The translations under genes were made by a program, and so were the position numbers. This document shows positions 1 to 64,000 of a stretch of DNA of 64,000 nucleotides, piece by piece. The stretch comes from Ectocarpus siliculosus (Eukaryota > Sar > Phaeophyceae > Ectocarpales > Ectocarpaceae): positions 502,068-566,067 of the forward strand of contig FN649747.1 of assembly GCA_000310025.1 (NCBI GenBank), in the 5' to 3' direction. Each line of letters opens with the position of its first letter. Positions within the stretch are counted from its first letter, which is position 1. The notes beneath the pieces were generated by a model, which saw only the letters and a list, made by a program, of their open reading frames with translations, was not told the DNA's origin and made no database searches.

Positions 1-2674
1 ACCGGAGCGGGAGAAAAATTCGTGGGGAGAGGATAAGGTAAATGTGTCCCCTTTTAAGGGAGGGGGGGGGGGGGGGGGGGGGATGAACTACCGTCGTGAG
101 ATTCGGAGAGAGTCGCGCTTCGTGTGTGCCGTACCGCGAGAGCGGCGTGAAGCGGATGCGCAGCGTTTATTTATCTTGTGATTGTGGGGACTCGTGGACA
201 CAAGACGGTAACTTTGGAGTTGGTGCCCTGTTGGGGGGCTTGTTCACATGCGGAAGGACTTATTTCGCCACCATCTGTTGCGCAGACGGAAGAACGCAGC
301 TTGGCCGCCACGTTTGCGCATTTACCCCCGTTCCTTACGAGAGATATTGATGCAATTGCATGTGTGTTTGTTGGATGCTTCCGGAACATGCTACTGCTTA
401 AAGCATCAGCTGCTGGCACGACACCGGCGTATTTGGTACTTTGTCCCTCGCCTGAAACCATTGCTGGCCAGTACGAGTCATCAAGGTGTTTTCTTCTGTT
501 ATTTTTGCGTACAACATTTTCGTGTTTTGTTTTTTTCTACTCGTGCAGTCGGTGTATGTTCCTGTGGGTAGGCGCAGCGTTTGTATCTGGAGGTTTCCAA
601 ACGACCATTCCGGCGCGATACGTGAATGCCTCAATTTTTTCTGCGATCATCGACACGCGATATGTAGAGCAATAGGTTTGTTGGTTGTACCGGAGTAGCT
701 GGTGCGCTTCACGCAGATGCTCATTACCGTGCCGGGCGAGGTATATTGTGTATGATAAGACTGGAATGATAGGGGGTATGCCCTCAGTTTTGCTTTGGGG
801 GTGAAAAGTACGGTGCCTTTGCGGCCAGGGAGATCCATCACTGGGAGTGCCTACTGGAACTCTAGTGCTGTGTGGCAAGCTCGGCGTGACGCTGTTTTTT
901 GCGGTATAACGATGGGCACAATTACGAAACAGGTGGTGAATGAAAACAATTTTGATAAAGTTGGAGGGGTGAATAAGTAGTGTTGCGTTAAAGGATGAGT
1001 AGGGAATCCCGGCGTTCGAGGACTGGAGGTGTAAGCTTTGCAGGACTCTGTACGGGATGAGACCATTTAGGGCAGTGGCAACACGTGCGATGGCTCGAAG
1101 TTGTACCCTGCAGGGAGGTAGAGCTTATGCTTGTCGGTGTATTTGTATTTTAGTCGACCATTGCCTCGTCGTTTCACGTAGGCACACACAGACGGAGAAT
1201 GTCGGAGGAACCGCCTCACGGACGCGATACCTGAGGTTTTGGCCTGGACAATGCGGTTGTTGTGTGTATGGCTACCCATGGCCTTTTTCGTGTTGACTTT
1301 TTGTTGCTGGAGTTTGACGGTAAAGGATCATCTAGTGCCGACGCCGGGTTCCGTAAAGGTTTTGCATGTACAAGTGAGAAGAAGGTGCGGTCGGAGGTGG
1401 ATGGATGGAATCGATACTCTGGCCGTTTTACTCGTAATTACCGTGTCTCGGTTCAGATGTAGGGGTACAGCATCTGCTTGGTTCTATGTAGACTTCACAC
1501 GCAGTTTGAAAATTGAGAAAAATACCTCTGCTCATGAGCTTAACGGCAGTGATGCCAGCCGAGGTGCCAGCTAGTGGTTACTTCGCGTGGCGAACAACAT
1601 CATACGGAGAGAAACAGTCTCTCCGTTGTCTAGTTGGCGAGCTAGCCTCTTCCACACGATGAACACACGGCAGTCGACATTTTACCTCTGCAGGTAATTT
1701 CTTCCCAAGGTGGTGATTTTATTCTGGCGTGTGGGAAAAACAACTCATGTGAGTGTTGAAGAGCTGTACCGCGGTCGTCGCCAAAATGGTCTCGGTTGGC
1801 GACCACATCCCGGGATGTGGAAATAGGAATCCTCGTGCATGTAGATTCACCCAAACGTTGGCCCAGAATGTTGTCGTATCCTGGAGTTCTTCAGAACGTC
1901 GGAAGTCAAGATTCACACGCGATACAACCTTCATGTTCGGTCATATGTTTTGAGCTCCTGCCCGGCAGGATATCTGTGAGCGCTGATTGTATGTAACGGA
2001 AAAACAAATGTTGCGCCATGATATATGCCTACGTGCTTTCATCAGTGCCGTGTTACAGTAGGCCGAGATGTCGAGCTTTCACTATATTTAGAGACCCAGA
2101 AGAAAATTGGTACTGTACATGTAGGGCCTGTAGCGTGCTATGGATATGTACAGACCGGGTCGGGACGTGGCTGTCGAGCTGTTTTAGGAAAAATAAACAC
2201 AAACACGGAGAGACTACCTGTTCGAGATATAGACTAACCACAGTCGAAGAGGATGTGTTGAAGTCTTTGCAGTGAGGGGTGGGGGGAGGGATTTATTTGG
2301 CCACAACGTCCAACCGGTACCAGTTGCACCGCATTTCCACCTGCAGCTGCAGTAGTGAACAACGGACAATGGGAGCATCGTCACAATTCAGATATACTTC
2401 TTCGGCATGCCTTTCAAGTGCACACTTTCGGGCGAAGACAGCCAACCTTTAGTGTTCGCGAAGTTACGAACCGGAGTGGCCGTGAACCATGAACATATGC
2501 ATATGCATATGAACATATATTTTTCAAAAACGCGGCGCAATTACGGTGAAACCGCCTGTAGGCGGCAAATGTGTGGATAAACACCCTAGGCGGAACACCT
2601 CACCTCGAAAACAAGCTGTCTCTAACCTGCCTACTCTGCCGGTCTCTGGCTGGTCCGGCCAGGCGAAGAAAGCA
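1..2674. other. Upstream region without a recognisable gene
   Basis: I see no exon with recognisable protein similarity in this stretch on either strand. The open frames are short, lack domain-like composition and look random. It holds a run of 21 G residues at 62-82, a short T-rich tract around 480-540, and a repeat of ATATGCAT-like sequence around 2,495-2,520. It probably contains the 5' untranslated and promoter DNA of the CFAP70 gene that begins near 2,675, but I can point to no specific promoter element. Confidence 0.5.
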
Positions 2675-5600
2675 ATGGACGGCAAGGAAAGTCTTGGACA
2701 AATAACCGCTGCTGTCGGGCGCATCTGTCTGCGGTTCAAGAACGGACCCGACGCGCCGTCGCCACAAGGGCAAGTTTTTGCTAGATGCACTTTCGTCGGC
2801 CGAGGCGAAACATTCTTCGTACCAACTCCGCCCGCCGCCGACAGTCAGGCACCTCCGTTAGTAGACAAAGCAATCGGGTCACCACAAACGCTGCCGTCAT
2901 CGGTGCAGTCGGAGCCTGTCGACATCACCGAAGCCGTTAATTCGCAGATCGACCAAGACGAAGACAATGTTGGCAATGACAACGTGTCTAACGTTGTCGT
3001 AGCTGACCTGGGCTTCAGCTTGGACACAGCCAAATTTGACTTGGTGGAAGATACCCTGTCTAAGATCGATGCTACCGTTATCAAAATCGAGTTGTGTCTT
3101 CGCCACGGTGGCACCGGTGGCGGCGGAAGTACCGGGGCCGAGGTGGAGACCGCGGTCATCGGTACGGCTTCCGTTCGAGTGGCCGCCATCCTTAGTGGCG
3201 AGAACGAGTGGACGAACGAACTGGCCCTTGGCACATACACCACTTCGCCACCACCCGATGCAGAAAACTTGAAAGAGGTTGTGGCGGAAGAGAGTAAGGA
3301 ACCGGGCTTGACGGACGATGCAGCAATACAAGATGCATCATCCGGGCTGCTCGAGTTAGGAGGCTCTACCTCGACAATACGAGTGACGCTGTTGGCCAAC
3401 GACGACACGGCCGACTACACAGTCGGAGCCGGGTCTCTGTGGATGGATGGAGCCGAAGTAACTGGCGTGCCAGAGGGTTGGAAAGTGGTGCCTCCTCCAG
3501 AGACCGAGCGCCCCGCCTGGAACGATGCCATCGCCCAGGCACTATCAGGTAAAATGTAACGCCGTTGTTTACCTGTGCCGCTTGGGCACCCTTGATGCAT
3601 ATCGCGATACCTTCCACTAGGGTCGCAAGGAGAACACACCCTCTATGTAGAGGGCTCTGCGTACGAACTCATGCACGTAGGGGTTCGCTTGGTGACTGTC
3701 TTCCAACGTAGAACGCGGTGGGTGAATACGCCAGATGTTCAGGGAGCCTCGTTAGCACTAGGAAGATGCGATGATGAGTTTGATACTAGGTGACGCAATA
3801 CATATTGGTAGCCACTGCGTGTTGGGTCTGTTTACGACAGGGTGTCGAGGATGCTGCTGACGTGCGCAATCGCTACTAAACGGACAATCACCGTAGCACC
3901 TCGAGATTCTTCTACGAAAAGAACAGCAGGGAAAGTCTACGGTCCTAAGATCTTGGGGTATGAATGTTGGCAACGACCGCGTCATGGCGTAAGAGGGGCA
4001 GCTTCGTTCTTGCAAGTTGCACTTACCCTCGGCACTGTTCTCCCTAGCCCAGCCGCGGTTTTCCGAGTATCCATGCCCCAGCCGGATCCCATCTTCCACA
4101 CCAGGTTGCAGCTGCGAAAATTCTTGTGGGATCGTACGGCACATGACCCACGCGTACTCTCCCTATCAACATCCCAATCACAGGTCAACCACGGCACGAG
4201 TTTTCCATCTGGTGGGGTGCAGACCCAGTCGGAGCGCCAGGCGACAACCTGGAAGAGGAGGAAACCATCAAGGAATTCCCAGCCATGAGACTCGACGGGG
4301 GGGTCTTGAGGTGGGCGGACACGTTTTCAGTGTAGTTCAACAGAGCGTAAGCCGATAGGCGCTTTACTCGGCTTCAGCAGACATGCTGAAAGAGTTTCAT
4401 ACAGCTCTGTTGGCACTTGCATGGTGTCTACGTTTTTTAAGCCTGACGATGACCGATGTTAGACGCTGCTCTACAGGACAACGCGCGTTTGAGACATTTT
4501 TCATCAACGCATGTTCTAATGGTCGATTGTTCCACATGGAACTCAGCGCGTTTCAGTCTCTCACGATGTTTGGGGCGACTGTGATCAGCACATGTTTGGC
4601 AATATCATCGGGTTGAACACCCATCTGGACCATCTCCTGTAAGCATGCTGTTGAGAGGGAGGCATCCTGCTAGTACAGAAACCTTCGTGGACATTGGTTC
4701 TCCCGTTTGTGACAATATCAGACGTGTCACCTCACATGCCCGGTCCCGATGCTCCGTGTCCATACGCTCTTGCTCGCTCCTCAGCTACGTTCCTGACGAG
4801 GAGTCGGTCAACGTGGACTCCGTCGCAAGTGATTCGGCAGCGGATGAGGGAAGTCAACGCCAAGCGTCCTCTCCTGCCCCTGGAGGAGGGAACGGAGGTG
4901 GAGCAGGCAGTACCACTAGCACCGACGAAAACCCTACCCCTGCGGTCCCGCGCGACCCGCCCGCGGGAGCGTGGTCCGTTCGGTTCCCGTCTTTCCAGAC
5001 AAAGAGCTCGTTCTTGCACCGCACATCGATTCGGGAGCTTCGGCAGGCCCTCACTACACCGAGCGGAGGTGGCCACAGACAGGAAAGAGGGCCTGAGGAT
5101 CCCGAAAAAAATCTTCCTTCGACGACGAGCAAGCTGCACGTGATTCTAGAGCGCCGGGAGCTCCGGTCTGAACCCTCGGCGGACGAAGGGAAGGCGGGCG
5201 GCAAGGGGGGAAAGAAGGGCGGTGGCAAGAAGCCGGCGGCAGGCAAGAAAGGGGAAGCCGCCGAGAACCCTCCGCCCCCCGTCGAATCTCCGTGGCGATG
5301 CCGAGCGGTCATCGATCTGGCTCCTTTGGCCCGACCAGCTGCCGTCATGTCGCATCCGGCGGTCGCTGCGGGCAGTCTTGTAGATTCCGACGCGAGGGAC
5401 TCTCCGCTTCGCGCCGAGCTCCGGGCGACGTTGGCTCTTGCACCGTCGCCAGCAGAAGAGGTACCAATAGAAGCCACTGCGGACGACGCGGCTGGGAAGA
5501 AAGTAGAGGAAGCGATGGCTCCAGCTGTGGCTCCTACTGCCGAAGAAGTCAAGGTAAGGGACAATCAGACAGGGTTCATCTGCACAGTGCGATAGAAGTG

Positions 5601-8600
5601 GAGGGAGGGAAATGTGGTCTCTGTATTTGATTTACTAGAGGTGTTGGTAGGTGTGGCAAGCGGCGGAAAGGAACAGACTCGCGGGAAAGCACGATCTGGA
5701 ATCCGGCAAAGCTCACCTTCTTGAGGTCGCCCAATTTCACGTGACTTGGAGTACAATAGAGTACCCTCACTTTCTTGTTGAGATCGAGATGGGGCTGAGC
5801 TTGGGGCAGTCGAAACGCTTGACGCGCCCAATCCCCACGACCAATGCCTTGCCTTGGTCGCTCCGGATGTATTGTGTGCCGTACAATAACGGTGATGACG
5901 CTTGACTAATCCTGAACTTGTCGGTGACCCCCCCTCCTCTCTCTCCGATTCCGATACAACCTATTACAGCTCGATGAAAGTCCCGGAGAACCAAGCGACC
6001 AACCTGTCCTCAGTGAGGCGGAAAGCCGGATCGAGCAGGTGCATGTTCCTCTTGTTTGGCTTTACAAGCGTGTGGCTTCGAAGGCGTGCATCAGCGTGCA
6101 AGTGGGTCCTTGAAACAGATCCACCAGTCAACATTCCACAGAACACACAATGGTGGAACGAGAGCAAGCGACCGTTGCGTCCTCTGACTCGCCCCACCTC
6201 CCGTTGCCTGCGCAATGCACGGCAATTCATCGCACTTGCCATGATTGTTGAGAACTGGGTATCAAGTCCAGCAGAGCGTACTAAGGCCGGCACTAGTGGA
6301 CAACCGCTGTATCAAAGCAAGAGCAAGCGCCTGTTATATTTTTGCACCTTTGTGTGAAGGGCGCCCGAAGCATCCCCCCCAACATATCTCCCCCTCCCCT
6401 GACCCAATGGAGCCCCTTCCCCCGCACTTCACTTTCGACTGCCACCCTCCTACCGTAGATGAAAGCCGCCGATACAACGCTATTCTTGACCTTTGCGCTG
6501 TCGAGGCCGCTCATGAGGGCAACCGCAAAGCAGGATACAACCGTGTCAGTGGGCGACGTGTTCGTCCCCAGTGACGTTGGTCCCCGGTACGTGTTTGTGC
6601 GTGGCATGCACTCGAGGTTGCCTCACGTCTACGAAGATTTACGGCGATTCTACTGCATTCATAGTGACAGATCCTGCATCATACCGAAAACGAATTAATC
6701 TTACAAGTGATGGCCAAGGTATGTTTTTCTCTCTCCACTCCCTCGACCCCCCACCATGTCGTGCCAATCAAGTCTTGGGCGCGCGGGGTGTTGAAGCAGC
6801 AGCCACCTTTACCCTAAAGCACATGTATAGCTTGTTTAGGGTAGGGTGCAGCTACAGCGCAACGCTTGAGGCTCTTACCCTGAAAACGGCTTCCTTGGGG
6901 AGATCTAAGGGTCAGGCCATCCTTGGGGTCTCGATTTGCGGAATTACAACTTGCACGCAGCGCTTCAACACCTTCCCAACCGAAAACCGTAAGCCAGGCC
7001 GCTTGTTTGAGTGAACCTAGACGACACTGGCCGGGCGCATTCTTGCCCCACGTAGTACCGGCGTTGAAAATTGTGATTTTTGCCATCCCCACTTAGATTG
7101 TTGATTGCCGGCGAGTAATTATTCCCAGGGTAGCCCTGGACTTATGGCCACCGAATTATTTAGTCGCCTTTTGTTTTTCTTTTCGTTTCAAAGGCGGTTA
7201 TCCGATGGGCGATTTATTCCGAATCTGTCTCGCAAATCAGAACAAGTGGTCATCAATTGCGAATATCGCGTCTTGCCGCACCGAAAATCAGCGCTACAGT
7301 CTCAACAAACCAACGGTCAATAGAGAGTTGTACCTTTAGTTGCTCGAACCGTCCGCATCTCTCTGTGTGTGCTTCTGCAGCAAGCCAGCTCGGGATGTTG
7401 ACGTGGAGCTGAAACAAGAGCTGGACGAGTTCGTGCAGGCGTCGCTTGAGGAGTACGCCAAGCTGTTTCTAGAACCTGGTGCAGATGTGAGACGGGTTCG
7501 TCGAATCGACGGTACAGCATCCCTTGTTTTTTCATCATGGAGAAAATATCCACTCTTTGGAATGTGTGTGTCCCTTTCGTGCCATCGACCGCGCTTCTCG
7601 GCTGACCAATGAAAACACCTCAATTCGAGTTAGGTGTGTGTGTGTGTGTTTCGCTGTGCCGGGACGAAACGGAAAAAAGTGAGCCTGATCTTGAGACCTC
7701 GGTTGAGCCCCGTAAATCGGGCCGAGGGCGTGGCACACAACGACAATGTATCCGCAAACCTGCACAACCCTTCGCGCCCACGTCGCCACACCAGGAAGAC
7801 ACGCAAGATCTGTCGGCACAGGACCGAGAGAAGCATCTCTTCTACGCGCTCAACTCCGGCGGTCTGTACCACTCCTTCCTGGGGCGTCTTAAGCCGCGCG
7901 TGCAGAGGATCGTTCGCAAGAGGTTCGGTAGAATGAAACGAAACCCCACCGGGAGGTTGGATTTTTAGCCCCTTTGACCCACGTTTTGGTCCGCGTACAA
8001 TCCTTCCCAGTGGTTCTGTTTCGGTATCTGCGGTGTGCTTACTGGCCATCCGCCCGAACCTACGCCCCCAATAGTCCAGTCCGGCTGCACTCGTGTAATA
8101 ATCTGAGGCTAACAAGAATGACCCTTCGACGCATGGTTCCGGTTCAGGCCGAATCGCAGAATGTGTGCATACAAGACACGCAAAAGAAAGTTACAGCGAA
8201 CTGACTTCTCTTGGGCCCACATTCTTTCATTTCTCAGGTTTGGTGCGGTCCCGGAAGACTCCGCGGAGGCAGACGCGTTCATATCTGACCTGTACGTACA
8301 CCTTGTTGAGGAGGCGGCCGTGGTGCTCAACCACAGAATAAAGTGAGCCAATCGACACGAGCTGCACGACGCATAGGTGCCTGCTTACCCTTGTCGTACG
8401 AATCAAGCGCCATCTGGTCATCATGAAGCGATTGCCGATGGAGTTACGAAACACGGTAAAATTTTCGCGCACATTGCACAGGGAGCGACGTGGCATATTC
8501 CTACTTTATTCATCTGCGTAGGCCTTTCCCTCCTGGGTGTGGGACTCGTTGTACGTTTCAAGGGTGAACATGATCTCCTCTAGCTGTCCGGTCAGGCCCA

Positions 8601-11600
8601 CCACGCGGGCCGTTACTAGAGGAAACTCATCCGCGAATAGTATTGTCTACCAAAAATTCTAGCTGCAGTACACAGCCCCCGGCACTCTCCGTCCGGCACA
8701 CTGGCCAGCACAATACGGCCATCAAAAATGACCACCACCAATAGCCGACCAATGACAAACTGCCAAACACTACGATGGCAGGAACGTCGAGACCAAGGCC
8801 ACTCCGTCGTACATCACGGCCGATGCCGACAAGTCTCTCGAGTTGAAGGTGGAACACCTAGGCATGCTCGCAGATGACGCAGAGGCGCGCGGCGCTCGAG
8901 AGGAGGCTACGGCGAGACACGAAGATCGGATTGAGGCTGCGACGGAAGCGGCAGCGGAGCTTGAAGGTGCAAAAGATCGTGCTCTGCGTATGGTCTTGAC
9001 TCACATGTGCACACGTTCTGCGCAGCTGAGTTTCGTGTAGTCAGACGCTTGGCGTGATCATACCATTTTGTCACCAAATATCTACCGGTCGATGCTGTTT
9101 GAAGGAGCAACATAGCCTACGGTTCAAAAACGACCGATTTCAGGAGAACCTGACGCAGGTGCTACAAAACACCCCTTTTCTCACCTCCCCCTCCCAAAAA
9201 CATCAATAACACAACACAGAGTGGAGACCACTCCTAGCGCGATCCTGGGAGAAATACGCTCTTTTCTCTCTCCGGCGTAACCGCACCGGACAGCATCAGC
9301 AACACACACAAGAGGCAGTGCCTAGTGCAAAGAACGGCAATGTGAGTACCATAGGGGACCGCGGTGGCGAGAGTCTAGACCACGCCGCACGGTGCTTGGA
9401 AGAATGCCTCCGCGTTTACCTGCCGGGGTCGGACGAATCCCTAGCGGCAGCGTCCGTGCTCGCGGCCGTATCGATGGAGCAAGGACAGCTCGACAGGGCG
9501 TGGGCGCTCATGGAGAAGGTGCTTGAACAGCGGCTTCCCAGCCTCAAGGAAGGAGCTGATGGGTGAGAGAAGAAGAAAGGTCTTCGTGCTCTCAATACGA
9601 ATTTCGTATCCAGTCATGTTCACGAAGGCACAATTTGATATGGTACGATCGCGGCACGCCGGAGATTCCGCCTAGGCCGGAGGGGGGCACGCGCTTGGGC
9701 GGATGTCGTAGTTCACTATATACCCGCTGCCATTTTCGACTAATGTCACTCCATGCACGAATTATGTTCCAACTCGAGCGTGATACAGCATTGTTTACCG
9801 ACAGCCTTTTATCCTAGCCACCGGCGGTTGTCCGTTCATGGCTATCCATCGTAGAAGGAAAAACACGTAGACGCGGCGTGCGCAAAGAACGGCAAGTATC
9901 AAGCCAGAACGTATCGCTGCACGCCCGTGTGTGTGCCTTTAGGTTTTGCATCGACCGCGCAAACCGGCTGACCAATGAAAAGACGTCAGCCTAAGTGCGG
10001 TTAAAAACACGAAACACTTGTACATGTTTGTGTTGTTGTCCCCACGTTCCAGGTATGAGACGGACGAGCTAGCGGGCCTTGTCCCGCGACGAGAACATGC
10101 CTTACGCTGCATCCTGAGAGACCTCATGGGCGACGCTTCCGGAGCGCGGCGCAGTCTGTTCTTGGCCGTTCAGTCGTCGAAGGGAGAAGGCGAGTGTGTA
10201 CGAGAGGGAGGGGGTGGACGCATTGAAGTACCGACGACCTCTTACAATTTTCACGGTATCGGTGATGACAATGAGTCGTGTATCGGGGATGACGTTGTGC
10301 CTTCAGTACGTGTCCGACGAACGTTGGGTAGAGTCAGCAAAGACCGTCTACGAGAGCCACTTGCAACGAGGCTGTTGATGACGAAACTTGAGGAGAACAA
10401 CGGCTTCACTCGGTTAAATTCATTCGTCTTCTTTTTCTTCCATCCTCGGACAGAGGCTAGGGGTGCCATTGGAGCCATCGTTTCCGACGACGAACCTGGG
10501 ACACCCCGGAGAACCGCCGTGCGCGTCATGCACGACGCCTGCGCCTGGTTGCTGGAGCTCGGCTTACCGGGGATGGCTCGACGGGCGTTCATCGTGGCTG
10601 AGGAGAGCGAGCGGCTCGCGGTCAAGAAGGCGAAGGTGTGGGGCTTGAATCGGTTTTGTGCCCAACACGTTGTCCATGGAGCGTTGTGACTGCGCATCTG
10701 TTTGACGAACCCGTAGCAATATTGTGTGACACCTTGTCTCCTGCTTTTCAGTTCTTTGCCGTCGTCCGAGGAGGAGCAAGGGGCGTGGGCAAAAGTAACA
10801 AAAGGCTAGCAGAAGATATCTCCCACAGTGTCACGTGTCGAATCCCCAGAGGTGTATGTAGCGAAAGGGGCGATTTCTTTGGGAGTAAGAAACGGCAAGA
10901 GATCTCCCGGAAACCGTGCGTAATGTTGGCGCCAAGAACAGCAAGCGCAGACCCTAGCCCATGGCGTCCGACCAGCACGGAAGAACTTGAGCACGTTTCC
11001 AAGAGAAATGCTCCATTCCATGTCATTGGTGCTGCTGGAAGACGCAGTATATCCGTGCCGACCGTGAGAGCTGCGTCGACGTGTGTACCCTTCCTACATA
11101 CCTCTCCACGAACCCGCCTGTTCTTGTACGCCATCATCGCCATGCATTCCATTAGATAGTGCATGCGTTTCAGCGACCTTCGTTCTGAATCAATGTCTCC
11201 GTGCAACCAGGAACGCGGTCTATCCGTCCGGACTCCTAGTGCCCTGCGCGAGTCTTCCCGCCGCCTCAAATGCTACCTCATCCTAGCCGACGCAGCAACG
11301 GCAGCCATAGCTGCAGACCCGGACAACAGCAACACGATCGCTTCTGCGGCACTTCCAGGCAAAGGAGGTTCGAGACCGAACGAAGACGCAGCAATCCAGG
11401 CAGCGGAACCAGCGCCAGCGGCTCTCGGCAAAGCATTCGGTGACCAAAAACAAGGAAGCGCATCTGAGGTCATGGCGATGGTGTATTGCGCGGTTGATGC
11501 GGAGAGGCTTGCGCAGGAAGCTGTGGAGCTCTCACCGGGAGATCCCAGGCCTTGGCAAGCCTTGGCGGAGGCTTGCGATGCCCAAGGTAGAGGAAAATAA

Positions 11601-14600
11601 CCTTTGTTCGACAGGTGGCAACGTGCCAGGAATTGCTTCTTCTACTCCCTCGCTCCTGGTTGTCACGCCCTCTGTCTTATCCTGTTCATCTTGGAGTTAA
11701 ATGTTTCGCACATCAATATTGAAGCGGAGAGGAGACGTCGCAGGGGACGCAATTTTCGAAGGGAGGGTTGAAACACCATCACCACCTACCTACAAATGCC
11801 CACAACACTAAGTAGCCAACCAAACGATGTTACAATCCTTTGTCCAACGGCCGTAGGTCTCATCAAAGCCACGGAGGCAGCAGACGCTTGGGCCGCGGTA
11901 CTCGACCGCATGGAAACGGCGTGGAGGACCTCTTCGGCTAGCGGGGAAGAGCCGACATCTCCAACTCCTCCTCTGCGAGTCTACATGCGGTTAGGGTCGT
12001 TATACAACACTCTCGGCAGGGTCGAGGAGGCCAAGGTGGGGAACAGAGACCCCAAAAGTAAGGCAAAACGACCTTCCCCACAAGTTGGTGATAATGCCGA
12101 GTTCCGATGTGATCGCATGTACGAGCAACCCTTCCCGAAAAGATGATATTTTATCGGCCGTTGTGCCCGCCAATGTTGAATGCGTCGCCGGTTTGTCCAG
12201 GCGTGCTTTCTTCGGGCTTGCCGAGCGTGGCGGGCTCCCGGTCCGTGGCTCGGATGCGGAGCGGCTTGCATGCGGCTGGAGCAGTGGCAGGAGGCCGAAG
12301 ATGCCATGCAACACGCCTCTCGCCTGGACTGCAACTCGTCGCTGGTGTGGGGGCACCTGGCTCTGCTGTTGCTGTCCATGGGCGAGGACAGGTATGGATG
12401 CTCTGACTCATGCGTCATTTTTTTGCATCCCGGGTTTGGCGCATCGAATCAGATCAGCATCTGAGATAAGCGCTTCATCACGCTTTTCATAAACAGGCGC
12501 GCAGATGCATTGACCAAATTGTGTTCTACTGCTGCGAGAAAACTAACTTCTTTCCAGTAGACCAGCCTTTGCGCCGAATGTGCCGGGGTCTTTTTCGTTT
12601 TCGTTCATCCGTGGTTAGGTTGACCTTGCACACGGATACCTGACGGACATTATCTTGTTCGTGGACACTTTCACGGACGTTCACAGACATCCACTTTGTG
12701 TCGTTTCTGCAATGGTGGAAGTTCTAGTGGTATGAGAAGGTTCCGGATGAATGCTTAACACGGTCTCAAATCGAAACATCCATACTGTTATTGATGTTGA
12801 CCCTAATGTTGTGCATTCACCCTCTTCTCTGATTTTAAGTAGGATTTCCGTCGTATTGAATTATTTCGCCGACTTTATGGCGTCTCAGGGTCATCAAGAG
12901 TCGATCACATGGACTGGGTGGTTGTAGTGGTATAAACACTAGTAGCAATCCCTGAAGACCCTGGTGAAGACTCACTCGTTGATTCATCTCTTCGGACAGC
13001 AGCGCGTGCTGTTTCCTTGCTCTCTGGTAGACTGAGCATGTCAAGGTGGACCAGCTCCCTCCAACAGGGGCTACAAAGAACGCTCCTGTCCGTCGCCTTA
13101 TGCTTTCATCGGGAGTTGCATCTCCCGCACTTTCCTCTGGGCATTATTAGCCCACACCACTGTCGGTACTTTCCCACACATTCAAACCCCAGTACAGGTT
13201 CCTAGGTTCCTGTGACCCGGATGAATGACGAAAAACAACAAAGTCGAGAACTCGATCCTATCCAATTGACGCAGTTTGAATTCCCAGGCTACAGGATGTA
13301 GTTGATGTGCTTCAAGTTTCGCATGTTCGGGATACTAAAAAAAGTCAAGCATTTGTGGCAGTATCGTACACAATACAAGTGAAACGACGTCCAGCCGTTG
13401 CCTCCAAACGGCGTAAGGCCCATCAACAAATGGTCTTTTTACGGGATTTATTGCGCAAAATGGACCAAAACCGTCATGAGCCGCTTCTTTTTTGTCATGG
13501 GCGACGTCGATGTGTATGTAGTGCGCCAGAATGTTCAAGTTCGAGAGATTTGGTACCTGCTGAACATGTATCATGTGATAGAACCACATTTTCTCGAGAA
13601 GCAACCTGGCATACCGCCAAGTTCGAAGACGGGTTTCGGTTTTGAGAACAAGAGCTACAAGGTAAATACCGCATCGCGTGATTCTCTGGGGTTCTCCAAG
13701 AGGAAGACAATTTTGGATGACGCCGCCACCGCCCTTCGTGAAAAAAACAGTTTTTTGGTTCATTATTTACAAGATTCTCCTCCGGAGAGGGTTTATTTAT
13801 CATACAGGGGGCGAATATCATGCGATACGCGTGCTGCAAATCGGATACACTATTGGGGCCACGTCGAACGGAAATATTGAAACATTTATTTCGAAATGTC
13901 TTCACCATGTCATTTTCAAGCCTGTTTTTTGCGCTATTTCTGGTACGGTGAAGGCGACCATGCGATGTCACATACATGTCGTGGTGGGTGACTATTGCTA
14001 AGTAAGATGGAAAATGTCTTTACGGCCAAGTCGAGCTCGAAGTGACCATCTTCCCACATTGGCGGCCCAGTTCAATTCAAGATCCAATACCTCCTTCTCG
14101 ACGCAGGCTTCAGGAAGCCGACCGCGCGCTGTCACAGGCCCTCTGCCTGGGCCTCGCCGACTCGTCCCTTCTCCGCGAGATAGGCAACTGCTACGTCGCC
14201 GCTGGCCGGTTAGATGCGGCCGAGGAAGCGCTGCGAAAGTCCCTGGCTGCCGATGTCAATAGCCACGGCAACAGTGGCAACCCGCATACACGTAGATGCT
14301 TAGGCGACGTGCTCTCTGCCAGGAACTCTACGAGCCAGGTTCGTGCATACCTGGTAGCTCTCAAAGTGTCTGTGGTCCAATGCCCTCGCTGCCTTCACCC
14401 TTTGTTGGTCAAGAAGAGTGATGTAATCTTACTCATCAGATACACGCCTCTTACCGGAACTAGGCCACGAAGCACTTCGGCCAAGCAGCAACATGCCCCT
14501 TCCAATAAACATCAATCAATGTTGGTAACTAACGAGTGGCCGATGACCTGTCCCTGCCAGGCCGTGCAGGAGTATCGACGAGTGCTAGAATCTCCATCCA

Positions 14601-14734
14601 CCGACGTGAACGATTCTGAACGGGAGGAAGTCTTGATGCGTTGTGGGAATCTCCTCCGCAAGATGGGGAGGGGCGACGAGATCGACCAGCTTCACCAGGA
14701 GGCGCTGTTCTCACGGCAGCAGCTCTTGGCGTGA
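2675..14734 (+). CDS. CFAP70: Cilia- and flagella-associated protein 70 (CFAP70/TTC18), split gene
   Basis: CFAP70 is an axonemal protein with an N-terminal C2-like part and C-terminal TPR repeats, linked in animals to outer dynein arm function and ciliary motility. Phase-consistent exons are 2675-3548, 4184-4310, 4785-5553, 6459-6586, 7381-7495, 7795-7922, 8238-8342, 8782-8987, about 9319 or 9355-9562, 10053-10255, 10454-10635, possibly 10752-10794, 11287-11586, 11857-12035, 12201-12391, 14107-14338 and 14561-14734 (stop TGA). Landmarks shared in order with animal CFAP70 are the FALSRPLM segment, the motif FYALNSGGLYHSF followed by RIVRKRFG, then FISDLYVHLVEE. After these comes a TPR array ending with WLGCGAACMRLEQWQEAEDA and LREIGNCYVAAGRLDAAEEA. 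ATG 2675 is chosen because the open frame starts just upstream with only a GTG; an acceptor at about 2660 could instead make this an internal exon. Boundaries between 10.2 and 11.3 kb are the weakest. Confidence 0.88.
12392..14106 (+). other. Large CFAP70 intron (about 1.7 kb)
   Basis: This is the longest intron I infer in the CFAP70 gene, between the exon ending in a GEDR-coding segment and the one beginning with LQEADRAL. The phases match (2 into 1 base). It holds open frames on both strands between 13,300 and 14,000, but none shows domain similarity, and their composition is AT-richer than the flanking exons. I see no transposase or reverse-transcriptase motif in it. Confidence 0.55.
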
Positions 14735-15186
14735 TTGATCTATGGGCCCCAGCTGTTATATTGCTGCAGCGCAGAGTTCCATGGAGTCCATTGCCTTGAG
14801 ATTCGTACACCTGTACAAGTCTCGTGGCCGGTAGGCATTTTTTTCCATGGTGGAAAGCATGTCACACAATGTCACAGTCCCTTACCAGGCAAGTACTCAA
14901 ATGTCCCCCGGAATCGGCGGGATATGGTGTGTGGATCAGTGGTTCAAGGTTCACAAGATTCGCCAGGGAGGCGGCAGTAGCAAACATGTGGCGACAACAC
15001 GCATCAGAGATGGAGAGTACGGACAACTCAGTCCCTGACAAATGAAAAACTGAAGTTTTCCGTTGCTGCTTGCACGGCCGTCCTTGCTAAAGGGTCAAAG
15101 GAAACGATGCTTACCAACTGTGGCAGGTGGCTGCCTGCGTTGGCAGGGAAATGGTATTGTGCTTCGCTCAGCTCATCGTCAGAAGC
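14735..15186. other. Short intergenic stretch after CFAP70
   Basis: No exon is supported here. It should contain the CFAP70 3' untranslated region and the promoter or 5' part of the small candidate gene that follows on the same strand. I find no clear polyadenylation signal or repeat. Confidence 0.4.
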
Positions 15187-15863
15187 ATGATATCTATGAT
15201 AGATGCACAAAATTCAGATCGATCCTCGAATTTCCAGGACGCATGGCACGAAATCTTGAACCCCCTCCAGGAGTACCAGGTACCACGAATACACCCTCTG
15301 CGCCTTCTTTGGGAGAAATAGAGCGACAATACCAAGCCACCCGCCGCCCGTCGCCCGACCGAACACGAACAAATGATAAATAGTCGAACGAACCAAACAA
15401 CCCTCGGCGAGTGCGTAGCAGCAGCGCTGCGTCACGCTCGTAGATATCTTGCCAAAACGTCACCGCCAGGCCCGGCGTGAGCAAAAATTCGCCGCATGTG
15501 CCGAACGGCTGCAACGTCAAGGGGACCAACCCACGTGTCCCCCTGAAACCTCAAACTATAGTACGGCATCCTCTCGATCCAAGACCGTCTCATGAGCAAC
15601 CAGCTCTGTCACAACACAAGGCTTACCCGATTCATATCTTTGCACAAAATAGACCCGGAGGAAACGCCTGCTTCTCTAACTAAATCTTGTTGGATGCCAC
15701 CGGCGTCCTATCCAGAAGCACCACACCCAAATACAGCGAGACATGAAGCTCCGGTCGATCATGCCCCCCTGCGCGAGAAGCAGCAGGCAGCCGCAGTAGC
15801 AGTCGTGGAAAGAAATGTGAGAGCGAACGGGACCAAGAAGCTCGTAAGAAGGAGAAGAAGTAA
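15187..15863 (+). CDS. Possible small three-exon gene, unknown function
   Basis: I do not recognise this protein. Three segments join with matching phases: 15187-15279 (donor CAG/GTACCA), 15419-15534 (acceptor GCGTAG) and 15803-15863 (acceptor GTAGCAG, stop TAA). They total 270 bases, giving 89 aa. The product starts MISMIDAQNS, contains the motif DAWHEILNPLQEYQ, then a basic helical stretch (ARREQKFAACAERLQRQ), and ends in a charged KKEKK tail. The frame is open further upstream, so an earlier Met near 15154 or a longer first exon is possible. Support is only phase closure and coiled-coil-like composition; transcript data could overturn it. Confidence 0.33.
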
Positions 15864-16255
15864 CCGCCTTGGCGGTACTCGGACAGGAGTGGCAAGCTAC
15901 CCTACATCGCAATCAGAGAGTGGGGGGAGATCCTACTCGGTGACGTTCGGTTACCAGGTACAGCCTGCGGCGCCCCAGACGAACAGGAAAACGCTCATTG
16001 CAAACAGTCACACGAGGGTCTGGGTGGAAAAATACAGCAGTACAATCTGCCTAGAAAGGCTTTGGTCGGTGACCGGAAGGCCACGCACACGCACGCTGCA
16101 CCAATGACGGAAGGGGCGTCGGTTCTCTCGCGTTAGTGCTTCGTGGGCGTTGCGTCCGACTTACAACGCATGGTCGACGGTCCCGGCCGTCCGTGCTGGA
16201 CTACTATTCCTTGGGTGCCGGAACAATTTAGGCGGAAGCTGCACCCCCTTGTCAC
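15864..16255. other. Convergent intergenic stretch
   Basis: This lies between the candidate small gene on the plus strand and the stop codon of the PITH gene on the minus strand, so it should hold both 3' ends. An open frame runs through part of it but has no domain character. No repeat or terminator-like structure stands out. Confidence 0.4.
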
Positions 16256-17941
16256 TCACTCTTCGACCTTCTTGAAGTCTCCCATCTTGGTCGTTGCCAC
16301 GGGGGTCCCGAAGAACCGGAGGCTCGACAAGCAGCTCTGCTCCGCGCCGTTGTTGTCCGCGACGAAAATCTGACGAAAACAAGCCCGAAAACAACAACAG
16401 TTGTCGTAAAAATAGGCTGAATGCGCCAAACCGTGGTCTGGAAAACAGCATGCACCTGCATGGCGGACTATGGCCCAATGCGGGCGAGAAGCGTTGGCTA
16501 CATAGTTCAATGTTAGAGCCCTACGGGAAAAGGGGCCATCCACTTCAACCTAACACGCTGCACACCGTAGCAGACGTGCCAATGGTCATGGAGCACCTGG
16601 AGCAGGTGTACAAACGACGGTTCATGGGAATGGAGGGAAACGGGTTCTTCTTGTAGGTATGGATATATTTCGAACACTTGGGAGGAACCCTTAAGGCTGA
16701 AACTCACCGAAAGGCCGGAGACCCTTTGAAACTTAACGAACTTCAGCACAGACGCTGAACCGGCCACCAAATCTTCCTTCGTTAGCTCCAACGTTTGCGC
16801 CGGCGCCATGTCGTCAGTGTCGCTGAATCCCATGCTGTTCCGGTTGAGGTAGAGTTTCACCGTCAACGGAGCCGTGTCTTGATTGGTTGGCCGACGGAGT
16901 GATCAGGCACAAGAGAAGAGGGATGGGGTGGGGTGGGAGTCAGACCTCTGGGTCGTAAGGGTTGCAGTCAGGAGAAGTCGTGCCCTCTGATGTTTGATCG
17001 TAACGCACTCAACCCGTACAAAACAATGGGAGGGGCGACGCAACAAACGTTTGCGAAGCTCTTTCGTGAACAGCCTCCAATTCGCATCACGGACAGTCAG
17101 CAGCCCAGAAAAGACGAGACAAATGCCACGGTTCCTCCATCAATGACATGATTTTTTCAACAACCATGTACGGCGCTTCGGGGAGACAATAAACCACACG
17201 CTGGGGGGTGCCACTTCCTATTACCCCTACAGGTGTGATTCGCCCGCCAAGCAACTCACCATCCGAAGGGGCGACGAAGTCTATCGAGTGTAGCTTCACA
17301 GTCTCCATGAAGCCCACGTGCAAGAGCAATTGCTCTTTTTCGCGTGAAGGGGTGATGCACCGGAACCACAGAACATTAAGAGTCGAGAAACCCCCGCCCC
17401 AGCAATCCAGGGTACCGGAGATGCACCGCAGGTCACCAGAGCAGCCGAAGGAACAATGTTGCCACGGCGGAATAACATCAGGTTGGAACATGCACCGCAG
17501 AGGAAGCGACGATGGTAGAAAGTGAATAACGAATAACCAGCGTTAAATCGCATGAACGAAAATGGGCATGGTACACGAGACCCCCGGCGATGTGAGGCTT
17601 CCTGAAAAACCACAAAGTCTCCGTCTGTTCTGTCCAACAGCTGACCCATCCTTGTCCGTTGCCTTGACGATTTAACCACAGGCTCGTCGCATCGTGCGGT
17701 ACAGATTGGAGGGCGTAAGATACTACCTTAGTACCAATAATCTTTTGTGTATTCCAAAGATACGCGGAACAAAAGATGGCACGCAATTCTTACCATCGGC
17801 GTCCGACTGAAGCATCAGCCGGTCATCCCCCTGGAAGAGGTTTTCCCATGTTGCTCCCGACAGCTGATTGAGACAGTAACAATCGGCCCTGCGTAACAGA
17901 AAACAGCGCGAGACAACCCGGATATTCACACAGGAGTTCAT
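16256..17941 (-). CDS. PITH-domain protein (C-terminal half of TXNL1 type)
   Basis: The PITH domain is the proteasome-interacting beta-sandwich found in thioredoxin-like protein 1 and in PITHD1. Four exons on the minus strand join in phase: 17941 or 17888 to 17794, 17334-17260, 16877-16708 and 16369-16256. The joined protein shows DCYCLNQ, then SDADEQLLLHVGF across the first junction, VKLHSIDFVAPSDG, TVKLYLNRNSMGF, TLELTKEDL, LKFVKFQRVSGLS, and IFVADNNG followed by SSLRFFGTPVATTKM. This order and the terminal GTPV...M.DFK motif match the TXNL1 branch better than PITHD1. I see no thioredoxin fold or CxxC active site upstream. ATG 17941 gives an in-frame start, but a good acceptor at 17890-17889 suggests a missing upstream exon. 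Confidence 0.88.
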
Positions 17942-18344
17942 TGAATGTACACATTTTGCTTCGTTATATTTGCTGGATTTTTCATAAGTCTTGTTGTTTG
18001 TGTGTGTGAGGGGAGTATTTTTGGTGTGTTTGGTTGTTTCTTTCTATTTCATTTTTGCAAGGACACGATTTGAGGCAAGAGAGGGCAGAAGAATGCTCAG
18101 GACGACATTTTAATGTGAACATTGCTAAAGACGGATGAGTTTGTCCATGAATACCGCCTGCTGTACACACGCACGAGAGGTGGTACGGCGGTAGGACAAA
18201 ACAAACTTGTGTGATTGGTATGATGCCCCACGGCATGATGCTACCTCCCCGCTACGGCGCCCACTTCATTTCTCATCGTATGGTACTAGTCACGAGCGTC
18301 CACCTCTAAGTACACGTGTCTGTGCACTGCATATCTCGAATGTA

Positions 18345-18376
18345 CCTCTATAGTTCCGGTACCGGAACTATAGAGG
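18345..18376. repeat. Perfect 32-bp palindrome
   Basis: The half-site CCTCTATAGTTCCGGT is followed directly, with no spacer, by its exact reverse complement, so this 32-base stretch reads the same on both strands. It could extrude as a cruciform or form a loopless hairpin in RNA. It sits 20 bases from a second hairpin sharing the core CTATAGTTCCGGT. Function is unknown; a small transposon relic or a regulatory site are both possible. Confidence 0.9.
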
Positions 18377-18396
18377 GTGAATTCTATATACTTCCG

Positions 18397-18453
18397 GGTC
18401 CCGCTATAGTTCCGGTATTATCGGCAATTCAAGACCGGAACTATAGCGGGACC
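18397..18453. repeat. Inverted repeat with 20-bp perfect arms and 17-base loop
   Basis: Arms 18397-18416 and 18434-18453 are perfect reverse complements over 20 bases, starting GGTCCCGCTATAGTTCCGGT on the left. They enclose a 17-base AT-rich spacer. The inner 13 bases of each arm repeat the core of the adjacent 32-bp palindrome, so the core occurs four times in alternating orientation within 110 bases. Confidence 0.9.
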
Positions 18454-20688
18454 ACTACTGTAGCGCCTTTTTGAGCATGCGTCAAGAAAACGGAGGTGCT
18501 GCGTAAGCCATCTCGTGCGGTTGTCCAAGGTTCAATCTACTGATCCGAGTACCAGCCTGGTGTTGGCCTTGTAAAGATGCCTGGCCAAGGAAAGCAAGAC
18601 GTGATCGCTGTATCGGAGTACCGTAAAGAACATCCTTGACCACAATCCGCTTTCTCCTCGGCTGATTTCTTCAAGAACAACGGGGAAGATTCCAAAGACT
18701 ACAGTTAGGGGGGGGCGTATCCACCCCTCAGTCCCACAGTAAAATCACTCCACTGATGGGCCTCGATGATGGAAAGGAATGTGTGCGAGCATACCACTGC
18801 CTGCATTGCGCTGTCTCCTCATGCACCCACAGCTGCATGCTCAAAGCTTCAGACATAATCAGGACGCCATGTCCGGATGCCCACGCCATGTAGTCTCCCC
18901 CCGCTGATCAACAACGTTACGGTGACTGCTCAATAGGTGTTTGTTGCACCACACCAAGTATTCAATGCGAATGAGTTCAGCAGGCGGCAAGCAGCTATTG
19001 CTCCCAGCTCCCACTTGTGTCGTGAACCAGGTTGCTACGCATACTGCTGTTGTACGAGGCGGTCCAAGCGTTGCTCGAAAAGCGTCCATGTTGCTTCCAA
19101 TGGGTGTAGTGCAAAAGAAAGGCCTCGTGCCCCTCCGTTGCCCCTTCAAGCGGCTCATAATTGAGCACCAAGTGATAAACTACGGTCGACAATCACTCGG
19201 ACGTACAGTACATCTGCTGCCTCCTTACAGCGTACGGCAAGAAGCAGTCGGGCGGCATGGTGCCGCTCTAATCTGAGATTACTCACTTGCACACAAGGTC
19301 CGTGATGTCCCGTACTTCCAGATCGCTCGCCTTCGGGGCTGCTGCTCCCGCCGCAGCGGCACCCGCTCTGGATCAGAGACAGTTATCAACGGACGGAGAG
19401 CGAAAATCCTACGGTGGGCACAGCAGCAGCGTAATCGGGAGCATCAGCCTGGTTCGACGAGGTCGATTGGGTGCACCTTCTTCGTGTTCCTCAAATTTCG
19501 TCGTTGCAACACTCTCCTAACTGACAGTCTGCGCCGTCTATTTGACAGTCCTGGTAGCTGCTGTTGGTAACCACCCACCCTGCAGATATCATCTTCTGGT
19601 TCGTCTGAGTTGGAAGGCTCGGTAATCTCCTTCGGGCGGCTGCTGGCTGTGTCGGCGTGGCGCCGGTCTAGGCGAAGGCCGTCAAGGCCGTCAAGGCCGT
19701 GGCCTGGGGGGTCGACAGAAAGTCCTTTCGGATAAGCTAGTGGGTCCGACACAGAACCCAGCAAAATGATAGGTTCGTGAGGCGTTGTTGACATGAAACC
19801 GTCCACAATTTTCGTGATCTGACACCGCGCGTTACTTCGATGAGATGCCCTCGACAGACACATTCGAGAGCTACTACTTCCTCTCACAGGGGATTGCGTC
19901 GAACGTCGCATTGTCTGTAGCTACATATAAGCACACGTCTGAAGATACACTCAGCACGTCTTGAAGATGGTTCTCTGGTCGTTGTTGTTGCACAACTCAC
20001 AGCAAGCAGTTCAGGGATTGTTTGTGTTCCTGTCTGTTCTCAGACGTCGAATACACAGTAGTATTAGTATGCGTATGTATGTATTATGTTGTATGCATAG
20101 TAACTGTAGTTTCCTGTTGACACGCCAGGTCGGCACGCCAGCAATGGGCGGTGTACCGACGACGTGACTTTGGGAGAAGAGAAGCGGATCCTACGACACC
20201 AGCAGTGTGTGCCTCTCGCGTTGGGACTGGTTATTATTATGTATGCGGCATTCGGAGTAAACTATATATACGGGAACTCCGCGTACATACGCGCGGTCAA
20301 AGAGTCTCGGCTTTACTGTTGTGAGTTGTCTGGGAACCCTGCCGACCCTTATTTCTTTCGTACAACAACAGTTAGTTCCGAAGTCTATGGACTACTCTAT
20401 GGACGCAACAAGCAGTGTAGCGGATCCCGAGTTGATAGTGCCGTAATAGTATCATCCAACGCCGCTGACGTAAGGCTGGCGGCGTAGTAGTTTCCGGTGG
20501 CCACTATAGAGTAGCACTGCTCGCGTAGTTCCTGTTGCCATGGCGGCGGAAAAAAAAGTTTCAGAACCAGGGAGGGGGTCCCCGAAATGATCACGCTGAG
20601 GGTACCGAAAGAACCTCTCGTTGACAGGTCAAATGGATAGATAGATGGACACCCAGCCATCCCAGGTTCGGGGTTGTTGTTGTGCATC

Positions 20689-21057
20689 GTAGATTGGACG
20701 GGGCTTCAATATTTGATTGCGGGTCAAGCTTGGGCGGGTAGGCAACGTCTAAGCTCAAATTGATCGAGATGGTACATATTTCGCGTCGGAAGCACCTACC
20801 TACCTGATGCGTGCTCGTGTTTTATGCTTGAAACGGCCGATCACTAGCAGCTGAGACAACTTAACGCAGCAAGCACCAATCAAGCTCAAACTTGCTGAGG
20901 GTGTCTGAAGTCAGTAGTCTAGTAGTGAGTGGCCGATGGGATGATTTCTCCGTCCTCGGGTGTGTGGAGTAAAAACGTGTTATTTTTTCCGCGCGGTGAG
21001 GCCTGTCTGTAGAGATCGTAACGGTCTCTTTCTTGGAGGAGTGGTTCGGAAATCTGC
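20689..21057 (+). repeat. Diverged direct repeat, left copy
   Basis: This stretch aligns by eye, in the same orientation, with 23748-24095. Shared blocks in order are GTAGATTG.ACGGGG, CTCAAATTGA.CGAGAT, CGTGTTT..TGCTTGA, a GCAG...GCA..AAT.AAGCT block, GAGGGTGTCT.AAG and, further on, GTAGAGA.CGTAAC.G. The copies differ at many positions and by small indels. The pair brackets the large inverted repeat, so it may be the ends of an old mobile element. Confidence 0.6.
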
Positions 21058-21124
21058 AATAGGTCTTATCCTAGCGACGTCAAACGACGGAGGCTTTTTG
21101 GTTTTGAACCCTACTGCGCTGTAG

Positions 21125-22145
21125 TCGTTGGCATCGCAGCTTGGCCAACAGTGGTGGTTCTCTAAGAGATTTTGTTACTGTGGCTTTTTTTACCATGGTC
21201 CGGGACGGTGCGTAATAACGACGACGGTTGTTGGTTTTTGTGATGAAGGAAGCGCTAAGCAAAGTCGGACAACCATCGCCCTGAAGTTAGTACTCGATCT
21301 GATGTACGGAGCAAGACGATAGTTTGTGGCACACAACAACCAATCAACCCTGCGTGCAAAATCTATGCATGCGCGTCAGTTGCTGTTGTCATTCGCCTAC
21401 ATACAACGTTCGATGTCACACAGATCCATCCGTGGTGCACGGCTCAGGGACAGATGTCTATCTATCTATAATCTATACTGGTTATGCGTTCCGAAAAGAG
21501 AGTCATCAACGCATACGTACATGCGTCACACAACGCACACAGCTGCTGGTGGTGAGGGGTACCTATCTCCTAGTGCCTGCTGTGCCATTCCAGCGATAAC
21601 CTACCCTACCCTACCCTTACTGCCTCTTACCGTCGTAGGTGTTAAGGTCTATCAGACGCCGGACTCGGCACAACACCTGACAGACAATTCTGGACTACCT
21701 CCAAGACGCTACAGGCCTATCCGGATCGAACGTCTATGGCACGTCTATTCAACAACAACAAACAGTTAGAAGCAGTTAGTTTTAGTTATTCTAATGCCAT
21801 AGCCTACTCGCGTCATGAATTCAACTTCAATGTGTCATGCTCTGGAAGGTGCAGCCCTGCATGGCCCGGCTCAGTAGCCAAGCGACCGGGTTAACTTTCC
21901 TCGGAGAGGCTACCAGAGGGGGACACATCGCAGCCTCCCTCAGAGGTTGAACGAAACTTGGGTTCGATCAAGTGACCTGGTTGTCAATGGTAGAGTCATG
22001 TGGGCCGTGTACACTTATATAGCCTGGTTGTCAAAAGTGTGGTTATTTGGTCTGCGCCAACATGCCACATTTATTTCCAAAACGAATTGTTGAAAGAAAC
22101 ACGTTCATTTGTCTATTCTTGTCGGGTCGGCATCTTGTGACAACT
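21125..22145 (+). repeat. Left arm of about 1-kb inverted repeat
   Basis: From about 21125 to 22145 this sequence is the reverse complement of about 22290-23285. The inner part is nearly identical, for example GCATCTTGTGACAACT at the inner end. The outer third has more mismatches and short indels. Both arms translate to the same peptide-like frames, but these lack transposase or polymerase motifs and are probably not genes. The arm includes a CCCTA triplet run near 21,602-21,620 and sequences resembling RNA polymerase III A and B boxes near 21,866 and 21,959. Confidence 0.85.
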
Positions 22146-22289
22146 GGGGTGTCTGCTAAATTATTGCTGATGCTGATACCATTCGAACTTAGGAAACGCT
22201 ATGTTTGTCATGGATTTTTTCAACTCTCTACTTCTCTCGGTGTACCCGCACACGAGCGGGCAACTTCCTCTCAGCACCTGGTAGCTAGC
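22146..22289. other. Spacer between inverted-repeat arms
   Basis: This 144-base unique sequence separates the two arms and would form the loop if the element folded. It has no notable open frame or motif. If the element transposes as a fold-back unit, this is where cargo would be expected, and there is none. Confidence 0.7.
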
Positions 22290-23285
22290 AGTTGTCACAA
22301 GATGCCGACCCGACAAGAATAGACAAATGAACGTGTTTCTTTCAACAATTCGTTTTGGAAATAAATGTGGCATGTTGGGCGCAGACCAAATAACCACACT
22401 TTTGACAACCAGGCTATATAAGTGTACACGGCCCACAGGACTCTACCATTGACAACCAGGTCACTTGATCGAACCCAAGTTTCGTTCAACCTCTGAGGGA
22501 GGCTGCGATGTGTCCCCCTCTGGTAGCCTCTCCGAGGAAAGTTAACCCGGTCGCTTGGCTACTGAGCCGGGCCATGCAGGGCTGCACCTTCCAGAGCATG
22601 ACACATTGAAGTTGAATTCATGACGCGAGTAGGCTATGGCATTAGAATAACTAAAACTAACTGCTTCTAACTGTTTGTTGTTGTTGAATAGACGTGCCAT
22701 AGACGTTCGATCCGGATAGGCCTGTAGCGTCTTGGAGGTAGTCCAGAATTGTCTGTCAGGTGTTGTGCCGAGTCCGGCGTCTGATAGACCTTAACACCTA
22801 CGACGGTAAGAGGCAGTAAGGGTAGGGTAGGGTAGGTTATCGCTGGAATGGCACAGCAGGCACTAGAAGATAGGTACCCCTCTACCACCAGCAGCATGCT
22901 TGTGTGACGTACGTACGTATGCGTTGATGACTCTCTTTTCGGAACGCATAACCAGTATAGATGATAGATAGACATCTATCTGTCCCTGATCCGTGTACCG
23001 CGGATCTGTGTGACATCGTTGTAGGCGAATGACAACAACAATTTACGCGCGCATGCATAGATTTTGCACGCAGGGTTGATTGGTTGTGTGCTAGTCAAAC
23101 TATCGTCTCTGCTCCGTACATCAGATTGAGTACTACAGGGCGATGGTTGTCCGACTTTGCTTAGTGCTTCCTTAATCTCAAAACCAACCGTCGTCGTTGC
23201 GCACCGTCCCAGACCATGGCAGAAAAAGCAACAAGAATTTCTTAGAGGACCAGCACGGTTGCCCGAGGCAAGCTGCGATTCCAGT
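22290..23285 (-). repeat. Right arm of about 1-kb inverted repeat
   Basis: This is the mirror of the left arm and begins AGTTGTCACAAGATGCC at its inner edge. Small differences from the left arm, such as a shortened CA-repeat-like stretch and scattered substitutions toward the outer end, show the arms have had time to diverge, more so outside than inside. The similarity fades at about 23,285. Confidence 0.85.
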
Positions 23286-23747
23286 GGCTATACAAGATAC
23301 GTATGGTGAAAGGAGTCGCCGACGAGCATTGCACGCGCGCATTTCAAAAACATTGGTATATTTCTGTCGAAAAGCGGGAGAATAATCTATGGCGGGACAC
23401 GTGGCAGAGAGAGATGTGCCCCGAGCCCCTCTTTGGCAGGTTTGTCCTGGCCTCACAGTGGGTAATCCTGTATGCAGAATTGGCGGCGGGGCTCCAACTT
23501 GATGGCCGGTAGGCAACTATACGCGAAAAATATGTCGAGACCTACCCGGGATTGATGTGCTCCGACGAGAACGAAGTTAACAACAATTATGCTCGCGTAA
23601 AACAAACTGAAATCATCGGGACGCCGCGGGATATTGGATACTTCGGTGGGGAAGGTGGCAGTGGTGTGACCCATTCGTTGGCAGACTGGGTACGTAGACA
23701 CATACTGTAGTCATCCCAGCGTCGAAAAAGAGGTTGCTCATCCTGTT

Positions 23748-24095
23748 GTAGATTGAACGGGGTATTAATTAGGTGGCAGCCAGTTGTATCTGTTGCTCAA
23801 ATTGACCGAGATCGGAGCAATTTGGTGCCGGGAGCATCTGCTGCATGCCCGTGTTTCGTGCTTGAGACGTCCGCTCACCGACACAGGCAAAGGTTGGCGC
23901 AGTACGCATCAATTAAGCTTACACGTGCGGAGGGTGTCTAAAGATCTCGATCGTGTGATTTCTTGCGCTTCCGGTGTTCGGTTAAAAAAACCGCGTGGTT
24001 GGGAGCTTCCGAGTGAACGGCATCAGACAGAAACCGTTTTTTTACCGCTTCTTAGACCTCTAGAGACCGTAACCGTTTCTTAGAGGAACCGGAGG
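23748..24095 (+). repeat. Diverged direct repeat, right copy
   Basis: This is the same-orientation partner of 20689-21057, with the shared blocks listed there. It lies about 460 bases beyond the right inverted-repeat arm. The pair could be relics of long terminal repeats or an unrelated duplicated segment. No reverse transcriptase, integrase, primer-binding site or polypurine tract could be recognised between the copies. Confidence 0.6.
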
Positions 24096-25263
24096 AAAAA
24101 TGGTGGTGAAACCGCGTGTGTCGACTCTAGTTTCAACGACCGTGGATACTGGTCGGGGTGTGCATTTGAACGAACACAAGTTCGACCCCAATCCGATGAC
24201 GTTCCGATTACTACGAGGTCTCCCAGAGACCAGAACCAACCGCATTTCGACAATCGTGGGTACCGCATACGACAGGTGACAACATACAACAAACGGTGCT
24301 GATAGTATTTACGGTCAACACGAGCGCAACGAAAAAAGCTCGTCTCAGATCAAGTAAGTGGGCAACACAAGATGCCACACAAAACCCACAACAACGAATA
24401 CCGCCGGTGAAAATTGTTCCGAAGCCAAACTGTCACCGGGGTGTGTTTGCTTGTGCTGAATACCGCGTCATCACCAGTACCTGTTCCGACGTCATGCTAC
24501 ACGATATCGCTGAAGGGCACTCATCCGACCTCATACCATGCAAGTTGGGAATGCGGCGGTGGGGTAAATTCTTTTCGCCCAGCGGTAGGGTTCAACTACG
24601 TTGTGGGCATAGCCCTTTCCCAGCCTGGTGTCGAGGAAAAGTATATGCATATGCCTATTCATGCACGGGAAAATGGGTAGGTCCGCCAGCTTGGGGCAGG
24701 AGGCCTCATCCAATCCAATCTTTACATCACCAAGTGATCGGCAACGATCCCAACGGCACATCAGTGCTTTAAGAGGTAGCTGACCCATGCACTTTGAATC
24801 TTCGACATGCCACCAACAACGTATCCTCTCGCCCAGCTACAGAATGAGGGAAAAGGCCCAGGCACTGTGGATGTGCTGCTTCGAGAGTTGATCACTGGCC
24901 GCAGCAATGCGAGCTTCAACGTATCATCATCAGAATATCACGTCAGACGGGATCTACTGTACATTGTTTCAGGATAACGAGGTAAGCCTTTGAAGGCGTG
25001 CTTTCCTCTACAAAAAGGTGTCCCTAGCCAGTCCGCTGCGGAATGATTCTAAGGCGGGGATTCCCGGCACAAAGGTAGGTAAAACTTAAGGGGGAAGCGT
25101 CGCCATTCATTCCCAACCGGTGGGGGTCAAACGACAAAGCAGAACGTACTGCCACACCCATACGGTATCCTACCGAGCCCGAAGATATGGAACCTGCCCA
25201 TATATTAAACCGTGCGCATGTGCGTGCTAGCTCCAAGGCTGGGTATTGAAGCCAGAGCTTCAG
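24096..25263. other. Intergenic DNA downstream of the DUF4795 gene
   Basis: A 158-codon open frame on the plus strand (24296-24772) is Cys/His-scattered but shows no family motif, and I would not call it a gene. The stretch adjoins the stop codon of the DUF4795 gene on the minus strand, so it should hold that gene's 3' untranslated region. Confidence 0.4.
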
Positions 25264-28200
25264 TCAAGAGGGCCGCCTGCCGGTTGATGACGTTGCTCCT
25301 CTGCCATTGGTCGAATACAACTTTTCGACCGTCGGCGCTGACTTTGGCGCTGTCAACGGCACCAGCCGGGGGTACTGAACAGATGACGAGGGTCGGGGCA
25401 GCAAAGAGCCGGCGCGAAGGGCGGCGCGAAAAGGTTGTTTGAGGAGCCACAATAGTTTGAAGTTCTGAGTGCTTTGGAGGAAGCGACGTCGACTGGGCGA
25501 AACGTATGTGGCGCCGAGACTTCTCGAAGCAATGGGTTTGAATGGAGGAAGCCACAGCGCTACCGGCGATCCATATTATTCACTCGTGCGACACAGCATC
25601 TAACAACAGCAGCACCCAACCTAATGGTGTTCGCATGTCAACCACGCCGCTGAAAGTACAAACCACAATCGCGACACACGGGTCTCAAGCTTGCAGTACG
25701 AGGTGAATAGCATGCCCCTCGTGCGCACGTGCTTCTACGCCAAACTGGACGAGATCGGGCACACTGTACCTTTGAGACACTAACGTTCCCGTCCGCCGAC
25801 ACCGAACCACTGCCCCCTCCACCTCCCCTCAGCAACCGCCCTTTCAGTCCCGGACCTCCCGAACCCCCCACATCGTCCGTCGTTCCCGTTCTCTCAAAGA
25901 GCAGTGGACCCTGAGGACCTTTCGGTGGAACGGTTCCGGGCTCGCCCGACGCCGAAGACGCCGTCGCCGATCCACGCGGGGCTATCTTTCCCGGGGTCAT
26001 CACGGGTTGCGTCCGCCCTGGTGTCCTGGACGTCCCGATACCGTTAACACTGCTGCCGTCGCCGCCCCTGCCACCGCCCCTGCCCTGTTCGCCGTGACCG
26101 CTTCCACCGTTCTCGCCTCCGACTTCGACAACGCGATCGTTGCGGCCGCCCAGTCCCCCCGCGCCCGTGTACCACTCGTCGAGCCCTTTCGGTACCTGTG
26201 GGGTGCCGAAGCCTCCCAGTGGGCGGTTGCACGACAGACATTTCGAGCCGATCAGGACGTCTTTGTCGCTCGGGACCATGGACAAAATGGCCGTCGCGCG
26301 AGCCTGGTATGAGGAGGAATGAGGGAGAAGGGAGAAATGGGTTAGATAGGCCAAAGCAGAGAGATAGCAGGGCGGGAGGGACGACAACGCCGCAAAACAA
26401 TACGCATGCATGACACCCTTAGAACACGAAGTACTTCGGTTAAAGTTTCTAGGTTCTACCGTTAGCGGAGTATCGGAACTGGCACGCCCGACACAAAGAT
26501 AGCACATAATTGCACCTGTTCTAGCTCGATCTGAAGTCGTTTCATTGCGACCGAACTGTTCTGGTCCTTCCCGAGCACCCTGCCTAACCGTTGGAGTTTC
26601 GTCTGTTCGTTGGCCGACTTGTTGATTTTCAACGTCATGTCTTCGAGCGCCTTCTCGATCTCAGATGCGCCGGCCTTTGAACTAAGCTCTTTGCTAAGTC
26701 GCGAAAACAACCCTTGCATGGTTTCCACGGTGGTCCCAAGGTCCTATTTTTTCCGAGGGTTGGGTGCGCAAGGTAGCGTGCTTGTGGACGGACAGAGGAG
26801 GTGAGTTTGAGTGCCACGGGGGGGCGTGGGTGGAGCGTTATGCTATTCTATTTTGCTAGAGGGACTATAATGTGTGTCGCACGTTCCGTAGGAGCTTCGA
26901 CAGGCACGGAGCATATATGCATGAGCACCCCCATGTGAGATTATCAGTCGTTTCTATCGATGATTTTCGCGATGGGTTCCATTCATCCAACAACCCCATG
27001 AGTTTGTTCATGCCTAAGGTCATTGTTGTATCATACGCGAATCAGCAGCAAAGGGAAAGCTGTTCGCGTGAAGACTGTACCGGTCTGCCTCACAGGAAAT
27101 ATAGCATCGACGAGTAACACCCCCCGAATGGGATGAACCGAATGCATCAATACGAAGAATAATGGAATCTCTGCCTCTTACTGCGATGGCCTGCGAGCGC
27201 TCTCTATCTGCATCCACTTCGCTTAGGACGAGATGCATCGTTCGTTGGAAGCCGGCAAGAGTGTTTTCCATCTCCCCCAGCTTTCCCTTCACGCTATCCA
27301 CGGGTGCGCTGAGCTGCCGGATAACCGATTCCCGTTCCTTATCCGCGCGCTGAGCGACGTAGACCGTCAGGTCCTCCAGCGTCACGGAAAGTCGAATCTG
27401 TTTGTGCGCATACGATACATATTCATCGGGTTTTGCATGGTGTACCTTGATTTTCGCTATTCTGTCATTGTGCCGTTTAAGCTTTCTCGGAGGGCACCCA
27501 GGTGACTTGTGGGGCGCATTCCGTGTCAAAGTTGTGCGCACCCATGTCTTGAAAAGTGACAAGCGTGGAGTTGTGAAATGGTTTGGAGCTTCAGTCAAGT
27601 CGAAGCACACGCAAGTACCTACCGCAAGGTCTCCGGTGCCAACACAGTGGTTCAGTACGTTCGAGAGGGCCTTCAAGAGCACAACCATTCCTGCCGGAAA
27701 AGGCATTTTTTCCGAGGTGCCGTGTCTCGTATAGGTCAGGCAGTTGAGCTTGACCCACGCTTGAGGTGACGCGCCGCTCGTCGACGACTCTACCCCTTCG
27801 CTCCCACCATTTTCCCCCCCGCCTTCCTCCGCGGTGGCGCCTTCGGTGATCCCGCCCCCTCCTGCGAGGTTTGCTGTGACTAAGGCGGTAGCGGCTTCAG
27901 CGCTGGAGGTGCGACGGTGGTGCTTGGTATTTCCCCCGTCTTCCGCTCGACGTGCCTGCAGAACCTGAGCTTTGACGAAGGCGAAAAGCGTGGTGCCTAG
28001 GTCCGTCGCTCGGTCGGAAAAATGCTGAGGAGCAAACAAATATACGGTACGAAAGGGTTGGAGTCAAACGCGGGCAGGGTGCTCGGGCCCGGCGGACATG
28101 TACTCGCTTTCTTCCCGTGCGTATTTTCACTCGGTTCCCTACTCACCTCCCTCTCCTCACCACCCTTCCGCCCCTCCTTTTCCCCAATGTAACTCTTCAC

Positions 28201-31200
28201 CCACCATTGCCGCAGGGCTGTCCATGGCGATATCTTTGGCAAGCGTAGCGGGATCTCCAATCTCCTCCTCCAGCACCCTCGCCCTCTCTGAAATGTTCAC
28301 CAAAAGGTGGCGGATAGCCCCCATACTGCGCAGCTTGTTGGCAGATACCTCGTTGCTGGATATTGCCTCGAGAGACGAGAGAAGCGAGCGAAGCTCCAGC
28401 TTCAGCTCAACGAGAGCCTTGTGAACGACCTTGCTCTTTTCGTCGACGGCGTTGGAATCTAGGCGCGCGAGAAGCTAGAGAACGTGAGCGCGCGAACGAG
28501 TGCAAAGGCAATGGGGGCCAAGCCGTTAAGCAGAGCAGTGAGTTCCACTTTCCCATGGTTACAAAGTCACGGGAAATCACGATATCTTTCCTCGACGCCT
28601 CGCCTTGGTGCACACATATGGTGGATGCCTGAAAACCAATTTCGAAGAGGAGAGCTGCTTTTGGTCAATCGCGGTACCATGCCCTGGTGATCGCTGCTGT
28701 TACATCAACCGACAACAACTGAGTCGAGCGACTCATGTTATAGGGAACGCGGGGATTCGGTGGCTGTCTTCGCTGATAGTCCTCATGAGACGAACAACAG
28801 CTCAGCAAAAGTAGAACAAACCACCCGGTGAAGCGATGCTGAAGAAAATGCGTCACAAACGAATGTCGCTCATTTCCTTGTACAGGGGACTCACCCTGTT
28901 GATCGCATCGGCGTTTTGTTGCGCCTGTTTCAGAAACCTTCGGTTGTATTCCTCATCCTTGGCAGCTATCAAGGCCTCAAGCTCTTCCAGTGAAATCTCG
29001 GTGCGCTTCTCCTGGTCCTCCACACGATCTCGAACGGCAATGATCTCTCGCTGCAGCTTCCCTAGGTCTCGCCCCATTTGGCTGCTTTCTTCACTCGGCC
29101 TCTCTAGTGACATACTTTGAGCTACGGGCTGGCAAAGTACGTACCGGGTGGACAAAGGCGGCGGTGATGATGTTCGTTCGGGCCTTGGATGCATGGTTTA
29201 TCGTTGAACCCTTACACAGCAGTTGTTGACGAAATATTTTGTCTTCGGCAGCAACATGTTGTGGCGTCTTATTGAGAAGGCTTGTTGTTGTGTATGCTCT
29301 AGGCTAGGGGGGGCACCAGGCCTGCTACCTCTTCCTGACCTGTGGACCCGAATGCTGCTGTTTTGGGTGCGCGTACTCGTCGGAATCCAGGGCCGCCTTG
29401 GCCTGGTGGTCCCTGCTGTGTGGATCGTTGTGGTGTGATTTGTTGACGTCCTCCTGTCCGACTCTTCGCGCTTGCCTTTGCCCATCCCAACCCGCTTCCA
29501 GGCTCATCAATTGATGTTGAAGGTTCTCCAGCTCGGTCTCTTGGCTCTGGAGTTGCCTACCGTTAGCAAATTCACGCTGAGGGTGTCAGGTCGGAGGGAC
29601 TGAAATTACAGACGAATGCCGCCGATAAGATTAACGTAGCGCACCGGCTGAAATCGACCGTGAAGCGTCGTTAAGGACAGCGACGACGGTTTGCCAAGTG
29701 CTGGTCCTCGACGACGGTAAAATTCACCCAAAAACTATTTTTTTCTCTAAGACGGATAGTACCGTGCGTGGTGACTTTTTCCTTCGGGTTAGGGTTATAT
29801 TGCTGTAATCGCCCGTAAGGGTGAAGGTCGGCGGAATCTGCTATGTTGATATGCGTGTGGGTGTGTGAGGATGTTGGGGAGGTTCAATCGAGATATTTTC
29901 CTTTAGGCGGAGTCCGGCATATGCGGTGTTTACCGCAGCAAGGAACTCTATCGAATGGTACATAAGCCTCCATCCCTTCTTGGCAGCAGAGACCCGGTCA
30001 AGCGACTCACCCCTTTCGTCGACAGCGCATGGACTTAGAGGTATCCTCGCTTCATATCCCAGGCCAAATGTTCCTCCAGTAGTTACTTCAATCCATTGAT
30101 CGACCAACTAACCATCCACCCATCCACCTCTATTCCACTCCTCTCACATTGCCATTGATGTAAACATGAGCACCGGATTCCCTCCCATAGCTCCGTCGAA
30201 CATTCCTTGCACCCCACCAGATGATTCTCGTTTCTGGCGCGAGTGAAAGGGCAGAGAGCAGTTGGTGTTAGATTTGCTACGACTCTATGGCACGCACGTA
30301 GTTGATTGATCGTTGTAGAGCGCACATCCTTAGGTTGGTGTTGTGTTGTGTTGTGTTGTTGTTGTTGTTGTTGTTGTTTTCGTCCTATTTATTTTGGCGA
30401 CAGTCCCCCCATTTTTCGTGGGGAGACGCGTACTACACTTTTCAGTGCATCTAGAGTACTGCACGTTTCGGTGTATTTTTTCGTACAACTACAACCATCC
30501 AGGGTCATACAGGAGGGGGTAAACACCAAGGCTTTTTTCTTCTTAGTCCTCAAGCAAACCCGGACTATCCGCGCGTGCAACGAATACTTGAACGTAGGGA
30601 ACCGCTTAGATATCGTGACTTTGCCTCGAAAGTAGTGATGATCCTCCAGCAGTTTTTCGACCATTCTCCACTTGCAGAACACAGTGCCGACCAGAACGGC
30701 GAACTCTCTAGCTGTATCATTGGGACCAAAGATTCAACTCCACACCGAATGAAAATAACCCAGGTCATATTCGCCGGAGAGGGAGAACGCCCGCCCTCGG
30801 CTCTGATCCCAATCTGAGAACAGGGCCTGCCCTGTATTGGGGCCTTTCGACCCTTGTATCCCATTATCCTTAACAAAGGAAAGGTCGTGGGTTCGAATCT
30901 CAGCACGTGTGATGTCTTTTTTCGCCAGATAAATACATTGATATCTGGCGACGCAAACACCAAGATCCATCTGAAATGAAGCTGGCAGCGCTGATTATTT
31001 CTCGTCTACAGGATAGCCCCCTCAACATTGACAGAAAAGTAGATGATGATCGTACCTTGTCGCGCGATTACAGCAGCCCTTACCATCTATTTCCGCGTGG
31101 TGGGCATAGCAAAAGAATCTCTCTTATGGTTCAGTGCGTGACCTCGCAAGAATTTCGACTGTTGGTTGTGTGGGTTCGCACCTCTCAGGCGTGATCCACC

Positions 31201-34189
31201 CGCAATTCAGGCGCGGATTGAGCACTTGTGAAATACACGCAATAAAGTATGAAGAAACAGCTGAACCTGCTCGCAGTAGTTTAGATTAAAGGCAAACGCT
31301 ATTGCAGGAGGAAAAGTGGATAAACCTATCTGCTCTGTTTACCTCGCTGTGACCCCAGCTGGTGCATCCAACACATACGGAATGTGTTGACTGGCGCCCA
31401 GATCATACGGGACGAAAGCACACACATCATACATGTAAGGCTGGTTTGGACTTGCAGATCTCCCAACAAATGGTGAAGGTAGGTCTGTACGTTTGGTGAC
31501 GCACCGTGGTTTGTGGCAGATAATTTTGTCGCATACCCCGGCGGTGATGATGTAGAACAGATCATGATTGGTGAGTCCTGAAACCGTGCGGTATTGAGGA
31601 GCTGCTTCGTAGCAGACTTGCGACCGCGAAACTCGCACGCTTGTCGGCAGGAGTTCTGAACTACTGCTCCACATGACTTGATGAAAACGTTTTTCAACAT
31701 GGTAAATATGCGTAGCTGAGGCAACAGCAACAACAACGGCGCCTTAGACTTTTCCGTGCACCAACCGAGGGGCGACGTTAGGACTTTGCAAACGATCGCC
31801 CTCAAAGTTCTGGAGCTTCGCAGGCGGTGTAGTTGGTATAGGGGGCTTTTTCAAAGAGGAATATTTACCTTGTTATCCTTGTGATGACTATGGTGGTCTT
31901 TGTAGTGCGAAGAGGCCGAGGACCCATGCCGATCCTTGCGCTCTCCTTTCTTTGACAGTTCTACATCTCTCCTTGTGATCTCGTTCGGAGCATCAGCCAG
32001 AGTGGGCTCCTTAATATTGCTCACTCTCGGCTTGGTGCCCGCGCGCTTGCGGGCTTTCTGGGGCCGCTGTCCACGTCGTCCTTCAGAATGCGCACCTGCT
32101 GATGATACTTTTCCTGCTATGGTGCTAGCGCCTTTGGGTCTATCATCGTCTCCGGCAGTGCCACCTCCTGCTTTCGCGACTGGAGTTCCTGCATTCCTTT
32201 CTAGTCGCGGGTCTTGCTCGATCTCTTCGAAACCTTCATCTTCGGGACCCGCAACAGCAGTGAGGTTGGAGGGGTCCCAATGAGAACCCGAGGACGAACC
32301 GCGCTTTTGCCGGCTTGGAAACTCCCCCCCCCCCGCGCTAGACTCGTCCGAATTTTGCCGATGTGGGCTCTCCGTTGAAGTTGTATATGTCTCTCCGTGT
32401 GATGGCCCCCTTGCCGCGTCTTCAGCTGAACATGGCAGGGAAGAGTTGTCGTCATCATTTGCCGCCTGCCGATGCCGAACTTCCCGTTCTAGCTCTGTCT
32501 TATTGCTCTCCTTCTCGTCACTGCTGTCGATGTCCAGTATCTCGCTTCCTGCTTCGCGACACGTGTTTTCGGATACAAGTGGGTTCGAAGAATAGAATGT
32601 ACGGAATTGAGGGATACGTGACACACCAACAATGATTCGATGACGAGTTCAGTTGAGATGTCGGTCAGGCTGAAACTCTGTCGAGGGCTCAGTGCCATTC
32701 AGAAAACCTCCACCTTGCAGCGAAGAATTGCTTGTTTCCGACGAATTGCTTGCCCAGTCCAGCTTGGTGACAAGCATGTCCCTCCACCAGTTTTGAAGAG
32801 TGATCACGGCACACTCCACAGGATCATCTCTGCGAGATCCGAAAAAATAGAAAAGTCGCATCTGATGAATCCACGGCACTGCGCTAATGTTCGCCTATGG
32901 TAAGTGAGTGATGGGCGAGATGACCTATCTTTCATGATGTCCACAATACTCCGCGAAAGCCAGAGCCTAAACAGGTATGATGTAAAATTTTCTAAAAATC
33001 GTCGACGCTGTGTTCCCTTCCTGTGCATTGCTAGCTTAAAACAACCTATCGGGGTCAGTCGCAGAAGAACCCAGGATCCGAGGAAATATTTCTTGTGAAC
33101 CCGACACAAGAGAACATGAATAAACGTACATATCAGAGGGCTTGTAGCTCTTTCTGTTGAGGATGCTCATCCACACTTCGATGACCCTTTGTCCCTTGTT
33201 CATGTCCCACATCCCTTGAAGCTTGACTAGGTCCTTCTCCAGGACGGCCACTCGATGCGTGAGGAACACCAAGTCCTCGTTGGAAACGGCCGGAGGCTCT
33301 GCTTGATCGAAAATTCAAGCGGTGAGGAAGCGACAATTTCCTTTGCTCAGTTGTGGAAGCCATCGCTTCATTTCTACGTGCACCAACGTGCATAGCAGAT
33401 TTGCTTCGTGGGTGCGCATGCGTCTAGAATATACAGAGCTCCTGAAACTGCACCTCCCCAACCCCTCTTCGAAAAATGCCAACAAGGATGGTTGTCACTG
33501 AAAACACGAACCTGTCGGGCCCTTTCACATGGCGATTAGTGTACGAGGGCGTGCCGTTGTCAACCGTAGAGCGGTGAATGTTGACCGATGTTAATGACAG
33601 AGTGGCCAAAGAATGCAAGCACGCCATATCGTCACTCACAACAGACCGACGCTGGCCCGACGGCTGGTTTCGCACCTTGTTCATGCGCCTCGTCAGATCG
33701 ATTGTTGTGCCATTCCTCGATATCATGCTCGACAAGAGCCGAACGATCCACGTCGCTCTGCTCAGGGGCTCCAACAGCAATCGTTTCATCTTCCCTAGCA
33801 ACTCCCGCGTCAAGGTTTTCACCAGAAGCTCCCGTCAAGTTCGCGGTATTGGCGCTAGTATTTGCCCTGCGCGCGAAGTTCTCCGCCTTTCGCTTGGCCG
33901 CTGCTTTCCGACTCATGTCTGCGACCTCCGACTTCCAGGCCATCATCATCTCCACCTGTTTGCCAAGTTTGGCGATTGACGACTGCTGCTTTGAGGCAAG
34001 CGCTCCGACTACTCGCTCCAAAGCGTCCACCTCGGCCAGCTGCGCTTGTCGGATGTCGTCCATGCGTGGCGCCCATGGGACCTCTTCAGGTGGTGGGTCT
34101 TCCATGACTTCCGCTGCTCCTGTGAGTGCAATCATTGGCGGAGCGACAGCTACAGGGGGTCCAAGAGGTGTATGCGTTGCCTCTTTCAA
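25264..34189 (-). CDS. Coiled-coil protein with DUF4795 domain (QRICH2/C16orf96 type)
   Basis: DUF4795 is the coiled-coil-plus-CxxC domain of QRICH2, a sperm flagellar protein, and C16orf96. Exons read on the minus strand include 34189-33676, 33298-33130, about 32890-32650, about 32560-31869, 29556-29340, 29128-28895, 28474-28205, 28024-27755, 27397-27182, 26743-26516, 26303-25770 and 25374-25264 (stop TGA). From 29556 onward every junction is phase-consistent. Successive exons carry heptad-like helices, for example KLQREIIAVRDRVEDQEKR and TLEDLTVYVAQRADKERE. These are followed by the hallmark KCLSCNRPLGG, a Gly/Ser/Pro-rich tail and a terminal KLYSTNGRG resembling the YGTDGR-type end of QRICH2. 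The intron between 31.9 and 29.6 kb, the exact second and third junctions and the true start are unsettled. Confidence 0.72.
29557..31868 (-). other. Large intron of the DUF4795 gene
   Basis: No convincing exon is seen in this 2.3-kb span, although the phases of the flanking exons (0 before, 2 after) do not match, so at least one small exon is probably hidden here. It holds a GTTGT then GTT microsatellite at about 30,340-30,378. Around 30,880-30,915 there is a GGGTTCGAATC box resembling a tRNA T-arm or polymerase III B box, but with no complete cloverleaf. Confidence 0.45.
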
Positions 34190-34665
34190 AGGCTACCATG
34201 ACATAAAACCTACCCAATGAGAACACGCCCTCTCGAGGGCGCTTACATCGAGGAAAAATGAGAAACACTGCTGTCATACCACTTGAATTCCGCCGCAGGC
34301 GCGACATTTTCCGCCAAACGGCACAGGTTGCGGCGCCGGTTCAACCATTTGCCAAGCCACCTACTTGATGTAGTACTAAGTAGGTGTCGCGACATCCGAA
34401 CGCCCCAGCATCTCGCCACGCGACCATTTGAGGGCATACGGTGTGACGAACGGCTTCTGAAGAGGCTCAGGGCCGTACACCGTCGACCATAGCCACGAGA
34501 CTACATATGCGATGTCACAATGGCAGGTGAGGCAGATCTACAGCAGTACAGTGTACAAGCAGTAGTACGGAATCTGTGACGGAATAAAAAATGTCCAAAA
34601 TGAATGCGTGTACTGTAGCGTCACTGATTCATCAGCGCAACAACTACAGTACATGTAATACGATG

Positions 34666-34752
34666 TATCTCATATCCATCTCACCCTTGCACACGTATTG
34701 AAGTACTACTGCTGTACATGGCTGGCCTAACGTGCGTGTGGTCGTTGGGTGT
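34666..34752 (+). repeat. Direct repeat, copy 1
   Basis: This is copy 1 of a roughly 90-base direct repeat found again at 35068-35161. Shared blocks include TATCTCATATCCATCTCAC, AAGTACTACTGCTG, ACATGGCTGGCC and a GTGGTCGT.GGGTGT end. The spacing between copies is about 400 bases. Confidence 0.8.
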
Positions 34753-35067
34753 GTGTACGACAGCCGTATGTAGACTACAGTAGTCTACGCATGCAATTTG
34801 GGGCAGCAGACGCAATTGGTCAGTTTACGCCGACGGGAGTATAGACTAGAACCCAACGAGGGCGGTCGACAAGGACAAGACCTTGACTGAGAAGAGTTTG
34901 GCTGGCAACATCAGGGGAAAAGTTTCTTCGATTGGGTGTCTTTCTCAGGTTGGTCGGTGGCCGGTCTACTACAGTCGGGGAAAAGTCTCATCGGTGGGTC
35001 TCTCATTCATTCTTGACTCACCACTAACAACACCAACACCAATACCAACGCAATCACCACGCCATAC

Positions 35068-35161
35068 TATCTCATATCCATCTCACGCTCGCACGCGTAT
35101 TCAAGTACTACTGCTGAACATGGCTGGCCAAACGACCAGCGGGTATGTGGTCGTGGGGTGT
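35068..35161 (+). repeat. Direct repeat, copy 2
   Basis: This is copy 2 of the repeat at 34666-34752, with scattered substitutions and a few extra bases before the terminal block. It lies about 550 bases upstream of the ankyrin/coiled-coil gene start, so it could be part of that gene's upstream region or a mobile-element relic. Confidence 0.8.
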
Positions 35162-35711
35162 CAATAATCAAACTTTGCACTATCTTCAGCACGCATATTT
35201 GGGACCGACCAGATATTAATAGGCCGGATAGCGCCACTTCTTTGGACACTGGAGACCACAAATATATTGTTTGGGTGGGTTCTTATTAATTTTCAGTTTT
35301 GGGGACGTAAGCTGCTGTACCTTTAGTTACATAGTCCACCTGTTGTACGTAGGCCTACATCGACCGGCCCACGTCCGGTTGCCCACAGGCGTCTCAACTA
35401 AATCGACTGTCGTGAACGACTTCAAAGCATCCCTTTGAGGACGGTCTCGAGAAGCAGGCCTTGAGCAGGGGGTCTTCGGAAAATGGAGCACACCGTTTGT
35501 GAAAGAACTGGTTGAAATTCTGGATGGGTCACTGCTAGGAGACATATACGGTGGATACGCGTCCCGAGGTGTGCAGGATGATTTATTGTTCCAAAGTAGG
35601 GGGAATGCTATACTTCAACTAGCGAGAGTGAGCAAAAGGCACGCCGTTTGTGGTGGTATATTTAGACAAATTCTACATTTGCATCAAGCTTCTCTCTGCT
35701 TGTTCCACATA

Positions 35712-38700
35712 ATGCAGCTCCACAAGACAGAGATTGCCAGTTCCGAGGTTCAACAAACCTACCAGGAGACCAACCTCCATCTCTTCGCGGAGAACGGTGA
35801 GTGCGGTGCTTGATTGGCCCTGGACCATTGCTGCTTCTTGAAGCCACTTGAGAACCTTCAGACTACAGCCTATTTGTATGCGGGGGAGGATCCTCGCAGT
35901 AGGGCAGATTGTGTGCGGCTTGTGAAGACTGTTGCTTCGAAGACTAGACTAGACTACACCGCGCAGGAATACTATGACTACTGCAGTGAGCTCAAGCTTC
36001 ACCGTTGTCGACCCAAAGAAGAGTAGACAGCTATGCTGGCAGACTGAGCGGTAATAATGAGTATCACGCAGAAACTGCGGCATGGAGGTTACAAGTCGCG
36101 TTTGTTGGGCTACAATAGGCAATCTGGCGGAGGTTCAACGCTGCCTCGCCGACGGGGAGATGGTGGACAAGAGGAACACGAGGCGGCAAACGGCGCTACA
36201 CAGTGCCTGCCTCGGGGGCCATCATGAAGTTGCCGACATCCTGATGAAACGGTAAGTGGCTTTTCGGAGCGCCAGGATACGTCTATCGTTATCTTATTGA
36301 AAGGGTGCGCGCAGTGCTGAATAGCTGTATGGTTGAGCAGCTTAGGTGCCAAATTTTGTTAGGAACGGTGGCGCGCAAGCTCCCGGTGGCGGGTGCGTCG
36401 TGTTGCACGTACAAAGAGAACAAGTCGGTGCATTAGCGTATTCGACCTCATAACAGGTCCGCTGCGGCGGACGGACGGCTGCATTCGACCACTCGCAGTG
36501 CAACGGCGAAACCTTCCATTTATTATATAACACCCGTTGTGCGACAATCGCCACGCTCATGCGGTCAGGAACACTTTCCGTGTTATCGTTCTGCGCATGT
36601 CGGACTCATCGGTTACGTCTGCGGGCGTTCTTCAGGGGTGCGGATATTACTGCCAAGGACGACCAGCTAGTTTCCATTTTGCATTGCGCAGCATCCGGAG
36701 GTGCGTGTTACCTTGCCCAGGACCACGGCAAGAGGATACAACGTAGACGACAATAACGTGTCGGAAAGCGCATGCTTAGAATGTGCTGCGCTGTATGCTT
36801 CTTCCATGTGCGGTTATCGCAGATATTCAGCCAGAGTCACGCTTCGAGAAGCCGAAGGCAAGCTTTGCACTCGAACTTGTCCATCTAGGACTATTTTGAA
36901 CTGATTACTATTTTGGAGGTGTTGATAACGCAACCCTTGTACGTAGCGGGTGGTACGTTTGTCGAAAATTACAAGGGGCATAGTTTGTGGTTGCACAGAA
37001 AAATAGATCCACTTACCAAAACTCAGAAGGTCACGTCGATAAATGAATCTGTCCCATTCCCACGTGCATCCGTCGTGTCGAACATATATGATGGCAATCA
37101 CCACACGTCCAGGAAACGACGATATTGTGCGCACTCTTTTGGCATCGGGAGTCGTGGTCAACGCACGGGACGACCGCTCCAGCACACCACTCCACGCAGC
37201 ATGCATGCGCGGCCACATTTCTGTCATCAGGTAATTTGTTGGAGCGATAGGGAGAAATAAACAAGGCGCCACCTCAAGAACTTCTTGTATTCCCAGTACT
37301 CATTCTTTTTTCCACCGTTGGAATAACCCAACATGAACCTCATAGGTTTGTAGGATGGGATTCTCATCTGAATCGCTGTTCTTGGGGGTCACATTCTTAA
37401 GCATGGATGATGTTTAGCCCGGCGTTCTTCACTCCCATTTTTCTTCAGTGACTGCCCCTCGCCCCACGCAATCCGGGCACCACATGCACCAACAAGATTA
37501 TATTGTTCGTATCCCAATTCGAGCATGTACGTGAGCACACGTAGTGCTGGAAGTGACCCTTGGAGGAACGAGAGAGATACTCCATGTCTGGAGGGGTGCT
37601 TGGTGAACATGGTCGATGACTCAACCACCGATGCGTGACAAATGAGTGCGCGGCCATGACTCCCTCCCGTATCGCACTGCTGTGCCCCTGGGAAACGCCT
37701 AAATACGTATTTTTCGTCCGTCTCACGCGGGCACCTACAATGAGGTTCATCATTCGTCCCCGACAGGTCCAAGCCGATGACGGGTCGGACTTTGCCGTGT
37801 TGCCTGGTGTTCTTTTGGTGATACATACCGTGTTTTTGGTTGAGAACACGGTGGCCGAGTTACCTAAGCCCGTGCAGGCTTGCGATCCATTCCCATCATG
37901 CATTCGCACCGGGTCCATTGCGCAGTACGGTTATTGATACAGACTTGGTGATCCAGAGTGCAAATTAAACCCGTGATTTTCTGCCGGAAAGAGTGATTAT
38001 CTCAAGCACTTTGCCAAACAAAAAAATATCGGACTGTCTGAAAAGTGGTGGTTATCGAAGCTCCCGATCCGCGATTCGCCGGACAAACTATTTTGTTTTG
38101 CTTGGGAAACGTTCAACGTAGGAGGTCGATCACGAAACATGATATCTTTCACCTCACGCGGCGTGCACCCCTTCCGTTGTAGGCTCTTGGTGGAAGCCGG
38201 CGGAGACACTGTGGCTGTGGACTGCAAAAAGCGGTCACCGGGTGACGTTATTGGTAAATAACGAAGTTGTGACTGCCCTGAAGTCGGCGTTTCTCGAACC
38301 GTTGGTAGTTTCTCAGTAGTTTGAAGTGGGGGCACTTGAACCAATCGGAGTTTGTGATGTTTAGGCAGGAACCTTCCCTCGCGACTTATGAAGTCGATGT
38401 AGTTTACTAACAACGAGCTTTGTAGCGCGTCGCTTCCAACTTAGACGAGGATTTACTTAGTGAGAACAAAACTCACCTTGCCGGGACTCGAACCCATGAC
38501 CTGGCCCTTAGTAGGCTGCGAGGGTACCCACTAGACCACCGGGGCGACCTGTTGAGGACCAGGCAGCAAATGCGTGTAGCGTAGGCATTGCCACGTGGGC
38601 TCTGTAACATGAATATGTTTACGGCAAACATCTGCTTGTATTGAAACATCAACCACATCTCGAGAGGAATGGGTTGGTTCCCCTCGAGTTTACTGCCTAG

Positions 38701-40772
38701 ATGTGAGGCAGATGTAAGCTTCGACACTACAGATGAGATTGATTGTTTTCTACGAGTGGCCCCGAGAGCGAATGAGAACATGTGAAACGGCGCCTCGGAG
38801 TTATCGCGAGTAGGGGATGGAGTGTTTCAACAGAACAATACGACTGTCGGAGAAAAGTCTCCGAGGGAGTTTGGTTCTGAAGAGCAATGCTTGAACACAC
38901 CAGGACGCACCGCGCCACTTTTTTTTTGTGGGTTGGGATATCATGGGCATTGGCCTCACCGGGTGTTGTGGGTTGGGATATCATGGGCATTGGCCTCGCC
39001 GGGTGCCGATTGTACAGGAACACCCACAGCGACATCAGAATTGCAACAAGTGGAAAAGGTAGCGAACATATAGGCAAGCATCGTTCTGTGGCAGGCGCGA
39101 GGGAATTAGAAAAGACACCGGCGAAAAATTGTCTCAGTGGATCAGGGGGAGGAGATCTTGAAACCGAAGCACTTCGCACTCCGGGGTGACCAGAAACTAA
39201 GGGAAAATCTCAGGTCATCGGGAGGGGAGGGTACAATTAGAGCTGATCGTATTTGGTTCAGTGCGTTTCGAACATGTTTCGATCTGCCCACATAATGGAC
39301 TATAGACTTTGCCGCTTCTGTGGGGAGTTATTTGAGTTAAAGAATTGAAACGCTGCTCAACCTGGACCCCCAACACAGGTGAAATGGGTTATGTGAAGCA
39401 CGATCTTGCCAAGGCGATCAGGACCGTCTTGAACTCCGCGTCTGGTGGTTTCCGAGAGCAAGCGGCCGACCTTAAGCGGGTGAGCGACCCCATAGATGTG
39501 ACCGAATCGACATGTTCGTCTGTGCTATTGTTTCGCAAACATAAAATACCGTGGCTGATGTGCGAATCGGTCGTGATTCTGTCTTTTTTTTGCCCGGGAC
39601 GGACCTTCTTTCTTCTTCACCGTTTGCTTGGTCGTTTTTTCTGAAGTGAAAACATGTCCCTCTCGAAGTGAGGAATCGAAACCGCATGCACCACCTCCAG
39701 CCTTAGCCCTTGTTTATGCGGGTTAGCAATTACCGTGATACAGGTTGGGTCAGGCCGTAGTTACGGAATCAACCGGTCTGCGGCATTGTCCATCTGAGTC
39801 AAGCTGAAATGGCATACCCGAAAGCCTCCCACTGCTCTCCATCCCCGATCAGCGCTGGCTGAGTAGGCGAACGACAAACGTTTCACCATCGAATTCTGTG
39901 GCGATGGGGTTGTGGGTAGAGAAATTACTGCACGACGTATCACATCAAACTTAGGAACCGGTCAAGCGTGCTTCCGCCATCCCAAGGTGTAAGGAAATTC
40001 AATCCCTTCCCACCACTTTCCTCGTATGCTCTGTATCCTTTCACTCCTTACACTCCCAGGAGAAAGAATCGCTGAAAGCGGAGGTAGAAACAATAACGAA
40101 GCGACTGCATGCAGCCGAGGGAGAACTGGAAAACGCTGATCAGGAAACCGCTCAGGTGCTCCGGCGTGTGGAAAATAAAAAACTATGGGAGGAACGGGTC
40201 CTACGTAGTATTTTTTGTCTTGATTTGTGACACATGTTCGGGGAGGCGGATGGCGTCGTGTGCTGAGATCTTGTCCATGTGAATTACTCCCTTCTAGCGT
40301 GTGGTACGCCGTGTCTGAATCCCACCCATATTCATTGTGAAACCAATGTGTCTCGTAGCTTGCACATCGCCTCATACTATGCTCGACGCATCCCGAAAAT
40401 CACGGAATAAAACTGTTCCATGTTTAACGAGGTGAAATTCGGTCGTGGTGCGTCGTAACCCTCAATTCGTTCAATGATGGTACCGAAATATGCTTTCCGC
40501 TGAAGCCTTGTAAACTAAATGCGCTGGGTAATGTATCGATGTTCCACGTTGGGACCTGTAACCACCATGTATAGTGCCAATATTATTCACGATGGTGAAT
40601 ACTCGGGAGTAGTGTTGACCTCCCCATACCAATCGTTGGTATTTTTGTGAACTTTCGTCAGCTGAAAAATTTAGTCAAGAAGATGGAGGAAGAGATTCGT
40701 CAGCTACGGAGCGCTGCGAGCAAGGAGACTCAGAGGCGGAAGAAGAATAAGATCCCATGCACTATTTCTTAG
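35712..40772 (+). CDS. Ankyrin-repeat protein with C-terminal coiled coil
   Basis: Eight exons join without any phase conflict: 35712-35796, 36119-36251, 36636-36700, 37113-37230, 38183-38253, 39379-39479, 40060-40197 and 40662-40772 (stop TAG). They sum to 822 bases, a 273-aa protein. It opens with a short helix (MQLHKTEIASSEV). Ankyrin repeats follow: GNLAEVQRCLADG with TALHSACLGGHHEVADILMK, then GADITAKDDQLVSILHCAAS, VRTLLASGVVVNARDD with TPLHAACMRGHISVI, and LLVEAGGDTVAVD. The last third is coiled coil (LKAEVETITKRLHAAEGELE, then LKNLVKKMEEEIRQLRS). It is probably an adaptor protein; partners are unknown. An upstream in-frame extension to 35499 is open but lacks conserved features. Confidence 0.8.
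38478..38552 (-). repeat. tRNA-derived sequence (SINE head or tRNA relic)
   Basis: Read on the minus strand, this intronic segment has a polymerase III A-box match (TGGTCTAGTGGG) and, about 40 bases on, a perfect B box (GGTTCGAGTCC). The acceptor and T stems pair imperfectly and the anticodon arm cannot be drawn properly, so a working tRNA is unlikely. It lies in an intron of the ankyrin/coiled-coil gene, antisense to it. Confidence 0.45.
38928..39007 (+). repeat. 40-bp tandem duplication
   Basis: Two consecutive 40-base units starting GTGGGTTGGGATATCATG differ at only about two positions. They lie in an intron of the ankyrin/coiled-coil gene and probably mark a recent local duplication. Confidence 0.85.
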
Positions 40773-41891
40773 TGCAAGTTGCATGCACTATTGCTTATTG
40801 CATGCTGTAGCCGGGTGTATTGGACTTTTGGAAAACCCAAACAGCGCACATGAACAGCAACTCTAGCTGCGTGTTGGTTGATTTACTCTGCTGTATCGTT
40901 AACCCGTAGCATCCATATTACTCAAGACACCTCACACATGTGCCTCTCCTCAAAGTGGGCGTTGCTGTAACCACCAGAGAAAGAGGGTAGAGCAGGTAGA
41001 GTACCAAGCATGGGAGATCATGGAGTCTCATGGGAATTTGAAGAAGTTGGAGTAGCTCTAGTACAATGGCTGTCTGGGGCACTTTTTCACATGCAGAGAG
41101 TGGCAGCTTTCGCGTTATATTTTCTTGGGTGTCTGAGCCCTAAGTGTTCGGTGAGGTCCAAGCCACCGCGACGTGGAAATATGGCTTCCGAAACGAACAG
41201 CTTTCAAGCAGGGACTGCGGAGGGTATCCAAAGCGGGCATCCTAATACCGGGAGAGCATGATCCATTCGGAGCCAGCTGTTCTAGGGAAACCGTTCTCGT
41301 TGGCCGACATCTTTGCACAACATAACTGTATGAGCATACCCTCATATCATACCCTTCGCAACTGCAAATGAGCATCCCGGTGAGGGGAGATGCCTTGAAA
41401 CGAGGCCTACAAAAGTTCCTCAGCTTGGACAATGCCACGCATCTCTCAGCATCCGTTTCGAGTCTTGGAGGGTGCACCGATGGCTGATTTCCTGGATCAA
41501 TTGTTGTGCCGCGAGGAACCATATTCGGAGCCGCACTTTTGCTCCCTAGGCCACAGCAGAGTAGACTCTCTGAAACACTCGTCCATGCGTGTATCATGAG
41601 CGATTCAGCCGAACCTTCGCCGGGCTATATGCCATCATCTGCGGAGTTTGTATGATGAATGTCACGTCCAAACGAAAGCGGGCCACAGGGCAAGATATGT
41701 TAGCTAATCAGCACACGGATTAGAACCACAGGCCAACCTGGTAGGTGCGATCCATGGGTCCCATCCGAAAGGGGAAAGGACGCACAACAATGGATTGGTC
41801 TTCGTTTTTCCTCCGTCAGCCATGCCACAACATGTGCATCGGTCGAGCAGGACAGGTAGCCGCACCCCGATACAACGGCGTCCGCTGCGTG
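40773..41891. other. Convergent intergenic region
   Basis: This lies between the stop codons of the plus-strand ankyrin gene and the minus-strand IQ/SAM/ankyrin gene, so it holds two 3' untranslated regions. A 26-base motif around CATGCACTATT is imperfectly repeated at about 40,755-40,806 across the first stop codon. Open frames on the minus strand at 41115-41597 show no similarity I recognise. Confidence 0.45.
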
Positions 41892-44800
41892 TTACATATC
41901 CAGGCCCCGGTTCCAACCGTACACACTCGGAAGCACATACAGTTTCTCGGGTGCGGGCATTTGATGCCGGGATGCCCCGCCATACCGTGTCACTTGTGCT
42001 ACAAGAAACAAGCAAGGTACACGGTTTCAGCACTTACAGGGGGAAAGCCCTTGCTTGTTCTCGATTGTATCGTCCGCCCCATTATTGATGAGGTATTCTC
42101 CCATCTTCCCGCTAGAGTCGTACGACATGGCGAAGTGAAGCGACGTGTTTCCTGTGGCGTTGCGATGGTTCACGTCCGCCCCACGCTGAACCAAGAACTC
42201 GACGACAGGCATCTTTGACCATTCCCACCGACAACACATACGGCAGCGACGAGAGCATCAGTCAAAGCAACGTGGGCAGCATGTGGGGGTGAGATATATT
42301 CTGGAAGGAAAGCATCGCCACGTATCAAAACGCCGCACCAGAACCTCAACAACACCGACAGCAAACAAAGAAACGGATCTCGGGCGGAAGGTTGTAACTG
42401 GTGCCCAACCTCCTCGGGGTTAGGTTGGGACGTTGGGGATCGACCTTGGACGACATGTAGTCTACGTTGGCAGATTGGACCAACGCCGCAATCCGTGATG
42501 CGTGGCTAGCTGCATACGTCGGCGTACAGCCTGACCCTCGGGAGATTGTGGGGCCGTTGTGCACCAGATACAACCTGCCTTGGCCACCCGTGATGGCATG
42601 CCACTGCGCTCACAGCATCGGAGTGAGTGGACGAATTCTTCAGGCTCAACAACATATTGCTCGAACACACTACGCAACTCTAAGGTCTTCAGCCACAGCA
42701 CAGATACCTGTAGCTGCTGAACGGCAACGAGTAGAAGGGTGTTGCCCATAGAGTCTTCCGTGTTGATCTCGAAGCCCGAATTCAATGTCTCTTCCAGGCG
42801 CTTCTTCTTGCCATGTCTCGCCTGCGCGCCGAAGCGCACAAATCGCAAGCAGGAAGAGTTAGGATAAAAAATCGTTGCTATTGACAGATCGGTCACCCAC
42901 CATGCCGTGGCTGCCGGTAAGCGACACGTTTGAGGCAGGCTTATCTCTATGCGAAGGACGAACGTCTACGGTATGCAGTCTCGTACTCTCTCCCGACGTT
43001 CAAAGAGTGGCGAGAGGCTCGACAGTGCGCCATCGTTGTCGTTGATAAATTGCGTACCTGAGAGAAGGCGGTGTCCACGTCGGGAATCTCTTCCCTTATG
43101 GACGTCGCCTGGTCCTCTCGTCTGACGCTGCTCGCCATCGACTGTTCGGCCGCGGAAAGGGGGGTGAGCTTCTGCCGTGCTAGCAGGAGCTTCTTGAGGT
43201 GGAGTTTGTGCTCCATTCCGATCGAGTCCATGAGGTCTGACTCCCGTAGCTCGCCCAGGAAGCTTCCATCGACCTGGTTAGTTTAGTCAGTTACAATGGC
43301 AGTGTTTGACGAAGGAGGTATGAATGGGTGTTGAGGTTGCGTGTCCTTGCCAACATGGCGCAAAGGTGAAATGCACCCTTCCACTTTGCACCTGTGGTTC
43401 GACACAGTCAGTTCTAACAGCCCGCCCATGGGATACTTCGCCGGCCCTTTGAAGCTGGAAACGAGGGTTGACAGCACTCCAGTGCATCTTCTCCTCTTCC
43501 CCCAGCAGCGAAAGGTTCATACGCATGATCTTCTTGACTCTCACTTTTCCCTCCCGGAATGCCTGCTTGTACTCTCCGAGCTGTAATGTGTCCAGCCACC
43601 GGCACACGTCGTCCACGGTCCACAAGCACAACTCTGTCGGGAAAGGATGCCGTTGGCTGTTGTCCGCCTCCTCGATCTCCGCTCTTGTAGATTTCACCTT
43701 CTCCTTGCGCACCGCCAGCGCTTTCGTAACTGCCAGGAGGAATGCGTAGGTGGGATAGGGCGTGTGCGTGTGTGAGAGGATGAATAGGGAAAGCGGTCTA
43801 TCCGAGCGGCCATCGGAAATGAGCGGCCCTGTTCACTGCTCTGTGTCCCCGTTCCTTTGTCGCTTGTGATCATGCATATTCAAAGTGGAAAGACCTCCGT
43901 GTGACGCCATATTCCTTTCTTTTGGCTTTTTGTGAGGCTGAACCCGATTTTCTCTACACGTGCAGTCTCGAGAACTTGCTCTCACCGGCGTCGCCTCCTA
44001 GATCTCCAGTCTGCTTGAGTGAGGGGATGCTAGCAGCCGCTGCCGAGGCAGCCGCGGCCGCCGCGGCGTCCGCGCTGCCTGCGATAGCCGCCGTTGTAGT
44101 GTCCGCGTTGATGTCCCGCATCTAGTCGACGCCGAACGATGTCGATGGGAAACGAACAAAAAGGAAGAACAGAAAACATAAACCAGCAGTTGATAAAGTA
44201 GCAGCAACGATTGCTGGCGCTCTTGATGAAGGTGGTAGGCAACGACTGCGGGGCTATGGGGGAGGACGACCCCCACCAAATTGTAAGCACCTCGACAAAA
44301 GCAACTTCTGGTCAGATCTCTGAACGAATGATGCACTGAAAAACACAGATTGGCCTCCCATCTGTGTAGGAATTTAAACACAAGGCGCTCCAGCGGCTTC
44401 GCACTCTACAGATACATCCCCAACTTCAGCCTTTGGTAGCTACATTTTCAGCACAGGCGAGCGTTTCAGATGGAATAAATAAGCTCTTAGGTCGCACCTG
44501 CTTCATCATGTTGAGGCTACTAAAGTAGCTGAGTGACATGGACATGAACTGAAACTTCATCAGCTCCTCCGTCTGCCCGTACATAGCCGCCGCTTTGGCC
44601 TCGTGATCTCGGGCGCGTTGCGCGGTGGCGGCAGCCGCAGCAGCGCTGGTGGCAGCGGCCGTTTCTAGCTGGACCCCCTTCTCGCGAACGATGTCCAGCT
44701 CTCGCTTCTGCTCCGAAAGGAGCTCCATCAAGTTGCGCTGATGAGAAAGGAGGAGGAGGCGGAGGAGAGGGTGATAAGGTGCATTTGATACTATGTAGAT

Positions 44801-47800
44801 CTCGGCACGCAACGCTTGCATGCCACCCATCTCAGCTAGGCTCAAAGAACTTTCAAAAACTGGATTGGTGTAAGCGGTTGGAGCCTAAGGCGGCGACAGT
44901 ATTACACTGAAGTCCACTACTACGTTTTTCCAAACTGACCGCCCTGCCTACGTATCCCACAAGTCGGGTGACCTTTGCCCCTGTCGATCAAGCTTAGCTC
45001 CAAAACGAAATCCTCGTCCAATCGGAGACACCACAAAATCACCACAATCGATCGTGTACTGGGGAATACCTGCATGTGTCCAAACTCCCGTGACTTTCTT
45101 TGCCGCGTGGCCTCAATATCCGCCACGGCCGAACTTAGGCGATCCAGCTGCCGCTTCTTGTCGGAAACATCCGCAAAGGTCGACGCGAACTCAACGGATA
45201 GCTGCACGCGCCGCTGCTCCCGCTCCGCCCGCTTCAGCTGCAGCTGCATCTCCAAGGCGTACGCGTCCTCCTTCTTCAACTCCTTCTTCCCTCGCCCCTT
45301 CCTCCCTCCCCCTCTGCCACCACCGCTACCGCTACCGCTACCGAAGTCGTCGTCGTCGTCGTCGTCGTCGTCATCTCCATCGCCCCCCCCGCCGCCGCCG
45401 CCGTCCTTCGTACGCGGTCTCCCCGTTTTCGGGATGCCGGCAGCGCCCGTGATACCTCGCGATATCAGGTCTCGCTCGTGCGTCAGCTGCACGAGTTCTC
45501 TCTCGATATGGTCAATCTATAGAGAGAAGGGTGTGAAGGGCCGGAAGAGGAGAAGTGGTTTAAGCATGGCTCTCGATATGCAGAGAGACGGGTGCGGAGG
45601 GGGACGAAAGAGGAGGCCCGAGGGGTGTAGATGCAAGACCGGAACCAGGGCAAAGCGAGGGAAGTGCCTGTCCCCCATAGACACATCCAGTGTTGTCCTG
45701 CTAGTGAAATGGTGGATGATCTAATCTGTAGAGTGGCGATGTCCTGCCTTCTCGGGGGGAGCCGCTATTTCACAGTTTGGTGTGTTCGGAAGGATGCGCG
45801 TACGACGTGTGTCGTCGGTCGCAGACCCACCTGACCCAAAGTTTTGTCTCTTTCGGCTGAAGAGCTCCGATCCCCGTTCTCACAAAAATTCACTCCCACT
45901 TGTCCCTTCGAGGTTGACACATTTTCCTGCCCAATTACAACTGCAGCCAATTCAAACACCTTCCAGGACTAGTGTCGAGAAGCTCGGGGACTACCCCACG
46001 CACCTCCGCCATTTCCCTCTCTAGTACGCTTAGCTCCGACTCCGAGGCGGTGAGCTGATGGTGGATAGAGGACACGCGAGCTTCGGCTTTTTCTTGCGCC
46101 CGATTGAGAGCCGCAATCTCGCCTTGTTGTTTGACGAATGCCACCTGTTTTGCGATGTTGTCATGTTCTGCTTTATGTTCTGGTTTGAGCAACGGTCGCT
46201 GGATTGAAAAAAAACTATCGGAGAGTACGTCGTAGGCATGTGGACATGCGTAGAACGATGTTAGCCGCATAGCGAGCTGTGAGCCTGGAGACATGCAGAT
46301 CGTAAAAGCAGATCTCACCCACAAGTAATGAGTGTGGCAGTACCGCTTAGGTTTGCGTCATCGTTCCGAACAGGTATTTTGTGCTAGGATGATGCTAGGA
46401 CAGCATTAGCGGAGGCTCCATTGCTTTGCCGTCCCTGATAATGCCCCCGTGTTGATTTTCTCGATCGTGGGCGTATACACGAATGACTCCAGCGACGAAA
46501 ATATATTGAATTGGAACCAATTATAGAACTTCTTTCGGAAGAACAGTGGTGGGCCATTCCCGATACTCTGTGCACTAACTTCAGACTTCGGCAATCGGAT
46601 AGCACGACCATATTCTCGACCGTGCTCATAAAAAATCAGCATGTGACGACATTCTCGCCCGTGTTCGCAACAAAAACCGGCTTGAAGCATTCTGGGCAGA
46701 ATAGCTCATCTCCGAGGTCGATGGTCGCTCGTTGACGCCGCGTTTGAGCTTACTCTAACACTAAAACACAACCTTGCGGGGGGGCCTCCTTCACTTCAGC
46801 CGCACACACACGAATCGTACGAATCGCGCCCCACCTTAGTGTCTTCGATCATGCGCAAACCCAGCTTCAGGCGTTCTGCGCCGGGCCCCGCCGACTGCCA
46901 CTCCCGCCTCCGTCGGGTTGCCCGCCTCCCGAGGTGGCCGCGGTACATGCGCTGAATCTCGCGGCTAGCCAGCCAGGAGCACCGAGCCCGGAGGTAGCTG
47001 TCCCGCGCCATCTTCCCTCGCCAAGCCGACTGGAGCATGGTTGCTGACGATGCTCGGGCGGCAAACCGCGCCAGCAGCGCACGTTTGCGTGCCGCCACTC
47101 GTCTGGTGACACAGACGGGGTCGATGGTTAGAGTACACGGCATGACAAGGCGCAGGAGAACAGTGCATTGGTCGTGATGTCTCGCGGAAGTTTCACCGCC
47201 CGTCCGCGTTTCATGAACCCTCGTCCCCCGTTTTTGTGTTGTGCTGTTTTCTTCTGCGTACTGTCGTTGTCTCTACTTTTCGTGAGGGAAAGGGGCTGGA
47301 TGAGGCTCTGTGGCGGAGGACTGTTAAGTGGAATTCAGGTCTCTTGTACTTTGACCCCTACCGCAATCTCATCGTTCTCAAACAATCGAACTTGCCCAAA
47401 GCCATCTTGCATATGGGGCAATGATCTACCTGTTGCCGTTGACCTTCACTACCAACCCTAGAATATCAAGCACGCGTGACGGAAGCAAACGATACTATTA
47501 CTCGGCGGGAAAACGGGCCGTTAGGAAACCCTTCATCCGTCCCATTTTCACCTGCCAAGGAAACCGCGGGCCGCTTTTTGCAGCACCCGACACCGCACGT
47601 CCCTCAGCTTTTCGACGAACACCAACCGTCCGAGTCGGCCGCGGTACACTCTCTGTATCGTGGTAGCTCGACCCCCGAGGATGGTCTCGTCGAGAAGCTG
47701 CCGGCGTATGCGGCGTACCGATGTTCGCCTGAGGTGGCCCCTCACCAGCGACTGAATTGCCGTTGCAGCAGTGATCTAAGAATGAATTCCGTCCGTGGGA

Positions 47801-50595
47801 AGGTGGAAGGAAACGAACAACACGTGTCGTTTAGAATGTCGGGTGCTGCAGGCAAAAGTAGTGAGTGTCCGCACTCGAGAACGCGAGGCACGACATTCCC
47901 CTGAGAGTCACTGCGCCAGCTGTGAACTACGGTATGTCCATGGCAGTGCAGAGTAATCCATCCCGAAAACTATATCCGAGTATCCGAGTTGCATGGTGCT
48001 AGACAGGTTAACTATGATCGAGGATCACGCTGCGAGAATGGGAACGATCTATCCCACCCACTTAGAGCATCCAAATGAAGCGCACGTCGAATTCGGCGGG
48101 GGTATTGAAATCTTCACATCCCGATTTAAGAGCTTGTCTACTCGCAACTAATTCGAGGAAGTCAGGCCTTGCTAAAGGTTCGGTACGAAACCAGCAGTCG
48201 TAAGATTGTGTTTCATGCCACGGCAACGACTCCCACATCTCACGAGGGTGACATAATCGACAACGAACTGCTACCTAAGGTGAAGCCGTGAGTCTTAATT
48301 AGTTGCGAGCATCTACAGCATGTATCACCCTCAGAACTCACCTTCTCCTGACTCGTCGAAAGCGCGTACTTCAAACGCTCAACTCGCATCCTTGCGAGCC
48401 TCTGCCTGGCGAACATCTGCAGCCTCACGGCCATTGCAAGCATGGTCGCGGCCTTTTCCTCCGCCGTCTGCCCGTGCAGGATCTCCAAGCGCTCGATCTG
48501 CCTGACCTGCTGCCGCTGCTCCACCCTCTCGAACGCCTCCAAGGTCATCCCGCTGCCGCCGGCGGCCTTCGCCCGTGCTTCCAGCCGCTGCATCTCGTCG
48601 AGCACCTTGTCCGCCGGACGGTCGAGGCTGTTCTTTATTGACTCCGGGAGATTTTCCTGCTCGGTAAAGTGCTGTGGGCGCATGCCCCTCACGGGCATAG
48701 GCGTGGCCCCCGTCGTCTCCGCCGCCGCCGACCTTCTTGGTTCCACCGCCGGCACTTCGTCATTCTCGTGGAACTCGGCGCCGCGCTGCAGACGGCCGAG
48801 GTCGGCCTCACGCCGCAGCTCCGCGAGGCGCCGCTTCTCGGCCTCCAGAGTTAGCCTATCCTGCTCGGCGAGACCCTCGGCGCGGGCGGCGCGTTCTCTC
48901 CCGAATTTCGAAGCGCGCTCCTCGTTCAGTGCCTCGTTCTGTTCGCGCTCGGCTGCGAGGCATTTGGACTGCAGCTTGTCAACCTTGTCCGCGAGCTCGG
49001 CCTCCGCAACCGCTACCGCAAGCGGTTCCGGCAGTCGGCGGGGTCTCCCGTTGCTCGCGGCGGTGCTGTGTTCGGTTCCCTGCATCCAGTCTCCGACCGT
49101 TCGCTGCTCCGGAGTCGCGATGGGGTCCGGACATTCCATGGCTTGGGCGATTTGTGGTGCGGTGACTACCGCAGCGCCAGCGTTGGTTTTAGTGTCAGCA
49201 GTGATTTTGGTGGTCTCTGGTAGCGTAGTAGAAGCCGCTTTGCTCCTGCCGGACAGGGTAGGTTCTTGATCCTCAGCCGACGGTGGATCGATCGAACATA
49301 TCTCGACCCCGTTCTCGCTCATCGTCGTCCCTGGGTCGTCGCTTGTTGCTGCTTGTTCCTCTTGCGTCAAGGGAACACCCTTGGCGCCTGCTACGACTCC
49401 CCCGCCCCCTCCTTGGGAGGAAGTACGCACACCAGGTGTCGCAATACCCTGGGTATTCGGTAACGGCGGGGGCGGCCGCGATGGATCGGCTGGTAGCAAA
49501 CCTAGAGGGCCGTCGGTCGCGCTTGGCTCCCCGGTGTCAACCACTTCCTCCGGCATTCCGGCTTCTTCGCCTCTCCCTTCCGCCGCCGGAACATTGTTTC
49601 CAGAATTCACGCCGGGAGAACCCACTCTGGTGCTCTCGAGAGGGCTAGCGGCGAGTCTGGAACCCACGGGTTCTAGTGACTGCGTGTCTTGGAGACCTTG
49701 AGAAGCGATGATTCTTCCTTCACCCGTACCGGTCTCTTCGTTCCCAGGCGGAGGACAAGTGGACGCAGGGTAGTCCGGCGCGCGTCCGTGTTCCGTGCCA
49801 GGCGGTGTCGTCTCACCGACCTCGGAATCGCCAATCGCGTCCTGGTTCAATTTGAGCTCGACTTTGAAACCACCCACGTCGGCGTGGCCGGATTGCGGTG
49901 TTGTAGGTGGTTCACCGGCCTTCTGCGTGGTACAGGTCACCTGGGTTATCCCAGGGCTTGTTGCGCCGCCATCTCGGGTGGTAATGCTCGTATTTCCAGC
50001 TGGCATGTCCCTCCGATGTTCGTCCAATGCAGGCGGCGCCCGAGGGTCGTTACCTTTGGCGAGATCCACGGTCGCCCAAGACGTCGCTTCCCCGTCGAAC
50101 CAGCTGGTTGCCGCCGTCTCGTGGAGTGGAGAACCCATCGCCCGACCAGGTCCCTCCTGTAAACGGCTACCACGCTCCCCTGCTTCGGTGGTACTGTTCC
50201 TCCCTGGGGAAGCCAGCGAGGGCACCGGTAGTGTTGACCCAAGCCCCCTTCGTTTGTTGCGGTGATCGCGAAGGGCGTCGTCGAAGTCCGCGATGGCTTC
50301 ATCGAGCGTGAGGACCCCGCCACCGATGTTGTTGTCCTGGTGCAAGGGGTCGTCCCCATCGAAACCCTCCGACAATCCCGCGCGGGACGGCGATGGACCG
50401 GACCCCTGGCCCTCACGGCTATGGTATTGTAGACTCTCTGACGATCCCGATCGATGATCACGATCGTGATCGCGTTGCTTTCGGGAACGCTTTCCGGGTG
50501 AAGCAGGAGCGGTGAACGCTCGAGAGGACGGCCTTGTTCTCGACGAAGCTCGGTCCGCCGGCGATGTACCGCCTCGGATCAGTGGGCGGGTTCTC
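41892..50595 (-). CDS. IQ-motif / coiled-coil / SAM / ankyrin multidomain protein
   Basis: Exons read on the minus strand: 50595-48342, 47775-47552, 47102-46835, 46198-45960, 45864-45831, 45516-45070, 44737-44498, 44121-43986, 43729-43545, 43273-43058, 42821-42708, 42212-42038 and 41998-41892 (stop TAA). All junctions shown are phase-consistent. The long first exon shown encodes a Pro/Thr/Glu-rich region, a charged coiled coil and a first IQ-like motif. Five clear IQ motifs follow (AIQSLVRGHLRR, TIQRVYRGRLGR, VLQKAARGFLGR, MLQSAWRGKMAR, EIQRMYRGHLGR), which are typical calmodulin-binding sites. Then come coiled coils with a poly-Asp/poly-Gly hinge, a SAM domain split by an intron (LWTVDDVCRWLDTLQLGEY then VDGSFLGELRESDLM), and ankyrin repeats (GFEINTEDSMGNTLLLVA, VVEFLVQRGADVNHRNATGN). 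The start is unresolved: the frame is open to about 50,640 without an ATG, so a 5' exon is missing. Confidence 0.82.
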
Positions 50596-50927
50596 CTACC
50601 ACAACTCCTCGGGAACTTCGGGTATTGCGGTCAGGGGAGGGTGAGCGAACAACGGAAACGGTGGGACAAAGGTTCGGTGGGACAAAGGTTTCATTCTTGA
50701 CGAAATTGAAAATGGAAAACTGCGACGATCCCACACACGCTACCGAATCTAGGTGTGGTAAGAGCGTGGCTATCCACTTGAATAAATAGCAAACTAGCAC
50801 CTTGGAACAGTCGCAAAACCATGCAGCAAGAAGGCCACCTGCCGGCAACATCCCTAGATGACGTTGAAACGAGTCAACGGCGTCGCGAGTTGATTTCCCC
50901 ACCAACGAACGGGCTAGACTTCATCGG

Positions 50928-53900
50928 CTACAGTACCTCAGGGAGGGGTTCTCGCTCCTTGATCTTCCGCAGTGATGCGTAGCCGTATGCCGGCCCCGAC
51001 GTCCCGTCTCGTTCCACAGTGGCTGCCTCACCTTGGGCAACACCCACCACCCCTTCCATTACCGAGTTCGTATCCTCTCCTCCATCTCCTCCCCCTGCCC
51101 GTCCCTCTTTCCCCCCTCCTCCTTCGAGCAGGTTCGAGTCCTTCAATATCGTGACATCCATTGCAATCGTTCCAGTATCTATCATCTCGCCGCCGTTGCC
51201 CTCCTCCCTTGTCATCATGTTCTCTCCGCTGCTACCGCCGATGATATCTAACCCACCTTCTGGTGCCGCACCATCTACGAACGACCTTGTTCGTACCGCC
51301 GCCCCCGCCTTGACCCGTCCCTTCCCTTTGGCGGCGATGCCCATCCTACCCCCCGAAGGCCGTTTAGTCTGCGCACCTCGCCGGAAGAAGCTGGCCTCCT
51401 GCCCACCCGGAGCAGCAAGTAGATCCAGCACGTCCACGACGAGCCGCTTGCACTCTTGTCGCGTCTCGTGGCCACCCTTCACCCACGCTACGAAGGCGCC
51501 CTCGGCGCCGGCCGACAGCGACTCGAAAAGCGCCAGCTCGCCTCCTGGGCCTAGACAGGAAACGGCGTTTTCCCCGCGGTTCCCAGCGGCATTGCCGCCG
51601 TTGTTGACCGTGGGAGTGCCACCTAGACGAAGCTGATGCGACCAGACGTGGCGGGGACGGCGCCCCTCCAGGAAAGGGTCGACATTGGCCGCGTTAATGA
51701 GCACGTTGTCGGTCGACTGTGTGGTTTTGATGGGTTCGAGTTGGCGTTTTCGTTCGAAAAGCCCCCCGTTGACATGATGGGTTCATCCCGTCGTGGAGGA
51801 GACCATGTGGCAGTGGGGATGTCCGTGGTATTGGTCGTGGAGGCGGAGATGACGATCGTGTTGGTGTCGACAGCGGTGGTGGTGATGGCCGTGGTTTACG
51901 TTGCGGGTCGCGCGGAAAGTTGGCGCCAACCCCCGTCAGAGGGGATGCCACGCCAATCATCGGGAGTGGAATATAAGTGGTAGGTCAAGCAAAGAATTTT
52001 TCCGGGATTAACATTGGTGGTACTAAGGTAGATTCGGTTCCTCGTCTTGAGTCTGTCTATTGTGTTCCAGCCATGGAATCGAAACAAAACTCCAATATCC
52101 CCAAATCCAAATATATTTGCTGCTGTCTGTGCGGTGGATACCATGGTAGGCATGCATTTTATCAAAAACCAAAAACCAGTTGTCCTCAGCACAAAGTACG
52201 ACAAAAGATTTCACCTGGATGAGCACAAGAGGTAGCGCCATCGCCTTGAGATCTTTCGTCAGGTCGCGGCTTCTGAGAGCGCCCCTTACGATGCGGAGCA
52301 TGCCCTCGACGCCCAGCGGGTTCGCTACAGCGCACAGAATATTGAGGGCAAGATCTGACCCGATGGACTTCAGGTAGCCCTCGCTGAAAACAAACCTGAG
52401 TCAGATATTCGACACAGGCCACCAGTAGCTCAAAATCGGTGTGAAGGCGTTCGTGGAGGCAGAGGGTCACTATCACCTTGTGCATGTGAAGGTGTTTAAT
52501 ACGCTGGCGGCAACATTGTTCCTGGTTAGCCTAGGACCGACAACCTATGCTCCTAGGGCAATGCTCCCTCTTACATTTGTTTTGCACGTGACGCTATTTT
52601 TTTCTGACAGACCCACTCACCTGCTCCAAAAGGAGATTGGAAGATCGGGTCTTTCGGGAGGGAAGCACTCAAATGCTCTTTGCGCAGAGTGCAACACCGC
52701 CGCAAGCTGTGCGTCCACAGTCGCGAAGCCGTTGACGCACGCAAGGGACCTCAGAGTTGGTTTCCATTTGTTCTTGGAGGCATGGTGACAGGCGAAGGCG
52801 GCCGCGATGCTGGCGCCGTTTCCGATCCCCAGCAGGTGGAAAGGCCGGTCCGATAGTGGCATCTCGCCCATGTTGTCCACGTGCTGAGTAGAGGTGGTTT
52901 CGTATAGGGAAGAAGATCAACGGACAGCTTTGAAGTACGAATCGACCAAAGCTCGCTCACTCAGTTGGACGTCAAAAACTGCCGACGGTGTTTTATTGCG
53001 TAGCCGTAAATTGTCCAGGAAAGGAGAGGGAAATACGAGCGTGTCCATACCGGCCTAGTTTTACAACGTTTGACGCTCACATTGCAGCTATTCGATGCAA
53101 GACAGACAGCAGTGTTTCGATAGAGGCACGCCTCATAGGTGCAGGTGCTCTAGTTCGTCCCCCTTCTCTATCCCACTTCGACCAGTAAGGTCTACAGTTG
53201 CTATGCATACCTGCATCAGCTCGTCCAGCCTATCCGCAACCCAGACATTGGTAAGCAAGCCTTCAGGCTCGGGCGGAAGGTGAGTTCCAGCCTGGCCCGG
53301 TGAGTTGAAGCACAGCACTTGACACCCCGGATACTTAAGAACGAGCGGCTTGAAAAGCAGAAATGTCTTCTCCAGGGTATCAAAAAAGTCGTGAACCACC
53401 ACGAAACTTAACACCCCCCCGTTCTCCTTGCCCGCCTCTTGGCCGGGCCCCCAGTCTTTCTCGCCGCCGTCGCCGCCGTTTTGCTCCCCCCACCCCCCTT
53501 CAGTGCCCCCCAACTCTGGCGCCGACAACAAGGGCGCTCCAGTTCCAACGACGGCGTACGGCATGAGCGTAGCTCCATCCGCACACAAAAACTCGGATCT
53601 TTCGAAACCGGCCGGGTCAGGCGCCGCTGCCGTGGCGTTCGCGAGCCTCTCACCCACCCGGTCCTGGCGGCGTTTTGCCGCCGCTCGGCCCGCCCTCGTG
53701 GTCTGCCCTCTCCCTCCCCCCACGCCCGAACCCGACGCTGGCTGGCGCGAACTTCCGTTCCTGTCCACCGCAGCAGCCGTGCTTTTGTTCCCGGTGTTGC
53801 GCAAGCCCGAACCCGGGGCAGTTCCTGCGCGGCTTGGTGACCCAATCACTGTCGTTGCGGCGGAACCACACCCCGACCCCACTCCGACTGGAATCCAGGC

Positions 53901-56900
53901 TTGCGGTGGCAGTGCCGGCTGCGGAAGGCGTCGGGGGTTGAAGCCTACAGTAGTGTTTGGCCTTGCCTCGCCACTAACGCCACCCACGAGGTGGCCTTTC
54001 GAGCACTGGTGCTTACTAATCGAAGAAGTACTGACAGCTGCAGCAGCGGTGGCGGTGGTGGCGAGGGTACCCGAAGCGGGAAACGGGTACACAGTTGGGC
54101 CAAGCGCAACCGTAACCCGTGACGGCGTAGTAGAACTCGTCCAAGGGCGGGTGCTAGCGACGTCACCATCAGTCTTGCCGTTCGGCGAAGGAAGTCGATC
54201 TCGTGCGAGAAACAGCGGCGTGCTGTTGGGTTGTGCTTGGGCCACCGAGGAGGCCGAGGGGAATGGGGGTATCGAAGAAGGCAAGCTATGCTTCTGTTGG
54301 TGGCGGCCCCCCTTGCTCATGTTGTCTTCCAGTCCCGGTCCTTGCGTAAGCGTGCTGCTACGCGAGTGACCTCTGCCCGTGCGCCATCTATGAGCTTCCT
54401 GCTCGCGTGAGATCGGTGTGTTCTGCATGATGTATGATGTTTGCGGCGGCGTGTTCTAGTGTGCGGACGGACGGTGGGTTGAAACGCTACCCACGTCCTT
54501 CGAAGCACAGGAATGAATGGGACAAACTCCGCGCTCACAAACACGTGTAGGATTGTGTATCACGAAGAAAGCTTGCCCTTACCGCAGAAAACTCATACAC
54601 GCCCCCCTTTCCCTTAACTGCTAGTGGACACACGTGTCACTCACCAGGACTCCAAGAACCCAGGCACATATCTTTGACGCCGGGAGCGACACGCACGCAA
54701 CGATTTCCGGTCGGAATGCCGGGTTCCTGGTGTAAGTCTCCAACTTCCTTGTCTGGGAAACCCTAAGGGTGCTTAGGTTCAGTCCAGAAATCGCTGCGAA
54801 AAGCTTGTCAACGTTGATCATGTACCGTCTCGCGGACAGCCAACCTGCGGCAGTGGGTTCTCCTTGTCCGGTTAGTGCGATCATCAACGCGGCCGTCACC
54901 ATGTTAACCGCCGCCGGGGGCTTGGCGAACGACCGGAGCTCGCAGATATCTCCCCGGGTGAGTCCGTCAATGGCGGCCTGGGCGCGCATTAGAGCACGGC
55001 TTTCTCCGGACACCGATGTTTCGTTCTGTCGCTCCCACTCTTCTTCCTCTATCCTCTTTCCAAGATAAGCACCCTGAGCAGTGGAGGAGATCTGGGTGTT
55101 GTCAGGCGGCTGAGAGACGCCCCAACTTGAGCTGCCACCGCGAATCTGGGCATCCGCCGCTTGTTCTCGAGACGCGTTACTCTGGACACGACTCACCCAC
55201 TCTTCCCGCCGCGTTCCGGCCCCACTTCGTGCTCTTTTCGGGGCTCGCTGATGCTGTCCTCGGATGCCATTGCTACCATGTACACCCAGGTCTGCTGATA
55301 ACCCTGTCCCCATTTCCTCTGCGGCTGCCGCCGCCTGCGCATCGAGCCGCTTCACGGACTTTGTTCTGGCCTCGTCTACCATGCTATAGACACGGTAGCA
55401 ATTGCCGCAGACCCGAACGGGCCTGTAGTAGGTGGCCGGGAATACTGCGCCGAGCGACACCGAGCTCTCGCCGAGGCCGGAGAGATGGTCCACGAAGGGC
55501 TCCTTGTTCCCCCTGCGGTATCGACGCAGCTGTGGCAAAGGAGCAACACCATGGGGCAATGCTTGATGAATAAGACGGCACTTTGGCGCTACTAGCTATT
55601 GATAAGCCCGAATTTGGTATTGGTCTACGAGTGTGAAAGGACAAACGCTGAAACGGGAGTACAAATGCCGATGAAGAGACGCATGGTCGGCCGAATTTCA
55701 CACCGATGAGAGCACAAATGGCATCAATAATCGCACCTGCTGATCAATCAGGTGACTCTCTTGCCTCCCCCGAACTATCCAAGAAAACGGGATCTCGTTC
55801 CACTCCGCCTGCGCCTCTTTTCCTTTGTCGACTGCCGAATCCCATCGTCGGGAAAGCCTCCCACCGCCGCCGCCTCGTCGAGAAGTGCCATCGATCCCTG
55901 TCCCCTTTCTAGCGGTGTCTGTCATTCCCCTGCCCTTGCGTGGCGATCGCTGCTCCGTGACGTGACTCCCTTTGACCAGCCCACCGTCAGCTGGCAGCAC
56001 GCCGTGGTCTTGCAGAGCAGCCTCGTCGAGCTTGAGGATTTTCGTTCGAAACGCGCTCGTGCCGGCGCTGCCATTGGGATTTTCACTTGTCCTTCCCGAA
56101 GACGGATGGGGGTGGAGAGGAGCGGCGAGGTTGAGTGATCCGTTTCCGGTTTCCTCTCGCTCAAACCTTGCTTGCTGCTGAATCTGAGCGAAACGTATGT
56201 TCGATTGGGGGCAAATGTGCGGGACGATGTTAGGGGCGGTACGGACAGAGGGGTACGGTGATGCCAATTTCTCGTAGTAGAACATGGGTTTTGCTCCCCC
56301 GCCGTTTGGTGTACGTTAAGGCCGGTAAGCCTGGAAGATCAGTTGTACTCTAGGCTCCAGGGCACCGCTGTTTACTTCGATCAGCCTAGTACTATTCTCG
56401 AGAATGTGAATACGCCACGAGCCCACTGTGCGAACCTCCCTTACCTTATCCAGCAAGTCTGTGTCGCAGAAGTCCCCATGACACATGCGAGCGAGCTGGC
56501 TACTCCCAAGCGCTCGTCCGGCTGCCGCGGTACGCCCAATCTCTCTCGGATCATGCTCCCCTGGTGCAGCAAAGCCATGAAATGTCACCCCAATATCACG
56601 GACAGCCCCGGCTCCACCATCCGTCCGGTTTCCCCTAGCCTGAACTGTGCTGAAAGTGGAAGCCACCTCCGCCCTGCTACATTCCGTCGACACAGTTTGT
56701 GGCCTCCTCGCGCCACGCACTGTGCTAGAGGGTGATTCGGTTTTGAACCCCCACTCTTCGGCATCAAGCGTCCCTTGGCTGCCGCCAGCTTCGGCCGGTG
56801 ACATGGCAGTTTGTGCTCGTCGATGCGATTCTGCCCTCGGTTCCCTCCGATCCTCTCGACCTGAGGGGCTTGTTGTCAACATATTGAGTTCAGAAGGGGG

Positions 56901-57905
56901 GCAAGGTGCACTTTCCCCGATGGCATGCCCGTATCGTAGCAGGGACAGCTCATCGGCAATGTCTTGGGCGGACTGGAGCCGTGCGGTTTTGGACTGAGAC
57001 GGGGATGGGCTTCGGCGCTGCCGGCTGTACGGAGGCACGGATTTGGTCGTGACACACTCCGAGGAGCGCACAAGCCGCAAGTTGCCGAAGACGTCCTCAA
57101 CTACTTCCAGCACGAGCCGGAGCACGCGAGCCCCACTAAAAGCCTCTACCCACAGTAAAACTTGGTTGCACAAGCGTCCCAGCTTCTTGTTAAGGGTAGA
57201 GGATTTGCATGGTATGCGTTTGGGAACTCCCTTGAGTTGCACCAGGCGGTATGACCGATGCACGGACTTACCCGCACAGGGCTCGAGAACGAATGTGTGC
57301 TGAATGCTGAGCAGTGGCTCTACGCAAGGAGCTTTTGGGGGTATGAGGACAACCAGAGCAACCGTACCCGTGGGAGGGGTGCCCTGGGCCTTGCGGATCT
57401 TCCCCAAGTCGACTGTCTTGACGGGGATAGCTTCTCCGGCTGACGTGAAGGCCACAGCTCCGTTCACCCCGACGCCGCCTTCCGCACCGGAAGAATTAGC
57501 ATCGGCCAGGGCACCAACATACTTCTTCGAAGGTCGAAGGTGCGCCATGGCTTTGGCAAATGTGATGCATCCCTCGTCCTCTGCGATAGCTCTGGACACG
57601 ACGCGCCCCGCGCTGGTGTAGTAGAGCGCCTCGGGGGATCCATCATAGTAGATAATGGTCTCGAGGATATCCACAGGGCACCCTGTTCCTTGGCCAAACC
57701 GACGGTGAGCGAGGCCCTGCAATACCCAAGGCCAATCGCGTGGCATCCCCTCCTCCCCTGCGAATGCCATGAGCTGCGTGGTCCGGGTGATATGTCGAAC
57801 ATGCTTCTCGGCATCGTGGCCATGGTCAACCTCATCTGGACGTAGCGGTGACGTAGAACGCTCTCGTTCTCGAAGGGGGCTCCTACTTCTGTGGTCATGC
57901 ACCAT
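50928..57905 (-). CDS. Fusion protein: CxxC segment, dynein-stalk-like segment and alpha/beta-hydrolase
   Basis: Seven exons join in phase on the minus strand: 57905-56376, 56183-55737, 55529-54645, 54398-53211, 52883-52621, 52383-52215 and 51716-50928, giving 1,756 aa from ATG 57905. The N-terminal part (about residues 20-330) is a novel folded region ending ARVLRLVLEVVEDVFGNLRL, followed by a disordered Ser/Arg-rich stretch. At about residue 700 is a VCGNCYRVYSMVDEAR segment with a CxxC pair. Residues about 853-954 resemble the dynein heavy-chain stalk, with ICELRSFAKPPAAV and a closing SKICAWVLGVL. The last 450 residues are an NDR-like alpha/beta-hydrolase: VVHDFFDTLEKTF, the elbow GIGNGA with Asn where Ser is usual, FWSSEGYL, an LVLIQSTDNVL strand and WVKGGHE with a candidate His. 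If an intron were absent, an in-frame TAA at 56316-56318 would end the protein at 529 aa. It may be flagellar; this is inferred from the dynein-like part. Confidence 0.72.
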
Positions 57906-58604
57906 TATGCCAGGGGCGTTGTGTTGTCACCGGCGCAACGGCGGTAGCATGTTTGTGACGACAACGTGAGCACTCGCTGATGTCAGCTAGCATGTGCTAC
58001 GGCTGTGCCCTTGACGTCGGTTTACGAAATGCATTACTTCTGCCGCACTCATGATCGAATGTTGCCCGGATCGACGTGGGACTATTGTGTACAAATCGAT
58101 TGCACGGTGAGAGCTGATAGCAGCCAACCAGCGACCCGGGGAAAGGATATGGGAGGTATTGCTGTAACAACAGTGGCCTTTATTATGCCGCGTTTTTTTT
58201 TTTTTCTCGCTTGTTTTTCATGAACATCATCTACCACCGCATTACAGTAGTTCCAGCATTATTTGTATGATGAAATTCACAGAGTATTTGATGACCTGCC
58301 TGTGATTTTACTGATCTTCGCGTAACAAGTAGTGATAGTTGTTTGTGGTGATAAAAGGTATCACGGTTGACCAAGATGTTGAGGAGGCCGTAAAAATGTT
58401 CCTCTTCGCGTTGCGGTTAGATCAAGATGCGGCGCGATACATTTTTGCGGCGTGATATGCCATATTGCTCTTTGCTAGATTTGCTACTGCTGAAGAGAGC
58501 CGCAAAGCAGTCTAGCGTGCGTGGCTCGGTGAAGAATCTCCAACAGGCAATCCTACACTGGTTCGACTGCTAATTCGAAAGTTCCAGCGCTACACGGTGT
58601 AAAA
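57906..58604. promoter_or_regulatory. Divergent promoter region between two multidomain genes
   Basis: The 699 bases separate two start codons pointing away from each other: the hydrolase fusion (minus, ATG at 57905) and the coiled-coil/ankyrin gene (plus, ATG at 58605). Both promoters must lie here unless a 5' noncoding exon is farther away. It is AT-rich in its middle, with a 13-T run at 58193-58205. No single core element can be named. Confidence 0.45.
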
Positions 58605-61600
58605 ATGCCTCAAGCTATTGTAGCGAAGAAGCCTGTGGCGACCCATCCAGATATGTGTATCGAGAGCCTCCCACGCAGGCCCCACGTCGTCACGTTCGAC
58701 AACGCACTCTTGGCCCTCAAGCTCGCTCCCGGGGCGAGGGGAAAAGGGGCAGTCCTCGACGGCTGGACCGACCCTATCGGTGCGCACGATCAGAAAGTCA
58801 TTGAGGTCGAGCAGGCCATGCTCCAGGAGAAGGAGTTGGTGAGCGGCAACCCTAACATGTACTTGCACAGTCTACTTCTGTACAGATTTTTGTCGTTGAC
58901 CCCGTAGATAGAAATCACTTGACGGGGGAGATGTCTTGTGGCACATGTACCTTTACAGTGATTTTGTGATTAGCACCTGCTGGCATCACTGATCGAAAAA
59001 TTTCAGTGTAAAGGCTTTAATAGACTCCAAACACTGTAAAGACTTCAACACATCCCGTTCGACTGTGGTCTTATCTCGAATGGGTAGTCTTTTCTGTGTT
59101 TGTATTTATGTTTCCTAACAGCTACCAATCGACATTAATATGCCGCAGCTTTTTTCGAAGGTTTACCTTCTTGTCACCAAAAGTGATTTCCGAGTACGCG
59201 AGAACCCCGTGGGCTACTCTGACAGACAGCTTTGAAACTTCGATTTGAATTGAGATTTCAGATATGCATTCCTTGTGTTCGGATGTTTGGGTGGGTACGT
59301 GCAAGGTAGGAGCGGCAGAATGGGGGTTCGTTTTCCAACACAAGCCAAGCCATCTCTTGGTTCGTACGTTTGCCATGCTCCTTCGGGTGCCGGGTTCAAT
59401 GGTTCTTGTTCAATACTGTGAAATTTAATATCACCCAGTCAAAGACGCTTGTTGTCTCTTATGCCAAAGTAAACCTAACTATGTACGTCGTACAACATAG
59501 AAGTACATATTTGCTTAGGTTTCCGGACGCTTCGACGCTCCTCGCGTTTCCGAGCTGCTGCCAACGGGTGCCTATTTCCAGCATAGACAAAGGGTCTCTC
59601 ACCACAGGCGCCTAGAGGCGAAAAATCTTAACGTATATCGCACGTAACTTGGTTTTCGATTGGGTTTTCGCCTATGGCTGGCCTGAAATGAACGTGGCCT
59701 GCCCGGGGATGTCTCGCGCCCTCATGCTCGCCGCGCGCCACGCTAGCGACAACGCGACCTGTGAAGCGGAACGTCCGCTACCCACGAATCCGACCCAAAA
59801 AAGAATCGCCCCGGCTATTGGCTGAGAGGGGATGCACACCTGCCGTTCGTCCGTCCGGGTACAGTACATGTATCGAGAGTTTTCATCTCGCCACGGTTTG
59901 TCCCGACATATCCGTCACGCAAGCACCCCCGTCATTCAGTGCGCCGCTGCTGATGGGTCTCAATGTCCACTATCTGCCTCTGCAGCACCGCTACATATGT
60001 GGGTAGTAGCAAACAGCACCACACCACACATGGATGAACACTACACACGTTTTTGTGGTTTGCCGCTTTCAAGTACTTTTCGGAAGAACGAAGAATGGAT
60101 CGTTGGCTCTTTAGGAGCGATGCAAGATACATGTGTGTGTATTTTTTCGCTCTGCGGGGCGGGTGAGCTACCATTTGAATGGCAGTTGTTCTGCACGTCT
60201 CGGCGATCGACATAGATACGCTGGTGATCAAATACGCTACGAGGTATCTTATGTCGTGCATAGTTTCGATACGTCTCTCCCTGTGGTATGTGTTCCTGGA
60301 AGCGTCCAGCGGGTACGTGCGGTTCTTCTCCTTTTTCGAGCGTAGACCGAAACGGTTATAACGCAACACGACAACAACAACAACAACAACAACAACAGCA
60401 CCAGCTTGCGTTCAACTACACCAGTTCCTTTGGCACCCGTCTACATTCGCCTCTACCTTCACCGCTTGGCATCCTCTACTACTACACTATCCTTCTGCTT
60501 ACCTGCGGGTTAAGCGCAGCCCACCACCGCCCAAGGGCGGCAGCCGGAGCCAGCTAGTATTGTATTGGGTGATGAACTCTGACCCTCATCATCGGTGCAG
60601 AATCCTCCCTGTGGGCCCATACTCCTGCGCAAGTTATTGTCCCAATTAGCTGCCTGCATGTAGCACACAACAGCAAAGCTCTTATGCCTATGAGCTGCCA
60701 CAAACGGAACAACTGCCGGAACCTTCCTAGGTGTCGGCCATCAAGTACTGCACCCGGGTGGAGAAGAACTGGATGGTGGCCATGGGCCTCCTCAACGAGC
60801 AGCCGCACAAGCTAGAGGAGTACGTCGCCCTAAAGTTCGAGATGAAAACCTTTGAGAAAAGGTTTGCGAGAGCGAGCGTCTTGACGGAGAAACTGGAGCT
60901 ACAGTCGCAGTGGGAGAAGTACTGCGCCATGGAGCCAATGTACGAAAAGGCAAGCACAGCCGGTTAATTGTCGTTCTGGAGTACCCCACATGCCACACTC
61001 TGCCGGTTTGTCCCTCTCCCGCACATCTTCAAGCTGGACTCTTGTCTTGTGTTTACCTTCCGAGTAAAGCCGTTGCCAAATAATGCCGAATGTGTCCTAC
61101 AGATTCTTGCGGCCAAGGAACAGTACGATCTTGTCAAGGTGGACAGGGAACAGGCTCAGGCCGACGTGCTCGCCCACGGCCGGACCATGGCCAAGCTCAA
61201 GCGCGAAGAAGTGGAGGCGGCGGAGAAGATTACGGACGACCACGTCCACGCGTGCGACCGTGGAAAGTCCCTGGGCGACATTTTTCCGAGCATTAGGGCA
61301 AGCAAGAGAAACTATTTGACTCCGCGGCATAAGGATTGTTTCGATTGACAAAGAAGCGCTCGAGAGCCACAACGCGTACTACCGGTTCAAGGACCCAAAG
61401 TGCAAGGTCGATGACTGCCGTTGCCGTTGTCAAGTACCAGTAGGTGACATGGATTCGACGTCACGTCACATCTAGCCTCCCTATCCTCAACCTAATAAAT
61501 CGTGCCATCATTCATGCGGACGTCTCAGGTCGGCTTCATCATCACCAGGCTTTTCGGCATAGTCAACCTGAATCTGGAAGACGTTCCGTTCGAAGAGGTA

Positions 61601-64000
61601 AACAAACTCAACATCGGCGATTAAGATGGATCCCCGAGAGAACACTTGAAGGAATATCGTGCATACACCCGTTTTTATACGTCATGGTGCTGTCTCTGGC
61701 ATCCATCACGCCGTAGCAGTGACCGTAGAAGGAAAATCTAGGAAGCTCATGCCCGCGGAGCACGCCGTGTGTTTTCTTGCAGGTGTGTCGCGCCCTTTTT
61801 AGCTGGGAAAAGGCCATGTTAAGACCAACAGAGGTGTGCGTGCCGTACCCATGTGCCCGATACTCCGTGTTCTCGTCGTTGACTTCCAAGGTTGAGGTTG
61901 CTCTTCAAGGGAGTGGCTGCCATCGTGGTTTATTCTCCCGTATGCCCTGTATCACGTAGCCTTGGATGCTCTCTATGGCTGGTGTTGAACGGCGCGATTG
62001 AACAACTTGTGTGGTAGTTTTCCCCGTACATTAGGTCAAAGACGCAACGAAAATGCCATCGATGGCTGCTGGCTGCAACGCAGGTGCTGCTGGAGTTAAA
62101 AGCCGCCCCCCGGCCACATACCTTGGAGTTCTTGCGGTACGACATGAATTTCAACAGGCTCACGCTCAAGTGGGAAACGCTTGAAGAAGTGCGTCAGCAG
62201 GGGAAGTACGTCAGGGATGCAAGAGAAGAGGTGAGAGAGTCAACAGACTGCCGTGACGGAAGATTATTTTGGTCAGCGTCGTGGAGTTGTGTTGTGCAAG
62301 AAAAGGAGCAGTGGCAAGACCGTTTCCACATCCCACTTACGGCACAGGCAGGTTGCCGTCACAGACAGCAGAGAATGGGCCAGGAACAACCGGCAACCCA
62401 CGCGTGCTTCTTCAAGCGAAACGATGGTGAAGGGCATCACGCGTTTCAGGAAACAGGAAACCGTGTCGAATGCTACGGAACCCCCTCGCAGAACACACGC
62501 CACTACCATAGAACTGCGGTCGTTCTGCGGATCCCTCCCTTTCGTGAGCCTCTTCATTTTCACAAACGACCGTGGCTTTACGCGTGGGACGTTCGCTTCC
62601 CGGTAATTCCGTCTCGTGGCCGTCGCCGTTGGTAATGTTACAAACATCGCCCGCGTCCTTGATATCCTTGCGTAAACTCACGGTAGCGGCTGTACTTCGT
62701 GAAGGCCTGCGCGGAGGGAGACATCGACAGGTTGCAGATCAGACTCGATCGAGGCGAAGACGTAGAATCGACCGACCTGCAGGGAAACACCGGTATGCAC
62801 GTCGCGGCGGCCAATTCGGGCATCGATGTGATGAAGTTCTTGCTGGAAAATAGGGCCGACCAGGAAGCCAGAAACCGAAATGTGCGTTCGCGCTCGCCCA
62901 CGAGGGCGTGTACGTGCATACGCCGTGGTTCTTTGAGGAACCACCCCAAACGTGATGCAGAACTGCCTATATATATAGCTTGGGGATTGTTGGTTGGGTA
63001 CGGTTTTGGTATTCGAGTAACGTGGGTTTTCTTCATATATCTTCACAGAGTGGAACGACCTTGCTGTAGCCAATGAGTGTACATGAATGGACCTTTTCTT
63101 GCGAATGATCACTGTATGGGGTTGAAGAAGGTCCTTCGGCACCGCAAGGAGGGAGGCTCTTCGTCATGATCAATGGGGCCATAGTCGTCGAGGAGCATGC
63201 CAATAAACTGTCTCGCCGCACGTCGAGGTACACCCCCTTCCCGATCACTGTTGGGGCAGATGAAATGTTTCTTCCAGCGCGATTCCGGGTGACATTCCTT
63301 GATGCTAACGCGCATTGAATGGCACGTACGCGTGTACCTGTATGTCATCTTGCGGTCGTGTGGTGGGGGTGGAACAGATGGAAACACCACTCATGGTTGC
63401 GGCGAAAAGAGGGTCAACGGTGTCCGTGCGCTGGCTGCTCCAGAGAGACGCCAAGATCGACGTCTTGGACAGGGCGGTAAGGATCTACAGCGTTGGTGTT
63501 GTTCGCGTTGGTGTTGGTGCTAATGAAACACGTCGGCCGTGTTCCAGTTGTCGTGTCTGTTGTTGCTGCTGTTGTCGTCGGCTTTGCCCCGTGGTATGGT
63601 TTAGCATCGGTCCTGACCACACACACCATGCAACAAAGACGGACCAATATACGAAGCTCTGGAAAATCCTCCTACGATCGCGATAACGTCTTGTTCACAA
63701 GCATCAGCGCTCTCGTCAACTTCCCGCCGATGTCCCCATCCAAACATTGGTCTCCCCGTGAAATGTACCTTTGCTTTGCGCTTGTCTTTCCTTCTGTCCC
63801 CTCCACCGCCAGCGGCGTACTCCTCTCATGCACGCAATTCTCTCCAAGAGTGAAGTAATGGCCGCGCTCTTCATGGACTACTCGGTGGCTCTCCAAGCAA
63901 CGGACGTCCAGTGGGGTTGGACGGCGCTGCACTGCGCGGCGCACGTGGGCATGGTGAAGGTCGTCGAAAATCTCCTCGGGAAACGCGCTTCGCCGTACGC
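58605..64000 (+). CDS. Coiled-coil / ankyrin-repeat protein (runs off the window)
   Basis: Exons: 58605-58838, 60731-60949, 61103 to about 61270, about 61337-61410, 61529-61597, 61783-61833, 62084-62230, 62687-62881, 63378-63476 and 63849 to beyond 64000. Nearly all are phase 0 at both ends. The start MPQAIVAKKPVATHP is the first ATG of a clean first exon. The first 350 residues are mainly helical and charged (KFEMKTFEKRFARASVLTEK, AAKEQYDLVKVDREQAQADV, LKWETLEEVRQQGKYVRDAR). Ankyrin repeats begin in the exon at 62687 (ACAEGDIDRLQIRLDRG, NTGMHVAAANSGIDVMKFLL), continue with TPLMVAAKRGSTVSVRWLLQ and WTALHCAAHVGMVKVVENLL, and are cut by the window end. The donor after 60949 reads AAG/GCAAGC, a probable GC-AG intron. 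The junction near 61,270-61,337 is the least certain. Function is unknown. Confidence 0.78.
58839..60730 (+). other. Long first intron of the 3'-end ankyrin gene
   Basis: This 1.9-kb intron follows the first coding exon. It carries a CAA microsatellite at about 60,370-60,396. Open frames in it lack domain features. A hidden small exon cannot be excluded, because both flanking junctions are phase 0. Confidence 0.5.

Follow-up and report, generated by a model that had tools for sequence, protein, structure and literature searches.

The window, that is the whole 64,000-nucleotide stretch of Ectocarpus siliculosus DNA that was analysed, carries on its minus strand a gene of 19 coding exons (41625..57905) for a protein of 3,226 aa, according to a model built by hand and guided by paralogs. 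Along this modelled protein the modules are shown to follow one another in the order N-terminal domain, CxxC segment, dynein microtubule-binding domain (MTBD), alpha/beta-hydrolase fold, IQ motifs, coiled coils, SAM domain and ankyrin repeats. The window gene is labelled C22 and its paralogs are named by contig (C27, C17 and C15).

Gene model and 3' end

On the minus strand, exons 1-7 lie at 57905-56445, 56183-55737, 55529-54645, 54398-53211, 52883-52621, 52383-52215 and 51716-50937, exons 8-13 at 50615-48342, 47775-47552, 47102-46835, 46198-46004, 45516-45070 and 44737-44498, and exons 14-19 at 44121-43986, 43729-43545, 43273-43058, 42821-42708, 42212-42038 and 41638-41625. All modelled introns are GT-AG and the single stop stands at the end of the 19-exon frame. 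The exon junctions and the start codon are inferred from the DNA sequence, exons 8-19 having been placed by hand after the paralogs, and the weakest point of the model is the acceptor of exon 8 (50615), for which there are eight open in-phase candidates.

A sequence-only reading of this DNA had described seven minus-strand exons in phase from 57905, and these stand, stop-free and with GT-AG introns. Its product of 1,756 aa comes to 1,733 aa when counted to the stop that it chose, and its 3' end at 50928 is replaced, with a splice donor directly before the TAG and 12 further exons modelled to 41625. A GT donor (dinucleotide 50936-50935, GAG/GTACTG) begins six bases ahead of this TAG (50930-50928); in the present model this arrangement (50928..50936, minus strand) makes the TAG intronic, with the gene continuing to 41625. 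It could be argued instead that the gene stops at 50928 and that the IQ, SAM and ankyrin modules belong to a separate gene downstream, given that the frame closes at the TAG no more than nine bases past the proposed donor and that the exon 8 acceptor is poorly defined. However, this is very improbable: in C27 a single exon (locus L012, 6501-9390) runs from the C-terminal part of the hydrolase into the IQ motifs, which argues against a gene end at 50928, and a like tail is present on the same strand in both C27 and C17, these tails having been recognised by alignment and reading frames, with Pfam run on the window tail only.

That two neighbouring genes are present, the first ending after the MTBD at the in-frame TAG 54621 and the second, with the hydrolase, beginning from about 54428, is barely credible: translation past the exon 3 donor halts seven codons on, and 30 bases ahead of exon 4 there is an ATG in frame, yet the C27 equivalent (GVFQANRWLTGSGHSR) runs uninterrupted in a 768-codon open frame with the CxxC, the MTBD and the N-part of the hydrolase. 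The paralogs are the ground for rejecting both this split and a gene that ends at 50928. Given that C27 has the same layout in an uninterrupted exon, the fusion appears to be real and the proposed junctions 54645/54398 and 53211/52883 are supported, the same sequence lying within one exon of that paralog. The single fused gene first claimed is therefore retained, with a modelled protein about twice the claimed length, in which the IQ, coiled-coil, SAM and ankyrin modules lie beyond the earlier stop.

Within exon 12 there is a Gly-rich and Asp-rich low-complexity run (45290-45405, minus strand). Long plus-strand open frames at 48352-49269 and 53395-54369 are antisense to GC-rich exons and are probably a by-product of composition. 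The scan for bacterial promoters and terminators is without meaning for this gene.

Domain order and paralogs

The N-terminal domain (57036..57734; this and all following features of the window gene are on the minus strand) is of unknown family, has no Pfam match and ends in 'RVLRLVLEVVEDVFGNLRLV'; in a PDB search the N-terminal 710 aa found no solved chain at E <= 10. The CxxC segment of the earlier reading is confirmed as VCGNC at aa 676 (55398..55412, within 'YYRPVRVCGNCYRVYSMVDEAR'), and a CxxC is found in all four aligned genes, C22, C27, C17 and C15. There follow the MTBD (54645..55031), the hydrolase-fold domain in four exons (51405..53594) and tandem IQ calmodulin-binding motifs (46874..48461; PF00612, E 4e-10), of which five match a strict and six a loose pattern. 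A conserved segment, 'LMKFQFMSMSLSYFSSLNMMKQMRD' (44113..44563), is near identical in C27 and similar in C17. The C-terminal tail, for which the PDB search matched ankyrin and SAM chains, consists of a SAM domain in two exons (43178..43622; PF00536, SAM_1, E 1.9e-15) and ankyrin repeats (42039..42821; PF12796, Ank_2, E 3.5e-9), after which the protein ends in LSPYDGI and the stop.

Over all 19 exons there was no Pfam match to the AAA motor ring, linker or dynein tail families, and NCBIfam gave no match on the four exons tested. HyaE in exon 8 (E 0.009-0.011, under the Pfam cut-off) and OSTMP1 in exon 3 (Pfam E 0.24) were taken as chance. AlphaFold2 yielded no usable model, with a mean pLDDT of 39 for the MTBD alone and 31 for the N-terminal domain.

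The C27 paralog, from the same genome (loci L012 and L014), has a domain order like that of the window gene, and a single exon (L012 3286-5433) holds the GDFC motif, the CxxC, the MTBD (PF12777, E 7.3e-9) and the first part of the hydrolase. Identity between the window and C27 is 39% in the CxxC segment, 32.5% in the MTBD and about 48.5% in the hydrolase, the MTBD being less conserved than the CxxC segment, the hydrolase and the IQ region and more conserved than the N-domain; the two MTBDs align with a score of 135, and 1,000 shuffles reached at most 51. In the coiled-coil/SAM stretch, identity to the window copy is 63% for C27 and 41% for C17. A long run of N, either an assembly gap or withheld sequence, begins at about base 6400 of L014, downstream of the C27 paralog, whose last ankyrin exons lie beyond reading.

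The third copy, on C17 (L013, L015 and L016, with L013 at C17:3435500-3444500, minus strand), shares with the window gene the motif C-x-GD-[FY]-C, the CxxC, the hydrolase, the IQ motifs, the coiled coil, the SAM domain and an ankyrin-like tail. Between CxxC and hydrolase, however, in the slot occupied by the MTBD in the window gene, C17 has a response-regulator receiver domain (Pfam E 2.2e-13), and PF12777 has no match on contig C17. The receiver domain has a Glu at the presumed phosphoacceptor position (VVERDTPVMDG). The gene on C15 (L017, C15:2679000-2688500, minus strand) has the VCGNC segment and a possible N-terminal domain of the window kind, and no hydrolase was noticed within the stretch read. 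The N-parts of the window gene, C27, C17 and C15 align at 19-24% identity; given that genome searches with the window or the C17 N-part recovered neither from the other, the equivalence of these N-domains is weak and follows mainly from their position.

The dynein MTBD and the hydrolase fold

A dynein stalk-like segment had been proposed from the sequence, and rather than there being no HMM match, exon 3 alone matches PF12777 (dynein stalk/MTBD) strongly (E 2.4e-19), the match covering positions 76-206 of the 344 in the model. The closest solved chains are DNAH9 (E 1.1e-15) and DNAH17 (E 2e-13); at E <= 1 the PDB search matched 63 distinct sequences, and the best 60 of the 63, examined by name, are labelled as dyneins or bear labels like 'AAA+ ATPase domain-containing protein', 'MKIAA0325 protein' and 'Radial spoke head protein 9 homolog'. 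The likeness to a dynein MTBD with short stalk stubs is, by these comparisons, far beyond chance. The stalk hallmarks ELRSFAK..ICAWV are present as described, with a span of 95 residues and not about 102. The claim of a dynein stalk without its motor holds as regards the motor, no AAA match being found; the stalk is reduced to short coiled-coil stubs, the long antiparallel coiled coil around the MTBD being absent from the PF12777 match. The genome searched (189 Mb, 492 contigs) yields 34 matches to PF12777 at the level of exons (E <= 0.01), the window gene and C27 included.

In dynein the helices H1, H3 and H6 contact tubulin, mainly via positive residues (PMC7042235), and H1 shifts with the register of the stalk and thereby sets the affinity (PMC6629372); the long stalk that does so is missing from the window protein. 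In a seven-row MTBD alignment of the window copy, C27 and five dyneins, a basic residue is present in H1 in all seven rows and in H3, four residues after the Trp, in six, the exception being the true dynein 8glv_JG. The landmarks ELRS, PP, Trp and C.WV are retained, so that landmarks and H1/H3 basic residues are common to the window copy and the axonemal dyneins DNAH9 and DNAH17. In H6 a Lys or Arg occurs within the three positions that precede the conserved Ser in all five dyneins; the window copy reads ACVS, with no Lys or Arg at these positions and a Lys five residues past the Ser, and C27 has one Arg there and a Cys in place of the Ser. An axonemal dynein has an AAA ring, a long stalk and a basic H6, and the window MTBD has none of the three and sits inside a scaffold. 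With basic residues retained in H1 and H3 but lost from H6 in the window copy, the fold looks to have been kept and the grip changed, and microtubule binding may be weak or absent.

The MTBDs of C22 and C27 form a group (support 93/87) in a tree of 15 MTBD rows, of which several are incomplete and were joined by hand. Of the 12 inner branches two are starred and eight open, so that the tree does not single out a donor dynein, and the C27 MTBD is flagged as a long branch (end branch 1.92). By pairwise score DNAH9 and DNAH17 come closest to the C22 MTBD, closer than any of the nine dynein rows that its own genome contributes, and the C27 MTBD is closest to C22, then to 8glv_JG, and among solved chains to Chlamydomonas dynein-c (2rr7). 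Given this nearness of C27 to dynein-c and the open branches of the tree, it is the window copy only that points to a source of the DNAH9/17 type.

A distinct possibility, although held with less than even confidence, is that the MTBD has decayed into a relic that makes protein-protein contacts, for dimerisation or the holding of a partner, with no microtubule binding, and that the receiver domain of C17 is a parallel partner module. The loss of H6 basic residues from the window copy, the strong divergence of the C27 MTBD and the presence of the receiver in the same slot of C17 are all in keeping with such a relic. Against it, the landmarks and the H1 and H3 basic residues have been retained, and the domain is still recognised by PF12777 at the E-value given above. 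The reading preferred here is that the MTBD serves as a docking module.

The hydrolase domain had been described as NDR-like. A generic alpha/beta fold is the likelier identity by HMM, and the Ndr identity is rejected, PF03096 matching none of the three copies (window, C27 and C17) at E <= 5; the one match to it found genome-wide at E <= 0.01 lies on C475. Abhydrolase_1 (PF00561) matches all three copies at E <= 5 (best 2e-5), the window copy weakly (E 0.011-0.014; 15.5-15.9 bits against a curated Pfam cut-off of 25.8), and Abhydrolase_6 (PF12697) matches one of the three (E 1.6e-6). Identity between the window and C17 hydrolases is 39%. No clear solved relative was found in the PDB, either with the window hydrolase (best E 0.4, an isoaspartyl peptidase) or with the hydrolase profile (best ABHD6, E 0.043).

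The nucleophile elbow, located by alignment to that of ABHD6 chain 7ots, reads GIGNG in the window copy (52815..52829) and in C27 and GFGSG in C17, with Gly at the nucleophile position, in place of Ser, in all three copies; none has a Ser, Cys or Asp nucleophile there. In the three-copy profile the elbow Gly stands opposite an Ala of 7ots, which presumably replaces the catalytic Ser of ABHD6. Beside the chloroperoxidase row the presumed acid position is N, D and N. The window domain has in common with generic alpha/beta hydrolases (PF00561, PF12697, ABHD6) a weak HMM match to the fold, the elbow position and a GHE motif, and is unlike them in the Gly at the nucleophile position and in its fusion to an MTBD and to IQ, SAM and ankyrin modules. 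The domain is likely a pseudo-enzyme; NDR proteins are also hydrolase folds without catalytic residues. That the hydrolase is active by an unusual mechanism, and as the main function is aimed by the other modules, is improbable: the GHE motif is kept in three of three copies, but so is the Gly at the nucleophile position, and the acid position, on the assignment assumed above, is not consistently acidic.

Proposed function, origin and flagellar context

It is suggested, at about even confidence, that the window protein is a scaffold that binds calmodulin and probably belongs to the flagellar apparatus, an MTBD captured from an axonemal dynein being its docking module. This docking scaffold is argued for by the MTBD match and its axonemal relatives, the C27 paralog, the grouping of C22 with C27 in the tree, the IQ, SAM and ankyrin modules, the Gly elbow and the retention of basic residues in H1 and H3. 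Against it stand the changes in H6, the lower conservation of the MTBD between the paralogs and the missing long stalk. A single capture of the MTBD from an axonemal dynein heavy chain, perhaps one like DNAH9/17, would have preceded the C22/C27 duplication, and the domain would act as a non-motile dock on microtubules, in all likelihood flagellar ones. Calmodulin binding by the IQ motifs would render the scaffold Ca2+-responsive, the SAM domain and ankyrin repeats would serve in multimerisation or partner binding, and the hydrolase fold, as a pseudo-enzyme, would have a structural or ligand-binding role. It is conceivable, if rather unlikely, that the genes form a non-catalytic flagellar scaffold family in which a slot between the CxxC and pseudo-hydrolase modules holds either a once-captured MTBD or a receiver, and that the Ca2+/calmodulin-regulated scaffold occupies, or competes for, the site of dynein on the doublet microtubule.

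A true dynein piece on C16 is nearest to axonemal chains (8glv_JG, 2rr7 and DNAH1), which suggests that the host is a flagellate. An open frame on C14 (L018, C14:1825500-1829000) encodes a PAS domain with GRNCRFLQGP, which we take to be a LOV signature; a second, equal PAS match lies 4 kb on, at C14:1832470, and the frame upstream of the first is RGS-like by eye, with no Pfam match. Helmchrome is a putative photosensor of the posterior flagellum of brown algae (PMC5795050), and the C14 frame is possibly helmchrome-like, a lead only, given that the RGS-like frame has no Pfam match. PF12777 and IQ domains are depleted in downy mildews without zoospores, as reported in PMC6264045; this fits a flagellar role in general, likely reflects dyneins, kinesins and others, and is silent on the window gene. 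Flagellar genes are reported to be expressed in male tissue and gametes of brown algae (PMC3652789 and PMC12629598), and PMC12629598 has a 'turquoise' expression module that is enriched in flagellar genes.

Among the papers listed by searches of open-access full text, none was found to describe a dynein MTBD that lacks its motor and is joined to modules of this kind; the domains are known, and it is their combination for which no description was found. Relatives may stand under automatic names in eukaryotic protein databases or in subscription papers. The hydrolase alignment found no confirmed relative among viral contigs, nor did the coiled-coil/SAM alignment among viral and prokaryote genome contigs, a result that says nothing on other eukaryotes.

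The dynein MTBD is treated as a part of the motor. A motorless MTBD kept through gene duplication would show its reuse as a free docking module, and would provide a natural test of the residues that a domain requires to bind microtubules if there is no stalk to set its affinity. If the scaffold is flagellar, it would be a large Ca2+-responsive component added to the axoneme or basal apparatus of this lineage.
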